In this document: in pieces, positions 1 through 64,000 of the stretch | How positions within the stretch are numbered: the stretch's first letter is position 1 | Layout of the letters: each line of letters begins with the position of its first letter | Assembly (NCBI RefSeq): GCF_024580735.1 | Contig: NZ_JANIJX010000005.1 | Location: 62,001-126,000 of the forward strand | Direction: 5' to 3' | From: Brevibacterium moorei | GTDB lineage: Bacteria; Actinomycetota; Actinomycetes; Actinomycetales; Brevibacteriaceae | Length of the DNA: 64,000 nt | Program-made: the position numbers and the translations under genes | Notes under the pieces: generated by a model | What the model was told of the DNA's origin: nothing | What the model saw: the letters and a program-made list of their open reading frames with translations, nothing else | Databases searched by the model: none

Positions 1-189
1 TTCGCCATCAACTGGCCCTCGAACCGGATGCGCATCCTGCGCAACCCCAGCGAGGTCTTCGCCAAGGTACCGGACACGGACCCGGGAGAGGACCCGGCCG
101 GCGGCGACGGCGACGCCGGTGGACTGAGAGACACCGGTAAGTCCAGTTCGGCACCCACGCTGTCCGACACGATGGCGACGAATCGATGA
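1..189 (+). CDS. lepB: Signal peptidase I, C-terminal end (partial)
   Basis: An open frame runs in from the left edge and stops at TGA 187-189, giving 62 residues. It begins FAINWPSNRMRILRNP, which resembles the last conserved stretch of actinobacterial type I signal peptidases (a hydrophobic segment ending in W-P-x-x-R-x-R), followed by a hydrophilic Asp/Gly-rich tail. The catalytic Ser/Lys region lies outside the window. The stop overlaps the rnhB start, and lepB-rnhB is a conserved actinobacterial pair. The identification therefore rests on a short match plus context. The enzyme would be membrane-bound and cleave signal peptides of exported proteins. Confidence 0.6.
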   Translation, partial: FAINWPSNRMRILRNPSEVFAKVPDTDPGEDPAGGDGDAGGLRDTGKSSSAPTLSDTMATNR

Positions 190-878
190 GGCGGACGCAT
201 CGGGGGCTGACCGACCTGACCCTGGAACGCGAACTGCTGGCGTCCGGAATCGAGTCCGTCATCGGCATGGACGAGGTGGGCCGCGGTTGCATCGCAGGGC
301 CCGTCGGGGTCGGTGCGGCCCGGTTCGATTTACCCACCCTGCTGGCAGGCGAGGCTCCGGAGTCCCGAATCCCCGCCGGCCTGGACGACTCGAAGAAACT
401 CAGCGCCACGGCGCGCACCAGCATGGTCGAGGCCATCGCCGGCTGGAACCCGCACACCGCGGTGGCCTACGCCCAGCCGGCGGAGATCGACGCGCTCGGC
501 ATCAGCCTGGCCCTGTGCCTGGCCGGCCGCCGGGCACTCTCCCAGCTGACGCCGGCGGACCTGGTGCTCCTCGACGGGAGCTTCGACTGGCTCTCGCAGA
601 ACCTGACCCTGGATGCGGCGGCGGTCTTCGGACCCTCGGCCGAGGTCCCGGTCCCGCCGGTGCGCACCTTCGTCAAGGGCGATGGCACCTATGTCACGAT
701 CGCCGCGGCCAGTGTGGTCGCCAAGGTGGCCCGCGATGAGCTCATGCACGCCCTGGCCGTGGATTTCCCCGGCTATGGATGGGAATCCAATGCCGGCTAC
801 CCGAGCCCGGCGCACAAGGCCGCCGTCGCACAGCTGGGCATCACCTCCCACCACCGGCGGTCCTTCAAACTGCGCTGA
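186..878 (+). CDS. rnhB: Ribonuclease HII
   Basis: This 230-residue protein cleaves the RNA strand of RNA-DNA hybrids and removes misincorporated ribonucleotides. The family signature G-M-D-E-V-G-R-G sits at residues 27-34, with the metal-binding acidic pair D29-E30. DDSKKLS follows further on, a third acidic position lies in LLDG near residue 130, and the conserved block FVKGDGTYVTIAAASVVAKV comes next. Length is normal for the family. The ATG at 186 overlaps the upstream stop (ATGA), implying translational coupling with the signal peptidase gene. This start places the catalytic block at the usual distance from the N terminus. Confidence 0.96.
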   Translation: MRRTHRGLTDLTLERELLASGIESVIGMDEVGRGCIAGPVGVGAARFDLPTLLAGEAPESRIPAGLDDSKKLSATARTSMVEAIAGWNPHTAVAYAQPAEIDALGISLALCLAGRRALSQLTPADLVLLDGSFDWLSQNLTLDAAAVFGPSAEVPVPPVRTFVKGDGTYVTIAAASVVAKVARDELMHALAVDFPGYGWESNAGYPSPAHKAAVAQLGITSHHRRSFKLR

Positions 879-912
879 GCGCGCCGGGCGGACCCGGCTA
901 CTACCGATCGAT

Positions 913-918
913 TAGGAT
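913..918 (+). promoter_or_regulatory. Leaderless -10 element (TAGGAT) of the DUF2469 gene
   Basis: TAGGAT ends exactly 6 nt before the ATG at 925, so transcription would begin at or next to the start codon. No Shine-Dalgarno is present. This is the geometry known for leaderless actinobacterial transcripts. No clear -35 is visible. The same arrangement occurs at five other genes in the window. Confidence 0.6.
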
Positions 919-924
919 GGCGCC

Positions 925-1239
925 ATGAGTGCAGAGGACCTCGACGATTTCGAAGCCGATATGGAGATGTCGCTGTACCGGGAGTACCGCGACATCCTGC
1001 CGTTGTTCACCTATGTCGTGGAAACCGAACGCCGGTTCTACCTGTGCAATTCCGTCGACCTCAAGGCGCATCACGAATCCGATGACGTGTACTTCGAACT
1101 GAGCCTGGGCGACGCCTGGGTCTGGGACACGTTCCGCTCAGCCCGCTTCGTCAAGCAGGTCCACGTCTTCACGTTCAAGGACGTCAACGTCGAAGAGATC
1201 GCCAAATCGGACTTGGAGCCGCCCAGCGCCCTGCGCTGA
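925..1239 (+). CDS. DUF2469 family small conserved protein
   Basis: This 104-residue acidic protein of unknown function is very widely conserved in Actinobacteria immediately after rnhB (Rv2901c-type). The N terminus is strongly acidic (S-A-E-D-L-D-D-F-E-A-D-M-E), followed by a compact domain with SLYREYRDILPLF, ETERRFYLCN and GDAWVWDTFR. There is no signal peptide or membrane segment, so it is expected to be cytosolic. The ATG at 925 matches the family N terminus and lies 6 nt after a TAGGAT hexamer, which predicts a leaderless mRNA. Family membership is clear; no biochemical function can be read from the sequence. Confidence 0.9.
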   Translation: MSAEDLDDFEADMEMSLYREYRDILPLFTYVVETERRFYLCNSVDLKAHHESDDVYFELSLGDAWVWDTFRSARFVKQVHVFTFKDVNVEEIAKSDLEPPSALR

Positions 1240-1559
1240 ACCTCCGTGAACTCGCCTGGTGTCTCGGCACGCCGGGCTCCACCGCACCGGCCGGTCTCCA
1301 CCACACCGACTGGGCTCCGGCGATCGGTGCATCATCGACCTGTGGACGCCGGGCGACCGCGGCGTCACCGGCCGGTGGACGGCCCGATGCCGGACTGGTC
1401 ACAGCCCTATTCGGCACGATCTGCCCGCAAATGTGCCGCACCAGAGTCAACTGCACGAGCGTCCCACCGTGCGTCCTCGGCCCTGTGGAACCCCATGCAT
1501 CGTCCACAGGGGACGCATGACCCCTGGCCGGAGCGAACCGGTCCCTGCACCCTGGGGCC
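1240..1559. other. Intergenic region, no gene seen
   Basis: These 320 bp lie between the DUF2469 gene and yraN. Short open frames cross it on both strands, but their translations are Pro/Arg/His-rich with no recognisable family and no credible ribosome-binding site. No terminator-like hairpin, RNA gene or repeat was recognised. It presumably contains the promoter of the yraN-comM-dprA operon, which I could not place. Confidence 0.5.
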
Positions 1560-1910
1560 ATGACGAATCAGACGGTGGGACGCACGGGGGAGGACCTGGC
1601 CACGGCCTTCCTTGAGGCCAAGGGCTGGGAGATCGTGCAGCGCAACTGGCGCTGCCGCTTAGGCGAAATCGACATCGTGGCCCGCGAGGGACGCACCCTG
1701 GTTTTCGTCGAGGTCAAGACCCGCACCTCGGTGCGCTCCGGCCACCCCCTGGAGGCGATCGGCTACTCCAAGCTGCAACGGCTGCGCCGACTGGCCGGCG
1801 CCTGGCTGAGCGAACACCGGACCTGGGAGCCCCAGATCCGGATCGATGCGATCGGTATCGTGCTGGGTCCCGGCGATCCGCTGATCACCCACGTCGAGGC
1901 CGCGCAATGA
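1560..1910 (+). CDS. yraN: YraN / UPF0102 family nuclease-fold protein
   Basis: This 116-residue protein belongs to UPF0102, a family with a restriction-endonuclease-like fold and presumed role in DNA metabolism. The N-terminal G-E-D-L-A-T-A-F-L helix is visible. The core motif G-E-I-D...V-F-V-E-V-K follows (residues about 35-56), whose Asp, Glu and Lys correspond to the PD-(D/E)xK active-site pattern. Length is typical. It is the first gene of a tight operon: its stop overlaps the comM start (ATGA at 1907-1910), and comM in turn overlaps dprA. This yraN-comM-dprA order is standard in actinobacteria and links it to DNA processing. The ATG at 1560 lacks a strong Shine-Dalgarno. Confidence 0.92.
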   Translation: MTNQTVGRTGEDLATAFLEAKGWEIVQRNWRCRLGEIDIVAREGRTLVFVEVKTRTSVRSGHPLEAIGYSKLQRLRRLAGAWLSEHRTWEPQIRIDAIGIVLGPGDPLITHVEAAQ

Positions 1911-3439
1911 CCGGGCGGGTGGGCCGCAGCGCCGCCGTGGCGGTCCTGGGCATGACGGGCAAGACCGTGGCCATCGAGGCGAGCTTCAACTCCGGCCTGC
2001 CGGGAATCGACATCGTGGGCCTGCCGGACGCCGCCGTGAGCGAATCGAAGAAGCGGGTGCGCGCGGCGATCAGCAATATGGGCGTGACCCTGTCCCAGCA
2101 GCGCATCACCGTGAGCCTGTCGCCAGGCAACCTGCGCAAAGAGGGCACGGTCTTCGACCTGGGCATCGCCCTGGCGATCCTGGCGGCGGAGACCCTGGTG
2201 CCAGGCGGATGCGAGGACATCGTGTGCTACGGGGAACTCGGCCTGGACAACCGCCTGCACCCTGTCACCGGGGTGCTGCCGGCCGTGATGGCGGCCCAGG
2301 CCGCGGGCTTCGAGCGGATGATCGTGCCGCGGGCCAACCTCGATGAGGCCTCCATGGTCACCGGCATGCGGGTCCTGGGCGCCGTCGACCTGGCCCAGGT
2401 CGTCAACAGTCTGGGCGGCCGGGTGCGCGAGACCGGCCTGCCCGCGGTGGAAATGGACATCCCCCAAGTGGCGCTGCCCCGCACCACCCACGACCTGGCC
2501 GAAGTCCAGGGCCAGGCCCAGGGCCGCTTCGCCCTGGAAGTCGCCGCGGCCGGCGGCCACCACATGTACATGACCGGCAGCCCTGGCGCAGGCAAGACCC
2601 TGCTGGCCGAATGTCTGCCGTCCATCGTGCCCCCACTGACCCCGGAGGCCGCCATGGAGGTCCTCGCCCTGCGCTCGACCGACGGGGTGATCGAACCGGG
2701 CAATCACCTGTGCGTCGTCGCGCCGTTTGAGGCCCCACACCATTCGGCGACCAGGGCCGCGTTCATCGGCACCTCCAAATACGGCAGGCTGGGCGTGATC
2801 GGCCGGGCACACCGTGGCATCTTGTTCATGGACGAGGTCCCGGAATTCTCGCGCGACGTCCTCGAATCCCTGCGCGAACCCCTGGAACACGGCTACTGCA
2901 ATATCGAACGCTCCTGGGGCTCGGTGCGCATGCCCAGCGACTTCCAACTCATCATGGCGTCGAACCCCTGCCCGTGCGGGGCCTCCGGGGCCCCCGGAAA
3001 CCGGTGCATCTGCACTCCGGCGCAGCGCAAGCGCTACCGGAGCAAACTCTCCGAGCCCCTGTTGGACCGCATCGACATCCAACTCAACATGCTGCCGGTC
3101 GCGCCGGCCGACTTGGTCAGTGGCCGCCCACAGGAGACCTCGGCGACGGTCGCGGCCCGGGTGGAGCGGGCCAGAGCTGCCCAAACGGAACGCTATGCCG
3201 GTCTGCCATGGGAACTCAACGCGAAGGCCGACGGGGCCTTCCTGCTCGACCACTTCGCCCTGACGCGCAAGGAGACGGCCCCATTGCACGATGCGATGGA
3301 GCGCCGGCTGCTGTCGGCCCGCGGCTTCACCCGCATCCTCCGGGTGGCGACCAGCCTGGCGGACCTCGACGGAATCGATCGACTGGGCCGGGAGCACGTC
3401 CTCCAGGCCTTCGCCCTGCGAATGAAGGATGTGCGATGA
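1907..3439 (+). CDS. comM: ComM / YifB family AAA+ ATPase (Mg-chelatase-like)
   Basis: This 510-residue protein has three parts in order: an N-terminal Lon-protease-like ChlI domain (residues about 10-130), a Mg-chelatase-type AAA+ domain with Walker A GSPGAGKT near residue 224 and the acidic Walker B ILFMDE, and a C-terminal helical domain. The Cys-rich NPCPCG and CICTP signature of the YifB/ComM family is present. In naturally competent bacteria ComM is a hexameric helicase that promotes branch migration during DNA integration. In actinobacteria it is conserved even where competence is unproven. It overlaps yraN upstream and dprA downstream by 4 bp each. Confidence 0.95.
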   Translation: MTGRVGRSAAVAVLGMTGKTVAIEASFNSGLPGIDIVGLPDAAVSESKKRVRAAISNMGVTLSQQRITVSLSPGNLRKEGTVFDLGIALAILAAETLVPGGCEDIVCYGELGLDNRLHPVTGVLPAVMAAQAAGFERMIVPRANLDEASMVTGMRVLGAVDLAQVVNSLGGRVRETGLPAVEMDIPQVALPRTTHDLAEVQGQAQGRFALEVAAAGGHHMYMTGSPGAGKTLLAECLPSIVPPLTPEAAMEVLALRSTDGVIEPGNHLCVVAPFEAPHHSATRAAFIGTSKYGRLGVIGRAHRGILFMDEVPEFSRDVLESLREPLEHGYCNIERSWGSVRMPSDFQLIMASNPCPCGASGAPGNRCICTPAQRKRYRSKLSEPLLDRIDIQLNMLPVAPADLVSGRPQETSATVAARVERARAAQTERYAGLPWELNAKADGAFLLDHFALTRKETAPLHDAMERRLLSARGFTRILRVATSLADLDGIDRLGREHVLQAFALRMKDVR

Positions 3440-4680
3440 CACACGACACCATGGACGCGAAGACGAGCAGTCCGCAGCAGCGCCGGGCGACGGCCCTGCT
3501 CATGCATCTGACCGAACCCGGTCGGCCCACTCTCAAAGCCGCCTGCCTGCAGCTGGGCGCAGAGGACACGCTCGAGTTGATCACCGGGGGACGTGACACC
3601 GCCATCGACGCGCTGCAGGCAATCGTGGCCGAACAGGGGATGGAACCGGATGGGGTCCGCCTGCGCAATGAGTGGGAGACCTGGAATGCCCGGCTGCCGC
3701 TGGTCAACCTCGACAACGACGCGGCACTGCTGCGCACCGGCCGGGCCCGCCTCGTCATCCCCGGCGACGCCGAATGGCCCCACGCCCTGGACGATCTGGG
3801 CCTCTTCGCACCGCTGGGCCTCTGGGTGCGCGGCGGACTGCCCCTGAACCGGGCCCTCGTCGCCCCCATCGCCATCGTCGGCACCCGCGCGGCCACCGAA
3901 TACGGCCTGGCCCTGACCCGCACCGTGGTCATGGATCTGGTGGGCCACGGGCACACGGTCGTCTCCGGCGGGGCGCTGGGCATCGACGCCGTAGCCCACG
4001 CTGCGGCCCTCGACGCCGCTGCTGCGCGCGCAGCCACGGAACCGGAAGCGGACGTCCCCAGCACGGTGGCGGTCATGGCCTGCGGGATCGACCAGTGGTA
4101 TCCGAAACAGAACTCGGCGCTGCTCGACGAGGTCGCAGCACGCTCCGCCGTGGTCACCGAACTCCCGCCCGGAGCCACCGCCATGCGGCACCGCTTCCTC
4201 GACCGCAACCGCATCATCGCAGCACTCTCACTGGGGACGATCGTGATGGAGGCCGGCTGGCGCTCGGGCTCCTTCAGCACCGCGAACAAAGCCAGTGGGC
4301 TGATGCGCCCGGTGGGGGCCTTCCCCGGTTCCGTCTTCAACGGGGAATCCGCCGGCTGCCACAAGATCATCCGCGAGGGCCAGGCCGTATTGGTCAGCAC
4401 AGCAGCAGAGGTCCGCGAGCTGGTGGGCGGGATCGGAGAGCTGGCGGACACGGAAGGACCAGCCCAGCCGGTCCTGACCCGGCCCACGGACGGGATGAGT
4501 CCCGAACAGCTCCGGCTCTACAGCGCCCTGCCGCTGCGCGGGGGAGTCGACCCGACCGTCCTGGCCGTCAAGGCGGGGATCACCCATCGGCAGGCGATGG
4601 CGGCGCTCGCCGAACTGGAGCTGACCGGGCACGCCGAACACTCGGCCGCCGGCTGGGTCAAGGTGCGCGGAACCGGATGA
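3436..4680 (+). CDS. dprA: DNA-processing protein DprA
   Basis: This 414-residue protein protects incoming single-stranded DNA and loads RecA. The Rossmann-like DprA domain spans about residues 110-330, with IAIVGTRAATEYG, VVSGGALGIDAVAHAAAL (about residue 177), VAVMACGIDQWYP and HRFLDRNRIIAALS. A C-terminal winged-helix DprA_WH segment (about 355-410) follows. An extended N-terminal helical region is typical of actinobacterial members. The ATG at 3436 overlaps the comM stop. An upstream in-frame extension exists, but it lies inside comM and carries no family sequence. It is longer than the roughly 370-residue average but intact. Confidence 0.95.
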   Translation: MTHDTMDAKTSSPQQRRATALLMHLTEPGRPTLKAACLQLGAEDTLELITGGRDTAIDALQAIVAEQGMEPDGVRLRNEWETWNARLPLVNLDNDAALLRTGRARLVIPGDAEWPHALDDLGLFAPLGLWVRGGLPLNRALVAPIAIVGTRAATEYGLALTRTVVMDLVGHGHTVVSGGALGIDAVAHAAALDAAAARAATEPEADVPSTVAVMACGIDQWYPKQNSALLDEVAARSAVVTELPPGATAMRHRFLDRNRIIAALSLGTIVMEAGWRSGSFSTANKASGLMRPVGAFPGSVFNGESAGCHKIIREGQAVLVSTAAEVRELVGGIGELADTEGPAQPVLTRPTDGMSPEQLRLYSALPLRGGVDPTVLAVKAGITHRQAMAALAELELTGHAEHSAAGWVKVRGTG

Positions 4681-4699
4681 CCGGAGCGCGCAGGGGATC

Positions 4700-4705
4700 T
4701 AGACT
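4700..4705 (+). promoter_or_regulatory. Leaderless -10 element (TAGACT) of xerC
   Basis: TAGACT ends 6 nt before the ATG of xerC at 4712. There is no Shine-Dalgarno, so a leaderless transcript is predicted. The gene sits only 31 bp after dprA, so this would give it a promoter independent of the upstream operon. Confidence 0.6.
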
Positions 4706-4711
4706 TGGCGC

Positions 4712-5776
4712 ATGGACGAAGCAGCTTCCCCCTACCCGTCCGAATACCAGCGGGCACTCGAGGGCTTCCTGGACGACCTGCGCATCCAACGCGCGGCCTC
4801 GCAGCACACTGTGCGCAGTTACAGCGCCGATGTTCGCGGCTTCTTCGACTTCCTGCTGGCGGACTCCGGGGGAGAGCCCCCGGCCCTGGACCAGGTGGAA
4901 CTGGGCAATCTGCGCGGCTGGCTGTGGGACATGCACAATCAGAACCGGGCAGCGGGCACGGTGGCCAGGCACATCGCGGGACTGCGGGCCTTCGGCGCCT
5001 ACTGTCAGCGGCAGGGCCTGACCCGGGGGAATCCGGCGGCCCGCCTCGTCAGCCCCAAACGGGCCTCGCGCTTGCCCGCGGTACTCAAGCAGGAGCAGGC
5101 CGCCGGAGTGCTCGACCGGGCGGAGGCCCTGGCCCATCCGGAGTGCACACCCGTGCAGGACACCGAACCCCAGGAAGATTTTCCAGCGGGCGCACCGCTG
5201 CAGGACACTGCATCTCGGGACAGCACATCTCAGGAAGCCGCGTCCCAGGATGCCGCACCCCGTGAGCGGGCCCAGCGGCTGCGCGACGCCGCTATGCTTG
5301 AACTCCTCTACGCCACGGGGATGCGCGTGTCCGAACTCGCCGCCCTGGACGTGGACGCGGTCGATGACTCGATCCGCATGGTGACGGTATTGGGCAAGGG
5401 CAACAAGGAACGCCGGGTGCCCTACGGTGTGCCCGCCCAGTCCGCGGTGGACGCCTGGCTGGCGCAGGGCCGGCCGGAACTGTTCGGACCGCGTTCGGGC
5501 CAGGCGCTGTTCCTGGGAGCCCGCGGGGGCCGGATCGATGTGCGCCAGGTCAGAAGGGTCGTCCATGCGGCGACCGCCGGGCAGGCGGGCTCCCCGGAGC
5601 TGGCCCCGCACGGGCTGCGGCACTCCGCGGCCACCCATATGGTGGAGAACGGGGCGGACATCCGCCAGGTGCAGGAATACCTGGGCCATTCCAGCCTCAA
5701 CTCCACCCAGATCTACACGCATGTCTCCATGCGGCGGCTGCGCGAAGGTTACGAACAGGCCCACCCCAGAGCTTGA
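4712..5776 (+). CDS. xerC: Tyrosine recombinase XerC with low-complexity insertion
   Basis: This is a site-specific recombinase for chromosome dimer resolution at dif. Residues about 10-100 form the SAM-like core-binding domain. The catalytic domain shows R205 (TGMRVSEL), the Lys-bearing GKGNKERRVP, H300 and R303 (HGLRHSAATH), GHSSLNSTQ, and the nucleophile Y335 (QIYTHV). The full R-K-H-R-H-Y set is present, so the enzyme looks active. At 354 residues it is about 50 longer than usual. The excess is a hydrophilic insert at about 143-184 with repeated Q-D-T/S-Q-E/Q-D units between the two domains. Predicted leaderless start at 4712. xerC following dprA is the usual actinobacterial order. Confidence 0.95.
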   Translation: MDEAASPYPSEYQRALEGFLDDLRIQRAASQHTVRSYSADVRGFFDFLLADSGGEPPALDQVELGNLRGWLWDMHNQNRAAGTVARHIAGLRAFGAYCQRQGLTRGNPAARLVSPKRASRLPAVLKQEQAAGVLDRAEALAHPECTPVQDTEPQEDFPAGAPLQDTASRDSTSQEAASQDAAPRERAQRLRDAAMLELLYATGMRVSELAALDVDAVDDSIRMVTVLGKGNKERRVPYGVPAQSAVDAWLAQGRPELFGPRSGQALFLGARGGRIDVRQVRRVVHAATAGQAGSPELAPHGLRHSAATHMVENGADIRQVQEYLGHSSLNSTQIYTHVSMRRLREGYEQAHPRA

Positions 5777-5852
5777 AGCGCCGTCGAGACGCACCGCGGG
5801 TCTGCGGCAGCGCCGGCCAACACAGTGGGCCCGAAGCACTGCCGATATACGC

Positions 5853-5889
5853 ACTGCGGGCCATGAGCTCATCGCTCATGGCCCGCAGT
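5853..5889. terminator. Bidirectional stem-loop terminator
   Basis: A perfect 16-bp inverted repeat (arms 5853-5868 and 5874-5889) surrounds a 5-nt loop. It lies between convergent xerC and the phosphate transporter operon. There is no U-tract, but the position and stability fit a shared terminator. Confidence 0.75.
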
Positions 5890-5907
5890 AGGCATTTCGG
5901 GGAGAAA

Positions 5908-6147
5908 TCAGTGGAAGTAGGGCACGATCAGCCACAGTCCGAACAACAGCATGAGGCCGACGACGGCAAGGAGGACCATGCCGCCGATTCGTTCGGCGCT
6001 GGCCTGAGCGGACGGTCCGGAATTGACCTCGTGGACATGTGAACGGTCCAGTAGTTTGGCGCTGGTGGCCACGATGATGGCGATCACGGCGGTGGCGCCC
6101 ACCGTGATGCCGCAGACCACGGCCAGGGACATCCAATCGATGCTCAT
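5908..6147 (-). CDS. Small two-helix membrane protein, partner of the Pit transporter
   Basis: This 79-residue protein is too short and too overlapped to stand out alone. The N-terminal helix (about residues 7-31, SLAVVCGITVGATAVIAII) and the C-terminal helix (about 55-76, GGMVLLAVVGLMLLFGLWL) flank a short polar loop. Its ATG (6147-6145) overlaps the stop of the Pit gene (ATGA), which indicates coupled translation. Similar tiny membrane proteins follow pit genes in other actinobacteria. I infer that it is a subunit or stabiliser of the transporter. No enzymatic motif is present. A much longer open frame covers this segment, but its upstream part is a shadow of pit. Confidence 0.8.
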   Translation of the reverse strand: MSIDWMSLAVVCGITVGATAVIAIIVATSAKLLDRSHVHEVNSGPSAQASAERIGGMVLLAVVGLMLLFGLWLIVPYFH

Positions 6148-7307
6148 GCCGCAACCTCCTGAGTCTTCGGTGTGGTCGTGGGACCGGCCATGACGACCAC
6201 GTCCCGCGCTTCGTTGACGTTCTTCGCATCGATCTTCGTCTTCGATGCGTGGATGACGATGGCCAGGGAGCCCGCTGCCAAGAGGGCCAGGACGATCAGT
6301 GGTCCGGCGTAACCGCCCGTATTGGCGATCAGCGCCGTCACGCCGCCCACCAGGCCGGCGGCCGGCAGGGTGATCAGCCAGGCCAGGGCCATCTTCCCGA
6401 AGGTGCCCCAGCGGACCGCGGTGCCGCGGCCCAGGCCGGAGCCCACGACGGATCCCGTGCACACATGGGTGGTGGACAGGGCGAAGCCCAGGTGGCTCGA
6501 GGCCAGGATCGCCACGGTCGAGGAGGTTTCGGCTGCGAAGCCCTGCGGGGTCTGGATATCGGTCAGGCCCTTGCCCATGGTGCGCATGATGCGCCAGCCC
6601 CCGGAGAAGGTGCCAAGGCCGATCGCCAGCCCGGCGGAGATGATGACCCACCACTGGGGTCCGGTCCCGCCGGTCTGGAACCCAGCGGCGATGAGCACCA
6701 GGGTGATGACGCCCATCGTCTTCTGTCCGTCCGAGGTTCCGTGTGCCAGGGCGACGAGCGAGGCGGAGACCCGCTGGCCGTTGCGGAAGAGCCGCTGTGA
6801 GTACTTGTCGTCGGGGTTGGAGATCTTGTAGGTCAGCTTTGTGGCGATCGCCGAGGCGACGGCGGCGACCACGGGGGCGATGAGCGCCGGCAGCAGGATC
6901 TTCGAGACGACGACCCCGGCGTGGATGCCCTGGGTTCCGGCGGTGAAAAGGACCGCGCCGATCAGACCGCCGAACAGTGCGTGGGAGGAAGAGGACGGCA
7001 GCCCGAACAACCAGGTGATGAGATTCCAGATGATGGCGCCGGCCAGCCCTGCCAGAACCAACTGTGGCGTCACGAGATTCTCATCGAACAGTCCGCCGGA
7101 GATCGTCTTGGCGACCTCGGTGGACATGCACGCGCCGATGACGTTGAGGACGGCCGCCACCAGCACCGCGGTCCTGGGGGTGAACGCGCCCGTGGCGACG
7201 GAAGTCGCCATGGCGTTCGCGGAATCGTGGAAGCCGTTCGTGAAGTCGAAGGCGAGTGCCACGACCACGACGACCACGACGATGAAGAGCGTGAATGTAA
7301 GGGACAC
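6144..7307 (-). CDS. pit: Low-affinity inorganic phosphate transporter (Pit family)
   Basis: This 387-residue integral membrane protein couples phosphate (as metal-phosphate) uptake to the proton gradient. The two duplicated PHO-4 signature motifs are clear: FDFTNGFHDSANAMATSVA at residues 20-38 and ALAHGTSDGQKTMGV in the second half. About ten hydrophobic segments lie around them. Translation starts at GTG 7307-7305, preceded by AAGG about 10 nt upstream, and immediately enters the first membrane helix. The small membrane protein gene overlaps its stop. About 100 bp upstream lies a three-unit PHO box, so phosphate-starvation control by a PhoP/RegX3-type response regulator is likely. Confidence 0.95.
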   Translation of the reverse strand: MSLTFTLFIVVVVVVVALAFDFTNGFHDSANAMATSVATGAFTPRTAVLVAAVLNVIGACMSTEVAKTISGGLFDENLVTPQLVLAGLAGAIIWNLITWLFGLPSSSSHALFGGLIGAVLFTAGTQGIHAGVVVSKILLPALIAPVVAAVASAIATKLTYKISNPDDKYSQRLFRNGQRVSASLVALAHGTSDGQKTMGVITLVLIAAGFQTGGTGPQWWVIISAGLAIGLGTFSGGWRIMRTMGKGLTDIQTPQGFAAETSSTVAILASSHLGFALSTTHVCTGSVVGSGLGRGTAVRWGTFGKMALAWLITLPAAGLVGGVTALIANTGGYAGPLIVLALLAAGSLAIVIHASKTKIDAKNVNEARDVVVMAGPTTTPKTQEVAA

Positions 7308-7406
7308 AGGGGGCCTTAACTACTCGGCGGACTTGACGGTGTTCTTCGTCCATTTTCACGCCCTGCGGGCACCTGGTGCCAAGCCAATTCGGGCCCTCCC
7401 GGGCGA

Positions 7407-7439
7407 ATTCACCTGATGTTCACCTTGGTGTCACCGTCC
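7407..7439 (+). promoter_or_regulatory. PHO box (three 11-bp direct repeats)
   Basis: Three repeat units begin at 7407, 7418 and 7429: ATTCACC-TGAT, GTTCACC-TTGG and TGTCACC-GTCC. The 7-bp core plus 4-bp spacer with an exact 11-bp period is the known architecture of actinobacterial PhoP/RegX3 PHO boxes (GTTCACC units). It lies about 100 bp upstream of the pit start and downstream of the neighbouring minus-strand murein hydrolase gene, so pit is the only plausible target. Binding is inferred, not shown. Confidence 0.75.
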
Positions 7440-7510
7440 GTGCATGCCGCGCAGTGAAGCAGGTCCCATGCGGTGATGCGCATTACGCATTCGCGGGTGC
7501 TCGGACCGAC

Positions 7511-8491
7511 TCAGCCGGCGCGGAACTCCCAGTGCCACGGTTCGGGAAGTGTTCCCGAGGTGCGCGCCCAGGCGGGGTGGATCCAGCCGTAGCGGGGAGC
7601 GTTCTGCCGCATCCACTCGTGCTGGGGGCTGCCGAAGGAACTGATCCCGCTGCCCAGGTCCACTGCCAGGCCCCAGCCGTGATTCGAGCGGCCGGGGGTC
7701 GCGGCCATCCGCCCTTTGCGCGCCTTGACGCTGACCTGGGTCGCATAGTCGCGATAGGAGTCGGTGACCGAGATGTGGTGGCCGAAGCGCTGTTTGAAGG
7801 CTCCGCTGAGCAGGTCGAATGCTCTGGCCGCATCGCAGCGCTGCCGGTGTCCGGGCGCGGTCGCAATGGGGCACAGCGCCACTTCGGGGATGCGCCCATT
7901 CGAGTGCCCACCCCAGGCTCCCGCACCCGAGCGGGAGTCCGACCCGCCGGCCGGCAGGGCGGGGAGTTCATCGGGTGCCTGTGCCATGGCCAGGAGGACG
8001 GAATAGTCCGCGCCGAAGAAATCCGCAGGGTTCAGATAGTCCTTGGCCGCACCACTGCGCCACACTCCGATGTGCACGCAGCCGGTCTCGCAGTGTCCGG
8101 GTGCTGAGACCTCGGCGATGGCATCTCCGATTGCCACCGTCGCGCCCTTCTTCACCCGGGGAGCGACGCCGGTGAAGGAGACGGTGTAATCGCCGGTGTC
8201 CAGGGTCAGCGATCCCTGGCCGGCGATCGACCCTGCGAAGGTCACGGTGGCATCGGCCGGGGCCCGCACCGGCTCGCCGAACCCGGCGGCCACATCGATC
8301 CCCCGGTGGCCGGAATTCCAGTTCTGGGCGGGCTTGTCGAAGGCCCTGCTGATCGTGAAACCGGCCACCGGGCTGAGCCAGTTGGGCGTCTCCTGGGCCC
8401 GGGCCGGCAGCGCCACCAAGCTGGCCATGACGGTCATCAGGGCAGCGCACACGGCGATGAGCAGGGTGTCGCGGGGCGGGGGAGTGGACAT
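7511..8491 (-). CDS. Secreted two-domain murein hydrolase: M23 endopeptidase plus M15 (VanY-type) carboxypeptidase
   Basis: This 326-residue protein has a signal peptide (residues 1 to about 33, LLIAVCAALMTVMASLVALPA). The M23/LytM domain (about 40-145) carries H62 and D66 in SGHRGIDVAA and the actinobacterial GHC...GCVHIGVW block (H133, H140). After a Gly/Ser linker comes a complete M15B domain (about 215-326), with SYRDYATQ, H271 and D278 in NHGWGLAVDL, and E317/H320 in EPWHWEF. Both metal centres look intact. The start ATG 8491-8489 was chosen because GGAGG lies just upstream and the signal peptide begins there; the longer frame has no such features. The M23 member beside rpsB is conserved (Rv2891-type); the M15 fusion is not typical. 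Confidence 0.92.
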   Translation of the reverse strand: MSTPPPRDTLLIAVCAALMTVMASLVALPARAQETPNWLSPVAGFTISRAFDKPAQNWNSGHRGIDVAAGFGEPVRAPADATVTFAGSIAGQGSLTLDTGDYTVSFTGVAPRVKKGATVAIGDAIAEVSAPGHCETGCVHIGVWRSGAAKDYLNPADFFGADYSVLLAMAQAPDELPALPAGGSDSRSGAGAWGGHSNGRIPEVALCPIATAPGHRQRCDAARAFDLLSGAFKQRFGHHISVTDSYRDYATQVSVKARKGRMAATPGRSNHGWGLAVDLGSGISSFGSPQHEWMRQNAPRYGWIHPAWARTSGTLPEPWHWEFRAG

Positions 8492-8698
8492 CGTTCCTCC
8501 TGGAGTCCATCGGCTCTCGATGCCTCCAGCACAGCCGGTCCGGGGCACTGTGGGAAGAGCCCTCGGCGGAGCTGTGGATGCCGGCACCGTGTCCACAGTC
8601 CGATGAACACACGGTGGGCACGCGGTCCACAGGGCGGTGACCCGCGGTGCACATTCACCCATGTGCCCTGAATCACTGGTGTCGGTGCGGTATCCGGC

Positions 8699-8728
8699 TT
8701 GTCGCTCGTTGACCGGCCGGGATAGAAT
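8699..8728 (+). promoter_or_regulatory. Candidate rpsB promoter
   Basis: TTGTCG (8699-8704) and TAGAAT (8723-8728) are separated by 18 bp and fit a housekeeping sigma-70-type promoter. It would give a leader of about 255 nt ahead of rpsB. Not experimentally supported. Confidence 0.5.
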
Positions 8729-8948
8729 CGCCACAGCGGAAAGTGTCTTATGACGCCTTTCGACTTCGCGTATCCGATGCATCCGAGTATGCCGACGGTG
8801 CGAATCCACAGCCCGAAGCGCGCATGGTCACAACCAGGCGCCGGGCAGGGAGTCGCCGGCATCCGGACGGATACCAGGAATCAACCGGAATCCGTCATGC
8901 GGTCCTTCGGGCACATCGTGCCCGTGCGCGGCAGCATGACTCAACAGT

Positions 8949-8967
8949 GCGCCCCTGGTTGGGGCGC
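8949..8967 (+). promoter_or_regulatory. Hairpin in the rpsB leader next to the ribosome-binding site
   Basis: GCGCCCC (8949-8955) and GGGGCGC (8961-8967) form a perfect 7-bp stem with a 5-nt loop, ending 3 nt before the Shine-Dalgarno GGAAAGGGG (8971-8979). Ribosomal protein S2 operons are often autoregulated through leader structures. This hairpin is a candidate element. Confidence 0.45.
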
Positions 8968-8987
8968 CCAGGAAAGGGGTGTGCGGC

Positions 8988-9845
8988 ATGGCCGTCGTCA
9001 CCACTCGCCAGCTGCTGGAAAGCGGCGTGCACTTTGGTCACCAGACCCGTCGTTGGAACCCGAAGATGAAGCGCTTCATCTTCACGGAGCGCAACGGCAT
9101 CTACATCGTGGATCTGCAGCAGACGCTGACCCACATCGATCGCGCTTTCGAATTCGTGCGCGAAACCGTCGCCCACGGCGGCTCGATCCTGTTCGTCGGC
9201 ACCAAGAAGCAGGCGCAGGAAGCCATCGAAGAGCAGGCCAAGCGCGTCGGCCAGCCCTACGTCAACCACCGCTGGCTCGGCGGCATGCTGACGAACTTCC
9301 AGACGATCTCCGGTCGTCTGCGTCGCCTGAAGGAACTCGAAGAGATCGACTTCGACGATGTCGCCGGTTCCGGCCACACCAAGAAGGAACTGCTCATCCT
9401 GCGCCGCGAGAAGGACAAGCTCGAGCGCACCCTGGGCGGCATCCGCGATATGCAGCGCACCCCGTCCGCGCTGTGGATCGTCGACACCAACCGCGAACAC
9501 CTGGCCGTCGACGAAGCCCGCAAGCTGGGCATCCCGGTCATCGCGATCCTCGACACCAACTGCGACCCCGACCAGGTCGACTACCCGATCGCCGGCAACG
9601 ACGACTCGATCCGCTCCGTGCAGCTGCTGACCCGCGTGGTCGCCGACGCCGTCGCCGAGGGTCTGATCAAGCGCCACTCCGCCGATGAGGGTGAGAAGAA
9701 CGTCTCCGCCGTCGAACCGCTGCCCGAATGGGAGCGCGAGGTCCTCGAGGGCAAGGATGCCGACGCTGCAGCCCCCGCCACGGAGGCTCCCGCCGCCGAG
9801 GCCGCTGCTGAGGCTCCGGTCGAAGACGCCGCTGCTGAGAAGTAA
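8988..9845 (+). CDS. rpsB: 30S ribosomal protein S2
   Basis: This 285-residue S2 protein starts [20 protein letters not shown], the canonical N terminus, so the ATG at 8988 is preferred over the GTG 9 nt upstream. A strong GGAAAGGGG lies 8 nt ahead. Other signature blocks are [21 protein letters not shown] and [12 protein letters not shown], then [12 protein letters not shown] and [14 protein letters not shown]. The C terminus carries an Ala/Glu-rich tail (about residues 255-285), common in actinobacteria. tsf follows after 14 bp, the near-universal rpsB-tsf operon. Confidence 0.98.
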
Positions 9846-9859
9846 GAAGAGGAGAATCC

Positions 9860-10687
9860 ATGGCTAACTACACGGCAGCCGACATCAAGGCGCTGCGTGA
9901 GAAGACCGGCGCCGGCATGCTCGACGTCAAGAAGGCCCTCGACGCCGCCGATGGCGACCAGGCCGCTGCGGCCGAGGCCCTGCGCCTCAAGGGCATCAAG
10001 GGCGCGACCAAGCGCGAAGGTCGTTCGACCTCCGACGGCCTGATCGCCACCCACGTCGAAAACGGCGTCGGCACGATCATCGAGTTCAACTCGGAGACCG
10101 ACTTCGTCGCCAAGTCCGATAAGTTCATCGAACTGGCAAACCAGATCCTGGACCTGGCCGTTGCCAACAACGCCGCGGACGCGGAATCCTTCCTGGCGGT
10201 CGAGGTCGACGGCAAGCCCGTCTCCCAGATCATCACCGAAGGCGGCGCCTCGCTGGGCGAGAAGGTCGAACTCAAGCGCGTGGCCCGCATCGAGGGCCAG
10301 CACGTCGAGTCCTACCTGCACCGCACCAACAAGGACCTGCCCCCGCAGGTCGGCGTGCTGCTGGCCTACGAGGGCGACGACCAGGCCGTGGCCCACGATG
10401 TGGCAGTCCACATCGCCGCTCTGACGCCGAAGTACTTCTCCCGCGAGGACATCCCCGCGGAGATCGTCGAGCACGAGCGCCAGGTGCTGACCGAACTGAC
10501 GAAGAACGAGGGCAAGCCCGAGGCCGCCCTGCCGAAGATCGTCGAAGGCCGCCTCAACGGCTTCTACAAGGAGAACGCTCTGCTGGACCAGGGCTTCGCC
10601 AAGGACCCGAAGGTCTCCGTCGGCAAGATCCTGTCCGACGCCGGCCTGAAGGCCACCGGTTTCCTGCGCTTCCGCGTGGGCAACTGA
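9860..10687 (+). CDS. tsf: Translation elongation factor Ts
   Basis: This 275-residue protein is the guanine-nucleotide exchange factor for EF-Tu. The N-terminal UBA-like domain holds the EF-Ts signature (LREKTGAGMLDVKKAL). The core dimerisation domains carry TIIEFNSETDFVAK and the C-terminal NGFYKENALLDQGF block. The Shine-Dalgarno AGAGGAG lies just upstream. Length is normal for actinobacteria. The gene is co-transcribed with rpsB and ends at a strong terminator 30 bp downstream. Confidence 0.98.
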   Translation: MANYTAADIKALREKTGAGMLDVKKALDAADGDQAAAAEALRLKGIKGATKREGRSTSDGLIATHVENGVGTIIEFNSETDFVAKSDKFIELANQILDLAVANNAADAESFLAVEVDGKPVSQIITEGGASLGEKVELKRVARIEGQHVESYLHRTNKDLPPQVGVLLAYEGDDQAVAHDVAVHIAALTPKYFSREDIPAEIVEHERQVLTELTKNEGKPEAALPKIVEGRLNGFYKENALLDQGFAKDPKVSVGKILSDAGLKATGFLRFRVGN

Positions 10688-10716
10688 TCCGCATCCTCCC
10701 ACCGGGAGGATCCGCA

Positions 10717-10773
10717 GGCCGAGGCCGCACCCGGGTGACACTGTGATGTCACCGGGGTGCGGCCTCGGCCTTT
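10717..10773 (+). terminator. Rho-independent terminator of rpsB-tsf
   Basis: A 24-bp stem with one mismatch (10717-10740 and 10747-10770) encloses a 6-nt loop and is followed by TTT. It separates tsf from pyrH, so pyrH needs its own promoter. TAAACT at 10797-10802 is a possible -10. Confidence 0.85.
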
Positions 10774-10846
10774 GTGCGCCCGCCTGGCGTGCGCGCTAAA
10801 CTGTACGATGGTCAAAATCGTGGTTGCACCGTTCGAAAGGGAACCT

Positions 10847-11599
10847 ATGTCCGAAACGCCCGTGTCCGCTCACGCCAACGATCCGCTGCGCACCTCCAAG
10901 CGGCGCGTCCTGCTCAAGCTCTCCGGTGAGGTGTTCGGCGGAGGAAACGTCGGCGTCGATCCGGACGTCGTCTCCGGTGTGGCCAGGCAGATCGCCGCGG
11001 CCTCGCCCGCAGTGGAGATCAGCATCGTGGTCGGTGGCGGCAACTTCTTCCGCGGTGCCGAACTGCAGCAGCGCGGAATGGACCGGACCAGGGCCGACTA
11101 CATGGGAATGCTGGGCACCGTGATGAACTGCCTGGCCCTGCAGGATTTCCTGGAGCAGGCCGGCGTCGACACCCGCGTGCAGTCGGCCATTCCGATGACC
11201 CAGGTCGCAGAGACCTATATCCCGCGCCGCGCCATCCGCCACATGGAGAAGGACCGCGTCGTCATCTTCGGTGCCGGCGCCGGCCTGCCCTACTTCTCCA
11301 CCGACACCGTTGCAGCCCAGCGCGCGCTGGAGATTCGCGCCGATGAGGTGCTGATCGCCAAGAACGGTGTGGACGGCGTGTACACGGCGGACCCGAAGAA
11401 GGACGCCTCGGCGGTCAAGATCGATCACATCACCTATCAGGACGCCCTGGCCCGCGGTCTCAAGGTCGTCGACTCGACTGCCTTCAGCCTGTGCATGGAC
11501 AACCGCCTGCCGATGCGCGTGTTCGGCATGGAGGGCACGGACAACCTGCAGGCCGCGATCGCCGGTGCCCAGATCGGCACCTCGGTCACCGCCGCCTGA
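10847..11599 (+). CDS. pyrH: UMP kinase (uridylate kinase)
   Basis: This 250-residue hexameric kinase converts UMP to UDP in pyrimidine biosynthesis. Motifs of the bacterial amino-acid-kinase-fold PyrH are present: [12 protein letters not shown] near residue 20, [30 protein letters not shown] and the phosphate-binding [14 protein letters not shown], plus [16 protein letters not shown]. The ATG at 10847 was chosen for its AAAGGG Shine-Dalgarno and normal length; the frame is open further upstream but without family sequence. It sits between tsf and frr as in most bacteria. Confidence 0.96.
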
Positions 11600-11749
11600 C
11601 ACCTGCCCCACAGCACCCACCGGAGCCGCTCGGCCCGGTGGGTGCTCCACGCCGCGCCCGAAGCGCACGAGCGCACCGACTACACTGGTTTCAAACGCCC
11701 GTGGGCCCCAGCCCGGCCGGGAGAAGAACCCTACGAAGAGAGAACCTCC

Positions 11750-12307
11750 ATGATCAAGGAAACGCTGGCCGAGGCCGGCTCGAAGATGGACAGCTCGATC
11801 GACGCGACGAAGGACGCTTTCGCGAACGTTCGCACCGGCCGGGCGAATCCCAGCCTGTTCGCCGAACTTCCCGTGGACTACTACGGCGCACCCACGCCGC
11901 TGCAGCAGCTGGCGTCCTTCCAGGTGCCTGAGGCCAGGACCATTCTCATCACTCCCTTCGACCGCACCGCGCTGGGCAATATCGAAACCGCCCTGCGCAA
12001 CTCGGATCTGGGCGCCAACCCCGCCAACGACGGAAACATCATCCGCATCGTCCTGCCGGAGCTCACCGAGGAGCGCCGCAAGGAATACGTCAAGATCGTC
12101 AAGGGCGATGCCGAAGACGGCAAGGTCGCCATCCGCAACGTTCGCCGCAAGGCCAAGGAAACCCTGGAGAAGGCCCAGAAGGACGGCGAGTTCGGTGAAG
12201 ACGACCTGCACCGCGCCGTCTCCGAGCTCGAGGACCTGACCAAGCAGAAGGTCGAGGCGGTCGACAAGCTGTTGGCCGCAAAGGAAAAGGAACTGCTCGA
12301 GGTCTGA
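11750..12307 (+). CDS. frr: Ribosome recycling factor
   Basis: This 185-residue protein works with EF-G to split post-termination ribosomes. Characteristic segments are FANVRTGRANPSLF, YYGAPTPLQQLASF, ILITPFDRTALGNIE, and the basic helix LPELTEERRKEYVKIVK followed by the coiled-coil arm. Length is exactly typical. The ATG at 11750 has GAAGAGAG upstream and matches the usual MIxE start. The next gene, cdsA, starts 3 bp after its stop, so they are co-transcribed. Confidence 0.98.
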   Translation: MIKETLAEAGSKMDSSIDATKDAFANVRTGRANPSLFAELPVDYYGAPTPLQQLASFQVPEARTILITPFDRTALGNIETALRNSDLGANPANDGNIIRIVLPELTEERRKEYVKIVKGDAEDGKVAIRNVRRKAKETLEKAQKDGEFGEDDLHRAVSELEDLTKQKVEAVDKLLAAKEKELLEV

Positions 12308-12310
12308 GCG

Positions 12311-13231
12311 GTGTCCCAAGACGGAGCGGCGGCGCAGGTGCCCCCGGGATTCGACCCGGAGGACACCAGAACCGCGGAACATCCCCTCGTCGAACCCCCC
12401 GAGGCGAAGGACTACGGCAAGGCCGGGCGCAATCTGCCCGCGGCGATCGGCGTGGGCGTGGTGCTCGGCGGGATCGTCATCCTCAGCCTGGTCATCTGGC
12501 CGCCGCTGTTCCTCATCGTCGTCGTCATCGGGGTGGGCGCTAGCCTCTGGGAGCTCTCCGACGCGTTGAGCAAGTCGGGTTCCCAGGTGCTGCGCTGGCC
12601 CACCATCGGAGTGGGCGTGCTCATGGTGCTCGCCGCCTACTTCGGCGGACGGGAGGCGCTGTGGGCGGTATTCACCGTCGGCTCGGGGCTCATCATGTGG
12701 ATCATCCTGGTCCGCAACTGCGCCAACCCGGTCAAGGACTTCTGCCTCAACCTGTTCGCGCTGACCTATGTGGGCCTGATGGCCTCATTCGTCGTCTATC
12801 TGCTCGCACAGGACCACGGCAATGCGATGGTGGCGACCTTCCTGGCACTGTGCGTGTCCTCCGATACCGGCGGATACGTCTTCGGCGTCCTGATGGGGCG
12901 CCACCCGATCGCTCCGTCGATCTCGCCGAAGAAGTCCTGGGAGGGCTACCTGGGCTCCACCGTGTTCGCGGTGGGAGTGGGCATCTGCCTGGCCGTCCTC
13001 CTGGTGCAGGCGCCCTGGTGGACCGGCCTGGTGCTGGGCCTGGTGGTGCCCGCCTTCGCGACCCTGGGCGACTTCTCCGAATCGATGATCAAACGCGATC
13101 TGGGCCTCAAGGACATGGGCACGCTGCTGCCCGGGCACGGCGGGGTGATGGACCGGCTCGATTCGATCCTCCCGACGGCACCGGTGGCCCTGGCGCTGTT
13201 CAGCTTCCTGCCCGGGTTCCTCAACGGCTGA
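12311..13231 (+). CDS. cdsA: Phosphatidate cytidylyltransferase (CDP-diacylglycerol synthase)
   Basis: This 306-residue polytopic membrane enzyme makes CDP-diacylglycerol from CTP and phosphatidate. A polar N-terminal tail (about 45 residues) precedes 7-8 hydrophobic segments. The family signature S-M-I-K-R-D-L-G-L-K-D-M-G...L-P-G-H-G-G-V-M-D-R-L-D is complete near residues 258-285. DTGGYVFG and SPKKSWEG are also present. GTG start at 12311, 3 bp after frr. The frr-cdsA pairing is standard in actinobacteria. Confidence 0.96.
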   Translation: MSQDGAAAQVPPGFDPEDTRTAEHPLVEPPEAKDYGKAGRNLPAAIGVGVVLGGIVILSLVIWPPLFLIVVVIGVGASLWELSDALSKSGSQVLRWPTIGVGVLMVLAAYFGGREALWAVFTVGSGLIMWIILVRNCANPVKDFCLNLFALTYVGLMASFVVYLLAQDHGNAMVATFLALCVSSDTGGYVFGVLMGRHPIAPSISPKKSWEGYLGSTVFAVGVGICLAVLLVQAPWWTGLVLGLVVPAFATLGDFSESMIKRDLGLKDMGTLLPGHGGVMDRLDSILPTAPVALALFSFLPGFLNG

Positions 13232-13274
13232 AACCCGGCACTGCCGCCTAGCCCACACATGATAGGAATGTGGC

Positions 13275-14645
13275 ATGCCTGATATCTCAACCCTGGCGGA
13301 CCTGGTGGGGCCCCAGTGCCTCATCACGGATCCCGATGTGATGGACCGGTTCTTGCACGACGATGCGGAATGGGCCCCCTATGAGACCGCGCTGGCGGTG
13401 CTGCGCCCACACGACAAGCAGCAGGTCGTGGCGGCCGTGAATTGGTGCATCGAGCACTCCGTGCCGATCGTCCCACGCGGTTCCGGGACCGGTCTGTCCG
13501 GTGGCGCCAATGCGATCGCCGGTTGCCTGGTCATCTCCTTCGACCGGATGCAGACGATCCTGGACGTGGATCCGGTGGAGCGCACGGCCACCGTGCAGCC
13601 GGGGGTGGTCAACGACAATCTGCGGGCGCGGGTGGCCGATGACGGTCTGTGGTACCCGCCGGATCCCGCCAGCGCGCCGTGGTCCTCGATCGGCGGAAAC
13701 GTCTCGACCAACGCCGGCGGGCTGTGCTGCGTGAAGTACGGGGTGACGAGCGAATACGTGCTCGAACTCGAACTGGTCAACGGCCTGGGCGAACTCGTCC
13801 GGGTGGGCAAGCGCACCGCGAAGGACGTCGCCGGCTACGATTTCCGCGGCCTCTACACCGGCTCCGAGGGCACCCTGGGCGTGATCGTCGAGATCAAGGT
13901 CCGTCTGGTACCGCTGCCCACGGAGACCCGTGCGATCATCGGCTACTTCGACAGCCTGGTCGACGCCGGCCAGGGCGTGGCCAATGTGACCGCCGCGGGA
14001 GTCATCCCCGCGGCGCTGGAGCTGGTCGACAAGTACTGCCTGAAGGCGGTGGACGACTGGAAGAACATGGGACTGTCGGCCGACGCCGAGGTCGTGCTGC
14101 TGGCATCGAGCGACCTCCTGGGAGAGGCCGGCCGCGCCGAGGCGGAGAAGATCGTCGCCGCATTCGAATCGGCCGGCGCCACGATGGCCGCCATCAGCGA
14201 GGACAAGGACGAGGCCGATGCCTTCTTCGCCGCCCGCCGCCTGGCCTATCCGGCTCTGGAACGGCTGGGCCCGGTGCTCACGGAGGACGTCGTGGTCGCC
14301 CGGTCCAAGGTGCCCGAGGTGTTGGCCCGGATCCAGGAGATCGGCGAGCGCAACCAGGTGCAACTGGCGCAGATCGCACACGCCGGTGATGGAAATCTGC
14401 ACCCGCTGTTGGTCGTGCCCGCCGGCGACGATGCGGCACGGGTGCGCGCGCAGCAGGCCTTCGAGGAGATCCTGCAGGCGGCGCTGGACGCCGGGGGCAC
14501 GGTCTCCGGTGAACACGGGATCGGCCTGCTGAAGATGGGCGGACTGTCCCGCGAGCTCAGCGCCGAGGTGATTGCGATGCACAGGGCGGTGAAGCGGGCA
14601 CTGGACCCGCACAACATCATGAACCCGGGCAAGGTGTTCTCCTGA
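13275..14645 (+). CDS. FAD-linked oxidase of the GlcD / D-lactate dehydrogenase family
   Basis: This 456-residue flavoprotein has an N-terminal PCMH-type FAD-binding domain with VPRGSGTGLSGGANAI (about residue 65), followed by PADPASAPWSSIGGN-like glycine-rich turns and GLYTGSEGTLGVI. The C-terminal FAD-oxidase domain contains HAGDGNLHPLLVV, SGEHGIGLLK and the terminal DPHNIMNPGKVF. These features define the GlcD/LDH-D group, which oxidises glycolate, D-lactate or other 2-hydroxyacids. The substrate cannot be told from sequence. There is no GlcE/GlcF partner next to it. A TAGGAA hexamer lies 6 nt before the ATG, a weaker match to the leaderless pattern. Confidence 0.88.
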   Translation: MPDISTLADLVGPQCLITDPDVMDRFLHDDAEWAPYETALAVLRPHDKQQVVAAVNWCIEHSVPIVPRGSGTGLSGGANAIAGCLVISFDRMQTILDVDPVERTATVQPGVVNDNLRARVADDGLWYPPDPASAPWSSIGGNVSTNAGGLCCVKYGVTSEYVLELELVNGLGELVRVGKRTAKDVAGYDFRGLYTGSEGTLGVIVEIKVRLVPLPTETRAIIGYFDSLVDAGQGVANVTAAGVIPAALELVDKYCLKAVDDWKNMGLSADAEVVLLASSDLLGEAGRAEAEKIVAAFESAGATMAAISEDKDEADAFFAARRLAYPALERLGPVLTEDVVVARSKVPEVLARIQEIGERNQVQLAQIAHAGDGNLHPLLVVPAGDDAARVRAQQAFEEILQAALDAGGTVSGEHGIGLLKMGGLSRELSAEVIAMHRAVKRALDPHNIMNPGKVFS

Positions 14646-14653
14646 GGCACTGT

Positions 14654-14691
14654 CCGCCCGAATGCCACGCGAGCGGATGTGGCGCGGGCGG
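14654..14691 (+). terminator. Probable stem-loop terminator
   Basis: CCGCCCG (14654-14660) pairs with CGGGCGG (14685-14691), and GCCAC (14664-14668) pairs with GTGGC (14679-14683), leaving a bulged stem just after the FAD oxidase gene. There is no U-tract. Confidence 0.45.
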
Positions 14692-14757
14692 GTTGTGGTG
14701 CGATTGCTCACGCAGCCTGTCCTAAGCGTGGGTCCGGCGTGGTTGAATTGACAGGTT

Positions 14758-16119
14758 ATGGCTGATTTCAAACCACGCAGGCAGGTCCGTCCCGTCGTCG
14801 AACACGAGGATGGGACCACCTCGCGCACACCCACCCGCGGCGGGCGGCCGCTGCTGAACTTCAAGTCCCCCAGGGTCAAGCAGCCCCCGCAGCACCTGGC
14901 CGATATGACGATGGACGAACGCATCGCGGCGGTCAAGGAGATGGGCCTGCCCGGTTTCCGGGCCAAGCAGCTCTCCACGCACTATTTCGTGCACAATACG
15001 ACGGATCCCCAGGCGATGACGGATCTGCCGCAGGGCAAGCGGGATGAGTTGGCGCAGCGCTTCTTCCCGCCGCTGCTGAACGAGGTGCGGCGGCTGAAGA
15101 CCGCGAACGGGGACACCATCAAGTTCCTGTGGCGGTTGTTCGACGGCGCCCTGGTCGAATCGGTGCTGATGCGCTATCGCAACCGCATCACCCTGTGCGT
15201 GTCCAGCCAGTGCGGCTGCGGGATGAACTGTCCCTTCTGCGCCACCGGCCAGCAGGGCCTGACCCGCAATATGTCCACCGCCGAGATCGTCGAACAGGTG
15301 GTGCGGGCCAATCAGGTCATCGCCGCGGGCGAACTCGCGCAGGACGCGCCGGAGGACCTGGACTTCCTGGGCCACGCCGCCGCCGAGGTCGGGGGCGAGT
15401 CCGATGAGGACGAGACCGACCGCGCCGGTCGGCCCGGCAGCCACTCGACGGGCGTGGCCAAGGCGGGTTACGCCTCGGCCGCGGCCCATGGCACGGGGCA
15501 GGCCCCTGCGCACTCCGGTCCCGAACGCGTGACGAACATCGTCTTCATGGGCATGGGCGAGCCGCTGGCCAACTACAAGCGCGTGATGAACGCGGTACGC
15601 CGGTTCACCGATCCGCAGCCGAACGGCCTGGGCATGAGCGCGCGCCGGATCACGGTGTCGACGGTGGGCCTGGTCCCGGCGATCAACAAGCTGGCCGCCG
15701 AGGACATTCCGGTGACCTTCGCGCTGAGCCTGCACGCGCCGGACGACGAACTGCGCGACGAGATGATCCCGGTTAATACGCGTTGGAAGGCCGACGAGGC
15801 AATCGACGCTGCCTACAACTACTACAAGACCACGGGACGACGGGTCAGCATCGAGTACGCGCTGATCAAGGACATGAACGATCACGCGTGGCGCGCCGAA
15901 CTGCTGGCCAAGAAGCTCAATGCGCGCGGCCGCGGCTGGGTGCACGTCAATCCGATCCCGCTCAACCCGACTCCCGGTTCGGTGTGGACGGCCAGTGACC
16001 CGGCCGTGGCGCAGGAATTCGTGGACCGGTTGGTGGCCAATGGTGTGCCGACGACGATCCGCGACACCAGGGGCAAGGACATCGACGGGGCGTGCGGACA
16101 GCTGGCCGCCGCCGAATGA
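14758..16119 (+). CDS. rlmN: 23S rRNA (A2503-C2)/tRNA A37 methyltransferase RlmN, with insertion
   Basis: This radical-SAM enzyme methylates A2503 of 23S rRNA. The [4Fe-4S] motif CxxxCxxC is C154, C158 and C161 (CGMNCPFC). The SAM-binding [11 protein letters not shown] follows, and the methyl-carrying C-terminal cysteine is C446 (DGACGQL). All key residues are present. The protein is 453 residues, about 70 longer than average. The excess is an acidic/Ala-Gly-rich insert at residues about 190-256, between the cluster-binding helix and the FMGMGEP strand. The ATG at 14758 has no visible Shine-Dalgarno. Confidence 0.95.
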
Positions 16120-16237
16120 GTTCGGCTTCCTGAGAATCACGGGAGCGCCACACCCGCTAAGATCTACAGAAGATGTGTCTTCCCGGGATCTCCCGGGTGT
16201 GGTTCCCGGCACTACCCCGGGCGGAGGAAAGGGCGGA

Positions 16238-16795
16238 ATGGAAACGAACTTCCCGCGCATGACGGGCTGGAAGAGCGGCTACGATCCTGCACAGGTCGAC
16301 AGCTTCTTCAAGCGGGCGCGTGAATCCTTCGAACGCTCCACGACGCTGCCCGGCGATCTGGACGCTCGCGCCGTGCGCACCGTCGGATTCGACCTTGTCC
16401 GCAAGGGCTACCACGTGGGCGTGGTCGACGCCGCTCTGGACCGTTTGGAGGACGCCTTCGCCAAGCGCGCCCAGGAACAGCTGATCGCGGGCGCCGGGCA
16501 GAATGCCTGGGTCAATGAGCTCACGCGCGCTGCCGGCAGCCTGCGGGGACGCCTGCAGCGGCCTTATGGGGAGCGCTTCGATCAGGCTGAACCGGGCCGG
16601 ATCGGCTACGACCTGACCGAGGTCGACGCGCTGTGCGACAAGATCCGGGCCTACCTCTCCGACGGTGTCCCGATGAGCGTCGACGAGGTCCGCCGGGTGC
16701 TGTTCAAGACCCGCCGTGGGCACAAGGCGTACAACGAGGACCAGGTCGACGCGTTCATCGACCGCGTCGTCGAGGTCATGGCCAGCGTCGACTGA
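16238..16795 (+). CDS. DivIVA-domain protein with repeated DivIVA-like motifs
   Basis: This 185-residue soluble protein has GYDPAQVDSFFKRAR near the N terminus, a second GYDLTEVDALCDKIR copy (about residue 125) and a third, AYNEDQVDAFIDRVV (about 168). These match the short DivIVA (DivI1A) motif repeated in a family of small actinobacterial proteins often encoded after rlmN. There is no long coiled coil, so it is unlikely to be the polar growth protein Wag31 itself. A scaffold or cell-envelope role is an inference from the motif. The ATG at 16238 follows GGAGGAAAGGGCGG. Confidence 0.8.
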   Translation: METNFPRMTGWKSGYDPAQVDSFFKRARESFERSTTLPGDLDARAVRTVGFDLVRKGYHVGVVDAALDRLEDAFAKRAQEQLIAGAGQNAWVNELTRAAGSLRGRLQRPYGERFDQAEPGRIGYDLTEVDALCDKIRAYLSDGVPMSVDEVRRVLFKTRRGHKAYNEDQVDAFIDRVVEVMASVD

Positions 16796-16810
16796 GAGGT
16801 CCCGAACACG

Positions 16811-17446
16811 ATGTCGCCCTTCACCCGTGAACCGCACTGGTTCGTCCGTCCCGGCGTGTTATCCGAGGACCATCCCGGGCTGCTCAATCCGACATTCGAC
16901 CTGTTGGACTATCCGATCGTCATGGGCCGGGCCGACGACGACTTCCTGCGCGCCGACAATGCGGCCGGCGACACCGTGGTGCTCAGCTTCGAACAGGGCC
17001 TGGACCGGGTCGCGAAGATCGCAGGGGTGCTGCGCCTGCTGGGCGTAGGGGTTTCGGCGGACGGCGTCCAGGACGACACTCCCGATGCGCGGGTACACAT
17101 CACCGCCGAGGTCCCGGCTCTGGCCCGCGAACTGGTGCGCCTGGCCGTATTGCGCCTGGGCGGGCTGCTCACCGCCGATCCCGCCGCCCCGATCCGGGTC
17201 GAGGCCGCCGAGCCGTCGCAGACCGCGACCGGCGCGGGGCTGAGTGAACTGCAGCGGCGTTCGATGCGGAAACTGCCCAGTCACGTCGAGGGCGTGCGCA
17301 TCAGCGCGCCAGACTTCGCGGCCGTCCTCGAGGTGCTGGTGCGCGATGGCCGGATCGAACCGGCCCCCGCTTTGGAACTGCCGGCCGATCTGGTCGTGGA
17401 GGAAACGGCGGACGGCGGGCGGATCACCGCGCGCCAGCGCATGTGA
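16811..17446 (+). CDS. Conserved hypothetical protein
   Basis: I do not recognise this 211-residue protein. It starts 15 bp after the DivIVA-domain gene with GAGGTCCC ahead of the ATG, so the two are probably co-transcribed. The N-terminal part resembles a small alpha/beta domain (FVRPGVLSEDHPGLL, then alternating hydrophobic strands). The middle is Ala/Val/Leu-rich without membrane character. The C-terminal segment (about 145-211) is charged. No signal peptide, catalytic motif or repeat is evident. It is convergent with ald. Codon usage matches the neighbours. Confidence 0.7.
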   Translation: MSPFTREPHWFVRPGVLSEDHPGLLNPTFDLLDYPIVMGRADDDFLRADNAAGDTVVLSFEQGLDRVAKIAGVLRLLGVGVSADGVQDDTPDARVHITAEVPALARELVRLAVLRLGGLLTADPAAPIRVEAAEPSQTATGAGLSELQRRSMRKLPSHVEGVRISAPDFAAVLEVLVRDGRIEPAPALELPADLVVEETADGGRITARQRM

Positions 17447-17465
17447 CCCGCTCCGCCGGCATTGG

Positions 17466-18581
17466 CTAGCCCAGCGCGGCGGCGGGTTCGACCGCCGCCA
17501 GCCCGTGGGCCGCGGCCACCCCTGCATTCGTCAGGGCTCCCGCCATGGTGTTCAGGCCCCTGGACAGAGCCGGATCGGCGCGCAGCGCCTGCTCGACACC
17601 GGCGTTGGCCAGCCGCAGCGTAAAGGGCAGGGTGGCATTGCACAGGGCACGGGTGGCCGTCGAGGGCACGGCGCCCGGCATGTTCGCCACGCAGTAGTAC
17701 GTCGAACCGTGGACTCTGAAGGTGGGGTCCTGGTACGTGGTGGGCCGTGAGTTCTCGAAGCACCCGCCCTGGTCGATCGCAATGTCGATGAGCACGCTGC
17801 CGGCCTTCATCCCCGCGACCATCTCGTCGGTGACCAGTTTGGGGGCGCGGGCACCGGGGATCAGCACGGAGCCGATCACCAGGTCCGCCTCGGCGACCGC
17901 CCTGGCAAGTGCCATCTTCCCCGACACCCTGGTCTGCACGGCGTGTCCCATGAGCTCGTCGATATGGCGCAGCCGCGGGATGTCGATGTCGAAGACCTGC
18001 ACATTGGCACCCAGTCCCGCGGCGATCCGCGCGGCGTTGAAACCTGCGACGCCCGCGCCGATCACCACGACCTCGGCGCGTGTCACCCCCGGCACCCCTG
18101 ACAGCAGCACCCCGCGCCCGCCGTTGACCGTCAGCAGCTGTTCGGCGCCCACCTGGGCGGCCAAGCGGCCGGCGATCTCGCTCATCGGCGCCAGCAGGGG
18201 CAGGCTGCGGTCGTTCAGCTGCACTGTCTCATAGGCGATGGCCGTGGTGCCCGAGGCGACCAGGGCATCGGTCAGCGGCCGATCGGCGGCCAGGTGCAGA
18301 TAGGCGAAGACCGTCTGATCGGCCCGCAGGTACCGGTACTCCTCGGCCACCGGCTCCTTGACTTTGAGCAGCAGCTCTCCGGCGGCCCAGGTCTGCTCCG
18401 CGGTCTCGAGCACGGTGGCGCCCGCCGCGCGATAGGCTTCGTCGGTGATGAGCGAGCCCAGGCCCGCGCCCGACTGGACGAAGACCTCGTGGCCGGCGTG
18501 GATCAGTTCATGGGCACCCTCATCGGTCAGTGCCACACGGTTCTCGTTGTTCTTGATTTCGGTCGGGACGGCGATTCTCAT
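17466..18581 (-). CDS. ald: Alanine dehydrogenase
   Basis: This 371-residue protein reversibly deaminates L-alanine to pyruvate and ammonia with NAD. The N-terminal AlaDh/PNT domain shows MRIAVPTEIKNNENRVALT and the catalytic His segment FAYLHLAAD. The NAD-binding Rossmann fold carries VVVIGAGVAGFNAARIAAGLG near residue 170, then VQVFDIDIPRLR. The substrate loop SVLIDIAIDQGGCFENSRPTT is split over about residues 265-285. Length equals the family norm. Strong Shine-Dalgarno GGAGGACACAGGGA before ATG 18581. Mycobacterial ald is controlled by the Lrp-type AldR; a short dyad lies upstream here. Confidence 0.97.
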   Translation of the reverse strand: MRIAVPTEIKNNENRVALTDEGAHELIHAGHEVFVQSGAGLGSLITDEAYRAAGATVLETAEQTWAAGELLLKVKEPVAEEYRYLRADQTVFAYLHLAADRPLTDALVASGTTAIAYETVQLNDRSLPLLAPMSEIAGRLAAQVGAEQLLTVNGGRGVLLSGVPGVTRAEVVVIGAGVAGFNAARIAAGLGANVQVFDIDIPRLRHIDELMGHAVQTRVSGKMALARAVAEADLVIGSVLIPGARAPKLVTDEMVAGMKAGSVLIDIAIDQGGCFENSRPTTYQDPTFRVHGSTYYCVANMPGAVPSTATRALCNATLPFTLRLANAGVEQALRADPALSRGLNTMAGALTNAGVAAAHGLAAVEPAAALG

Positions 18582-18647
18582 TCCCTGTGTCCTCCGTTTG
18601 TCGTCGTTGACAGGAGTGAACGCGGACGGGCGCCGCGCTCTCGACTA

Positions 18648-18670
18648 AAAGGTATATCCGCCAGACCTTT
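18648..18670. promoter_or_regulatory. Short dyad upstream of ald
   Basis: AAAGGT (18648-18653) and ACCTTT (18665-18670) are inverted around an 11-bp spacer, 67-89 bp upstream of the ald start in an A/T-rich pocket. It overlaps a possible minus-strand -10 (TATACC). It could be an operator for a local regulator. The evidence is weak. Confidence 0.35.
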
Positions 18671-18694
18671 AAAGCAACCCGGCGCCGGGCCATT

Positions 18695-18734
18695 GAAAAT
18701 GTGCGCTGCCCCCGGAGGAACAGCGCACATTTTC
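18695..18734 (-). terminator. Rho-independent terminator of the acyl-CoA dehydrogenase gene
   Basis: Perfect 14-bp arms (18695-18708 and 18721-18734) enclose a 12-nt loop and end in TTTTC in the minus-strand transcript, 20 bp after the stop codon at 18755. Confidence 0.8.
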
Positions 18735-18754
18735 ACCGGCTCGGCGAATCCGGG

Positions 18755-19963
18755 TCAGCCCTGGTAGTTCGCGAAGGCGTTGATGCCCGTGAGCGCGCGG
18801 CCGATCGTCAGCTGGTGGACCTCGTGGGTGCCCTCATAGGTCAGCACCGTCTCCAGGTTGATCGCATGGCGCAGCACCGGGTACTCACTGGTGATGCCCG
18901 AACCGCCGAACAGCGCGCGCAGATCGCGGCAGATGTTCATCGCGGTATCGGCGTTGACCATCTTGCCCAGGGAGATCTGCTCCGGGGTGACTCCGGCCGC
19001 TGAATCCTTGATTCGGCCCAGGTGGGCGGCCAGCAGCGTGATCTGCGAGTACTGGCCGAAGGCCTTGGCCAGCTTCTGCTGGGAGATCTGGAAGGACGAC
19101 AGCGGACGGTCGAACTGGATGCGCGTGCCGGTGTAGTCCAGCGCCGCCTCCAGTGCGTCGCGGGCAGCGCCGGTGACGCCGAAGACGATGCCGAAGCGGG
19201 CCTCTGACAGGCACGACAGGGGACCCTTGAGGCCCTCGGCCTTGGGCAGCATCGCATCGGCGGGCAGGCGCACATTGTCCAGCACGATCTCACCGGTGAT
19301 CGAGGCGCGCAGGGACAGCTTGCGCTGGATCTTCGGCGCGGAGAACCCGGGGGTGTCGGTGGGGACCACGAAGCCGCGGACCATCGGCCGGCCCTTCTTG
19401 TCCAGCTCCTCGGTCTTCGCCCAGACCACGGCGACGTCGGCCACGGGGGAGTTCGTGATCCACATCTTGGCGCCGTTGAGGATCCAGTCGTCGCCGTCCT
19501 TCTTCGCGTGCGTCTTCATGCCCGCAGGGTCGGAGCCGACATCGGGTTCCGTCAGACCGAAGCAGCCGATCGCCTTGCCGGCTGCCATCTTCGGCAGCCA
19601 TTCGTTCTTCTGGTCCTCCGAGCCCCAGTGGTGGATGGCGAACATCGCCAGGGAGCCCTGGACGCTGACCAGGGAGCGCAGGCCGGAGTCGACCGCTTCG
19701 AGTTCGCGGCAGGCCAGGCCGTACTGCGTGGCCGTCGAGCCGCCGCAGCCGTAACCCTCGAGGTGCATGCCCAGCACGCCCAGCTCGCCCAGGCCCTCCG
19801 CCAGCTCGCGGGCGGGAATGGTGCCGTCGAGGTAGTAGTCGCCGATGTTCTCACGGACGTTGTCGTCGAGCCAGCTGCGGACGATGCCGGCCCACTCGAG
19901 ATCGTCCTTGTCGAATACCGAATCGATGCCCAGCAGCTGATCCGGGGTGATGGTCTTGGCCAT
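18755..19963 (-). CDS. Acyl-CoA dehydrogenase, glutaryl-CoA dehydrogenase type
   Basis: This 402-residue FAD enzyme shows the three acyl-CoA dehydrogenase domains: the N-terminal helical domain, the middle strand domain with GCFGLTEPDVGSDPAGM and WITNSPVADVAVVWAK, and the C-terminal helical domain with RIQFDRPLSSFQISQQKL. It ends TYEGTHEVHQLTIGRALTG; its Glu is the catalytic base position of glutaryl-CoA dehydrogenases. The overall look (YGCGGSTATQYGLACRELE) is GCDH-like, implying lysine/tryptophan catabolism or a related dicarboxylyl substrate. Specificity is inferred. ATG 19963 with GGAG about 10 nt upstream. Monocistronic, divergent from dxr. Confidence 0.88.
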   Translation of the reverse strand: MAKTITPDQLLGIDSVFDKDDLEWAGIVRSWLDDNVRENIGDYYLDGTIPARELAEGLGELGVLGMHLEGYGCGGSTATQYGLACRELEAVDSGLRSLVSVQGSLAMFAIHHWGSEDQKNEWLPKMAAGKAIGCFGLTEPDVGSDPAGMKTHAKKDGDDWILNGAKMWITNSPVADVAVVWAKTEELDKKGRPMVRGFVVPTDTPGFSAPKIQRKLSLRASITGEIVLDNVRLPADAMLPKAEGLKGPLSCLSEARFGIVFGVTGAARDALEAALDYTGTRIQFDRPLSSFQISQQKLAKAFGQYSQITLLAAHLGRIKDSAAGVTPEQISLGKMVNADTAMNICRDLRALFGGSGITSEYPVLRHAINLETVLTYEGTHEVHQLTIGRALTGINAFANYQG

Positions 19964-20129
19964 GCGAGTTCTGCTCCTTCAAGCGATGTCGCGGTCTTGC
20001 CCGCGCCCTGGCGTGCGGTTGCCGACTGGCATGCGGTTGCCGAGGGGAGAGTAACCGGTTGCGCGTTTCCGGGCAGTCCGGTCCGACTTCACGACGTTGT
20101 TTCAGAATCGTTTGGCAGGATCGGTCAAT

Positions 20130-21356
20130 GTGACTGCCCAAACACTGATCCTACTAGGAGCCACCGGTTCCATTGGCACACAGGCCCAGGATGTGGTCCG
20201 CACCCACCCGGAAAACTTCCGGCTGACGGGCCTGGCGGCCGGTTCGAACCTGACCGCTGCGGCGCACGCCGCAGTAGAGTTCGGCGTGGAAACCCTGGCC
20301 CTGGCCCACGTCTTTGCCCTCGGAGCCGTGCGCGAGGCACTCGCCCGCGCCGGGGCCGAACTCGGCCGGCCCGACCCCGTCACCCGGATCCTGCTCGGCC
20401 CGCGGGCCGCGGCCGAGCTGGCGGGAACTCCGGCCGATCTGGTGCTCAACGCGATCACCGGGGCCGCCGGCCTCTCGGCCACCTTCGCCGCCCTGGACCA
20501 CGGAACCGACGTGGCCCTGGCGAACAAGGAATCACTCATCATGGGAGGGACCCTGGTGCTCGAGGCCGCCAGGGCCACCGGCGCCCGGCTGCTGGCCGTC
20601 GACTCGGAGCACTCCGCGATCGCCCAGGCCCTGCGCGCCGGCACCCACGGCGAGGTCGCCCGCCTGGTCGTCACCGCCTCGGGCGGGCCGTTTCGCGGCA
20701 TGTCCGCGGCCGAGCTGGCCACGGTCACCCCGGGCCAGGCGCTGGCGCATCCGACCTGGCAGATGGGCACCGTCATCACGACGAACTCCGCGACCCTGGT
20801 CAACAAGGGCCTCGAGGTGATCGAGGCGCATCTGCTCTTCGGCGTGCCCTTCGAGGACATCGAGGTCGTCGTCCACCCCCAGTCGCAGATCCACTCGATG
20901 GTCGAATTCCGTGATGGCGCGACGATCGCCCAGCTCTCCCCACCGGATATGCGCCTGCCGATCGCCTATGCCCTGGCCCGCGGCGCCCGCCTGCCCCGGG
21001 TAGCGGCCGGAAACGCCTGGAACAGGCCTGTGACCTGGGACTTCGCACCCGTCGACCGGCGGGCGTTCCCCGCTCTGGACCTGGTGGTCGAGGCCGGGCG
21101 GCGCGGCACCACCTATCCCGCTGCGCTCAACGCGGCCAATGAGGAACTCGTCGCGGCCTTCCACGCCGGCCGGATCCGCTTCACCGATATCCCCACGGGT
21201 CTGGCATACGCCCTGCAGGCCCACACTCCGGCGGCGGATTTCACCAGGGCCGCGATCGGCGCCGCGGACGCCTGGGCCCGTGCCACGATCGGCAGGTGGA
21301 TCGCAGCCCGTGAACCGGTGGCCCGTGAGCCCGAGCCGGGGGTGGAGCGCGCATGA
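20130..21356 (+). CDS. dxr: 1-deoxy-D-xylulose 5-phosphate reductoisomerase
   Basis: This 408-residue enzyme makes the committed step of the MEP isoprenoid pathway. The NADPH-binding LLGATGSIGTQAQDVV lies at the N terminus. ALANKESLIMGG, the substrate/metal site VDSEHSAIAQAL, TASGGPFRG, HPTWQMG and NKGLEVIEAHLLFGV follow in order. GTG at 20130 was chosen because it directly precedes the Rossmann strand; the longer TTG-initiated frame adds unconserved residues. The stop overlaps the rip1 start (ATGA at 21353). ispG lies two genes on, so two MEP enzymes share this operon, as in Mycobacterium (Rv2870c-Rv2868c). Confidence 0.96.
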   Translation: MTAQTLILLGATGSIGTQAQDVVRTHPENFRLTGLAAGSNLTAAAHAAVEFGVETLALAHVFALGAVREALARAGAELGRPDPVTRILLGPRAAAELAGTPADLVLNAITGAAGLSATFAALDHGTDVALANKESLIMGGTLVLEAARATGARLLAVDSEHSAIAQALRAGTHGEVARLVVTASGGPFRGMSAAELATVTPGQALAHPTWQMGTVITTNSATLVNKGLEVIEAHLLFGVPFEDIEVVVHPQSQIHSMVEFRDGATIAQLSPPDMRLPIAYALARGARLPRVAAGNAWNRPVTWDFAPVDRRAFPALDLVVEAGRRGTTYPAALNAANEELVAAFHAGRIRFTDIPTGLAYALQAHTPAADFTRAAIGAADAWARATIGRWIAAREPVAREPEPGVERA

Positions 21357-22828
21357 CGGCACTGCTCTACATTCTCGGCGTCCTGCTCCTGCTGGTGGGC
21401 GTCGGCCTGTCGATCGGGCTGCACGAACTGGGGCACCTGACCTTCGCCAAGCGCTTCGGAGTCAAGGTCAGCCACTATATGATCGGCTTCGGCCCGACCC
21501 TGTTCAAATTCCGGCGCGGGGAAACCGAGTACGGCGTCAAACTGCTGCCGCTGGGCGGCTTCATCGCGATGCCCGGTATGTACCCGCCGAAGGATCGGAC
21601 GAATACGCGGATCGGCGAGGACGCCCTGGCGCCTGTCGCCCCGCACGCTCTGGTGGAACAGCCGGCGGGTGTCGCAGCCACGCAGGGCCCATCCGCGCAG
21701 GGGGAGCCCGGCGGGAGGCAGCGGCGGCGCCGACCCTTCGAGACGACGATGGCCGAGGCCCGGGCCTATTCGAACCAGGACATAGTGCCGGGGGAGGAAC
21801 ACCGGACCTTCTACGCCCTGTCGGTGCCCAAGCGCCTGGCCGTGATGTTCGCCGGACCCGCCGTCAACCTGGTCCTGGGAATCATCATCATGTTCATCGT
21901 GCTGGTGTGCATCGGCGCCAACCTGCAGCCGACGACTACGGTGCAGACCATCGTTGAATGCGCGGTGCCCGCCTCGCAGGCACAGGAGCGGCAGGCCGAA
22001 GCGGCGAAGCAGGGCAGGGCCGAGGCGGCCTGCACGAAAGCGGACCCCCTGACACCGGCCTGGCAGGTCGGCCTGCGTCCGGGCGATCGGATCGTCTCGA
22101 TCGCCGGCCATGCCACCTCGGACTGGGCCGCCCTGGGCTCCCAGGTCCGCGCGGCGGCCGGCACCACGGTGCCCATTGTGATCGAACGCGACGGCGCCAG
22201 GCAGACCCTGGACGTCCCCGTGATCCGCAGCGAACAGGCCGTCACCGATGAATCCGGCCATCCGGTGACCGGTGCGGACGGTAAGCCGGAGACCCGCGAA
22301 GAGGGGTTCCTGGGGATCTCGCCGACCATGGACCGCAGCGGCATCCCCGTCGGCGAGTTCCCCGGGCAGATGGGACAGCTGATCGGCCAGACCTTTGACG
22401 CGCTCATCCACCTGCCGCAGCGGCTGGTGGCGGTGGGCCAGGTGGCCTTCGGCGACGCCGAACGCGATGAGAACAGCCCCGTGGGAATGGTGGGCGTGGG
22501 GCGGGTGGCCGGCGAGATCGTGTCCTCGGACCGCCTGGACGTCACGGATAAATTCCTCACGGGACTGAACCTGCTGGGCGGGCTCAACCTGTTCCTGTTC
22601 GCCTTCAACATGGTGCCGCTGCTGCCCCTGGACGGCGGGCACATCGCCGTGGCCCTCTATGAGGGGGCGCGGCGGCGGATCAACCTGCGCCGCGGACGGG
22701 GTGTGATCGGCCCGTTCGACACAGCCAAACTGCTGCCGCTGACCTATGCGGTCACGGGCCTCATGCTGTGCATGACCGTGCTGCTGGTCTACGTCGACAT
22801 CTTCAAACCGATCCGCCTGGGACTCTAG
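21353..22828 (+). CDS. rip1: Site-2 metalloprotease RseP/Rip1 (M50)
   Basis: This intramembrane zinc protease cleaves anti-sigma factors and other membrane substrates. The zinc motif HELGH is at residues 24-28 in the first membrane segment. FGVKVSHYMIGFGPTLF follows, then a PDZ domain (about 235-310, with GLRPGDRIVSIAGH). The second active-site motif PLLPLDGGHIAVALYEG lies near residue 425, with a last membrane helix. At 491 residues it is longer than the roughly 404 of the mycobacterial homolog. Part of the excess is a charged, Arg-rich loop at about 90-140 (GRQRRRRPFE). Cotranslated with dxr. Confidence 0.94.
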   Translation: MTALLYILGVLLLLVGVGLSIGLHELGHLTFAKRFGVKVSHYMIGFGPTLFKFRRGETEYGVKLLPLGGFIAMPGMYPPKDRTNTRIGEDALAPVAPHALVEQPAGVAATQGPSAQGEPGGRQRRRRPFETTMAEARAYSNQDIVPGEEHRTFYALSVPKRLAVMFAGPAVNLVLGIIIMFIVLVCIGANLQPTTTVQTIVECAVPASQAQERQAEAAKQGRAEAACTKADPLTPAWQVGLRPGDRIVSIAGHATSDWAALGSQVRAAAGTTVPIVIERDGARQTLDVPVIRSEQAVTDESGHPVTGADGKPETREEGFLGISPTMDRSGIPVGEFPGQMGQLIGQTFDALIHLPQRLVAVGQVAFGDAERDENSPVGMVGVGRVAGEIVSSDRLDVTDKFLTGLNLLGGLNLFLFAFNMVPLLPLDGGHIAVALYEGARRRINLRRGRGVIGPFDTAKLLPLTYAVTGLMLCMTVLLVYVDIFKPIRLGL

Positions 22829-22870
22829 GCGGCATAGACTTTCACCGAGACAGCTTAGAAGGGAACAGAA

Positions 22871-24022
22871 GTGACCTCGATCGATCTGGGAATGCCGGCG
22901 GCACCGCCCCCGGTGCTGCGCCCGCGGCGCCCCACCCGGCAGATCCACGTGGGAGCCGTGGGAGTGGGATCGGACTACCCCGTGAGCATCCAGTCCATGA
23001 CCACCACACCCACCACCGACATCAACGCCACCCTGCAGCAGATCGCGCAGCTGACGGCAGCCGGCTGCGACATCGTGCGCGTGGCCTGCCCGACCGCCGA
23101 CGACGCCGAGGCGCTGACCGCGATTGCCGCGAAGTCCAAGCTCCCCGTCATCGCCGACATCCACTTCCAGCCCAAATACGTCTTCAAGGCGATCGAAGCC
23201 GGCTGTGCCGGGGTCCGCGTCAACCCGGGCAACATCCGCAAATTCGACGACCAGGTCCGCGAGATCGCACAGGCGGCCAAGGACCACGGCGTATCCCTGC
23301 GGATCGGAGTCAACGCCGGATCCCTGGACAAACGGCTGCTGGCCAAGTACGGCAAGGCCACCCCTGAGGCACTGGTGGAGTCCGCCGTCTGGGAGGCCTC
23401 GTTGTTCGAAGAGCACGACTTCCACGACTTCAAGATCTCCGTGAAACACCACGACCCCGTCGTCATGGTGGCCGCCTACGAGATGCTGGCCGAACGCGGG
23501 GACTGGCCACTGCACCTGGGCGTGACCGAGGCGGGCCCCGCCTTCCAGGGCACCATCAAATCGGCCACCGCCTTCGGAGCGCTGCTGAGCCGCGGCATCG
23601 GCGACACCATCCGGGTGTCCCTGTCCGCGCCCCCGGTCGAAGAGGTCAAGGTCGCCGAACAGATTCTGCAATCGCTCAATCTGCGCCCGCGCAAGCTCGA
23701 AATCGTCTCCTGCCCGTCCTGCGGGAGGGCCCAGGTCGACGTCTACAGCCTGGCCGAGAAGGTCACAGCGGGACTCGAGGGCATGGAGGTGCCGCTGCGC
23801 GTGGCCGTGATGGGCTGCGTGGTCAACGGCCCCGGCGAAGCGCGCGAGGCGGACCTGGGCGTGGCCAGTGGCAACGGCAAGGGACAGATCTTCGTCAAGG
23901 GCCAGGTCGTCAAAACGGTGCCGGAATCCCAGATCGTCGAAACCCTCATCGAAGAGGCGATGCGCATCGCCGATGAGTCCGGTGCCCCGGCGGGGCACCC
24001 GGAAGTCGTCGTCGCACAGTGA
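22871..24022 (+). CDS. ispG: 4-hydroxy-3-methylbut-2-en-1-yl diphosphate synthase
   Basis: This 383-residue [4Fe-4S] enzyme of the MEP pathway converts ME-cPP to HMB-PP. It opens with the TIM barrel ([38 protein letters not shown]). The three cluster cysteines are C281 and C284 ([11 protein letters not shown]) and C316 ([12 protein letters not shown]). The GTG at 22871 follows AGAAGGGAACAGAA. TAGACT at 22835-22840 could be an internal -10. The stop overlaps the start of the GNAT gene. Confidence 0.97.
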
Positions 24023-24945
24023 GCTTCCATTCTGTGCGGACCGGGCAACCAGCAGGCGGCGGGGACCCCGACGGCTATATCCGTCGGCTGGAACCCATCC
24101 ACCTGGGCTGGTTGCGCGAGGCGGTGGCGGCCGCTCCTGCCGAACACTGCTACCTGTCGCAGCTGCTGGCCGTTCACGGGCGCAATCTGACGCAGGCGAT
24201 GACGGGCACCCTCTACGGATACTTCCGCGCAGGCCGGCTGTGCTCGGCGTACTGGCTCGGCGGTACCATCGTGCCGGTCCGTGCGACCCCGGAGTCGAAT
24301 GCCGCCATCGCCCCGGTGCTGGCGGCCCGGCGCAGGGCCGCGGTGTCGATCATCGGCGCGGCCGGTGCGGTCCTCGACCTGGCCGGCCGCACCGGCTGGG
24401 GCGAGCCCCGCGGGGTGCGCCCGGACCAACCGCTGTTGGCCGCGATCGCAGCCCCCGATGTCGCAGCGGACGCCCGCCTGCGCTTGGCCCGCCCGGCCGA
24501 TCTGCCCCTGGTCTTCCCCGCCTCGGTCGCCATGTTCGAGGAGGAACTGGGCTTCAGCCCCCTGGAGGGCGGGGCGAGTGGCTACCGCGACCGGGTGGCC
24601 GGCCTGCTGGCGGCCGGCTCCACCTACGTCATCACCGAACCGGATGGCAGCGGCGGCCAGCGAATCCTGTTCAAGGCCGACCTGGGACTGCGCTCGCCGG
24701 ACTCTGTGCAGGTCCAGGGGGTGTGGGTGGCTCCTGCCGCGCGTGGACACGGGGTGGCTGCCGGGGCGATGGCGGCGCTGACCCAGGACGTGCTGCGCCG
24801 GGTCGCACCGGTGGTCTCCCTGTACGCGAATTCCTATAACATCCCGGCCCTGAAGTCCTATGCCCACGCCGGCTACCGGCAGGTCGGGACCTTTGCGACC
24901 GTCATGTACCGAGGAGGCGCCGGAGCGGAACGGTTCGCCGTGTGA
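24019..24945 (+). CDS. GNAT-family N-acetyltransferase (DUF4081 + GNAT)
   Basis: This 308-residue protein is translationally coupled to ispG (GTGA at 24019-24022). Residues about 20-145 correspond to the actinobacterial DUF4081 region. Residues about 155-300 form a GNAT fold, with [23 protein letters not shown] in two halves around the acetyl-CoA pyrophosphate loop (R-G-x-G-V-A-A) and a late [20 protein letters not shown]. The dxr-rip1-ispG-GNAT order equals Rv2870c-Rv2867c of M. tuberculosis. Substrate unknown. Confidence 0.88.
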
Positions 24946-24991
24946 TGCGGGCCCGGTTATGCTTGACGGGTGTGTCCGGAGCACTCGGGCG

Positions 24992-25040
24992 CCTACTTAG
25001 CATCACCTACTTAACGCTCGTTCAATTTGGCGGCTATGGT
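24992..25040 (+). promoter_or_regulatory. Promoter region of the b-cytochrome gene with repeated CTACTTA motif
   Basis: CCTACTTA occurs at 24992-24999 and again at 25006-25013, 14 bp apart. The second copy extends to CTACTTAACG (25007-25016). Its TTAACG (25011-25016) and TATGGT (25035-25040), 18 bp apart, could be -35 and -10. The same 10-mer recurs in the inverted repeat after the gene. A regulator-binding site is inferred. Confidence 0.45.
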
Positions 25041-25079
25041 GTGATCAGGATTCTCCCCACTAGTGCCAAGGAAGGCTTC

Positions 25080-26081
25080 ATGGCAGCGTCGACGCAGAAG
25101 AAGAAAAAGAAGAAGTCCAAGGGCTTCGACTTCCAGCCCTTCATCAAACCGGGACTCTACGCTCTGGGCGGCATCGTCGTCCTTGCGATCCTGGTCGGTC
25201 TGGCGATCTGGCTGCGAACCTTCGACGGGGTGCAGGCCTTCATCGAGAAGTTCCCCGGTCAGTCCGCTGCCAATGAGGTCCGCCGCGGTGCCGATGGGAT
25301 CCCCGCCTGGTTGTCCTGGCAACACTTCCTGAACATGTTCTTCATGCTCACGATCATCAGGACCGGGCTCGACGTGCGCAACAACCCCAACCCCAAGGGG
25401 CACTGGACACGCAACAACAAGGGCCTGATCAAGACCAAGGGCGCCCCGAAGAAGATCACCCTGAACCTGTGGACCCACTTCACCATGGACTTCCTGTGGT
25501 TCCTCAACGGCCTGGTGTTCTTCATCATGCTCTTCGCCACCGGCCAGTGGCGCCGCATCGTGCCCGCCAGTTGGGACATCTTCCCCAATGCGATCTCCAC
25601 CGCCCTGCAGTACGCCTCGATGAACTGGCCGACCGAAATGGGCTGGACGAACTACAACGCCCTGCAGGTCCTGGCCTACTTCGTCACGGTCTTCATCGCC
25701 GCTCCGGTCTCGCTCATCACGGGCCTGCGGATGTCGAATGCGTGGAAGAACGAATGGAAGATCAACAAGGTCTTCAAGGTCGAGTACGCCCGTGCGCTGC
25801 ACTTCCCGACGATGCTCTACTTCGTCATCTTCATCTGCATCCACGTCTTCCTGGTCTTCGTCGGCGGCCTGGTCGCCGGTCTGCGGGAACAGCACGGCTG
25901 GTTCGCCAGCCTGATGGGCAATATCACCCATATGTACGGCGGTTCCCCGGATATCACCGCGACATGGTTCGGCTTCCTGATGTTCGCGATCTCGATCGTG
26001 GTGCTGGTGGCCGGCTGGTTCCTGCTGCGGCCCATGTTCCTCACGCCGATCGCCAACCTGTTCGGCAAGTCCTCCCGCTGA
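25080..26081 (+). CDS. b-type cytochrome membrane protein (cytochrome b561/Ni-Fe hydrogenase CYTB-like)
   Basis: This 333-residue membrane protein begins with a Lys-rich cytosolic tail (residues 6-13). Membrane segments follow at about 26-46, 85-100, 135-160, 195-215, 240-265 and 300-325. Histidines sit in helix contexts expected for bis-His heme ligation: SWQHFLNMFFML, WTHFTMDFLWFLNGLVFF, ARALHFPTMLYFVIF and ICIHVFLVFVGG. This resembles the cytochrome b subunits of hydrogenases, formate or thiosulfate/molybdopterin enzymes. No such catalytic partner is encoded nearby, so its electron donor is unknown. ATG at 25080 with AAGGAAGG upstream. The longer frame covers the promoter region. Confidence 0.78.
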   Translation: MAASTQKKKKKKSKGFDFQPFIKPGLYALGGIVVLAILVGLAIWLRTFDGVQAFIEKFPGQSAANEVRRGADGIPAWLSWQHFLNMFFMLTIIRTGLDVRNNPNPKGHWTRNNKGLIKTKGAPKKITLNLWTHFTMDFLWFLNGLVFFIMLFATGQWRRIVPASWDIFPNAISTALQYASMNWPTEMGWTNYNALQVLAYFVTVFIAAPVSLITGLRMSNAWKNEWKINKVFKVEYARALHFPTMLYFVIFICIHVFLVFVGGLVAGLREQHGWFASLMGNITHMYGGSPDITATWFGFLMFAISIVVLVAGWFLLRPMFLTPIANLFGKSSR

Positions 26082-26098
26082 CCCGTCCTCTCCTGTGT

Positions 26099-26174
26099 AG
26101 TTCCACTACTTGACGAATTGTTGATATATCGGTGATTTCAGGCAGAAATCGTCATTTCGTTAAGTAGTGGAACT
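26099..26174. repeat. AT-rich spaced inverted repeat after the b-cytochrome gene
   Basis: Nineteen-base arms (26099-26117 and 26156-26174) match at 18 positions; the one difference could pair as G-U in RNA. The 38-bp spacer contains a nested hairpin (GATTTC 26134-26139, GAAATC 26145-26150). The segment is far richer in A/T than its surroundings. Lying between convergent genes it could act as a bidirectional terminator. The arms contain CTACTTGACG and CTACTTAACG, which also occur upstream of the gene. Confidence 0.7.
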
Positions 26175-26188
26175 CTGCGCTCGGGAGG

Positions 26189-26581
26189 TCAGTGACTGTC
26201 GCGGCCGCGCAGGCGGTCGAGTTCCCGCCGGTCCTTCTTCGTGGGCCGGCCCGTGCCCGGATCGCGTTTGGGCAGGGCCGCGCGCAGTAGCGGACTGGGC
26301 GTGGGGGAGTGGTCCAGATAGCAGGCCTGCGCCATGGGCGCGGGGCCCCGCGTATCGAGGAACCCCTGGACCACCAGGACGCGTTCCGCCCCGGGACGCC
26401 TGACCCTGACCTCCTGGCCGATCCTGACCTTCTGCGCGGGCTTGACCTTCACTCCGTCGATCTGCACATGGCCTGACTTCAGGGCCGCCTGCGCCGCCGA
26501 CCTGGTCTTGCAGATGCGCACGCACCACAGCCACAGGTCGATGCGCTGGGTGGTGGCCGGATCGAAGTTCAGTTCTGGCAT
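26189..26581 (-). CDS. S4-domain RNA-binding protein (Hsp15/RqcP-like)
   Basis: This 130-residue protein has an N-terminal S4 domain (residues about 10-70): QRIDLWLWCVRICKTRSAAQ, then GHVQIDGVKVKPAQKVRIGQ. A basic C-terminal tail (TKKDRRELDRLRGRD) follows. This is the layout of the Hsp15/RqcP family, which binds 50S-peptidyl-tRNA complexes during ribosome rescue. The exact role here is inferred. ATG 26581-26579 was chosen over an upstream GTG because TACAGT ends 6 nt before it, the leaderless geometry seen at other genes here. Confidence 0.88.
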   Translation of the reverse strand: MPELNFDPATTQRIDLWLWCVRICKTRSAAQAALKSGHVQIDGVKVKPAQKVRIGQEVRVRRPGAERVLVVQGFLDTRGPAPMAQACYLDHSPTPSPLLRAALPKRDPGTGRPTKKDRRELDRLRGRDSH

Positions 26582-26587
26582 GGGACC

Positions 26588-26593
26588 ACTGTA
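26588..26593 (-). promoter_or_regulatory. Leaderless -10 element (TACAGT) of the S4-domain gene
   Basis: On the minus strand TACAGT (26593-26588) is followed by GGTCCC and then ATG at 26581. The 6-nt gap places the transcription start at the initiator codon. No Shine-Dalgarno is present. Confidence 0.55.
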
Positions 26594-26692
26594 GGGCACC
26601 ACCGCGGGCCCGGCGCAATGATAATCTCATGAGGGTTGCAATCTGCGCGCCGGACTCACCGCGCGCCCCACGTTTTCCAAGGAGAGACCACC

Positions 26693-28510
26693 ATGCCCAT
26701 GCGGATGTCCTCGCTGTTCGTGCGTACCCTGAAGGAGGACCCGGCTGACGCGGAGGTCAAGAGTCACAAGCTGCTGCACCGCGCGTCCTACATCCGCCGC
26801 GCCGCCCCCGGTGTCTACACCTGGCTGCCGCTGGGCCTGGCCGTGCTGGGCAAGATCGAGGAGATCGTCCGGCAGGAGATGACCAGGGCCGGTTCCCAGG
26901 AAGTCCACTTCCCCGCCCTGCTGCCGGCCGAACCCTATGAGAAGTCCGGGCGCTGGGCCGCCTTCGGCGAGGGTATCTTCCGCCTGCAGGACCGCAAGAA
27001 GGCCGACTACCTGCTGGCCCCCACACATGAGGAGATGTTCACCCTGCTGGTCAAGGACCTGTACTCCTCGTACAAGGACCTGCCGGCGAACCTGTTCCAG
27101 ATCCAGACGAAGTACCGTGATGAGGCCCGCCCGCGCGCCGGCCTGCTGCGCGGACGCGAGTTCATCATGAAGGACGCCTACTCCTTCGACGTGGACGACG
27201 CCGGCCTGGACGTCCAGTACGAGAAGATGCGCGAGGCCTATGTCCGCGTCTTCACCCGTCTGGGCCTGCCCTATGTGATGGTCGAGGCGACCCCCGGCGC
27301 GATGGGCGGCTCCGGCACCCACGAGTTCCTCTACCCATCGGAGGTCGGCGAGGACACCTACGTCCGCACCGCAGCCGGCTACGCCGCCAATGTCGAGGCC
27401 GTCACCACGGTGGTCCCCGAGCCGATCCCGTTCGACGGACTGCCCGCCGCACACGTCGAGGACACCCCCGACACCCCCACGATCCAGACACTGGTCGATG
27501 CCGCGAACGCCGCGCATCCACGAGCCGACCGGGCATGGACCGCCGCAGATACGCTCAAGAACGTCGTGGCGACCGTGATCCACCCCGACGGCACCCGCGA
27601 GGTCATCGTCATCGGCCTGCCCGGCGATCGCGAGGTCGACTTCGGCCGTGCCGCCGGCACCGGCCTGTTGGGCGACGGTGAGGTCGATCTCGAGGCCGCC
27701 ACACCCGAGGACCTGGCCCAGCATCCGGGCCTGGTCAAGGGCTACATCGGGCCGGGTCTGACCCTGGACGCTCCGGTGCTTGGCACAGAGGGTTCCACCG
27801 GCCTGCGCTATCTGCTGGATCCGCGCGTGGTCGATGGCACCCGCTGGATCACCGGCGCGAACGCCGCGAACCGGCACGTGTTCGATCTGGTCGCCGGCCG
27901 TGATTTCCGCGCCGACGGTTTCATCGAGGCCGCCGAGGTCCGGCCCGGCGATCCGGCGCCCGACGGCTCGGGGGAACTCGAGCTGGCACGCGGTGTGGAG
28001 ATCGGGCAGATCTTCAAGCTGGGCCGCAAGTACGCCGAGGCGCTCGACCTCAAGGTGCTCGACGTCAACGGCAAAACGCAGGTCGTGACCATGGGCTCCT
28101 ACGGTATCGGCGTGACCCGAGTAATGGCCTGCATCGCGGAGGAATACGCAGATGACAAGGGCCTGCTGTGGCCCCAGCACCTGGCCCCGGCCGACGTTCA
28201 CATCGTGGCCACCGGCAAGGACTCCTCGGTCTTCGACACGGCTGAGTCCCTGGCGGCGGACCTGGAGACCCGCGGGGTCTCCGTGCTCATCGACGACCGC
28301 CCCAAGACGAGTCCCGGTATGAAGTTCGGCGATGCCGAACTGCTGGGTATCCCGACCATTCTGGTGGTCGGCCGCGGGTTGAAGGACGGACTGGTCGAAT
28401 TGCGCGATCGGTTCACCGGGGAATCCCGCGAACTGCCCGTGGCCGAGGCCGTAGACGCCCTGGCGGCGCACGTCGCGGCAGGCTACGCCAAGGCGACGCT
28501 GGCCGACTGA
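26693..28510 (+). CDS. proS: Prolyl-tRNA synthetase (bacterial type, with editing domain)
   Basis: This 605-residue class II synthetase charges tRNA-Pro. Motif 1 region: [20 protein letters not shown]. Motif 2: [20 protein letters not shown]. An INS/YbaK-type editing domain for mischarged Ala-tRNA sits between motifs 2 and 3 (about residues 230-390). Motif 3: [13 protein letters not shown]. The anticodon-binding domain (about 485-600) is last. ATG at 26693 has AAGGAGA upstream; the longer open frame adds about 19 unconserved residues. GATAAT at 26620-26625 is a plausible -10. Confidence 0.97.
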
Positions 28511-28541
28511 CCGATTCGAAGCGCAGGGAGGCCGTACCGGG

Positions 28542-29345
28542 ATGAACGCAGTCGAACTCGGCCCGTGGATCATCGTGGCCCTGGTGGCCGGTGGTCTGCT
28601 GGCCGGGTGGATCGATGCAGTTGTCGGCGGCGGGGGCCTGATCCAGCTGCCGGTGCTGTTATTGGTCCCAGGGATGAGCCCCATCCAGGCGGTGGCGACG
28701 AACAAGGTCGGCTCGATCGTCGGCACCGCCGGCAGCACCGTGACCTATCTGCGCAAGGTCAAACCCGATAAATCGCTCACTGTGCCCGGCGCGGTGTTCG
28801 CTCTGGCCGGGGCGGTGGTGGGTGCGAAGATCGCCACCCTCATCCCCGGTGACGCCTTCGAGCCGATCATCGTGCTGGTGCTGCTGGGCGTGGGCGTGTT
28901 CACCCTGCTCAAGCCGGCCATGGGCGCCGAGGCCCATCTGCGCTTCGGCCTGCGCTCCAAGCGCCACCACGCGCTGGGCTGGCTGCTGGGCCTGGTGGTG
29001 GGAGTCTACGACGGCGCCCTGGGGCCCGGCACCGGATCGTTCCTGGTCATCGGCCTGGTGGCGCTGCTGGGCTTCAGCTTTCTGCAGGCCTCGGCCAGCG
29101 CCAAGATCATGAACCTGGCGACGAATCTGGGAGCCCTACTGCTCTTCGTGCCGGCCGGCCATGTGGTGTGGGCGGCCGGGTTGGCGGTAGCGGTGGGAAA
29201 TCTGGCCGGCGGCATCATCGGAGCGCGCACCGCCCTGCGCTTCGGCTCCGGTTTCGTGCGCATCGTGTTCATCGTCGTGCTGGTGGTGCTCATCATCACG
29301 CTGGGCGCACCGCTGCTGGCCAACCTTGTGACTGTCGAGGGCTGA
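28542..29345 (+). CDS. TSUP-family membrane transporter (TauE/SafE)
   Basis: This 267-residue membrane protein has about eight hydrophobic segments arranged as two homologous halves, as in the TauE/SafE (TSUP) family that exports sulfite, sulfoacetate or related sulfur anions. Signature glycine-rich turns are GWIDAVVGGGGLIQLP near the start and GVYDGALGPGTGSFLVIG in the second half. ATG at 28542 has AGGGAGG about 10 nt upstream. It lies 31 bp after proS and converges with the APH gene with no spacer. The substrate is inferred only from the family. Confidence 0.9.
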   Translation: MNAVELGPWIIVALVAGGLLAGWIDAVVGGGGLIQLPVLLLVPGMSPIQAVATNKVGSIVGTAGSTVTYLRKVKPDKSLTVPGAVFALAGAVVGAKIATLIPGDAFEPIIVLVLLGVGVFTLLKPAMGAEAHLRFGLRSKRHHALGWLLGLVVGVYDGALGPGTGSFLVIGLVALLGFSFLQASASAKIMNLATNLGALLLFVPAGHVVWAAGLAVAVGNLAGGIIGARTALRFGSGFVRIVFIVVLVVLIITLGAPLLANLVTVEG

Positions 29346-29347
29346 GC

Positions 29348-30367
29348 TCAGCCCAGGCGCTTGAGGGAGTGGGCATCGACTCCGCCCACGTCCATTCCCG
29401 CCAGCGCGCGCATCACCCACAGCGACCTGGCGGCGTCGCCGAAGGACTTCAGCGTGCCGTTGTAGGCGCTGTGCAGATACCAGAACATGTTCTGCGCCTC
29501 CCTGGCGATCGCAGCCCCGAGGCCGTAGTTCGGTTCGATGTCGGCGTGCCTGCACAGATCGGCGCCGAAGTCGCGCAACCACTTGGCCTGGCCGGCCGGA
29601 GTGCCGCCCGGTAGCTCGAACAGACGGTTCCACAGGATCGGCGCGACGGTGTAGGCGGTCGGTCCGGTCAGCGGCTGTGGATCGATGGCCTTCCAGGTGG
29701 CGACTCCGTGGGCGTCCGGATTGCCCGCCAGGATGTTGTAGTAGTGCAGATCGGCGTGTAACAGCCATTGCTCATCGGAGGCGGCCAGGTACCGGGTCCA
29801 GGACCTGGCCATGTCCAGCAGCGCCCGATCACCAGGGTGGAAGTCGGGGAATGACGACAGCAGGTTCAGATCCTGGTCGAATTTAGCATCCCAGCCCGCA
29901 GCGATGTCCTGGACCCGTACGAAGCCGGCGGGTCCGGGCACCTTGAGCGCCCTGGCCAGCTGACCCCAGATCGGGGCGACGGCCTCCAATGGCTCGGTCG
30001 ACAGGTTGACCCGGGTGCGCAGGCGCTCCTGCATCGTGGCCCGGAAGGTCGCGTCCTGGTAGATGATGCGCACGGCCCCATGGCCGTTCCACAGTTCGAG
30101 GGCGCGCAGGACCTGTTCGTGCACATGTGGATTGTTCCGATTGGGTGCGGCGATTCGCACGACCGCCTTGTAGTTGTCCTGACTGAGCACGGGGATGACG
30201 ATCGATTCCGCGCCGGCCCAGGGGGAACCCGGTTTGGGGTCGGGGGTGAAGTGCCACCGGTCCATCAGCTCCAGGTACATATAGTCCAGCGCTGCGGCCC
30301 AGGCATGGGCGCGCTCGCCGCCGATCGCCTCGGCGGCGGAGTTCAAAAGCACCTGTGGGACCTGCAC
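29348..30367 (-). CDS. APH(6)/hydroxyurea-phosphotransferase-like kinase
   Basis: This 339-residue protein resembles the APH_6_hur group (streptomycin 6-phosphotransferase/hydroxyurea kinase). The kinase-fold catalytic loop is HADLHYYNIL (H204, D206, N211). The metal-binding acid is D229 in WKAIDPQPLTGPTAYTVA. The N-terminal lobe has VVRIAAPN for nucleotide binding. Actual substrate and any resistance role are unknown; chromosomal members are common in actinobacteria. GTG 30367-30365 was chosen because GGGGAGTAAGGAC directly precedes it and it lies 4 nt after the DUF4439 stop. The two genes form an operon. Confidence 0.82.
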   Translation of the reverse strand: MQVPQVLLNSAAEAIGGERAHAWAAALDYMYLELMDRWHFTPDPKPGSPWAGAESIVIPVLSQDNYKAVVRIAAPNRNNPHVHEQVLRALELWNGHGAVRIIYQDATFRATMQERLRTRVNLSTEPLEAVAPIWGQLARALKVPGPAGFVRVQDIAAGWDAKFDQDLNLLSSFPDFHPGDRALLDMARSWTRYLAASDEQWLLHADLHYYNILAGNPDAHGVATWKAIDPQPLTGPTAYTVAPILWNRLFELPGGTPAGQAKWLRDFGADLCRHADIEPNYGLGAAIAREAQNMFWYLHSAYNGTLKSFGDAARSLWVMRALAGMDVGGVDAHSLKRLG

Positions 30368-30371
30368 GTCC

Positions 30372-31343
30372 TTACTCCCCGTTTCCGCTCGCCGGGGCCA
30401 GCGCACCCGGGTTTTGGCCGGTGTAGTCGAAGCGGACCGCCTGGACGCCGCCGGCCCTTCCACGTGCCCAGCCGGTGTACCAGAGGTTCGCCACGCCGAG
30501 GTCGCGGGCGCCGCCGGTCAGCAGCAGGGACCCGATGCGCGCGGCCAGCAGGTCCTCGAGCCCCCTGGCCATGGTCCTGGCCCCGGTCTCATCGTGTGGA
30601 TCGGAGTCGAATGACCAGGCCGGGCGGTTCGCCACGGGCTCGCCCCCGGCAGCCCGCAGCAGCGCATTGCCCTGTGCCGAGGCCGTGTTCAGTTGCGCGA
30701 TCCGCTCCCGTGCAAAGGTCCGGTAGGCGCTGCCCGTCGGTGCTGCGACGGCAACCCGCGTGTAGCCGGCCCCGGCCTGATAACAGGCGGTGACGAAGGC
30801 CGCCAGTGCTTTCGTCCGGTCGTCCTCTGTGTGCTTCTGCACATCCGGACTCGGCACGGTGGCAGGTGCCGCGGCCTGCCGGGCGACGAACAGGCGGCCG
30901 ATCACGGTGGCCGACTGGCCGGGCAACTCCGCTGCGGTCAGGCCGGCGCCCACCGCGACATCGGCCAGGGTGGTGAGCATCGCGGCGTCCTCGGCCAGGG
31001 CGGGCAAGCCGTCGAAGAAGGCCGAGACCGTCTGTCGCAGACCGGTCGCTGCGGGCAGCGCACCGGTAGCCGAGGCGGTGGCTGCTGTGGTGGGCCGCGC
31101 CGGGCCGAGTGCTGCGCGCAGCTGGGAGACGGCGCGCGCGGTGCCTCCGGAGGATTGGATACGGGCCAGGAGTTCTGCCATGGCGCTGCGGACGGTGTCG
31201 GCGGGCCCGGGGGTGGGGCGCACCGGGCCCTGTTCGAGGCGCAGGCCGCAGCCGGTGAGGGCGAGAACGGCGATGCCGGTGAATCCCATGAGGACGGAGC
31301 GGCGTCCATAGGAGCGTCCATAGGAGGGGGTCGGCGTGCGCAT
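30372..31343 (-). CDS. DUF4439-domain lipoprotein (ferritin-like)
   Basis: This 323-residue predicted lipoprotein has a twin-arginine-like start (SYGRRSVLMGFTGIAVLALT) followed by the lipobox cysteine in LTGCG near residue 32. The Ala-rich central region is helical. The C-terminal part (about 195-320) matches DUF4439, a ferritin-like four-helix domain, with DRTKALAAFVTACYQAGAGY and EPVANRPAWSFDSD. DUF4439 genes commonly lie divergently beside rimP in actinobacteria, as here. Function unknown. No clear metal-ligand set could be assigned. Confidence 0.8.
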   Translation of the reverse strand: MRTPTPSYGRSYGRRSVLMGFTGIAVLALTGCGLRLEQGPVRPTPGPADTVRSAMAELLARIQSSGGTARAVSQLRAALGPARPTTAATASATGALPAATGLRQTVSAFFDGLPALAEDAAMLTTLADVAVGAGLTAAELPGQSATVIGRLFVARQAAAPATVPSPDVQKHTEDDRTKALAAFVTACYQAGAGYTRVAVAAPTGSAYRTFARERIAQLNTASAQGNALLRAAGGEPVANRPAWSFDSDPHDETGARTMARGLEDLLAARIGSLLLTGGARDLGVANLWYTGWARGRAGGVQAVRFDYTGQNPGALAPASGNGE

Positions 31344-31454
31344 ATCGTCATCCTATACGCGCGCCCGGCCGCCCTGCCGATAGGCTGGTCCCCGGGCCGG
31401 AACCGTGGCCCCGGTGGATGAGTGAAGCGACGAGCGGAAACAAGGAGTACCGGC

Positions 31455-31970
31455 ATGGCCGATGACGTGGAAGTGGTGCGGGGCGCGATCGCCGGCCCCC
31501 TGGCGGAGGCCGGATTGTTCCTGGAAGAGGTGTCCGTGCACGCGGCCGGGCCCGGCCCCACCCTCGAGGTGGTCGTCGATCTGGATACCGAGGAGGCCGA
31601 ACCCACCTCGTTCGCGGACGTGGAACGCGCCACACGGATCGTCTCGGAGTTGACCGACGGACTCGAGCTGTTCGGTGCCCGCCCCTACGACCTGCAGGTG
31701 TCCTCCCCGGGGGCCGAGCGTCCGCTGTCCACACCGCGACACTATCGCCGGGTGATCGGGCGGACCGTCCAACTGGACACGGCCGAGCAGCGCTACACCG
31801 GTGAGCTGGCCGGGGTGGAGGACGACGGTGCGGGTTCCGCGACGCTCGTGCTCACCGGCGCGCGCGCAGGGACGGATTTGCGTCCGGGCAAGGGCCCGAA
31901 GGTGCCGGATCCGCTGCGCTTGGCGCTGGGCGACGTCCACGGGGCCCATGTACTGGTGAAGTTCAAGTAG
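31455..31970 (+). CDS. rimP: Ribosome maturation factor RimP
   Basis: This 171-residue protein assists 30S maturation. The N-terminal domain contains LFLEEVSVHAAGPGPTLEVV and the conserved D-x-E-R-A pattern (FADVERATRIVSEL). YDLQVSSPGAERPLSTPRHY is the family hallmark. The C-terminal domain is SH3-like. ATG at 31455 follows CAAGGAG; the upstream in-frame ATG at 31422 lacks conserved sequence. It opens the rimP-nusA-ylxR-infB cluster. Confidence 0.95.
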   Translation: MADDVEVVRGAIAGPLAEAGLFLEEVSVHAAGPGPTLEVVVDLDTEEAEPTSFADVERATRIVSELTDGLELFGARPYDLQVSSPGAERPLSTPRHYRRVIGRTVQLDTAEQRYTGELAGVEDDGAGSATLVLTGARAGTDLRPGKGPKVPDPLRLALGDVHGAHVLVKFK

Positions 31971-32077
31971 GCTCAGGGCCCTGGCGCCCACGGCCGGGAG
32001 GAACTATCCTGGTCACTCAGCTCAATATCGACAATTGAACGCCGGAAACTCCGGTGCCGGGTAAGTTAGGCAGTGAT

Positions 32078-33037
32078 ATGGACATCGACCTCGGCGCTCT
32101 GCGCATGATCGAACGCGAACGCGACATCCCCTTCGACACACTCGTCGACCTCATCGAGCAGGCCCTGCTCATGGCCTATCAGCGGACCGAGGGCTACTAC
32201 CCGGATTCCCGCGCCGAACTCGACACCAAGACCGGCACCGCCACCATCTGGGCGGTGGAGTTCAACGACGACGATGAGCCGATCGGCGAATTCGACGACA
32301 CTCCGGAGGGCTTCGGGCGGATCGCGGCGATGACCGCCCGCAACGTCATCCACCAGCGCCTGCGCGATGTCGAGGACGAGAACGTGCTGGGCGTGTTCAA
32401 GGGCCGGGAGGGCGAACTGGTCTCAGGAGTCGTCCAGCAGGGCCGCGATCCGCACATGGTCCAGGTACAGCTGGGCGATGTGGAGGCCGTTCTGCCCCCG
32501 CATGAACAGGTCCCCGGCGAGGTCTACCGGCACGGTGACCGGATCCGCGCCTATGTGGTCGACGTCCACAAGGGGACGAAGGGGCCGTCGGTCTCCCTTT
32601 CGCGCACCCACCCGAACCTCGTGCGCAAGCTGTTCGCGCACGAGGTTCCGGAGATCGCCGACGGCACGGTCGAAATCGTCAGCCTGGCCAGGGAGGCCGG
32701 CCACCGCACGAAGATGGCGGTGCGCGCGAGGAAGGCAGGGGTCAACGCCAAGGGCGCGTGTATCGGCGAACTGGGCGCCAGGGTGCGCGCGGTGATGGCC
32801 GATCTGGGCAATGAGAAGATCGACATCGTCGATTACAACGAGGACCCCGGCAAGATGATCGCCAATGCGCTGTCGCCTGCGAAGGTCAAGCGGGTCGAGG
32901 TGCTCGACGCGGCAGAACGTTCCGCGCGGGCCACGGTGCCGGGCGATCAGTTGTCCCTGGCGATCGGCAAGGAGGGCCAGAACGCCCGCCTGGCGGCGAA
33001 GCTCACCGGCTGGAAGATCGACATCGTAGCCGCCTGA
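32078..33037 (+). CDS. nusA: Transcription termination/antitermination factor NusA
   Basis: This 319-residue factor binds RNA polymerase and nascent RNA. The N-terminal RNAP-binding domain covers about residues 1-120. An S1 domain follows (about 125-195, with GVVQQGRDPHMVQVQLGDVE). Two KH domains come last (KGPSVSLSRTHPNLVRKLF, GACIGELGARVRAV and AIGKEGQNARLAAKLTGWKID). The C-terminal acidic repeats of proteobacterial NusA are absent, as usual for actinobacteria. ATG at 32078 gives the standard M-D-I-D-L-x-x-L-R start; a GTG 24 nt upstream is the alternative. Confidence 0.95.
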   Translation: MDIDLGALRMIERERDIPFDTLVDLIEQALLMAYQRTEGYYPDSRAELDTKTGTATIWAVEFNDDDEPIGEFDDTPEGFGRIAAMTARNVIHQRLRDVEDENVLGVFKGREGELVSGVVQQGRDPHMVQVQLGDVEAVLPPHEQVPGEVYRHGDRIRAYVVDVHKGTKGPSVSLSRTHPNLVRKLFAHEVPEIADGTVEIVSLAREAGHRTKMAVRARKAGVNAKGACIGELGARVRAVMADLGNEKIDIVDYNEDPGKMIANALSPAKVKRVEVLDAAERSARATVPGDQLSLAIGKEGQNARLAAKLTGWKIDIVAA

Positions 33038-33050
33038 ACGGCTCTGGTGC

Positions 33051-33056
33051 TAGAAT
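33051..33056 (+). promoter_or_regulatory. Leaderless -10 element (TAGAAT) of ylxR
   Basis: TAGAAT is followed by 6 nt and then the GTG of ylxR at 33063. It lies only 13 bp after the nusA stop, so it would provide a separate leaderless start for ylxR-infB inside the nusA operon. No Shine-Dalgarno is seen. Confidence 0.65.
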
Positions 33057-33062
33057 AATGGG

Positions 33063-33347
33063 GTGACTGCCTTCCATACACCCGTTCGCACATGCATCGG
33101 GTGTCGCAGTCGCGAAGAGTGGGATTCACTTGTGCGGCTCGTCGTCGATGTTGATTCGGATCCATCGACGCGGCCGCATATTCGCGTGGATCCGGAGCAT
33201 CGGCTCGCCGGCCGGGGCGCCTGGATCCACCCCACGCAACAGTGCTGGTACAAGGCACTGCAGAAGAACGCGTTCGCGCGCGCCTTCCGTCGGCCGGTCG
33301 CGGCCGACCGGGCGCCCGGACCGTTCGCAATCACGGAAAGTGGTTAA
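33063..33347 (+). CDS. ylxR: YlxR family (DUF448) RNA-binding protein
   Basis: This 94-residue protein has the YlxR hallmarks: PVRTCIGCRSREEWDSLVRL with the C-x-G-C pair near residues 11-14, then RLAGRGAWIHPTQQCW and LQKNAFARAFRR. It is proposed to bind RNA, or to act as a regulator, in the nusA-infB operon. Length is typical. GTG at 33063 is placed by the TAGAAT element and by the family N terminus (T-P-x-R-T-C). Confidence 0.92.
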   Translation: MTAFHTPVRTCIGCRSREEWDSLVRLVVDVDSDPSTRPHIRVDPEHRLAGRGAWIHPTQQCWYKALQKNAFARAFRRPVAADRAPGPFAITESG

Positions 33348-33445
33348 AGAAGATGGAAACCAAATTGTGAGTGTCCGGCGATGACACCGAAGACAAATGG
33401 TCGTGGGCAGTGAAATGAGCGCTGTTCACCCGCAATGAGGTTCCT

Positions 33446-33472
33446 TCCTGTCCGGAGGGGACCCGGACAGGA
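33446..33472 (+). promoter_or_regulatory. Hairpin sequestering the infB Shine-Dalgarno
   Basis: TCCTGTCCGG (33446-33455) and CCGGACAGGA (33463-33472) form a perfect 10-bp stem with a 7-nt loop. The infB Shine-Dalgarno AGGAG (33469-33473) lies in the 3' arm, 4 nt before the GTG at 33478. Folding would block ribosome binding, suggesting translational control of IF-2. No U-tract follows, so a terminator is less likely. Confidence 0.6.
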
Positions 33473-33477
33473 GAAAT

Positions 33478-36345
33478 GTGGCTAAGCCCCGTGTCCATGA
33501 GCTCGCGAAGGAGCTCGGCACAACCAGCAAAGACGTGCTGGCCAAACTGCAGGAAATGGGCGAATTCGTTCGCTCGGCGTCCTCGACCGTGGAAGCCCCG
33601 GTCGTTAGGCGACTGAAGGAGTCGTACGGCTCCTCCGACAAGGCCGACAAGCCGGCCAAGGCCGCACCCAAGCCCGGCGCCAAGCCGGCCGCTCCGAAGC
33701 CCGGCGCGCGTGCACCCAAGCCGGGTGCCGCCTCGGGCCACGCCGCGCCGAAGCCGGGTGCCAAGCCCGCGCCCAAGCCGGGCGCGGCCCACCATGAGCG
33801 TCACGAAACGCCGAAGCCGGCCGCGCATGCGCCGACTCCCAAGGCCCAGCACGACGCGAAGGCCCCCAAGCCCGCAGGTCACGCTCCGAAGCCGGGCGCG
33901 CGTGCACCCAAGCCGGGTGCCGCCTCGGGCCACGGCGCGCCGAAGCCGGGTACCAGGGCCAATCGGCCGGGCAACAACCCCTTCGCCACGAGCCAGGGGA
34001 TGCCCAAGCCCGGTGCCAAGCCGGGCCCCAAGCCCGGTGGAAACCGCGACGGCGGCAACCGCTCGGGTGGCCCGAAGCCGGGCGCGCGTCCTGGCAACAA
34101 CCCCTTCGCGGCCAGCCAGGGGATGCCCAAGCCCGGTGCCAAGCCGGGTCCCAAGCCCGGTGGAAACCGCGGCGGCTCGGGTGCGGCCGGTCCGCGTCCC
34201 GGTGGCCCCAAGCCGGCACCGCGTCCCGGCGGCCCGCGGCCCAATGTGCCGCGTCCCAACCCCGGGATGCTGAAGAACTCCGCCCTGGCCAAGCCCGCGC
34301 CCTCGCGCGGCGGTGGTGGCGGACGTCCGGGTGCGCCCGGCAACGGTCCCGGCAACCGCGCAGGCGGACCGGGTCGTCCCGGTGGCGGCGGTCGTGGCTC
34401 CGGTCGCGGTCGCGGTGGCACGCAGGGTGCATTCGGCCGCGGTGGCGGTCGGGCGCGCAATAAGAAGTCCAAGCGCGCCAAGCGCCAGGAACTCGAGGAT
34501 ATGCAGGCACCGTCGGTCGGCGGCGTCAAGGTTCCCCGCGGCAATGGGTCGACCCCGCTGCGGTTGCGCCGCGGCGCCTCGCTGGCCGATTTCGCCGAGA
34601 AGATCAACACCGATCCGACGAACCTCGTGACCATCCTGTTCCACCTGGGCGAGATGGCCACGATCACGCAGTCGCTCGACGAGGACACGTTCCAGATCCT
34701 GGGCGAGGAGCTCGGCTACAAGGTCGAGGTCGTCAGTCCCGAGGACGAGGACCGCGAACTCCTGGAGAGCTTCGACATCGACCTCGACGCCGAGGAAGAG
34801 GACGACGAGAACATGGTTCCGCGTCCCCCGGTCGTCACGGTCATGGGCCACGTCGATCACGGTAAGACCAAGCTGCTGGACGCGATTCGCTCGTCCAATG
34901 TCGTCGCCCGCGAGGCCGGCGGCATCACCCAGCACATCGGTGCCTACCAGGTCGAGGTCCCGCACGATGGCCAGGAGCGCAAGATCACGTTCCTGGACAC
35001 CCCCGGTCACGAGGCGTTCACCGCCATGCGTGCCCGCGGTGCCAAGGTCACCGACGTCGCGATCCTGGTGGTCGCGGCCGACGATGGCGTGATGCCGCAG
35101 ACGATCGAGGCGTTGAACCACGCCCAGGCGGCCGGTGTGCCGATCGTGGTCGCGGTCAACAAGATCGATAAGGAAGGCGCCAACCCCGCCAAGGTCATGC
35201 AGCAGCTGACCGAATACAACCTCGTGGCCGAAGAATACGGCGGCGACACGATGTTCGTGCCGATCTCCGCGCTCAAGCGCGAGGGCATCGACAAGCTGCT
35301 CGAGGCCGTCCTGCTGACCACGGACGCCGCGCTGGAACTCAACGCGGATCCGACCAAGCAGGCCCGCGGCATCGCGATCGAGGCCAAGCTGGACAAGGGC
35401 CGCGGCGCGGTCGCCAGCGTGCTGATCGAGAACGGCACCCTGCGCCAGGGCGATCCGTTCGTCGTCGGCACCGCCTACGGTCGCGTCCGCGCGCTGTTCG
35501 ACGAGTACGGCGAGCAACTGGAGGAAGCGGGCCCCTCGCGGCCCGTGCAGGTGCTGGGTCTGTCGACCGTGCCGCGCGCCGGCGATGCCTTCCTGGTCAC
35601 CGACGATGAGCGCACCGCCCGGCAGATCGCGGAGAAGCGCGATGCGCTGGAGCGCAATGCCGCTCAGGCGCGGACCCGCAAGCGCATCAGCCTCGAGGAC
35701 TTCACGAAGGCCCTGGAGGAGGGCAAGGTCGACATGCTCAACCTGATCCTCAAGGGCGATGTCTCCGGTGCCGTCGAGGCCCTGGAGGATTCGCTGCTGA
35801 AGATCGATGTGGGCGACGAAGTCGATCTGCGCATCATCCACCGCGGCGTGGGTGCCATCACGGAGAACGACATCAACCTGGCGACGGTCGACAATGCGAT
35901 CGTCATCGGCTTCAATGTCCGTCCGGAGGCCAAGGCCCGCGACCTGGCGGAGCGCGAGGGCGTGGATGTCCGGTACTACTCGGTCATCTACGATGCGATC
36001 GACGACATCGAGAGCTCGCTCAAGGGCATGCTCAAGCCCGAGTTCGAAGAGGTCCACACGGGTTCGGCGGAGATCCGTGAGATCTTCCGCTCGTCCAAGT
36101 TCGGCAACATCGCGGGTGTCATCATCCGCGACGGGCTCATCAAGCGCAATTCGAAGGCGCGCGTCACCCGCGACGGGATCGTCGTGGGCGACAACCTCAC
36201 CATCGAATCGCTGCGCCGCTTCAAGGACGACGTCACGGAGATCCGCGACGGGTTCGAGGGCGGTATCGGCCTGGGCAAGTTCAACGACATCCGCGAGGGC
36301 GATCTGATCGAAACCTTCGAGATGCAGGAGAAGCCGCGCGACTGA
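33478..36345 (+). CDS. infB: Translation initiation factor IF-2, with long Pro-Lys-Gly repeat region
   Basis: This 955-residue GTPase delivers fMet-tRNA to the 30S subunit. An IF2_N domain (about 1-50) comes first, then a low-complexity P-K-P-G/A-K-P repeat region (about 60-290) and an Arg/Gly-rich stretch (about 290-330). A second IF2_N domain (about 350-420) precedes the GTPase: G1 [10 protein letters not shown] (about 453), G2 [11 protein letters not shown]3 DTPGHEAF, G4 NKID. Domains II-IV complete it ([17 protein letters not shown]). GTG at 33478 has AGGAG 4 nt ahead, inside a hairpin. The repeats include two pairs of near-identical direct repeats at DNA level. Confidence 0.97.
33691..33954 (+). 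repeat. Direct repeat pair A inside infB (period 192 bp)
   Basis: A 72-bp unit at 33691-33762 recurs at 33883-33954 with only a few substitutions. Both encode [17 protein letters not shown]. The 64-codon offset keeps frame. Confidence 0.85.
33970..34171 (+). repeat. Direct repeat pair B inside infB (period 123 bp)
   Basis: A 79-bp unit at 33970-34048 recurs at 34093-34171 with very few changes. Both encode [26 protein letters not shown]. The 41-codon offset keeps frame, so recombination between copies would change IF-2 length without a frameshift. Confidence 0.88.
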
Positions 36346-36359
36346 GCGTCGTTCGGATA

Positions 36360-36400
36360 GGGTGAGGGTCCGTGGGCTGTATGCCCGCGGGCCCTCACCC
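36360..36400 (+). terminator. Stem-loop terminator after infB
   Basis: A 17-bp stem including two G-U pairs (36360-36376 and 36384-36400) encloses a 7-nt loop between infB and rbfA. No U-tract follows. It may attenuate rather than end transcription into rbfA. Confidence 0.65.
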
Positions 36401-36437
36401 GTGATTACACGTGGTACATGGAGAGTAAGGAACGACA

Positions 36438-36872
36438 ATGGCCGATCCCACCCGCGCAAGGAAGATCGCGGACCGCATCCGCGTCATCGTGGCCAGCACC
36501 GTGGAGAAGCGGGTCAAGGACCCGCGCCTGGGTTTTGTGACGATCACCGACGTTCGCGTCACCGGTGATCTGCAGCATGCCAGCGTGTTCTACACGGTCT
36601 ACGGAACCCCGGATGAGCTGGCCGGGACCGCGGCCGCGCTCGAATCGGCCAAGGGCCTGATCCGCAAGGAGGTGGGCCGCGGCCTGCATATCCGGCTGAC
36701 CCCCACCCTGGAATTCATCGCCGATGCGGTGCCCGCGGCGGCTGCGGAACTCGACGAGCTGCTGGCCAGGGCCGCGGCCCAGGATGCCGAGGTTGCGGCC
36801 CTGGCACGCGAGGCCAAACCCGCAGGCGAGGCCGATCCGTACCGCAAGCCGCGGGAGGAACCGGAGGACTGA
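36438..36872 (+). CDS. rbfA: Ribosome-binding factor A
   Basis: This 144-residue KH-like 30S maturation factor is needed for 16S 5' end processing and cold growth. Family blocks: [50 protein letters not shown], the helix [20 protein letters not shown] and a typical ELDELLARA near the end. The tail is Ala/Glu-rich. ATG at 36438 follows AGTAAGGA. infB-rbfA order is standard. Confidence 0.96.
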
Positions 36873-36938
36873 GTGGTCCGGGCGCGCCGGGACCGGACGG
36901 TTCCGGCCGCCGTGCCGCGCAGGCCCGGGCCTGCTGAT

Positions 36939-37001
36939 ACGGCCCCTTGCCGGGCGTGCACTCCGTCAGCGTGCGGGATGCATGTCGGGGAAAGGGGCCG
37001 T
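36939..37001. repeat. Spaced inverted repeat after rbfA
   Basis: ACGGCCCCTT (36939-36948) and AAGGGGCCGT (36992-37001) are perfect 10-bp arms with 43 bp between. The match continues outward with GAT/ATC and a one-base bulge. It ends just before the candidate promoter at 37009, so it may terminate rbfA or serve as a regulatory site. Confidence 0.5.
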
Positions 37002-37008
37002 TATCACA

Positions 37009-37037
37009 TTGTTACTCAAGCGATTGCTCGGTAGACT
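37009..37037 (+). promoter_or_regulatory. Candidate promoter of the secreted peptidase-like gene
   Basis: TTGTTA (37009-37014) and TAGACT (37032-37037) are spaced by 17 bp, a good housekeeping match. The leader to the GTG at 37109 would be about 65 nt. Confidence 0.6.
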
Positions 37038-37108
37038 GTCGTGCAGTGCTCCGGAGCCACCGGAGCGGCCGGAAACCCGGTCGTGCACGACGATGATTGG
37101 AATGACAC

Positions 37109-37870
37109 GTGGGTAAGCACTCCGCGCCGAAGGCGTCCCGCCGCAATTCCGCTGCGGGCATCCTGGCGGTTATGGACAAGCGGCCCAAGATGGCCGCGAT
37201 CGTGGTTCCGGTGGCAGCCGGCGCCCTTGTCCTGGGGTCGACCGCCGTTGTCACCGGCAGCCAGTCAGCCGCGGACGGAGCCAATGTCTCCACCGCCAGT
37301 GCCCAGGAGGCTGTGGCCCAGCCCGGCGGTGACCTCGCGCAGGCGCAAAGCGATGAGGAGTTCCTGGGGGAGCAGACCTCGAAGAAGGGCTTCAAGAAGG
37401 CCGTAAAGACGAAGGCCGTCGAGGCGAACCTGGAGACCCCGGCCGCTGCGGCGGACTCGGCAGGTGGGACCGGTGCCGACGCGGGTGCAGTTTCCTCCTC
37501 CGGTGGGGTATCGAACAAGCCCTGCAAGGTCTCCAGCGGGGTGGAGAAGAACTTCAAGCCCAATGCCGTCAAGGTCTACCGCGCCGTGTGCGCCAAGTAC
37601 CCGCAGGTCAAGACCTTCGGCGGCTACCGCAACGATTCCGGTTCCGATCACGGCACCGGGCACGCCGTTGACATCATGATCAGCGGTTCGACGGGTGATT
37701 CGATCCGCGACTACGCGATTAAAAACGCCAAGGCCCTGGGTGTGAAGTACGTGATCTGGGAACAGAAGCTCTACGCGCCGTACACGAACAATTGGCAGGG
37801 TCGTCCGATGCCGGATCGGGGGTCGGCCACCGCCAACCACTTCGACCACGTGCACGTGTCGGTGAACTGA
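37109..37870 (+). CDS. Exported cell-wall hydrolase-like protein (ARB_07466/M15-like C-terminal domain)
   Basis: This 253-residue protein has a basic N terminus (HSAPKASRRNSAAG) and a hydrophobic export segment (residues about 27-48, MAAIVVPVAAGALVLGSTAV). A long Ala/Gly/Ser-rich linker follows. The C-terminal domain (about 140-253) has TFGGYRNDSGSDHGTGHAVD and HFDHVHVSVN. The H...D...H-x-H arrangement resembles metal-dependent peptidoglycan peptidases of the M15-like fold found in secreted actinobacterial proteins. Enzymatic activity is inferred. GTG at 37109 is the first usable start, because the frame is closed just upstream of the basic region. Confidence 0.78.
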   Translation: MGKHSAPKASRRNSAAGILAVMDKRPKMAAIVVPVAAGALVLGSTAVVTGSQSAADGANVSTASAQEAVAQPGGDLAQAQSDEEFLGEQTSKKGFKKAVKTKAVEANLETPAAAADSAGGTGADAGAVSSSGGVSNKPCKVSSGVEKNFKPNAVKVYRAVCAKYPQVKTFGGYRNDSGSDHGTGHAVDIMISGSTGDSIRDYAIKNAKALGVKYVIWEQKLYAPYTNNWQGRPMPDRGSATANHFDHVHVSVN

Positions 37871-37935
37871 GGTATAGGTCGCCGGGCCGGGTTCGGCCCA
37901 CGGTGGGGCTCCGCTGAAACGGGGTTGCTCCCCGC

Positions 37936-37941
37936 TAGGAT
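37936..37941 (+). promoter_or_regulatory. Leaderless -10 element (TAGGAT) of truB
   Basis: TAGGAT is followed by GGGGGA and then the GTG of truB at 37948. The 6-nt gap predicts a leaderless mRNA. A short hairpin (37884-37889 with 37894-37899) upstream may end the preceding transcript. Confidence 0.55.
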
Positions 37942-37947
37942 GGGGGA

Positions 37948-38979
37948 GTGGGGAAGAAGAACGACTCGGGTGCCACGGGCATCCTGCTCATCGACAAGGA
38001 CCAGGGAATCAGCAGCCACGGCGTGGTCAGCCGGGTCCGCAAATGGCTGGGTACCCGGAAGGTGGGCCACGCAGGCACCTTGGACCCCATGGCCACCGGA
38101 CTGCTGGTACTGGGCGCCGGCAAGGGCACGAAGCTGCTGACCTACCTGGTGGGCTGCGATAAGACCTACCTGGCGACCATCCGCTTGGGTGCCTCGACGC
38201 CCACAGACGATGCGGATTCCCCCGCGGACACCTTCGCAGATCCCTCGGTGATCTGCTCGCTGGCCGGGGAACTCCAGCACGGTGCTGCGGAGGGTTCGTC
38301 GGCTGCGGCCTCGGGCCTCGGCTCCGGCGTCGCCCGGATCGAGGCGGCGCTGGCACCGCTGCGCGGGGACATCGAACAGGTGCCCAGTGCGGTATCGGCG
38401 ATCAAGGTCGACGGGGTGCGCTCCTATGCGCGCGCGCGCGCCGGCGAGGACGTCGAGCTCAAGGCCCGGCCGGTCACCGTCTCCCGCTTCGAGGTGCTGG
38501 CCGAACCCCGCGTGGCCGTTGAGGACGGTCGCACCTATATCGATATCGACGTGGTGGTCGACTGCTCATCGGGCACCTATATCCGCGCGCTGGCCCGGGA
38601 CCTGGGCCGTGCCCTGGGGGTCTACGGCCATCTCACGGCACTGCGGCGGACCAGGGTGGGCGCTTTCACCGTGGAACAGGCACAACCTGTGCCGGACTTC
38701 GAGGCTCTGGCCGATGGGTCCGGGAGAGTTCCCACTGCGCGGCTCAAGCCCCTGGCTCTGGTGGCCGCGAGCGTGCTGCCGGTGATCACGGTGGACGAAG
38801 CCGAGGCCCTGGCCCTGGCACAGGGGAAATTCGTGCCGGTGGCGGTGCCTGCGGGTATCGGGCCGCAGCACAGGGTCTCTGTGCTCACCGGTGACCGGCT
38901 GGTGGCCGTCGCCCACCTGGACCGCGGCCGCCTGGCCGTGGACACGGGCTTCCTGACCCCGGCCGATCTGGGGCATTGA
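37948..38979 (+). CDS. truB: tRNA pseudouridine-55 synthase
   Basis: This 343-residue enzyme makes pseudouridine 55 in the tRNA T-loop. The catalytic Asp lies in HAGTLDPMATGLLVL (residue about 50). KTYLATIRLGASTPTDDADS, QVPSAVSAIKVDGVRSYARA and SSGTYIRALARDLG follow. The C-terminal part (about 250-335) is a PUA-like domain. The protein is somewhat long; an Ala/Gly/Ser-rich insert occurs at about 100-130 (GAAEGSSAAASGLGSG). GTG at 37948 is supported by the leaderless -10. Confidence 0.96.
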   Translation: MGKKNDSGATGILLIDKDQGISSHGVVSRVRKWLGTRKVGHAGTLDPMATGLLVLGAGKGTKLLTYLVGCDKTYLATIRLGASTPTDDADSPADTFADPSVICSLAGELQHGAAEGSSAAASGLGSGVARIEAALAPLRGDIEQVPSAVSAIKVDGVRSYARARAGEDVELKARPVTVSRFEVLAEPRVAVEDGRTYIDIDVVVDCSSGTYIRALARDLGRALGVYGHLTALRRTRVGAFTVEQAQPVPDFEALADGSGRVPTARLKPLALVAASVLPVITVDEAEALALAQGKFVPVAVPAGIGPQHRVSVLTGDRLVAVAHLDRGRLAVDTGFLTPADLGH

Positions 38980-39106
38980 GTCCGGCGCGGGGGAGCGGGC
39001 ATAGGACTTGTCGACGGCGCCCCTGCGATAAACTTGGGTGGCGCTCGGGATGATCCCGGGCGCATGTGATGACTGCTGGACGGTACAGGGAGAGGACGGC
39101 TGCGGC

Positions 39107-40057
39107 GTGGAGGTTTTCCGGTCGGTTGTTCAGGCGCGTGAATCCGGACTCTTGGACGGCGGAACCGCCCTGACCATCGGCAACTTCGACGGGGTCCACA
39201 AGGGCCACCTGGCCGTTCTTAAGCATCTGGTGACCTTGGCACAGGACAAGGGACTGGCCTCGCTGGCGGTGACCTTCAGCCCTCACCCGGCGATGGTGCA
39301 CAACCCCGATCACGCACCCGAACTCATCACCGGTGAAGCGGAGAAGATCCGCAGGCTGGCCGCCACCGGGATCGACGCAGTGCTCATCCAGCCCTACTCA
39401 TTGGATTTCGCGCAGCAGACGGCGGACGAATTCGTCCGTGACTACCTGGTCGGCAAGCTCGGCGCCAAGGCGGTCTTCGTCGGTGAGGACACCCGTTTCG
39501 GCAAGGACAATGCCGGTGGGGTCTCCACCCTGGAGGAACTCAGCACCGAGCTGGGTTTCGTCATGTGCGCACCTTTGAAGAATGTGGGGACCGGTGGGGA
39601 GCGCTATTCATCCACGGAGATCCGCAGTCTGTTGGCCCGCGGCGAGGTGGCCGCTGCCGCAGCCGTTCTGGGCCGGCGCCATGTGCTGGAGGGAACGGTG
39701 GTCCATGGCGACGCCCGTGGACGTGAAATGGGCTTCCCCACAGCGAACATGGGAATGGATGTGGCCGGTCTGATTCCGGCTGATGGCGTCTATGCGGGAT
39801 GGCTGCGCTTCGACGACAGTGAACTGTTGCCCGGCGCTATATCAATCGGCACTAATCCCACGTTCGAGGGGAACGAACGACGGGTCGAGGCCCACGTCGT
39901 GGGCGTCGAGTTCGGCCAGCTGGACGTCTACGGTACGCATATGCGGATCGAATTCGAGTCTCGGATCCGCGGCCAGGTGACCTTCGACGGAATGGATGCC
40001 CTCATCGTGCAGATGGGGCAGGACCTGGTCGACACCAGGGCCGCATTGGGAATCTGA
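39107..40057 (+). CDS. ribF: Bifunctional riboflavin kinase/FAD synthetase
   Basis: This 316-residue enzyme makes FMN and FAD from riboflavin. The N-terminal nucleotidyltransferase domain (about 15-175) has LTIGNFDGVHKGHLAVL, SLDFAQQTADEFV and VFVGEDTRFGKDNAGG, with YSSTEIRSLLARGEV. The C-terminal kinase domain (about 185-315) has GREMGFPTANMGM and ADGVYAGWLRF. GTG at 39107 follows AGGGAGAGGA at about 10 nt; the longer frame adds only unconserved residues. No FMN riboswitch was recognised upstream. The next gene is an FMN-dependent monooxygenase. Confidence 0.95.
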   Translation: MEVFRSVVQARESGLLDGGTALTIGNFDGVHKGHLAVLKHLVTLAQDKGLASLAVTFSPHPAMVHNPDHAPELITGEAEKIRRLAATGIDAVLIQPYSLDFAQQTADEFVRDYLVGKLGAKAVFVGEDTRFGKDNAGGVSTLEELSTELGFVMCAPLKNVGTGGERYSSTEIRSLLARGEVAAAAAVLGRRHVLEGTVVHGDARGREMGFPTANMGMDVAGLIPADGVYAGWLRFDDSELLPGAISIGTNPTFEGNERRVEAHVVGVEFGQLDVYGTHMRIEFESRIRGQVTFDGMDALIVQMGQDLVDTRAALGI

Positions 40058-40267
40058 GGGATACTCCTCGGGAGGCTCTGGTTCCGGGGCCGATTCCTGC
40101 TTCCTGCCGGGTCGACCGACGCCTCAGGTGACGCGATGTGACACGGCCCATGCGGCCTCGGCCGTGGGGCGATAGCGTGCCAAATGTCGATATACCGGGC
40201 GGCCCACCGCCCGCACCCCACGACACGATGTCGGGGCCGCGAAGCGGTCCGAATGCGAAGGAGCACC

Positions 40268-41290
40268 ATGCGATACGGTTACTGGACCCCCGTCTACGGC
40301 GGATTTCTGCGCAATGTCGGTGACGAGGGTATGCCCGCCACCTGGGACTACATCAAGCGGGTCTCCCAGACCGCAGACCGGCTGGGCTTCGACCTGACCC
40401 TGGTGCCCGAGCTCTACCTCAACGACCGCAAGGGACCCGAGGCACCCAGCCTGGAGGCCTGGAGCCTGGCCACCGCGATCGCCGCTGTGACCGAGAACAT
40501 CGAGATCCTCACCGCGATCCGCCCCGGCTTCCACAACCCGCAGATCACCGCGAAGACCGTGTCGACCCTGGCCGATATCAGCGGCGACCGGTTTTCGCTC
40601 AACGTCGTCGCCGCCTGGTGGGCCGAGGAGGCCAAGCAGTTCGGCGGCGTGTTCCCGCCGCACGACGACCGCTACGTCCACTGCACGGAGTTCGTCAACG
40701 CACTGCGCGGCCTGTGGTCGCAGACGCCGTACAGCCAGTCGGGCAAGTACTTCGACATCCAGAACACTGTGGTCGAGCCCAAGCCCGCGAAGACCCCCAA
40801 GATCTTCGCCGGCGGGGAATCCGAATCCGGGCGTGAGGCCATCGCCGCCTTCGCCAACTCGTATGTCACCCACGGCGGCACCGTCGAGGAGATCCGCGAG
40901 AAGGCCGCCGACGTCAACGCCCGCCGCGAGCGTCTGCAGGGAGCGCCGTTCGAAACGATCGGCATGTCCGCCTATGTCATCGTGCGCGATACCGAGGCCG
41001 AGGCGCGCAAGGAGTTGGAACGCATTACGACCGTGGACCCGAACTCGCCAGGGTACGCCAGCTTCGAGGAGTTCCGCGCGAACTCGAACCTCGATCTGGA
41101 GCTGTCCAAGCGCGAGTACTCGGTCGGCACTCGCGCGCTGCGCCCCGAACTGGTCGGCACGCCCGAACAGGTCGCCGAGAAGATCAAGGCCTATGAGGAC
41201 GCCGGATTGAACCTGGTGCTGATCCAGGCATCGCCTTTGGACTCCGAACTGGAGCGCATCGCCGCGGATCTGTTCCCGCTGCTGAAGTAG
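40268..41290 (+). CDS. LLM-class flavin-dependent monooxygenase, SfnG-like
   Basis: This 340-residue protein belongs to the luciferase-like monooxygenases. It starts MRYGYWTPVYGGFLRNVGD, resembling dimethylsulfone monooxygenase SfnG and SsuD-type enzymes. TIM-barrel features include FDLTLVPELYLNDRKGPEA, SGDRFSLNVVAAWWAEE, the phosphate-loop-like KIFAGGESESGREAIAAF and GTPEQVAEKIKAYEDAG. It would use FMNH2 and O2 to cleave C-S bonds, releasing sulfite. The exact substrate is inferred. ATG at 40268 has AAGGAG 6 nt ahead. The 210-bp upstream gap contains TATACC (40191-40196) as a possible -10. A very strong terminator follows. Confidence 0.86.
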   Translation: MRYGYWTPVYGGFLRNVGDEGMPATWDYIKRVSQTADRLGFDLTLVPELYLNDRKGPEAPSLEAWSLATAIAAVTENIEILTAIRPGFHNPQITAKTVSTLADISGDRFSLNVVAAWWAEEAKQFGGVFPPHDDRYVHCTEFVNALRGLWSQTPYSQSGKYFDIQNTVVEPKPAKTPKIFAGGESESGREAIAAFANSYVTHGGTVEEIREKAADVNARRERLQGAPFETIGMSAYVIVRDTEAEARKELERITTVDPNSPGYASFEEFRANSNLDLELSKREYSVGTRALRPELVGTPEQVAEKIKAYEDAGLNLVLIQASPLDSELERIAADLFPLLK

Positions 41291-41333
41291 GGTCCTGGGC
41301 CGGCGGCAGATGCTGCCGATATGGTGGAGGCTT

Positions 41334-41378
41334 GACGGCCTTCCAGGGTTCCATGAAATGGAACCCTGGAAGGCCGTC
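41334..41378 (+). terminator. Very strong terminator after the LLM monooxygenase
   Basis: A perfect 21-bp stem (41334-41354 and 41358-41378) with a GAA triloop. It has no long U-tract but is exceptionally stable. It separates the monooxygenase from the A/T-richer lysozyme region. Confidence 0.85.
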
Positions 41379-41549
41379 GTTCGCATTTGGGCTGTTTTCC
41401 GGATCGTGGTCTGGGTCGGCGGGCAAATTTTTTTGTGACTTGTGCAATGCCTCCTCGCGCTTGCTGGAGCGGATCGCCGCGGTGAACCGGGCGTCAGTAG
41501 CACATAAGGTGCATTTTGTTGTGGAGACACGCCGTGTACGGTGTGCATT

Positions 41550-42584
41550 ATGCGATTCGATCTGAAAAAATCGACTCTTCCCTCGCAGCCCGGCATCGGA
41601 GCGCGTCCTCGTATGCGGCCGTCTCGGCTTTTGTCCGGCCTGATCGTCGTAGGAGCACTTGTCACAGGGTCCGTGGTCACGCAGCAGGCGCCGGCCTCTG
41701 CCGGCACTTCGCTGTCGTCCGGTGCCGCCGACCTCAGCGCCACAGATGGTGGTGGCGCAGGCCGCGGTGCCGGTGCGTCGAGTGTTCCGCGCATGTCCGG
41801 GGGTGCGACCCAGCCGTCCCGGAAGCAGATGAACACCGCCCATGATCACGTGATGGGTGCAGGCGTCCGGCAGGATTCCGGTCCTTCCAAGAAGCCCGGG
41901 AAGTCGAAGGGGAACGGTCCGAAGCACACGAAGAAGTCCGCCGGTAGGCTCAAGGGCGTGGATGTCAGCCGGTGGGACTCGATCAACGCGGCTGACTGGA
42001 GGTCGATGGCGGGCCAGGGCATTAAGTTCGCCTATGTCAAGGCCACCGAGGGTACGGGCTACGTCTCCACCAGCTACTCCTCGCAGTACAAGGGTGCGGC
42101 GAAGGCCGGCATCATCCGCGGCGCTTACCACTTCGCGACGCCCGACACCTCCTCCGGTAAGAAGCAGGCGTCCTACTTCGTGAGCCACGGTGGTCGTTGG
42201 CGGTCGGACGGGAAGACGCTGCCGCCGCTGCTGGACTTGGAATACAACCCGTACGGCTCCACCTGCTACGGCATGAGCGATGCCAAGATGGTCAAGTGGA
42301 TCAGCGATTTCTCTGCCACGGTGAAGAAGACGGGCACTCGGCCCGCCATCTACACAACGCGTGACTGGTGGCAGCAGTGCACGGGCAATTCGAAGAAGTT
42401 CGGCGCCAACCCGCTGTTCATCGCACGGTATCCGAGCTCGTACTCCGATGGCCCCGGTCGGCTGCCCGCTGGTTGGAAGAACTTCACCTTCTGGCAGTAC
42501 ACCGAATCCGGCAGGCCGGTGCCGGACATGGATGTCTTCAACGGTGGTATGAAGCAGCTGAGGGCCCTGACAAAGGGTGCCTGA
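41550..42584 (+). CDS. Secreted GH25 lysozyme (muramidase)
   Basis: This 344-residue protein has a signal sequence (about 1-48: basic start, then LLSGLIVVGALVTGSVVTQQ and A-S-A). A Gly/Lys-rich linker comes next, then a glycoside hydrolase 25 domain (about 130-344). Active-site acids are D138 (GVDVSRWD) and D229/E231 (LLDLEYN). AYVKATEGTGYVS, GAYHFATPD and FTFWQYTESG are family blocks. It cleaves the MurNAc-GlcNAc bond of peptidoglycan, for wall remodelling or attack on competitors. ATG at 41550 is preferred to GTG 41541; TACGGT ends 7 nt before it. Codons here are A/T-richer than the flanks. Confidence 0.92.
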   Translation: MRFDLKKSTLPSQPGIGARPRMRPSRLLSGLIVVGALVTGSVVTQQAPASAGTSLSSGAADLSATDGGGAGRGAGASSVPRMSGGATQPSRKQMNTAHDHVMGAGVRQDSGPSKKPGKSKGNGPKHTKKSAGRLKGVDVSRWDSINAADWRSMAGQGIKFAYVKATEGTGYVSTSYSSQYKGAAKAGIIRGAYHFATPDTSSGKKQASYFVSHGGRWRSDGKTLPPLLDLEYNPYGSTCYGMSDAKMVKWISDFSATVKKTGTRPAIYTTRDWWQQCTGNSKKFGANPLFIARYPSSYSDGPGRLPAGWKNFTFWQYTESGRPVPDMDVFNGGMKQLRALTKGA

Positions 42585-42631
42585 GTAGATGGTTGCCTGA
42601 GTACGAGCGCTGCCTGAGTCAAGAGGCAGCC

Positions 42632-42667
42632 GAGGCCGGGACTGGGAGGATTCCCAATCCCGGCCTC
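42632..42667 (+). terminator. Stem-loop terminator after the GH25 lysozyme
   Basis: Sixteen-base arms (42632-42647 and 42652-42667) with one mismatch and a 4-nt loop, 48 bp after the stop codon. Confidence 0.75.
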
Positions 42668-42679
42668 TGCGTGTTACAT

Positions 42680-42766
42680 CGGTGGTACTCGCGGGTTGGG
42701 TGTTCCTCGGGTGGGGTGCCGGCGCCTTTCGGTGGCACTCGCGAGTTGGATGCTAGTCGGGTTGAG
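42680..42766 (+). repeat. Imperfect direct repeat, 37 bp, period 50
   Basis: 42680-42716 and 42730-42766 match at 29 of 37 positions (CGGTGGYACTCGCGRGTTGG core). The repeat lies in the spacer before the HNH gene. No function assigned. Confidence 0.6.
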
Positions 42767-43077
42767 TTTGCGCGCCTTGTCTGTCGTGTCAGATGCGCGC
42801 GCATACCCTGCCACCCAGCGCATCTGCTACCACCGAAACAGAGGGACGTTACTCGGCAAACATCGGAAACCAGTTTCGAATAAACCCTTCCCTTCATGAG
42901 TGACACACGCTACACTTGAAGTAGGTCAGGAAACCCGAATCGGACAGTGAAGTCCCCTTCGGTTTTACGGCTCGTCTTCCCCGACACAGTCACAGCACGC
43001 GTGCGCTGAATACTCAGCGCGGCTTCTGACAGCAACGTCCGGACCTGGTTCCGGTCCGGTAGAGGAGGGGAGAGGTC

Positions 43078-44817
43078 ATGACTATCGATTCCACCCTCCC
43101 GCGTGCTGGTTCCCCCGATCCGGACGAGCCGACAGGCTCACCCTGCAATGGCCAGGGCCTGTCGGGAGGTGGTCCGGCTCAGAATCCGGATGCGGCTGAT
43201 GGTGCCGGGGTCTTCACCCGTCCAGCTGACCCCTTGCTGACCCCCGACGATTGGGGGCGTCTACAGGAGATCGCTCCGGAACTCGCTGTTGCGGCTGAGT
43301 CACTCGCTGGTCTGTGTGCCGGTGTGGGTACGGATCCCAGTCTCGATGCTTCCGACCTGCTCCTGGTGCTCAAGGGAATCGAACACCTCACCCGGGTGAC
43401 CGCCTCGACGGAGGCTGTTGTTGTGGCGCGGGCCGAATACGAGGTGCCCACTGTTGATTATGGTGCGAAGACTCTTCCGGCCCTGGTGACTCGCCTGTTG
43501 AGGATTGATGGGGCGGCCGCGAGGCGGCGGGTGCGGTTTGCGCACGCGATCGGTGTCGGCCGGTCTCTAACGGGTGCCCGTCTGGAGCCGGCCTACCCGC
43601 ATGTTGCCCTCGCCCTGGCGGACGGGGGTGTGTCGGTGGATCAGGCGCAGGCGGTGATCCGGGAGATCGAGAAGATCCCCCGCCGGGTCAGGCATGTTCA
43701 TCACGCCACGGCGGAGAGACTGTTGGTTCAGACGGTGCCGAGTGTTGATGTGGACCAGATTCGTGTGCTGGGTTCTCGGATCCGAGCCTATCTGGATCCT
43801 GATGGGCGTTTCGCGGAGGTTCCGCCGTTGGTTGATGAGTTTCATGTGACGGTGACACCTAGGAGGAATGGTGCGTGGAATCTGACGGGCCTGTTGGATC
43901 CGGTGACGGGTGGGAAGTTGCATGGGCTCTTGACGAATCGGCAGGAGCCCGGAGCGCCGGTGGAGGACGCGACGGGAACGGGCACGGTTACTGAGGTCGG
44001 TGGCCTGGATGCGGTTCCCGCTGATGAACCGCCCGGTGATCTAGCACCGACGGCGGTGACGGTTGATGGGCAGCCGACAACGAAGGCGGATCATCCGTTT
44101 GGGTATCGGGAGCGGCCCGATGGTGCCAGGCGTCATGACATGTTCGCGACCTTGATTGACCGGGCCGCGGGTTCGGGTCCGCAGGGTGCGGGGATGGCCC
44201 TGATCGTCACAGCGACTGCTGAAGAGTATGCGCAGGGGAAGGCGGAGGTGGAATCCACTGCCGGCCCGATCGGGTTACAGGATCTGGAATCCCTGTCCCC
44301 GGGGGCACTCGTGTACTTCCAGGCCAACCAGCCGGGGACACGTGAGGTGACCGTGAGGAGTGCGGGCAGGTTTGCTACGCGGCGGCAGGTTGAGTTGATT
44401 GCGGCCAGGGATCGGGGGTGTACGTTCCCGGGTTGTGATATGCCGGTGGGGTGGTGCGATGCCCACCATATGATCCCCTGGTCCTCCGGTGGGTCGACGA
44501 CGGTATCGAATCTGACCTTGGCGTGCCGGTTCCATCACACGTGGCATGACCAGCATGGGTGGAGGGCCGAGTTGATTGGCGGTTTGCCGGCGTGGATTCC
44601 TCCCCGGCATGTTGATATCGAGCAGCGGCCGGTGTTTCATTCCCGGTTCGCGGCTGCTCTGGTTGATGTGAGTGCTGCGCGGAATGAGGCGGGTCTACCG
44701 CCGGTGTGGGTGCCAGAGGACTTCTCCCCACCGGGGTGGGAGGCAGCAGACTCCCCCGATCCACCTGACCCGCCTGGAACAACGAACGCAGACGATACGG
44801 ACGTCCCACCCTTCTAA
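43078..44817 (+). CDS. DUF222 / HNH endonuclease-domain protein (13E12-type)
   Basis: This 579-residue protein has an N-terminal DUF222 region (about 60-330, with GAKTLPALVTRLLRIDGAAA and ALADGGVSVDQAQAV). A C-terminal HNH nuclease domain follows (about 440-490: CTFPGCDMPVGWCDAHHMIP, with H463/H464, then LACRFHHTWHDQHGW). The C-x-x-x-C-type zinc cysteines and the H-N-H residues are intact. Such genes are multi-copy in many actinobacteria and related to the mycobacterial REP13E12 family; their role is unknown. ATG at 43078 follows GAGGGGAGAGG. Codons end in T/A more often than in the flanks, suggesting recent acquisition. Confidence 0.9.
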   Translation: MTIDSTLPRAGSPDPDEPTGSPCNGQGLSGGGPAQNPDAADGAGVFTRPADPLLTPDDWGRLQEIAPELAVAAESLAGLCAGVGTDPSLDASDLLLVLKGIEHLTRVTASTEAVVVARAEYEVPTVDYGAKTLPALVTRLLRIDGAAARRRVRFAHAIGVGRSLTGARLEPAYPHVALALADGGVSVDQAQAVIREIEKIPRRVRHVHHATAERLLVQTVPSVDVDQIRVLGSRIRAYLDPDGRFAEVPPLVDEFHVTVTPRRNGAWNLTGLLDPVTGGKLHGLLTNRQEPGAPVEDATGTGTVTEVGGLDAVPADEPPGDLAPTAVTVDGQPTTKADHPFGYRERPDGARRHDMFATLIDRAAGSGPQGAGMALIVTATAEEYAQGKAEVESTAGPIGLQDLESLSPGALVYFQANQPGTREVTVRSAGRFATRRQVELIAARDRGCTFPGCDMPVGWCDAHHMIPWSSGGSTTVSNLTLACRFHHTWHDQHGWRAELIGGLPAWIPPRHVDIEQRPVFHSRFAAALVDVSAARNEAGLPPVWVPEDFSPPGWEAADSPDPPDPPGTTNADDTDVPPF

Positions 44818-44854
44818 ACCACGGTAGGGAAGCCCGCTTCAGGCAGGGCCCCGG

Positions 44855-45673
44855 TCAGAGCCCCAGCGCGCCCAGTGCCACTGCTGCGGAACGCACAGCG
44901 ACCACGTCCAGGCTCAGGTGGAAGTCCTGATCGGCCGCGGGCCCGCACAAGTCCGAGATTCCCCGCACCGCAGTCATCGGCACACCGATCGACCACGCGA
45001 CCTGCGCGATGGCGGTGGTCTCCATATCAGTGCTCAACGCACTGGGGAAGGCCTGCCGGGCATCGCCCACATTGTGCGCGGTGACGAAAGAGCCTCCGGC
45101 GAGCATCTGCCCTACCAGCAGCTGTCCGGCAGCAACGGAGGCCCCCTCGACCTCGTCGGCAACCTGCGGAATCGGGGTGGTCTGAGCCCGGGCGATGAGC
45201 GCCTCGGCTCCGGGATAGGACTCGGGCATGCCGGGCACCTGCCCGCGCACATATCCGAAGGCGGTGCCGTCGGCGTCCGTGAAGGTGAAGTCCCGACCCA
45301 CGGCCACATCGCCCACATTCACATCCTGGCGCAGTCCGCCGGCGGAACCGGCCGAGACGATCGCCGACGCCTTGAGAACGGCCAGCGCCAGGGTCGCGGC
45401 CGCCGCGGCATTCACCAGACCGATCCCCGCGCGCACCAGTACGAACGGATTCCCGCCAGCCGTCTGCAGCGCATAGAAACGGGCCCGCCCCACATCGATC
45501 GGCTCGGCCAACGCGGTGATGCCCTCGGCCGCGGGTTGAACGGCATCGGGCAAGAAGGGTGCGGCCTCCTCATCCATCGCCACCTGGATGGCGGGGGCGC
45601 CGACGATTGCGGCGAACTCGGCGGGGAACGGTGTGGGGCGGGATACAAAGGTCGAAACGGCAGCGGAAGTCAT
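44855..45673 (-). CDS. mtnN: MTA/SAH nucleosidase-type phosphorylase-superfamily protein
   Basis: This 272-residue protein hydrolyses 5'-methylthioadenosine and S-adenosylhomocysteine to adenine plus the thiosugar. Features: VRAGIGLVNAAAAATLAL, IVSAGSAGGLRQDVNVGDVA, then FTFTDAD, and the substrate-binding TDMETTAIAQVAWSIGVP with VRGISD (catalytic Asp). The N terminus is about 30 residues longer than in E. coli MtnN. Minus-strand ATG at 45673 was chosen for its normal length; the longer frame adds unconserved sequence. Upstream it has only GGGAGA about 10 nt away. Nucleoside specificity is inferred. Confidence 0.85.
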   Translation of the reverse strand: MTSAAVSTFVSRPTPFPAEFAAIVGAPAIQVAMDEEAAPFLPDAVQPAAEGITALAEPIDVGRARFYALQTAGGNPFVLVRAGIGLVNAAAAATLALAVLKASAIVSAGSAGGLRQDVNVGDVAVGRDFTFTDADGTAFGYVRGQVPGMPESYPGAEALIARAQTTPIPQVADEVEGASVAAGQLLVGQMLAGGSFVTAHNVGDARQAFPSALSTDMETTAIAQVAWSIGVPMTAVRGISDLCGPAADQDFHLSLDVVAVRSAAVALGALGL

Positions 45674-45877
45674 AGGAACATTCTCCCAGAACACAGCGTC
45701 GCCCTGTAGGTGTGACCAACATCGCGCAAAGTAGGGCTCCACCTCGCATCGTTCCCTTTGCGCCGGTGCTCGCGGGCGCGCTAAGCTGGACACTGCCGTT
45801 TTTTCGCCGGCCGCGGTTCCATAGTGCTCGCAACATCAGGTTCGGGCGCCGCGCAGCGATCTTGTAGGAGGGTTCTC

Positions 45878-46147
45878 ATGGCACTTGATTCCGCTATCAA
45901 GCAGGAGATCATCAAGGAATACGCAACTCACGAAGGCGACACGGGTTCCCCCGAGGTTCAGATCGCCGTTCTGTCGCGCCGCATCTCGGACCTGACGGAG
46001 CACTTCAAGGAGCACACCCACGACCACCACTCGCGTCGTGGCCTGCTGCTGCTGGTCGGCCGTCGTCGCCGTATGCTGAAGTACCTGGCGGACGTCGACA
46101 TCGAGCGTTACCGCTCGCTGATCAAGCGTCTGGGCCTGCGCCGCTGA
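45878..46147 (+). CDS. rpsO: 30S ribosomal protein S15
   Basis: This 89-residue S15 starts [20 protein letters not shown]. Family hallmarks are [49 protein letters not shown] and a C-terminal [12 protein letters not shown]. Length is exactly standard. TAGGAGGG lies 6 nt before ATG 45878; the longer frame from 45824 is leader. A perfect terminator follows. In many bacteria rpsO and pnp are adjacent; here a thioesterase gene lies between on the other strand. Confidence 0.98.
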
Positions 46148-46170
46148 TTCCAGCGCGCTGAAGCCGGCTG

Positions 46171-46205
46171 AAAGCCCGGTCGAGTCACCGACTCGACCGG
46201 GCTTT
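46171..46205. terminator. Terminator between rpsO and the thioesterase gene
   Basis: Perfect 16-bp arms (46171-46186 and 46190-46205) with a 3-nt loop. AAA on one side and TTT on the other make it usable on both strands for the convergent genes. Confidence 0.9.
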
Positions 46206-46242
46206 CGTCATCTCAGGGCAAACCCGGCTCAGCTAACCCGGC

Positions 46243-47109
46243 TCATCGGTACAGGCTCGCGCTGACCTGGGCGATCGTGCGCACCCGGCCGGCGGCCTCG
46301 CCCACCACTCGCAGCACTGCGAAGGTCCGCCCCAGGGATTCGATGTGCGCGGTGTAGGAGATCTCCAGCCCCGTGGGCATGGGCCTCGGATACGAAATGT
46401 GGATCGAGGTCGGCAGCAGCTCGCTGCCCTTGGCCTCCAGGGCCAACTCGGCCGTCCGCATCGAGGCCATGAGCGCCACCCCGCCATGCTGATTGCCCGA
46501 TGAGTTCTGCGAGGTCGGGCCCACTGTGAATGTCATCCTGGCATCCCCGCCGGCACTCCACTTGGCACCCAACAGCTCATCGACCCCGTGTGCGGTCGCA
46601 GCCCCCGGCATCTCCGGATATTCCGGCTCGACCTGTGTGTCTGCGGTATAGCGCGAACGCTGCAGCACCTGGGCGACCAGCCGGCCCTCGGCGGTGACCG
46701 CTTGGCCCACCGACACGGCCTCGACGTCATTTGCCGCCAGGGTCTGCGCGTTGACAGTCACTGTCTCGCCCACGGCGAGCGGCGCGCCCAGTAGGTTCAT
46801 CTCGATATCGCTGCTGACCGTCCAGTTCGGGTGCGTTACGGCATCGACCACTGCATAGCCGGTCGCCTCGTCGGCCAGGACGCCCAGGGCTCCGGCGGTC
46901 AGTCGGCCGGGTGCCGCCTGCAGGCGCGGGCCCAGGGTCATCGTGGACGAGGCCACACCGTCGCCCATGGTCAACTCCAGATCCCCCACGTGGCGGGCCA
47001 GCCTCCGACTGCCGGCGGGCACGCCCATGGCCTCCAGAGCGGCGCGGCGCTGGGCCGCGGGTGCCAGCTCAACGGCGGGGAGCGGGGGAGTCGGCTGGGA
47101 ATGAGTCAT
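46243..47109 (-). CDS. Double-hotdog acyl-CoA thioesterase-like protein
   Basis: This 288-residue protein consists of two consecutive hotdog folds of the PaaI type. The first (about 45-145) has GRLTAGALGVLADEATGYAV. The second (about 185-285) has SQNSSGNQHGGVALMASMRT, where the N-Q-H-G-G loop is the PaaI active-site pattern. The first half has lost the His-Gly-Gly. It probably hydrolyses an acyl-CoA; the substrate is unknown. ATG at 47109 follows GAAAGGTG; the frame is open 24 nt further without conserved sequence. It is divergent from pnp. Confidence 0.82.
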   Translation of the reverse strand: MTHSQPTPPLPAVELAPAAQRRAALEAMGVPAGSRRLARHVGDLELTMGDGVASSTMTLGPRLQAAPGRLTAGALGVLADEATGYAVVDAVTHPNWTVSSDIEMNLLGAPLAVGETVTVNAQTLAANDVEAVSVGQAVTAEGRLVAQVLQRSRYTADTQVEPEYPEMPGAATAHGVDELLGAKWSAGGDARMTFTVGPTSQNSSGNQHGGVALMASMRTAELALEAKGSELLPTSIHISYPRPMPTGLEISYTAHIESLGRTFAVLRVVGEAAGRVRTIAQVSASLYR

Positions 47110-47121
47110 CGGACACCTTTC

Positions 47122-47161
47122 ACTGTTCTTCATCGGACACTGATTGGTAGACTAGAACAGT
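47122..47161. promoter_or_regulatory. Inverted repeat between the thioesterase gene and pnp
   Basis: ACTGTTCT (47122-47129) and AGAACAGT (47154-47161) are perfect inverted 8-mers 24 bp apart. TAGACT (47148-47153), a possible -10 for pnp, lies between them. The site could be an operator for the divergent pair. Evidence is structural only. Confidence 0.4.
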
Positions 47162-47290
47162 CCATGCCCCAGGACCCACTCAGGATCCGGTGATCGGTAG
47201 TGACCTCCGCAAGACGAAAACGAATGTGCGTGGGTCTCGATCGATGATCGGACGGGTGGACGGGGCACCCTCCATTGAACGGAGTTACCT

Positions 47291-49510
47291 TTGGGTCTCA
47301 ATCCCGAATCCGCCGTCGCCCATATCGATAACGGGCGTTTCGGCAAGCACACCGTGCGCTTCGAAACCGGCCGTCTGGCCCAGCAGGCCGCCGGCTGCGC
47401 CGTCGCCTACCTGGACGACGAAACCATGCTGCTCTCGGCCACCGCCGCGGGCAAGCACCCCCGCGAGGGCTTCGACTTCTTCCCGCTGACGGTCGACGTC
47501 GAAGAGCGTTCGTACGCAGCCGGCAAGATCCCCGGCTCGTTCTTCCGCCGCGAGGGCCGTCCCTCGACCGACGCGATCCTGACCTGCCGCCTGATCGACC
47601 GCCCTCTGCGCCCGTCCTTCGTCAAGGGCCTGCGCAATGAGGTGCAGATCGTCATCACCGTCATGTCGATCCACCCGGATCACCTGTACGACACCCTGGC
47701 CATCAACGCCGCCTCGATGTCGACCCAGCTCTCCGGCCTGCCCTTCTCCGGCCCGATCGGCGGCGTGCGCGTCGCCCTGATCGACGGCCAGTGGGTTGCC
47801 TTCCCGAACTACTCGCAGCTGAAGGACGCCGTGTTCGACATGGCCGTCGCCGGCCGCGTGGTCGGTGACGACGTCGCGATCATGATGGTCGAGGCCGAGG
47901 CCACGGAGAACGCCGTTGACCTGATCAAGGCCGGTGCCAAGGCGCCGACGGAAAAGGTCGTGGCCGAAGGCCTCGAGGCCGCCAAGCCCTTCATCCGCGA
48001 ACTGGTCCGCGCTCAGCAGGAACTGGCCGACAAGGCCGCCAAGCCCGTCGTCGAATTCCCCGTGTTCAAGGACTACGAGGACGACGTCTACGAAGACGTC
48101 AAGGCCCTGGCCTTCGACAAGCAGACGCAGAACTTCACGATCGCCGACAAGCAGGAACGCGAAGCCGCCGGCGACGCGCTGCTCGACGATCTCATGTCCC
48201 AGCTGGGTGAGAAGTACGCCGGCCGGGAGAAGGAAATCGCCGGTGCGCTCAACGCCCTGACGAAGAAGATCGTGCGCCAGCGCATCCTGAAGGAACAGGT
48301 CCGCATCGACGGCCGTGGCCTGAAGGACATCCGTCCGCTGACCGCCGAGGCCGGCGTGCTGCCGCGCGTCCACGGCTCGGCCATCTTCGAACGCGGCGAG
48401 ACCCAGATCCTGGGTGTCACCACGCTCAATATGCTGAAGATGGAACAGCAGATCGACTCGCTGTCGCCGGTGACCTCGAAGCGCTACATCCACCACTACA
48501 ACTTCCCGCCGTATTCCACTGGTGAGACGGGCCGCGTCGGCAGCCCGAAGCGCCGCGAGATCGGCCACGGTGCCCTGGCCGAACGCGCCCTGGTGCCGGT
48601 GCTGCCCTCGCGTGAGGACTTCCCGTACGCGATCCGCCAGGTCTCCGAGGCCCTGGGCTCGAACGGTTCGACCTCGATGGGTTCGGTCTGCGCCTCGACG
48701 ATGTCGCTGCTCAACGCCGGCGTGCCGCTGCGCGATATGGTTGCCGGCATCGCCATGGGCCTGGTCTCCGACGTCATCGACACCCCCGACGGTCCGCAGA
48801 CGGCCTATGCCGCCCTGACCGACATCCTGGGCGCCGAGGACGCGTTCGGCGATATGGACTTCAAGGTCGCCGGCACCAAGGACTTCGTCACGGCCATCCA
48901 GCTGGACACGAAGCTCGACGGAATCCCCTCGCAGGTGCTCGACGCAGCACTCGGCCAGGCCCGCGAGGCCCGCCTGGTGATCCTGGACGTGCTGGCCGGG
49001 GCCATCGACGCCCCCGCGGAAATGGCCCCCACGGCCCCGCGCATCATCTCCGTGAACATTCCGGTGGACAAGATCGGCGAGGTCATCGGCCCGAAGGGCA
49101 AGATGATCAACCAGATCCAGGAGGACACCGGCGCGGACATCACGATCGAGGACGACGGCACCGTGCTGATCGGCGCGACCGACGGTGCGGCCGCAGAAGC
49201 CGCGCGCTCGGCCGTCAACGCGATCGCGAACCCGCAGGTTCCCGAGGTCGGCGAACGCTACCTGGGCACCGTCGTCAAGTGCATGAGCTTCGGCGCGTTC
49301 GTCTCGCTCACGCCCGGCAAGGACGGTCTGCTGCACATCTCCGAACTGCGCAAGCTCAACGGTGGCAAGCGCGTCGAGGACGTGGAGGACGTCGTCTCCG
49401 TGGGTCAGAAGATCCAGGTCGAGATCTCCAAGATCGATGATCGTGGCAAGCTGTCGCTGGTCCCCGTCGTCGAGGAGGACTCCGATGACGAAGCCGAGGC
49501 GGAGGACTGA
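47291..49510 (+). CDS. pnp: Polyribonucleotide nucleotidyltransferase (PNPase)
   Basis: This 739-residue phosphorolytic 3'-5' exoribonuclease and RNA polymeriser has five parts. RNase PH domain 1: [21 protein letters not shown] helical linker. RNase PH domain 2: [20 protein letters not shown] and [19 protein letters not shown]. The KH domain: [17 protein letters not shown]. The S1 domain: [20 protein letters not shown]. All are intact. Initiation is at TTG 47291, 6 nt after GGAG. No ATG or GTG lies near the family N terminus, so this is a genuine rare start. The leader of over 100 nt could carry autoregulation, as known for E. coli pnp. Confidence 0.97.
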
Positions 49511-49519
49511 TCCGCAATA

Positions 49520-50854
49520 GTGCATACTGAAGCACTCCTGGGGGAGGGCAGTGGGGTTTTCCGCACTGCCCTCCCTTCGGGTATCAGGGTCATTACGGAG
49601 ACGATGCCCGGCCTGTCGAGCGAGACGGTGGGCGTCTGGGTCGATTCCGGTTCGCGCGATGAGACCCCGGAGACCGCCGGGTCCACACACTTCCTCGAAC
49701 ACATGCTGTTCAAGGGCACGCACCGCCACTCCTCGAAGGACATCGCGCGGATCTTCGACCTGTTGGGCGGGGACTCCAATGCGGTGACCGCCAAGGACTA
49801 CACCTGCTATTTCGCCCGCTGCATCTTAGATGATCTGCCGCAGGCCACCGATCTGCTGTGGGACATGGTGCTCGACGCGCTGTTGGACGCAGGCGAGTTC
49901 GAACGCGAGCGCGGCGTCATCATCGAGGAACTCGCGATGGCGGCCGACGACCCGCTGGACGTGCTGTTCGAAACCGCCGACCAGGTGTTCTACTCCGATC
50001 AGCCCCTGGGCCGGCCGGTGGGCGCGACCCGCGAGCGGATCCGGGACCTGGGCCACGGGGAGCTGCTGGAGCACTACAGGCACGCCTATGTGGGCCCACG
50101 GTTGGTGTTCGCGGCCGCCGGCGGGGCGGGCCACGAGCAGATTGTGGACCTGGTGCTGCGCGCCACCGCGCACCTGCCCGCGGTGGCTGGGACCGAGGTT
50201 CCAGCCGGTGGCGCGGTTACCGGCTGGGCCGTTGGTCGCGCCAACGGCACGGGCGCGCGCCCGGCGCGGGCTACCTCGGTCTTCACCCCGGGCGTGCAGT
50301 TGCTGGGCAAGGACCTCGAACAGCAGCAGCTGCTGCTGGGCTTCGAGGGTGTGAGCGAATTGGGCGAGGACCGGTTCGCCTCCACCGTGCTGCAGTCCCT
50401 GTTGGGTGGCGGCATGTCCTCGCGTCTGTTCCAGAGCGTGCGGGAGGAGCACGGGCTGGCCTATTCCGTGTACTGCACGGGTGCGCGCTACCCCGATGTG
50501 GGCGATTTCGGCATCTACGCCGGGTGCGCCCCGGAGAAGGCGCAGCAGGTGCTCGACCTGTGCCAGGCGGAGTTCGAACGCCTGGCCGCCCTCGGCCCGT
50601 CGGCCGCCGAGGTCGTCGATGTCGCGGCCCAGGCCTCGGCCGCCACTGTGCTGGGGATGGAGTCGACGGCGGTGCGGATGAACCGCCTGGCCCGCTCCGA
50701 ACTGACCGGGCAGAGGCTGCGCAGCGCCGAATGGATCGTCGATGCGGTGCGTTCGGTCACCGGTGCGCAGGTGCGCGACCTGGCAGCGCGGATGCTGGCC
50801 GGTCCCCGGGCCCTGGTGGCGATCGGCCCGCGTACGGATCTGCACCTGCCCTGA
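49520..50854 (+). CDS. M16-family zinc metallopeptidase (pitrilysin/PepR type)
   Basis: This 444-residue peptidase has the inverted zinc motif HFLEH (GSTHFLEHMLFKGT, about residues 58-62) with the distal Glu in GVIIEELAMAADDP. The second M16 half has GGGMSSRLFQSVREEHGLAY. Both domains of the family are present. It follows pnp by 9 bp, the same order as Rv2783c-Rv2782c. It is expected to be cytosolic and degrade small peptides. GTG at 49520 gives the best N terminus; the nearest Shine-Dalgarno (GGAGGA) is about 13 nt away inside pnp. Confidence 0.93.
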   Translation: MHTEALLGEGSGVFRTALPSGIRVITETMPGLSSETVGVWVDSGSRDETPETAGSTHFLEHMLFKGTHRHSSKDIARIFDLLGGDSNAVTAKDYTCYFARCILDDLPQATDLLWDMVLDALLDAGEFERERGVIIEELAMAADDPLDVLFETADQVFYSDQPLGRPVGATRERIRDLGHGELLEHYRHAYVGPRLVFAAAGGAGHEQIVDLVLRATAHLPAVAGTEVPAGGAVTGWAVGRANGTGARPARATSVFTPGVQLLGKDLEQQQLLLGFEGVSELGEDRFASTVLQSLLGGGMSSRLFQSVREEHGLAYSVYCTGARYPDVGDFGIYAGCAPEKAQQVLDLCQAEFERLAALGPSAAEVVDVAAQASAATVLGMESTAVRMNRLARSELTGQRLRSAEWIVDAVRSVTGAQVRDLAARMLAGPRALVAIGPRTDLHLP

Positions 50855-50900
50855 GGAGGGTCTCCTCTGAGACATGAACTCGTTCCGAGCGGGGTCCACC

Positions 50901-50953
50901 GCGAAATCCGTCCCAGATGCCGGTCATATGGCGTCTGGGACGGTCCATTTCGC
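50901..50953 (+). terminator. Imperfect long hairpin after the M16 gene
   Basis: Arms 50901-50920 and 50931-50953 pair with one G-U and a 3-nt bulge around a 10-nt loop. It lies 46 bp after the M16 stop and about 30 bp before the sodA promoter. It probably terminates the pnp-M16 transcript. Confidence 0.6.
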
Positions 50954-50984
50954 TGACAGGGAATACTCAATGCCCCTGCAGGCG

Positions 50985-51019
50985 TTGTCCATCACGACGG
51001 CCTTCGATAAGGTCGAAGG
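50985..51019 (+). promoter_or_regulatory. sodA promoter with overlapping dyad
   Basis: TTGTCC (50985-50990) and TAAGGT (51008-51013), spaced by 17 bp, form a plausible promoter. A dyad CCTTCGA (51001-51007), 5 bp, TCGAAGG (51013-51019) is centred on the -10. A protein bound there would block transcription, so it is a good operator candidate. Confidence 0.6.
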
Positions 51020-51085
51020 TGATGGCGCGGGATGCCCCCGGTGGTTTCCCGCCCTCGCAATCACATACTCTCAAGGAGGATTCAC

Positions 51086-51712
51086 ATGGTTGAGCAGTAC
51101 ACGCTCCCGGAACTGCCGTATGATTACGCGGCACTCGAACCGCACATCTCCGCGAAGATCATGGAACTGCACCATGACAAGCACCATGCGACCTACGTCA
51201 AGGGCGCGAACACCGCCCTCGAACAGATGGCCGAAGCCCGCGACAAGGGCGACTTCGGAACCATCGGCAAGCTCTCGAAGGACCTGTCCTTCAACCTGGG
51301 CGGCCACATCAACCACTCGATCTTCTGGAACAACATGAGCCCGGACGGTGGCGACAAGCCGACCGGTGAGCTCGCCGCTGCGATCGACGATCAGTTCGGT
51401 GGCTTCGACAAGTTCCAGGGCCAGTTCACCGGCACGGCCACCTCGATCCAGGGCTCCGGCTGGGCCATCCTGGGCTGGGACACGCTGGGCCAGCGTCTGA
51501 CCCTCGAGCAGCTTTACGATCAGCAGGGCAACGTGCAGGTCGGCTACATCCCGCTGCTGCAGCTGGACATGTGGGAGCACGCCTACTACCTGGACTACAC
51601 GAACGTCAAGGCTGACTACGTGAAGAACTGGTGGAACGTCGTCAACTGGGCCGATGTCCAGGGCCGCTTCGACCGCGCCACCGCTCAGACCAAGGGCCTG
51701 CTCTTCGGCTGA
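51086..51712 (+). CDS. sodA: Superoxide dismutase (Fe/Mn family)
   Basis: This 208-residue enzyme dismutates superoxide. It begins [20 protein letters not shown]. Metal ligands are H29 ([12 protein letters not shown]), the His in [12 protein letters not shown], and Asp and His in [22 protein letters not shown] holds the second-sphere region. It lacks a signal peptide. Fe versus Mn preference cannot be settled; many actinobacterial members are Mn or cambialistic. ATG at 51086 with AAGGAGGA upstream; the longer frame lies in the leader. Confidence 0.96.
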
Positions 51713-51724
51713 GTCGAACACGAC

Positions 51725-51792
51725 CCCGGTTCCGCCGAACCGGGCGTTTGAATGACAACCGCCCCGCACCTGGGAACAGGTGCGGGGCGGTT
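51725..51792 (+). terminator. Tandem terminators after sodA
   Basis: Two stem-loops in a row: 8-bp arms at 51725-51732/51737-51744 followed by CGTTT, and perfect 16-bp arms at 51757-51772/51777-51792 with a GGAA loop. The second also serves the convergent ABC operon. Confidence 0.88.
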
Positions 51793-51851
51793 GCATATTC
51801 AGTACTCGGACTCAGCCGGGCCCTGCGGAACAGCAGGGTCGGTGGAACAGG

Positions 51852-53582
51852 TCAATCCAGACCGCGGGGGACCGCGTCGAGCAGCATACGCGTGTACTCA
51901 TCGCGCGGCCTCGCCAGCACCCGGGCGGTCGGCCCGGATTCGACCTCGTGGGCATGCGAGAGCACCAGCACCTCGTGGGCGACCTGGGCTACCACCGCGA
52001 GGTCGTGGGTGATGAACAGATAGGTCAGCCCCATTCGTTCCTGTAGCTCGGTGATGAGTTCGAGGATCTGCGCCTGCACGGTGACGTCCAGCGCGGACAC
52101 GGCCTCGTCGAAGACCACCACATCCGGGTCGACGATGAGCGCACGCGCAATCGCCACCCGCTGCAGCTGCCCGCCGGAGAGCTCGCGGGGCCGTCGATCG
52201 GCCAGCTGAGGATCGAGGGCGACCATGCGCAGCGCCTCGGCGATCCGTTCGGCGCGGTCCGATCTGGTCCCGATCCGGAAATTGCGCAGCGGTTCTGCCA
52301 GGCTCGCCCCGATCGTGTGTTTGGGATCCAGCGCGGTCGCCGGATTCTGGAACACCAGTTGGACGCGCCTGCGGTATTCGGTGTCGCGCTCCGGCGGCAG
52401 TTCCGTCACCGGCATGTCGGCGACCCTGATCCGACCGGAATCCGGTTTGAGATAGCCCGAGAGCATCTTGCCCACCGTGGACTTGCCCGAACCCGATTCG
52501 CCCACCACGCCCAGGGTCTTTCCGCGCGGAATGGTGAACGATACGTCCTCACTGCCGATCACTCCGGCGTCGGTGCGCGCATAGACCTTGGTGATGCCGT
52601 GCACCTCGACCACGGGTTCGGCGGCAGGGTCCGTCGTTCCGGCACCATCACCCGTGGCAGCGGTGGCCCCGGCGGTGTCCGCGGCAGCGCCCGCCGGAAC
52701 CTCGGTCGCGGAGAGCGCGGCCAGCTCCAGCCGTGGCACATCTGCCAGCAGCCGGCGCGTGTACTCCGATTTCGGACGTGCGATGATCCCGGCCGCCGGG
52801 CCCGATTCACGCACCCGGCCGTGCTGGACCACCGTGAGCGTCTGCGCGCGCTCCGCGGCGACCGAGAGGTCGTGGGTGATGAACAGGATGCCCATCCCGG
52901 TGTCCGCCTGCAGCCGATCGAGCAGATCGAGGATCCGCTTCTGCACCGTCACGTCCAGTGCGGACGTCGGCTCATCGGCGATCAGCAGACGCGGGCGCAG
53001 TGCGATCGCCGAGGCGATGAGCACGCGCTGGCGCATCCCGCCGGAGAGCTCGTGCGGGAACTGACCCGCGCGCAGCTCCGGTCGGTCGATCCCCACCATC
53101 TCCAGTAGGTCCACGACCCGCTGTCTGCGCGCGGTGCGGTCCAGATCGGTGTGGATGCGCAGGGACTCCTCGACATTGCCCAGAATCGTCTTGACCGGAT
53201 TGAGTGAGTTGCCCGGATCCTGCGGCACATAGCCGATCTCCTTACCGCGCAGGCGCTTGAACGCCCGCGGCGAGAGCTGCGTGAGTTCGTGTGTGCCGGA
53301 ATCCGTGTGCAGGCGGATACTGCCGCCTGACAGTTCCGCATTGCCGGCCAGCAGCCCCAAGGCCGCCGAGGCCGTGGTCGACTTGCCGGAACCCGATTCG
53401 CCCACCACCGCCGCGGTCTGGCCCGCCGGCACGCGCAGGCTGATCCGGTGCAGGGCGGGAACGGGGTCACCGGAGCGCGACCGGTAGTCCACCGATAGAT
53501 CCTCGATTTCGAGAACCGGGGTGTCATCGCCGTGCACGGTGTTCCGGGTACTGTTCGCTGTGTTCATTCGCCCAGTGTTCAT
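51852..53582 (-). CDS. ABC transporter ATPase, fused double nucleotide-binding domain (Dpp/Opp/Nik type)
   Basis: This 576-residue protein energises uptake. It contains two complete ATPase domains (about 20-285 and 320-576), each with Walker [10 protein letters not shown] and an LSGG signature ([28 protein letters not shown]). Walker B and switch His are also present twice ([12 protein letters not shown] and [12 protein letters not shown], then [11 protein letters not shown] and [11 protein letters not shown]). The linker is Ala/Gly-rich. This DppD-DppF fusion is common in actinobacterial peptide/nickel-type systems. ATG 53582-53580 overlaps the upstream permease stop. Last gene of the operon behind the cysteine leader peptide. 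Confidence 0.93.
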
Positions 53583-54433
53583 TCGCCTACCTCCCGCAGG
53601 ACGCTGCCCAGGCGGTTGGTCGCGACCACGACCGCCATCACGATAATGCCCGGCAGCACGGTCAGCCACCAGGCGGTGGCCACGAAATTGCGGCCCTCGG
53701 AGATGATCAGACCCCATTCCGGGGTGGGCGGGGGAGTCCCGTAGCCCAGGAAGCTCAGGGTCGAGATCTGCAGGATCGCGCTGCCCAGCTGCAGCACCGC
53801 CAGGGCAAGCAGCGGACCCGAGGCGTTGGGCAGGACGTGGTGGATGAGCACCTTCGTGTGATTGGCCCCCGAACCGTAGGCCGCCGCGACATAGTCACTG
53901 CGCACGATCCCCAGGGTCTGCGCGCGGGCCAGCCGAGCGAACTGGGCGATCGCGGTGATTCCCACGGCCAGGGCCACATTCACGGTGCCGAAGCCCAGTA
54001 TGATGACCACCGACAGGCTCAGCAGGATGCCGGGGATGGACACCAGCACGTCGACGATGCGCATGAGCACATCCTCGATCCAGCCGCGCTGAGTACCGGC
54101 GATCACGCCGATCGCGGTACCGATCACCAGACCGACGGCCACCGCGATGATCGCCGCCAGCAGGGACCGGCCGGCTCCGTAGACCATCCGGGCGTAGACA
54201 TCGCGGCCCACCTGATCGGTGCCGAACCAGTGTTGGGCATCCGGTGGCAGGAGCGAAGCGGTGGATCCGCCGTCCAGGGGATCCTGGCCGGTGAACAGGC
54301 CGGGGAACAGAGCCCACAGCACGGGGATCAGGACGATGAGTCCGGCCAGCAGGGTCAGGGGTTTGAGCCAGGGGGAGTTCCGCAGCGCGGTACGGCGTGG
54401 CTGAGCCTTGTTGTTCTTCAACGGGGTGTTCAT
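53579..54433 (-). CDS. ABC transporter permease, DppC type
   Basis: This 284-residue inner-membrane subunit has a polar N-terminal tail and about six membrane helices. The ATPase-coupling EAA loop contains AAAYGSGANHTKVLIHHVLP. The DppC-type features FGTDQVGRDVYARMVYGAGR and LGYGTPPPTPEWGLIISEGR are clear. ATG 54433-54431 overlaps the stop of the DppB-type gene and its own stop overlaps the ATPase start. It works with the DppB-type subunit as a heterodimeric channel. Confidence 0.93.
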   Translation of the reverse strand: MNTPLKNNKAQPRRTALRNSPWLKPLTLLAGLIVLIPVLWALFPGLFTGQDPLDGGSTASLLPPDAQHWFGTDQVGRDVYARMVYGAGRSLLAAIIAVAVGLVIGTAIGVIAGTQRGWIEDVLMRIVDVLVSIPGILLSLSVVIILGFGTVNVALAVGITAIAQFARLARAQTLGIVRSDYVAAAYGSGANHTKVLIHHVLPNASGPLLALAVLQLGSAILQISTLSFLGYGTPPPTPEWGLIISEGRNFVATAWWLTVLPGIIVMAVVVATNRLGSVLREVGE

Positions 54434-55380
54434 GCCGCCGCCTTCCGGGTGCGCAGGCGCGGGTCGATCAGTGGATAGAGCAGATCGACCAGCAGGTTGA
54501 CGATGACGAAGCCCAGTGTTGCGATCACCACGATCGTCAGGAGCACGGGATTGTCGCGGTTGGCCACGGCCTGCGCGGTCAGCGCACCGATCCCATTGCG
54601 CCCGAACACGGTCTCGGTGACCACGGCGCCGGCGACCAGTTCGCCGAACACCAGGCCCGCGATCGTCAACGCGGGACTGATCGCATTGCGCAGCACCGCG
54701 TGGACGAACAGCCAGGCGCCCGCGGCGCCCTTGGCCCGGGTGACGCGCACATAGGGCTGGGCCCTGACCTCGGCCACGGAGCGGATGAGCACCTGTGCGA
54801 TCGGCGCCGAGATCGGCAGGGCAATCGTCACCGAGGGCAGGATGAGCGATTCGAAGGGCCCGGGATCGACCACGTTGATCCAGCCCAGCCGGAAGGACAC
54901 GAACTCGACCAGGATGATGCCAAGCCAGAAGACGGGAACGGAGATGAACAGGCTGGGCAGGGAATCGGCCACGTCGCGCAGCCAGCGGAACCGGCCGTAA
55001 GAGGCCACCAGGGTCACGATAACGGCCAGGACCAGCGCGGAGACGAACCCCGTCAGGGCCAAGACCGCGGTCGAGGGCAGGGCCGCGGAGACCAGCGTCG
55101 ACACTGCGGCACCCGTCTGGGTGGAGAAACCGAAATCGCCTGTCAGGAAGCCCAGCAGCGTGCTGGCGTACTGCTGCCACCATGGCAGGTCGGCGCCGAA
55201 GGACGCCCTGATGCCCGCGATCTCGTCTTTCGACAGGCCCAGCGCAGGATCGGAGAACCGGGCCATCACGCCGTCGCCTGGCAGGATCAGCAGCAGCAGG
55301 GACGCCAGGGTGAAGGCCAGGAACAGCACCAGGACCGCCTGGCCCAGGCGCGCCAGAATGTACTTCGGAGTCGAGGTCAT
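54430..55380 (-). CDS. ABC transporter permease, DppB type
   Basis: This 316-residue inner-membrane subunit opens with the typical DppB N terminus (YILARLGQAVLVLFLAFTLA). A periplasmic loop with SFGADLPWWQQYASTLLGF follows. The EAA loop contains RAKGAAGAWLFVHAVLRNAI. The C-terminal GLVFGELVAGAVVTETVFGR is characteristic. ATG 55380-55378 overlaps the stop of the binding-protein gene. Translational coupling runs through the whole operon. Confidence 0.93.
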   Translation of the reverse strand: MTSTPKYILARLGQAVLVLFLAFTLASLLLLILPGDGVMARFSDPALGLSKDEIAGIRASFGADLPWWQQYASTLLGFLTGDFGFSTQTGAAVSTLVSAALPSTAVLALTGFVSALVLAVIVTLVASYGRFRWLRDVADSLPSLFISVPVFWLGIILVEFVSFRLGWINVVDPGPFESLILPSVTIALPISAPIAQVLIRSVAEVRAQPYVRVTRAKGAAGAWLFVHAVLRNAISPALTIAGLVFGELVAGAVVTETVFGRNGIGALTAQAVANRDNPVLLTIVVIATLGFVIVNLLVDLLYPLIDPRLRTRKAAA

Positions 55381-57146
55381 GCCTCCTCACCCCTCCCCGC
55401 ACCATCGGCCAGCCAGGTGTTGTAGAAGGTGGGCCGGCCCACTGGCTCGGTGAAGAAGCCCTGGACCTCCTGCCGGAAGCCGAAGACCTGCGGCTCCTCG
55501 AACAGCGGCAGGACCAGTGCCTGGTCGATCACGTGCTGCTGGAACTCGGCCAGGGCGCGCTCGCGGTCGGCCGCCTTGGCAGAACCCGTGATCCGGGCCA
55601 GGATCCGCTCGACCTCCTCATCGCCCCAGGCACCCGATTCCTCATCGTGGTTGGCCAGGGCGTCACGATTGTTGATCGACCATTCGCTGGCGACCACGTC
55701 GTAGTCGGCCCTGGCCACCATCGCGTGGTAGACCTGGACCTTCTCGATGTCCTGGGAATCGAGGTCCTGTTGGACCTGGTCCCCGTCGTTGATGCTCAGG
55801 CCCACGCCGATCCGTGCGAAGTCCTCCTGCACCAGGGTCATCACCTCCTTGGACCTCGGCTGGGGCAGGGCGGTGTTCGAGCGCAGGGCCAGACGCGCAC
55901 CGTCCTTGACCCGGATCCCGTCGGCGCCGCGCACCCAGCCGGCCTCATCGAGCAGGGCGTTCGCGCGATCCACATCGTGGACCCAGGCATCATCGGGCGC
56001 CTTGACGTAGCCGGCGGCCCCACGGGCGACGACCCCGGTGGCCAGCGGGTAGGTGTCGGTGAACAGTTTGGTGAGGATCCGCTGCCGGTCGATCGAGGCG
56101 ATGAGGGCCCGGCGGACCCGGATATCGGCCAGCAGGCGGTGCCGGGAGCGCAACGAGATGTTGTTGTTGACCCCGTTGGTGGGCGCGGCCACCAATTGCA
56201 GGCCCTTGTCCTTGATGCGCGCCTGGTCGGGCGCCTGGATGTCGCGCACACCCTGCACCTGGCCGGACACGAGGGAGCCGATGCGCACCGAGTACTCCTT
56301 GTTGACCCGGTAGTCGATCCCGTCCAGGTACGCCCTGCCCTGGTGTTTGAAGTGCGGTGGGGCCCAGTCGTAGTCCTCCCTGGCCCTCACACTCAGTAGT
56401 GTGCCGACCCGTTCAGCGGTGATCGCGAAGGGTCCGCAGGTGGCGATCTTCGCCGCACTTCCCGGCCCGAAGCCCGCGGAGTCCAGCTTCAGTGTGGCGT
56501 CGGCCAACAGGCCGGAGTTCATCGTGGAGACCGCCTGGGCGAAGCCGGGCGCCGGCTTGGAGAAGCGGAAGCGCACGGTGTGTTCGTCGAGCACCTCGCC
56601 GCCGGCGTAGTTCGTCACCTGTTCGGACACGGCAAGGCCGCGTGCCTTGTCGCCGCGGCCGTAGAGCTCGAAATTGTCCACCACGTTCTGCGCGGTCAGC
56701 GCCGAGCCGTCGGAGTAGGTGATGCCGGGGCGCAACGTGAAGGTGTATTCGGTGGCGTCGGCGTTGATGCGCGGCAGTGCCGTGGCGATCCAGGGATAGA
56801 GCTTGAGTGTCTGCGGATCCTGATAGAGCAGACGCGCGGTGATGTTGTTGAGTATTCCGCCGTTGGGGTAGAAACCGCCTGCCGGCGGGTAGAGCACCGT
56901 CCAGCTCTGCGGTTCGAAATAGTCGAGTACCCCGCCGGGCACGGGCTTCGCGCCGGCGGGCACCGCGGTATCGGGGTGGGTGCAGGCGCTCAGCAGCAGC
57001 ATGCCGGTCAGGCCCAGGCCAGCGCCGAGCACGGCGCGGCGGGTGGGTCCGGGACTGCTCGGGGGCACGCCGGCGCCCGAGTCCTGTTGGCTTGTGGAAT
57101 GGTCGAATGGCCGATGTGGGCGCGCAAAGGGGCGCAAAGGAGGCAC
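55377..57146 (-). CDS. ABC transporter substrate-binding lipoprotein (family 5), likely for a sulfur compound
   Basis: This SBP_bac_5 lipoprotein captures substrate outside the membrane. The export signal has PTRRAVLGAGLGLTGMLLLS followed by the lipobox Cys. Domain blocks include TARLLYQDPQTLKLYPWIAT, FTLRPGITYSDGSALTAQ and RRALIASIDRQRIL. The 589-residue length assumes GTG 57146; no strong Shine-Dalgarno is visible, and GTG 57068 would give a shorter, more classic signal. Overall similarity resembles actinobacterial members found with LLM monooxygenases. A Cys-rich leader peptide ends 58 nt upstream, so a sulfur-containing substrate is inferred. Confidence 0.88.
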   Translation of the reverse strand: MPPLRPFARPHRPFDHSTSQQDSGAGVPPSSPGPTRRAVLGAGLGLTGMLLLSACTHPDTAVPAGAKPVPGGVLDYFEPQSWTVLYPPAGGFYPNGGILNNITARLLYQDPQTLKLYPWIATALPRINADATEYTFTLRPGITYSDGSALTAQNVVDNFELYGRGDKARGLAVSEQVTNYAGGEVLDEHTVRFRFSKPAPGFAQAVSTMNSGLLADATLKLDSAGFGPGSAAKIATCGPFAITAERVGTLLSVRAREDYDWAPPHFKHQGRAYLDGIDYRVNKEYSVRIGSLVSGQVQGVRDIQAPDQARIKDKGLQLVAAPTNGVNNNISLRSRHRLLADIRVRRALIASIDRQRILTKLFTDTYPLATGVVARGAAGYVKAPDDAWVHDVDRANALLDEAGWVRGADGIRVKDGARLALRSNTALPQPRSKEVMTLVQEDFARIGVGLSINDGDQVQQDLDSQDIEKVQVYHAMVARADYDVVASEWSINNRDALANHDEESGAWGDEEVERILARITGSAKAADRERALAEFQQHVIDQALVLPLFEEPQVFGFRQEVQGFFTEPVGRPTFYNTWLADGAGRGEEA

Positions 57147-57159
57147 GAAAGGTCTTTCT

Positions 57160-57187
57160 GAGGAATGTGAACGGGGGAGACGGGGGA
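57160..57187 (-). promoter_or_regulatory. C-rich, G-poor segment after the leader peptide (possible Rho-utilisation site)
   Basis: In the minus-strand mRNA this 28-nt stretch contains 16 C and only 2 G, directly after the leader-peptide stop and before the binding-protein start. C>G bubbles are typical Rho-loading sites, so Rho-dependent attenuation is possible. Inference only. Confidence 0.4.
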
Positions 57188-57204
57188 CGCTCAGCGGCGT
57201 CGCG

Positions 57205-57300
57205 TCAGTGACAGCAGCAGGTGGTGACTGCCATCAGGTCGATGTGCAGACGGCGCCAGCAGCACAGGCACTGCGGACGGGCGGACACAGAGAAGTTCAC
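57205..57300 (-). CDS. Cysteine-rich regulatory leader peptide (Ms5788A-like)
   Basis: A 31-codon minus-strand frame from GTG 57300-57298 to TGA 57207-57205 was found by reading the leader of the ABC operon. Its central part reads QCLCCWRRLHIDLMAV and it ends T-T-C-C-C-H, giving six cysteines. The R-x-H-I-D-L-x-x-V...C pattern is that of actinobacterial Cys-responsive leader peptides, where ribosome stalling at Cys codons controls sulfur genes (shown in mycobacteria). GGAG lies 2 nt before the GTG; GTG 57288-57286 is an alternative start. The stop is 58 nt from the binding-protein start. Type and role are inferred from the motif and position. Confidence 0.8.
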   Translation of the reverse strand: MNFSVSARPQCLCCWRRLHIDLMAVTTCCCH

Positions 57301-57409
57301 TGCTCCATTGAACCCCAGAAGCCCGGGCGGTGCCTAATCGGGTGTCATCTCGGCGACACAGCCGATGTCACACTGTGGCGTCGGCGCGGAGACGGGCGCG
57401 GACCTCTGA

Positions 57410-57415
57410 TAGGTT
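57410..57415 (+). promoter_or_regulatory. Leaderless -10 element (TAGGTT) of the VOC gene
   Basis: TAGGTT is followed by CGCGCC and then ATG at 57422. The 6-nt gap predicts a leaderless mRNA. No Shine-Dalgarno is present. Confidence 0.6.
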
Positions 57416-57421
57416 CGCGCC

Positions 57422-58168
57422 ATGACTTCGAACACCGATACCGGAGCGACTCCGCAGACGCCCGCGACCCAGATCCCGGCCGAACTGGACCACCTGGTCT
57501 ACGCCGTGCCCAACCTGGCCGAGGCCACGGCGGAATTCGCCCGGCTGACCGGCCTGGCCCCCGAATTCGGAGGAGCCCACGTGGGTCTGGGGACCGCGAA
57601 TTTCCTGGTCCCCGTGGTGCCGGCCGGTTGGCCCGCCGATTCCCGGACCTACCTGGAGATCCTCGGCCCGGACCCGCAGCAGGCCGGTGCCGCACTGGGC
57701 AAATCGCAGCTGGGCAATGTCGATTCCGCACACCTGCAGCGCTGGGCGATCCACCCCGCGGACTTCCCCGCCACGGTTGACGCCGCCCACGCAGCCGAGG
57801 TCCCCGTCGGCCGGGTGCACGAGATGTCGCGGGCGACCCCGGAGGGCGGCCTGCTGCAGTGGCGTCTGACCCGCGCCGAGCACGCCGCAGACGAGCCACT
57901 ACCCTTCGGCGGCGGTCTGCCCTTCCTGATCGACTGGCGCGATTCGGTACACCCCGCCGAGCGCCTGCACGGTAACGGTTCGGCGGTCGCCACGCTGGAG
58001 GAGCTGGCCTTCTTCGGTCCCGATCCGCAGGCCTTCGCCGCGGCCCTGGCCGTGCTGGGCATCGAGGCGGAGGTCGAACAGGCGTCTACTCCCGGCTACC
58101 GCGCTGTACTCGGCACCCCGGGCGGCCAGGTGGAGCTGTCGACCGAACACGGCATCCAGCAGATCTGA
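57422..58168 (+). CDS. VOC-superfamily glyoxalase-like protein
   Basis: This 248-residue protein carries a glyoxalase-like fold. The N-terminal half begins ELDHLVYAVPNLAEATAEFA with a His at the usual first metal position, and has TANFLVPV and TYLEILGPDP, where Glu is a likely ligand. The C-terminal half repeats the beta-alpha-beta pattern (VATLEELAFFGPDPQAFAAA, GGQVELSTEHG). Function is unknown; members range from lyases to dioxygenases. The gene is divergent from the ABC operon and its leader, sharing a 121-bp control region. ATG at 57422 is supported by the leaderless element. Confidence 0.82.
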   Translation: MTSNTDTGATPQTPATQIPAELDHLVYAVPNLAEATAEFARLTGLAPEFGGAHVGLGTANFLVPVVPAGWPADSRTYLEILGPDPQQAGAALGKSQLGNVDSAHLQRWAIHPADFPATVDAAHAAEVPVGRVHEMSRATPEGGLLQWRLTRAEHAADEPLPFGGGLPFLIDWRDSVHPAERLHGNGSAVATLEELAFFGPDPQAFAAALAVLGIEAEVEQASTPGYRAVLGTPGGQVELSTEHGIQQI

Positions 58169-58201
58169 GACCTGTCCGGGGAGAGGACCCGGAGACGTCG
58201 A

Positions 58202-58253
58202 ACGGCCGGGCCGCGCCGTCAACGGGGTTCAATCCCCGGCGTGTCCCGGCCGT
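58202..58253. terminator. Nested hairpin terminator between VOC and lpd
   Basis: ACGGCCGGG (58202-58210) pairs with CCCGGCCGT (58245-58253). An inner hairpin CGGGG/CCCCG (58223-58227/58234-58238) nests inside. It lies between convergent genes. A 14-bp tandem duplication (58258-58271, 58274-58287) follows. Confidence 0.6.
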
Positions 58254-58297
58254 CCCTGCAACTCGGCCGCTTAGCAACTCGGCCGCTCGGCGCAGGA

Positions 58298-59725
58298 CTA
58301 CAGGTGCGTGGGATAGCCCAATGCGATGTCCGCGGCCTCCTGGATCGGTTCGCCCAGGGTCGGATGCGGGTGGATCGTCAGCGCCACGTCCTCGACGTTG
58401 AGCTGACAGTTGACCGCCACGCTCAACTCCGAGATCAGGTCCGAGGCGCCCGGACCCACGATCTGGGCACCCACCAGGGTGCCCGTGTCGATGGTGGAGA
58501 CCAGGCGCACGAATCCCTCCGCCTCGTCCAGCGAGACAGCGCGGGCATTGCCGGCGAACGGGAACTTCGAGGTGGTCACCGTCAGTCCGTTCTGTTCGGC
58601 CTGCGCGGCCGTCATTCCCACGGTGGCGATCTCCGGATCCGCGAAGCACACGGCCGGGACGCTGAAGTACTCATTGGCGTCCGGGCGTCCGGCGATTGCG
58701 CCGGCCGCGGTCTTGCCCTCCATGAAGGCCATATGTGCCAGGGCCGGGCCCATCGTCACATCACCCACTGCGTAGATGTGATCGACTCCGGTGAAGCCGC
58801 GCTCGTCGACCTTGATCAGTCCGTGCTTGTCGACCTCCACGCTGGTGGCCTCCAGGCCCAGGGCATCCGAATTGGGGGTCCGGCCCACGGTGATCATGCA
58901 GTAGTCGGCGGCGATCGTCTGCTCTTGTCCGCCCTTCTTCTCGTAGGACACGTGCACCCCGTCGTCGTGCTGATCGGCCCGGCGCGCGCGCACCCCGGTC
59001 AGGATGTCCACGCCCTTGGCCCGTAGGCGCTTCTCGACCACCTTGACCAGGTCCGGTTCGAAGTTCGGCAGGATCTGCTCGGTGCCCTCCAGAATCGTCA
59101 CATGGGAGCCGAAGTCGGCATAGGCCCCGGCCAGCTCGGTCCCGATGTACCCGCCGCCGATCACCACGAACTCGGAGGGGACCTCGGGCAGGTTCAAAGC
59201 GCCCGTTGAGTCGAGCACCCGACCACCGAACATGAAGCCGGGGATCTCCACCGGGCGCGAACCCGTGGCGATGATCAGATCGGTGAAGGCGATCCGTCGC
59301 GGATCGGACACGCTCATGAACTGCTGCGGGCCGGCCGGCATGACGTGCAGTTCGGTATCGCTGACCAGCGTGGCCGAACCGCGCACCACCTCGACCCCGT
59401 GTTTCTTCAACAGGCCGGCGACCCCGCGGGTCATCCGGTCTACGACCTTGTGCTGCTTCCAGTCCTGCAGCGAGGTGAAGTCGAATGAGACGTCCCCGGC
59501 CGTGATCCCGTAGACACTGGAGTCCTTGGTCTGGCGCAGCCGCTCACCGGCGGAGATCAGCGCCTTCGACGGCACGCAGCCCACGTTCAGGCAGATCCCG
59601 CCCAGCGTGTCGGACTGTTCGATCACGGTGACCTGTTGGCCCAGTTCGGCTGCGCGGATCGCGGCGACGTAACCGCCGGGTCCGGCGCCGATGACCACGG
59701 TGCCGTGGGTTTCCAGTTCGCTCAT
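58298..59725 (-). CDS. lpdA: Dihydrolipoamide dehydrogenase (E3)
   Basis: This 475-residue flavoprotein reoxidises the lipoyl groups of the E2 component. The FAD-binding VVIGAGPGGYVAAIRAAELG starts near residue 10. The redox disulfide is C45-C50 (GGICLNVGCVPSKALI). NAD-binding VVIGGGYIGTELAGAYADFG lies near residue 175. The dimer-interface catalytic H-P-H-P-T-L-G-E is at the end. The last gene of the PDH operon, 3 bp after the E2 gene. ATG at 59725. Confidence 0.97.
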   Translation of the reverse strand: MSELETHGTVVIGAGPGGYVAAIRAAELGQQVTVIEQSDTLGGICLNVGCVPSKALISAGERLRQTKDSSVYGITAGDVSFDFTSLQDWKQHKVVDRMTRGVAGLLKKHGVEVVRGSATLVSDTELHVMPAGPQQFMSVSDPRRIAFTDLIIATGSRPVEIPGFMFGGRVLDSTGALNLPEVPSEFVVIGGGYIGTELAGAYADFGSHVTILEGTEQILPNFEPDLVKVVEKRLRAKGVDILTGVRARRADQHDDGVHVSYEKKGGQEQTIAADYCMITVGRTPNSDALGLEATSVEVDKHGLIKVDERGFTGVDHIYAVGDVTMGPALAHMAFMEGKTAAGAIAGRPDANEYFSVPAVCFADPEIATVGMTAAQAEQNGLTVTTSKFPFAGNARAVSLDEAEGFVRLVSTIDTGTLVGAQIVGPGASDLISELSVAVNCQLNVEDVALTIHPHPTLGEPIQEAADIALGYPTHL

Positions 59726-59728
59726 CGT

Positions 59729-61108
59729 TCAGCCCTCCATCAGCAGCAGATTCGGATCGTGCAGCAGCTCCACCAGCAGGTTGAGCACCTGCTGGCCGGC
59801 CACCCCGTCGATCACCCGGTGGTCGACGCTCAGCGAGAGCTTGAGCATCTGGCCGACCTTGAGCTTGCCCTTCTTCGTCACGTACGGCCCCGGCACAGCC
59901 CGGCCGACGCCCAGGATCGCGACCTGTGGGGCGTTGACGATCGGGGTGAAGTAGCCGCCGTTCGCGCTGCCCAGATTGCTCAGCGTGATGGAGGCTCCGG
60001 ACATCTGCTCGGCCGTCAGCTTGCCGGCTTGGGCGGTTTCGGTGTTCAGGCCGATCTCCTGGGCGATCTGGAACAGGTTCTTCGCATCGGCGTCCTTGAT
60101 CACCGGGGCGTAGAGCCCGCGCTCGGTGTTCGTGGCGATGCCCACGTTGTACGCCGAGTGGAACACCTGTTCGCCCGCGTCCATGTCCAGTGAGGAGTTC
60201 AATGCCGGGAACTCCTTGAGGGCAGCGACCAGCGCCTTGACGATGAACGGCAGCAGGGTCAGGTGGATGTCCCGGTCGGCTGCGCGCTCCTTGTAGGCCT
60301 GCCGCAGCGCCAGCAGCTTCGTCACCTCGACCTCGCCGAACAGGGTGACGGGCGGGATGGTGGCCTGCGAGGTCGCCATCGCCCTGGCGGTGGCGGCGTG
60401 GATGCCGGAGAACGGTTCGCGCCGGTCGCCCTCGCGCGGCGCCACAGGGGCAGCCGGTGTCGCAGCGGCGGCCTGGGTCGCGGTTGCGGGCGTCCCGGAC
60501 GCTGTCGGCTCGGTGGTTTGCCCCGCGCCCGCCAGCTTGTCGATATCGGCCCGCAGCACGTGCCCGTGGGAGCCGGTGGGCGTGACGGCCTGGATGTCCA
60601 CGCCCTTCTCCCTCGCATATCTGCGGACCGAGGGCATGGCCAGCACGCGCGCAGCCGGTTCCGCGGCCGCGGCCAGGGGCGGTTCGGTGGGTGCCGGAGT
60701 CTTGGCAGAGTCCTCGGCCGGGGCCTTGGCCGCAGCCTGGGCCGAACCTCCTGCCGGGGCCGCGCCGGCCGGCTGGGACGCTCCGGCGGGACCGGTGGGC
60801 GCCATATCCTCATCCTGTTTCTCCGCGCTCTGTGAACCACTCGCGGAGTCACCGGCCGGTTCATCGGGGGAGCCGTCGTCGATGACGACGAGCATCTGCC
60901 CCACGGTGACGGTCTCGCCCTCCTTCGCCCCCAGTTTCGTCACGGTCCCGGCGACGGGGGAGGGGAGTTCGGAGACGGACTTGTCGTTCTCGATTTCGAC
61001 CAGCGTGTCGTCCTCGGCGACGGTCTCGCCCTCCTTGACGTGCCAGCTGGAGATAGTGCCCTCGGCCAGGCCCTCGCCCAGCTCCGGCATGGTGAATGTG
61101 AATGCCAT
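59729..61108 (-). CDS. 2-oxo acid dehydrogenase E2 (dihydrolipoamide acyltransferase)
   Basis: This 459-residue E2 core has one lipoyl domain (1-80) with the modified Lys at K43 ([14 protein letters not shown]). A long Ala/Pro-rich linker follows, then the E1/E3-binding domain (about 150-190: [29 protein letters not shown]). The catalytic domain spans about 230-459, with [17 protein letters not shown] supplying the active-site His. Substrate (pyruvate or branched-chain 2-oxo acid) cannot be settled from E2 alone. ATG at 61108, 28 bp after pdhB. Confidence 0.94.
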
Positions 61109-61136
61109 TGCTTACTCCAATCGTGTTGTGGCTGGC

Positions 61137-62114
61137 TCAGTAGCTAAGGATCTCGCGGGCCTTGGCCGCGATGCCGTCGGCATTCGGCAGCCAGGCGTGT
61201 TCATCGGCGGCGAAGGCGTAGACGGAGTCTGGCGCGGAAACCCGCCCGATCGGGGCCTCGAGGCTCAGGATCCGGTTCTCGGCGACCGCGGAGACGACGT
61301 GGGCGCCCACCCCGGCCATCTTCTGCGCCTCCTGCACCACGACCAGTCGTCCCGTCTTGTCCACGGAGGCGAAGACCGTGTCGGTGTCGATCGGGGAGAT
61401 CGTGCGCAGGTCGATGACCTCGGCGGACACCTTGTCCTGGGCCAGGGCCTCGGCGGCTTTGAGCGCCTCGTGGACCTGGGCGCCATAGGCCACCAGAGTG
61501 ATGTCGGTGCCCTCGCGCACCACATTCGCGGTGTCCAGCGGGACGCGGTAGATGCCGTCGGGGACGTCCTCCTTGATGGAGCGGTAGAGCTTGAGGTGCT
61601 CCATGAACAGCACAGGGTCGTTGCTCTCGATCGCCGAGATCAGCAGCCCCTTGGCGTCGTAGGCCGTCGCCGGGGCCACGACGCGCAGGCCGGGGACTCC
61701 GGTGAACAGGTGTTCCAGACTGTCCGAGTGCAGCTCGGCCGTGTGGGTCCCGCCGCCATAGGGCGTGCGCACCGTGATCGGCTGGGTCAGCGCGCCGGCG
61801 GTGCGGAACCGATTGCGCGACATCTGCCCGACCAGGGAGTCCACGGCCTCAAAGGTGAAGCCCATGAACTGGATCTCCGGGATCGGGCGCCAGCCGGTGG
61901 CGCCCAGCCCGATCGCCAAGCCCAGGATGCCGGACTCTGCCAGCGGGGTGTCGAACACCCGATCGGTGCCGTGCTTGTCCTGCAGGCCCTGGGTGGCGCG
62001 GAACACGCCGCCGTTCTTTCCCACGTCCTCGCCGAAGATCAGGGTCTTCTCATCGTCGGCCAATTTGAGGTCCAGGGCGTCGGTGATGGCCTGGATGTAT
62101 GAACGCGTCGTCAT
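61137..62114 (-). CDS. pdhB: 2-oxo acid dehydrogenase E1 beta subunit
   Basis: This 325-residue subunit forms the E1 heterotetramer with the upstream gene product. Transketolase-pyrimidine domain blocks: FGEDVGKNGGVFRATQGLQD, FDTPLAESGILGLAIGLGAT and EIQFMGFTFEAVDSLVGQMS. The C-terminal transketolase_C domain has VVVQEAQKMAGVGAHV. Length is standard. ATG 62114-62112 lies 1 bp after the pdhA stop, so the two are translated together. Confidence 0.95.
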   Translation of the reverse strand: MTTRSYIQAITDALDLKLADDEKTLIFGEDVGKNGGVFRATQGLQDKHGTDRVFDTPLAESGILGLAIGLGATGWRPIPEIQFMGFTFEAVDSLVGQMSRNRFRTAGALTQPITVRTPYGGGTHTAELHSDSLEHLFTGVPGLRVVAPATAYDAKGLLISAIESNDPVLFMEHLKLYRSIKEDVPDGIYRVPLDTANVVREGTDITLVAYGAQVHEALKAAEALAQDKVSAEVIDLRTISPIDTDTVFASVDKTGRLVVVQEAQKMAGVGAHVVSAVAENRILSLEAPIGRVSAPDSVYAFAADEHAWLPNADGIAAKAREILSY

Positions 62115-62115
62115 G

Positions 62116-63237
62116 TCAGTTTCCCTCCCGCTCGCCTGCTGCTGCGATCTGTTCGCGGATGTTCGGGGTGGGGACCTCGAAGGTGTTACTCAGGAACTCC
62201 TCGACCGTCTGCTTGGGCGCCTTCTCCGCGGCCGCGATGGCGGCGCGGAACTCCTTCTTGTACTTCTCTGTCAGTTCGGCCTCCTGCTCGAGGGACCACA
62301 GGTCCTTCTCGGTGAGCAGATCGCGCATCCGGTTGAGTGGATCGCGTTCGAGCCAGGGCTGTTCCTCATCGTGGGTGCGGTAGCGGCTCGGATCGTCGCC
62401 GGCCGAGGAATGTGGGCCGAAGCGGTAGGTCAGCTGTTCGATGAGCACCGGACCGTTGCCCGCCGCTGCGTATGCGCGCGCGGCCCTGGCCACCGCGTGC
62501 ACGGCCAGCACGTCCATCCCATCGACTTGGACGGCCGGGGCACCGGCGGCCGAGGCCTTCTGTGCCAGGGTCCGGGACGCGGTCTGGCGCTCGCGGGGCA
62601 CCGAGATGGCCCAGCCGTTGTTCTGGATGATCATCACCAGGGGCGCCCGGTAGACCCCGGCGAAGTTCAGGCCCTCATAGGTATCGCCCTGCGAGGTCGA
62701 GCCGTCGCCGGAATAGGAGAACGCGACATTCGGCTCTCCGTTCATCTTCATCCCCAGGGCCGCCCCTGCGGCCTGCACGTGCAGGGCGCCGATGATGATC
62801 TGGGGGAACCAGCTGCGGACGCCGTCGGCGATCCGGTTGCCCTCGACGTGGCCGCGCGACCACAGGAAACCCTGTTCGACGGTGATGGCCCCGTGTTGGA
62901 TCATCTGGGGCAGATCGCGGTAAGTGGGGAACAGGTAGTCCATCGCCTCGAACGCGGTGACGCTGCCGATCTGGCTGGCCTCCTGTCCGATGGTCGGGGC
63001 ATAGAAGCCCAGGCGGCCCTGGCGGGAGAAGATCGTGGTCTGGTCGTGCAGAGTGCGCTCCCAGAGCATCTTCTGCATCAGGTCGGTCAGGTCCTCGTCG
63101 GTGAAGGTGTCGAAGACCTGTTGGTCGACGATCCTGTGGTTCTCGTCGAGCACGCTGATGGGACCCTGGACGTCCTTGCCCTGGGAATCCCTGATCGCCG
63201 CGAAGTCGACGACCGGGGTGGCGGTTTGCTCCGTCAT
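62116..63237 (-). CDS. pdhA: 2-oxo acid dehydrogenase E1 alpha subunit (pyruvate dehydrogenase type)
   Basis: This 373-residue subunit decarboxylates the 2-oxo acid using thiamine diphosphate. The ThDP motif is GDGSTSQGDTYEGLNFAGVY...NN. IFSRQGRLGFYAPTIGQEAS and FPTYRDLPQMIQHG precede it, and the phosphorylation-loop region YRFGPHSSAGDDPSRYR follows. ATG at 63237 with GGAGGCACATACC upstream. High-GC actinobacteria more often use a homodimeric AceE for pyruvate, so this could be the main PDH or a branched-chain complex. Confidence 0.94.
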   Translation of the reverse strand: MTEQTATPVVDFAAIRDSQGKDVQGPISVLDENHRIVDQQVFDTFTDEDLTDLMQKMLWERTLHDQTTIFSRQGRLGFYAPTIGQEASQIGSVTAFEAMDYLFPTYRDLPQMIQHGAITVEQGFLWSRGHVEGNRIADGVRSWFPQIIIGALHVQAAGAALGMKMNGEPNVAFSYSGDGSTSQGDTYEGLNFAGVYRAPLVMIIQNNGWAISVPRERQTASRTLAQKASAAGAPAVQVDGMDVLAVHAVARAARAYAAAGNGPVLIEQLTYRFGPHSSAGDDPSRYRTHDEEQPWLERDPLNRMRDLLTEKDLWSLEQEAELTEKYKKEFRAAIAAAEKAPKQTVEEFLSNTFEVPTPNIREQIAAAGEREGN

Positions 63238-63249
63238 GGTATGTGCCTC

Positions 63250-64000
63250 CTACTTCTGTGTGACGTGTGTGGTCGATGGTGTGGCGGGCGCCGGTCCGTC
63301 CGGGCCGCCGGTCTGTGGTGGTGCGCCGGGCGCTCTGATGGCGAACAGGATTACCGCGGCCAGGGCCATGAATGCGCAGCCGATGAGCAGCGCGGTGCCG
63401 AACGTCAGGGCGCCTGCGGCCATGAGCGAATTGAAGATCAGGGTGATCACGGCGCCGGCCGCGAAGCCCTGGTAGATCACCGAGTAGTTCTTCGACTGGT
63501 TGTTGTGCCCGTAGAAGTCCCCGACGATGGCCGGGTAGATGGTGATGCACCCGCCGAAGGCCGCGCCGAAGAACAGGAACCCCAGGATGTACAGCCAGGG
63601 GCTGGGCAGCCACGTCAGACCCAACAGCAGCGCGAAGACCGCCAGGACGCTCAGGGCGACGGCGACGATCAGGGTGCGCTTGATGTGGTCCGAGAGCCAG
63701 CCGAAGAAGAACCTGCCGATCGTGTTGACCACGGCGACCAGCGACACCAGGCTGATCGCGGTGCCGATCAGATAGGCCGTGGGCCGGTCAGTGGCCGTGG
63801 GCCCCGACAGGGCGGCGCCGCCGGCGTTGCCGATGATGAACAGGCCGGCGAAGCAGAACGCGGTGATGCCGATGAACAGCAGATAGGACTGGGGCGTGCG
63901 CAGCATCTGCCCGCGGGTGTATTCGCCGGCTGCCTGACCGGCGTTGCCCGTGTGCGGGGCATCGCGCAGCAGCAGTCCGCCGCCGGCGATGAGCAGCAGT
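63250..64000 (-). CDS. OFA-family MFS transporter, C-terminal part (runs off the window)
   Basis: The minus-strand frame is open to the right edge. Its visible 249 residues contain about seven membrane helices, ending in a short Pro-rich tail. The segment RFFFGWLSDHIKRTLIVAVA is the MFS A-like loop (G-x-L-S-D-x-x-x-R). GGCITIYPAIVGDFYGHNNQ and KNYSVIYQGFAAGA match the oxalate/formate antiporter (OFA) family. It lies just upstream of pdhA by 12 bp, suggesting co-transcription. A monocarboxylate substrate such as pyruvate or lactate is possible. The N-terminal half lies outside. Confidence 0.88.
   Translation of the reverse strand, partial: LLLIAGGGLLLRDAPHTGNAGQAAGEYTRGQMLRTPQSYLLFIGITAFCFAGLFIIGNAGGAALSGPTATDRPTAYLIGTAISLVSLVAVVNTIGRFFFGWLSDHIKRTLIVAVALSVLAVFALLLGLTWLPSPWLYILGFLFFGAAFGGCITIYPAIVGDFYGHNNQSKNYSVIYQGFAAGAVITLIFNSLMAAGALTFGTALLIGCAFMALAAVILFAIRAPGAPPQTGGPDGPAPATPSTTHVTQK

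Follow-up and report, generated by a model that had tools for sequence, protein, structure and literature searches.

A conserved leader peptide with a UGU-spelt cysteine codon is a likely cysteine gauge ahead of a TIGR04028 importer in Brevibacterium

Does the tiny gene ahead of a peptide-type ABC importer in Brevibacterium moorei regulate the importer, and if so, which of its features does the sensing? In the window, the whole 64,000-nucleotide stretch of DNA analysed here, 275 bp lie between a divergent glyoxalase-like gene (start 57422) and a substrate-binding-protein (SBP) gene (start 57146), as the first-pass annotation had reported. The minus-strand frame that it had described within this gap is confirmed by the sequence: an ORF of 31 codons (57300-57205) runs from a GTG start to a TGA stop and encodes V/M-NFSVSARPQCLCCWRRLHIDLMAVTTCCCH*, with six Cys residues (codons 11, 13, 14, 28, 29 and 30) and the C-terminus TTCCCH. 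The interval first marked, 57146..57300, does contain this leader, but also takes in the 58 nt past its stop codon. The stretch R17-L-H-I-D-L...C30 reproduces an R-x-[HA]-[VI]-D-[L] core followed by a Cys 13 residues past the first Arg. An ORF tail combining R-x-H-[ILV]-D with at least three Cys in the last eight codons occurs once in the real window and in none of 30 Markov-1 shuffles of the whole 64 kb, and a chance origin of the core is very unlikely because the core is present in 25 of the 47 same-genus gaps, one of which (L042) is truncated where its contig stops. Our analysis makes it likely that this tiny gene acts as a cysteine gauge (features in the table).

Features of the leader and of the importer operon in the window, all on the minus strand
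Feature	Position	Strand	Remarks
-35-like hexamer TAGGCA (weak)	57331..57336	-	18-nt spacer to TTCAAT
-10-like hexamer TTCAAT	57307..57312	-	6 nt ahead of leader GTG; leaderless geometry
Cys leader ORF	57205..57300	-	31 codons; conserved in orthologous gaps
Leader 5' end GUGAAC	57295..57300	-	Predicted RNA partner GUUCAC at 57167-57172
Core W-R-R-L-H-I-D-L, leader codons 15-22	57235..57258	-	NF042934 match covers residues 15-30
Predicted RNA hairpin, 3' arm carrying Cys codons	57209..57236	-	Folding of this genome's sequence
Cys-Cys-Cys run, codons 28-30 (TGC TGC TGT)	57211..57219	-	Sequence; in 0/43 other genus leaders
Key Cys codon UGU, codon 30	57211..57213	-	Position 14 with core Arg 17 as position 1; genus and class comparison
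Shine-Dalgarno-like GAAAGA of SBP gene	57153..57158	-	Placed like AAAGGA/GAAGGA in relatives
Substrate-binding lipoprotein, TIGR04028	55377..57146	-	723.9 bits, cut-off 468.5; Pfam SBP_bac_5
DppB/NikB-like permease	54430..55380	-	Opp2B 224.6 bits (cut-off 350)
DppC/NikC-like permease	53579..54400	-	Start approximate; domain at residues 351-605 of 608-aa ORF
Double ABC ATPase	51852..53717	-	Two ABC_tran stretches

The operon encodes an SBP, two permeases and a double ATPase. The SBP is intact and matches TIGR04028 above its cut-off over residues 74-579. A fused permease, as the 608-aa ORF at 53579-55405 might suggest, was rejected: this ORF starts too early, and DppB is encoded in another frame (54430-55380).

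The same gap was then compared across Brevibacterium. A short ORF starting 6-7 nt past a promoter-like -10 hexamer, in leaderless style, is present at 44 of 47 same-genus loci, an arrangement recovered in 12 of 1880 shuffled upstream regions; at L036 and L049 no leader was seen. Of these 44 leaders, 24 retain the R-x-H-[IVL]-D core. The window leader is a conserved one, of the R-x-H-x-D...C type seen in actinobacteria, the type to which it had initially been ascribed. The Cys run, on which that ascription had leaned, is a different matter, being found in the window alone (1/44): 42 of the other 43 leaders contain one to three Cys codons and one, L012, contains none and ends at the place expected for the key Cys. 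In clades A and B, core and spacing are kept with a single Cys after the core. Clade A (16 leaders) bears a coding signature, with mean entropies of 0.36, 0.32 and 0.63 at the three codon positions, the third being highest (permutation p 0.008), and with R12, R13, D17, L18 and S24 varying in codon while the residue stays the same (R12 is once His). An apparent 54-nt deletion in L009 and L026 is in frame and preserves both the frame and the Cys-stop end. The 18 leaders of clade C have lost the core and lack the third-position signal (p 0.85), leaving a bare 26-codon ORF that ends in UGU-stop, and so the core cannot be essential to whatever the clade C leaders do. Beyond the genus, none of 51 non-Brevibacterium TIGR04028 loci (from 80 kept loci, 29 of them Brevibacterium, out of 427 relatives found) has the core-plus-Cys pattern, a pattern that is blind to clade C-like leaders and that was sought at a few loci in under 700 nt of upstream sequence. 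Among 11 genomes of the genus of G104, only G104 itself has a TIGR04028 member at E 1e-150.

Searches against curated leader-peptide models point, for the window peptide, to a general family at a score under its cut-off. The narrower Ms5788A-like assignment of the first-pass annotation was not reproduced; with matches admitted up to E 1, NCBIfam gives only the general model NF042934, at 16.9 bits and below the cut-off of 27, whereas the orthologous leader L014 passes it at 30.8 bits. L014 is the one that passes among eight other leaders, four of which score 19.1, 13.8, 13.1 and 12.3 and three of which are unmatched; it also resembles the Ms4527A model weakly (17.8 bits, cut-off 45). In a search of the whole window genome, the leader is the best NF042934 match, though a weak one (16.1 bits, single-genome E 0.06). 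The next seven matches reach at most 14.6 bits and none is convincing as a further leader; two of them, L053 and L054, look like chance matches from their surroundings. Of 246 genomes drawn from the phylum, 13 match NF042934 at E 1e-4, all labelled as the same class or order, and none outside the class was recovered.

What is shared by these leaders is the spelling of one codon. The last codon is TGT in 42 of 44 genus leaders, the window leader included (codon 30), while the 40 SBP genes behind genus leaders contain TGT 0 times and TGC 76 times; the shared leader Cys codon thus nearly always has the less frequent Cys spelling. Across the class, UGU spells the Cys 13 residues past the core Arg in 126 of the 127 leaders read. 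A first set comprised 109 loci, seven of which were read at the stated match (TGT in 7/7); a further set of 26 parsed loci contained five seen before, two repeats (L270, L271) and one misparsed (L268, in the place of L209), and its 18 new leaders gave 17 TGT and one TGC. The sole TGC leader, L273, scores 25.9 bits, below the family cut-off. In the aligned class leaders the wobble base of the key codon is invariant, and no other wobble base is. This UGU rule was found in the present analysis and lies outside the curated definition of NF042934. The conserved element is therefore a single Cys codon, spelt UGU and held at constant spacing from the core, and not the Cys run.

How this element would work can be read in several ways. 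We consider it probable that the leader is a translational attenuator of an organosulfur importer that responds to cysteine, the cysteine response being taken from the family. A leaderless mRNA would begin at the leader GTG, and translation would begin with the leader. If Cys-tRNA is plentiful, a ribosome would get past UGU codon 30 and terminate; RNA from the 5' part of the leader could then re-pair near the SBP ribosome-binding site, keeping the importer low. If Cys-tRNA is scarce, the leading ribosome and any that queue after it would stall at the UGU codon, perhaps aided by the R-x-H-I-D-L stretch, by then some 9-13 residues deep in the exit tunnel, leaving the leader RNA open and the importer translated. 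Stalling, the response to cysteine and an output at translation rather than transcription are all presumed steps of this scheme.

A possible, still tentative, alternative is nascent-peptide arrest, in which the R-x-H-x-D core binds the exit tunnel while UGU occupies the A or P site, release from the arrest depends on cysteine (or Cys-tRNA), and the Cys run is decoration. It gains from the class-wide fixed distance of 13 residues between core and key Cys, with residues 11-13 variable, and from clades A and B, where core and spacing are held with a single Cys after the core; clade C, with ORF and UGU-stop and no core, speaks against it, and the long Cys runs of some class leaders would better suit codon counting. 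A long shot, to our minds, is that the family reads UGU and not UGC, gauging wobble reading by tRNA-Cys(GCA) besides Cys-tRNA charging, for example via A37 modification. Modification of A37 in tRNA-Cys(GCA) is sulfur- and SAM-dependent; one codon could in this way integrate cysteine and SAM supply, and clade C would be the device reduced to its 26-codon UGU-stop ORF.

The conserved spelling might also belong to DNA rather than to a codon, with TGTTGAG at the leader end serving as an operator at about +75 and the ORF there being incidental. ATTGTTGA is identical in 22 aligned sequences of clades A and C (and L009), clade C lacks peptide-level constraint, and many of these genomes also have a near-palindrome, CTCAATRTTAAG, directly ahead of the -35. 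We nevertheless judge an operator very improbable: clade A is constrained at the peptide level, the apparent deletion in L009 and L026 respects frame and Cys-stop, the window reads TGTCACTGA instead, and the class leaders share the fixed UGU, mostly with no TGA following and with no neighbouring wobble base fixed.

For the attenuator reading, the promoter-like hexamers suggest a transcription start coinciding with the start codon of the leader, a suggestion that is weak in the window itself. There, TAGGCA and TTCAAT together match the consensus at 8 of 12 positions, and a generic promoter scan of the region detected no promoter at the leader; relatives have better hexamers, with a -35-like TTGACn and spacers of 17-18 nt. 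The predicted fold of 184 nt of this genome reaches -56 kcal/mol (z -2.55), and the GUUCAC partner of the leader 5' end lies directly upstream of the SBP ribosome-binding region. Pairing between leader and SBP region is not above shuffles in the window (p 0.28), in clade A (p 0.08-0.77) or in clade B (p 0.80-0.98), and conserved structure prediction for 11 clade A sequences was uninformative (covariation term -0.05 of -22.26 kcal/mol). In an alignment of 13 of the 18 clade C leaders, nucleotides 12-19 of the leader pair with GCCCGAAG, which lies at the ribosome-binding site of the SBP gene; 96.9% of cells are paired, and 2 of the 12 distinct sequences show one compensatory pair. This pairing is better than shuffles (p up to 0.05) in 10 of the 13, the five other clade C leaders give p 0.16-0.69, and its covariation score was also reached by 9 of 500 shuffled alignments.

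Leader translation could instead decide whether transcription continues, through Rho-dependent or intrinsic termination, and transcription attenuation is a frequent mode among amino-acid leaders. The window stretch from leader to SBP is C-rich and G-poor, as would suit Rho; however, 56900-57600 contains no intrinsic-terminator-like site and the leader stop lies only 50-154 nt from the SBP start (40 of 44 loci, those with an assigned start), and we regard this alternative as unlikely. That the window ORF is a relic whose regulation has been lost seems quite improbable. The weak hexamers, the odd Cys run and the lack of TIGR04027 over its cut-off in this genome would fit decay, which L012 suggests does occur, but the ORF retains its frame, its core with the spacing to the UGU codon, that codon itself and the leaderless geometry, and the binding protein is intact.

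Which compound the importer takes up is suggested by its sulfur context. The first-pass annotation had proposed this otherwise generic Dpp/Opp-type transporter as a sulfur-compound importer; the transporter does carry independent marks of sulfur metabolism. An LLM monooxygenase (TIGR04027) lies behind the ATPase at 8 of 11 relatives' loci tested, one of the eight slightly below cut-off, and a ninth locus has a PatB-like C-S lyase there (304.5 bits, under the cut-off of 340); TIGR04027 was not shown in the tested gene of three of the 11 loci, two of which (L059, L070) are among the nearer relatives of the window. At L001, a SAM riboswitch precedes the leader (56.1 bits, gathering 44.4), and an Rfam search of 14 further loci returned two TPP riboswitches only. 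The McbR operator TAGAC-N6-GTCTA (consensus from PMC2723105) is found upstream of TIGR04028 at 6 of the 9 Corynebacterium loci and at none of 8 further loci from elsewhere. Downstream of class leaders, 9 of 10 genes tested, chosen from 16 with the Cys-run (RRAVD) leaders hardly represented, look sulfur-related or like a monooxygenase of a kind frequently associated with the use of organosulfur compounds: NirA/sulfite-reductase type (3), cysteine synthase, sulfatase-like (2), MsnO8-type and NtaA/DmoA-type (2). Most of these genes are cut by locus ends, and only the cysteine synthase and MsnO8 genes pass a curated cut-off. We infer an organosulfur compound as the substrate of the TIGR04028 importer; an S-substituted cysteine, or a small peptide of one, would be plausible.

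Taken together, a poorly characterised importer family, TIGR04028, gains a likely substrate class, and the idea of Cys-rich leader peptides is sharpened to one synonymous base, UGU versus UGC, a preference that hints at how such cysteine gauges work. Should a UGU-to-UGC change abolish control, the family would be a codon-specific sensor and its Cys richness beside the point.

Comparison with known systems sets the locus apart in several respects. The TIGR04028/TIGR04027/TIGR04029-30 module (SBP, LLM monooxygenase, CMD/alkylhydroperoxidase) has the same transporter genes, whereas the window has the transporter alone. With NF042934 ('cis_reg_atten, putative leader peptide', class-wide in actinobacteria) the window leader shares the R-x-[HA]-[VIM]-D-L core, the Cys 13 residues past the core Arg, the UGU spelling and a location before sulfur-related genes; it differs in reading A-V-T-T past the core where R-V-A-x is commoner, in an N-terminal CLCC cluster and in its target, an Opp-type importer. 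The mycobacterial leaderless Cys-rich uORFs (available part of Shell 2015; Canestrari 2020 as cited elsewhere) share with the window leader its predicted leaderless geometry, Cys codons near the C-terminus and sulfur-related genes downstream, and the C-terminal Cys run of that type is present in the window (CCC, codons 28-30). Those named in the available part of Shell 2015 precede cysA2, nirA and Rv0485, unlike the window leader ahead of its TIGR04028 transporter, and Brevibacterium keeps only one terminal Cys codon. C. glutamicum has a TIGR04028 gene above cut-off, which by gene order would be cg2678; cg2678-74 is assigned to the McbR regulon in the available parts of PMC2580772 and PMC2807442. 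It resembles the window operon in its periplasmic subunit, permease, duplicated ATPase and link to sulfur control, together with a carboxymuconolactone-decarboxylase-like gene. There, control is by a transcriptional repressor and a TAGAC-N6-GTCTA operator, whereas the window has a leader peptide instead.

The 275-bp gap between a divergent glyoxalase-like gene and the binding-protein gene holds, on the minus strand, the 31-codon frame exactly as the first-pass annotation had described it. Behind the binding protein and the DppB-like permease, a DppC-like permease and a double ATPase complete the transporter set. A strong hairpin is predicted here, with the Cys codons of the frame as its 3′ arm.

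Features of the window and of loci from other genomes (L numbers)
Feature	Location	Strand	Description
Leader ORF	57300-57205	minus	31 codons; peptide V(M)NFSVSARPQCLCCWRRLHIDLMAVTTCCCH, then stop
Glyoxalase-like gene, divergent	57422-58168	plus	
Binding-protein gene	57146-55377	minus	TIGR04028 member, 723.9 bits (cut-off 468.5)
DppB-like permease gene	54430-55380		Next after binding-protein gene
Predicted hairpin in leader	57209-57236	minus	
SAM riboswitch	L001:775-960		RF00162, 56.1 bits
TPP riboswitches	L111:474-586; L118:591-694	minus	

Across 30 Markov-1 shuffled versions of the window, R-x-H-[ILV]-D never coincided in an ORF tail with three Cys among the final eight codons, and a stronger argument against chance comes from the same genus. 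A TIGR04028 gene scores over the cut-off in 50 of the 119 genomes searched, 46 of them of the window's genus; these 46 loci (L004-L047, L049 and the window) and a partial gene (L050) make up the 47 examined. In 44 of the 47, a short ORF (8-31 codons) follows a pair of promoter-like hexamers, with 17-18 nt between the -35-like and the -10-like one and 6-7 nt from the latter to the start codon (typically TTGACn-N17/18-TTAACT-N6/7-[A/G]TG), while the identical scan of shuffled upstream regions was positive in 12 of 1880 cases, one with a terminal Cys. The scan misses L036, L049 and L042, the last on a contig that begins within the leader, whose remaining part still reads RRLHIDLMLVTSTSC before the stop. 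Judged by this geometry, transcription would start at the leader start codon, in the style of a leaderless mRNA. The window's hexamers are weaker than those of its relatives (TAGGCA-N18-TTCAAT-N6-GTG).

The 44 leaders comprise clade A (16 leaders of 26 codons, with W-[RH]-R-[LI]-H-[IVL]-D-L and mostly ending in SSNC), clade B (5 leaders, CWRRRHID[NH]MV[IV]TT(S/A)(S/T)C), clade C (18 leaders of 26 codons, without the R-x-H-x-D core and ending in Cys) and five others (L009, L026, L012, L039 and the window). L009 and L026 have 8 codons (MRTNGADC) through an apparent in-frame 54-nt deletion; the L012 leader keeps the core, lacks any Cys and stops early, where the key Cys would stand. Clade C loci (L008, L010, L013, L015 and others) have lost the core and retain the ATG, the 26 codons and UGU-UGA. 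A near-palindrome, CTCAATRTTAAG, is conserved just upstream of the -35 hexamer in clade A and C loci and is a possible operator. Third codon positions are the most variable in clade A (mean entropy by position 0.36, 0.32 and 0.63; permutation p 0.008), and the peptide is therefore under selection there. The same test gave p 0.05 in clade B, with 4 distinct sequences only, and p 0.85 in clade C, where the peptide thus seems free to drift between start and stop.

The weight that the first-pass annotation placed on the terminal Cys run was not supported by this comparison, as the window alone among the genus leaders has the run. What stays constant is the final Cys codon: 42 of 44 leaders end in TGT; L012 ends in Leu, and in the window leader TGT is the penultimate codon. 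Cys codons in the 40 binding-protein genes with an assigned start behind these leaders, some clipped by the locus end, are 0 TGT and 76 TGC, and the TGT spelling is therefore not a host preference; coding-like ORFs in the window hold 15 TGT and 88 TGC.

Of 246 genomes in the class, 150 contain a match that passes the cut-off (27 bits) of NF042934, the general NCBIfam model of actinobacterial leader peptides. The 109 class places drawn from these matches, 30 retrieved loci and 79 hand-chosen with codons unseen, mainly one per genome, carry about two dozen family labels. The key Cys, residue 14 counted from the core Arg (R1-x-x-[VIM]-D5), is TGT in 102 of 102 class leaders parsed by script and in 7 of 7 remaining ones read at the match; of 18 further leaders 17 had TGT, and L273, which scores below the cut-off, had TGC, a total of 126 UGU in 127, where many leaders are related and the counts are not independent events. 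Across 101 sequences the wobble base of codon 14 carries 2.00 bits, the other third positions shown carry at most 1.16, and no other third-position base nearby is fixed. In the 102 leaders, Cys at residue 7 is spelled TGC 55 times and TGT 3 times, and at residue 12, 32 and 9 times; TGT is common within Cys runs, and it makes up 26 of 151 Cys codons in coding-like ORFs next to the 30 retrieved loci. The base after the key UGU is almost never G (1 of 101 class leaders). The window fits the UGU rule, residue 14 being the third codon of its TGC TGC TGT run; the L001 leader, which has no NF042934 match, spells TGC.

Cys-responsive attenuation from leaderless uORFs is the precedent described for the family (Shell 2015, PMC4633059; Canestrari 2020, as cited in PMC9094748 and PMC13236596). 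No site resembling an intrinsic terminator turned up in 56900-57600. For the clade C leaders that begin with MH or MR (13 of 18), an alignment as far as the binding-protein start places leader nucleotides 12-19 (CUUCGGGC) opposite GCCCGAAG, which overlaps the Shine-Dalgarno of the binding-protein gene; 96.9% of cells pair, versus 33-63% in a shifted register. Two of the 12 distinct sequences (L015, L032) carry a change in both partners of one pair, the covariation score is reached by 9 of 500 shuffles, and pairing exceeds shuffles at p ≤0.05 in 10 of the 13 leaders. Among 40 leaders tested, no such excess was found in clades A and B, in the five remaining clade C leaders or in the window leader, where a predicted pairing of the leader's 5′ end GUGAAC with GUUCAC, upstream of the binding region, is no better than in shuffles (p 0.28). 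On this evidence translational control is favoured for the importer, with moderate confidence.

The TIGR04028 transporter stands elsewhere under other sulfur controls. Of 9 Corynebacterium loci, 6 carry the McbR operator (TAGAC-N6-GTCTA; PMC2723105), perfect in 4 and with a single mismatch in 2, at most 450 bp before the matched gene part; none of 8 loci from other genera does. C. glutamicum has a TIGR04028 gene over the cut-off, and from gene order we infer that its locus is cg2678-74, reported in the McbR regulon and annotated as periplasmic subunit, permease, duplicated ATPase and carboxymuconolactone decarboxylase (PMC2580772, PMC2807442). In L001 a SAM riboswitch ends at the leader's ribosome-binding site, its P1 3′ strand including the Shine-Dalgarno-like GGAGG, and the leader (RRRHVDHC...ACR) follows ahead of a TIGR04028 operon found in just one genome among 11 from that genus; this could be a tandem switch sensing SAM and cysteine. 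TPP riboswitches lie near TIGR04028 loci of two Rothia genomes.

Behind the ATPase, 8 of 11 relatives' loci tested carry the LLM monooxygenase TIGR04027 (just under the cut-off in L061), five of them with neighbouring CMD/alkylhydroperoxidase genes; L059 and L070 have an SDR-type gene instead, and L060 a PatB-like C-S lyase (304.5 bits, below the cut-off of 340). L060 and L012 are one genome, and this is the operon of the Cys-free leader. In the window the transporter genes stand alone, and its genome has no TIGR04027 over the cut-off. Genes behind class leaders match sulfur-related or monooxygenase families in 9 of 10 cases, 2 over a curated cut-off and most clipped by the locus end; one has no match. 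Taken together, the sulfur controls, partner genes and class-leader targets make an organosulfur importer likely, and any particular substrate is a guess.

By analogy, the window ORF would work like the actinobacterial Cys leaders. Since its own score (16.9 bits) falls below the NF042934 cut-off and one orthologous leader passes, it is called a divergent relative. Literature searches, none asking for the UGU rule by name, found no statement of it, and it may be known. Within the reach of these searches, the new points are the UGU rule at the key Cys, the dispensability of the Cys run over the genus and the TIGR04028 transporter as the leader's target.
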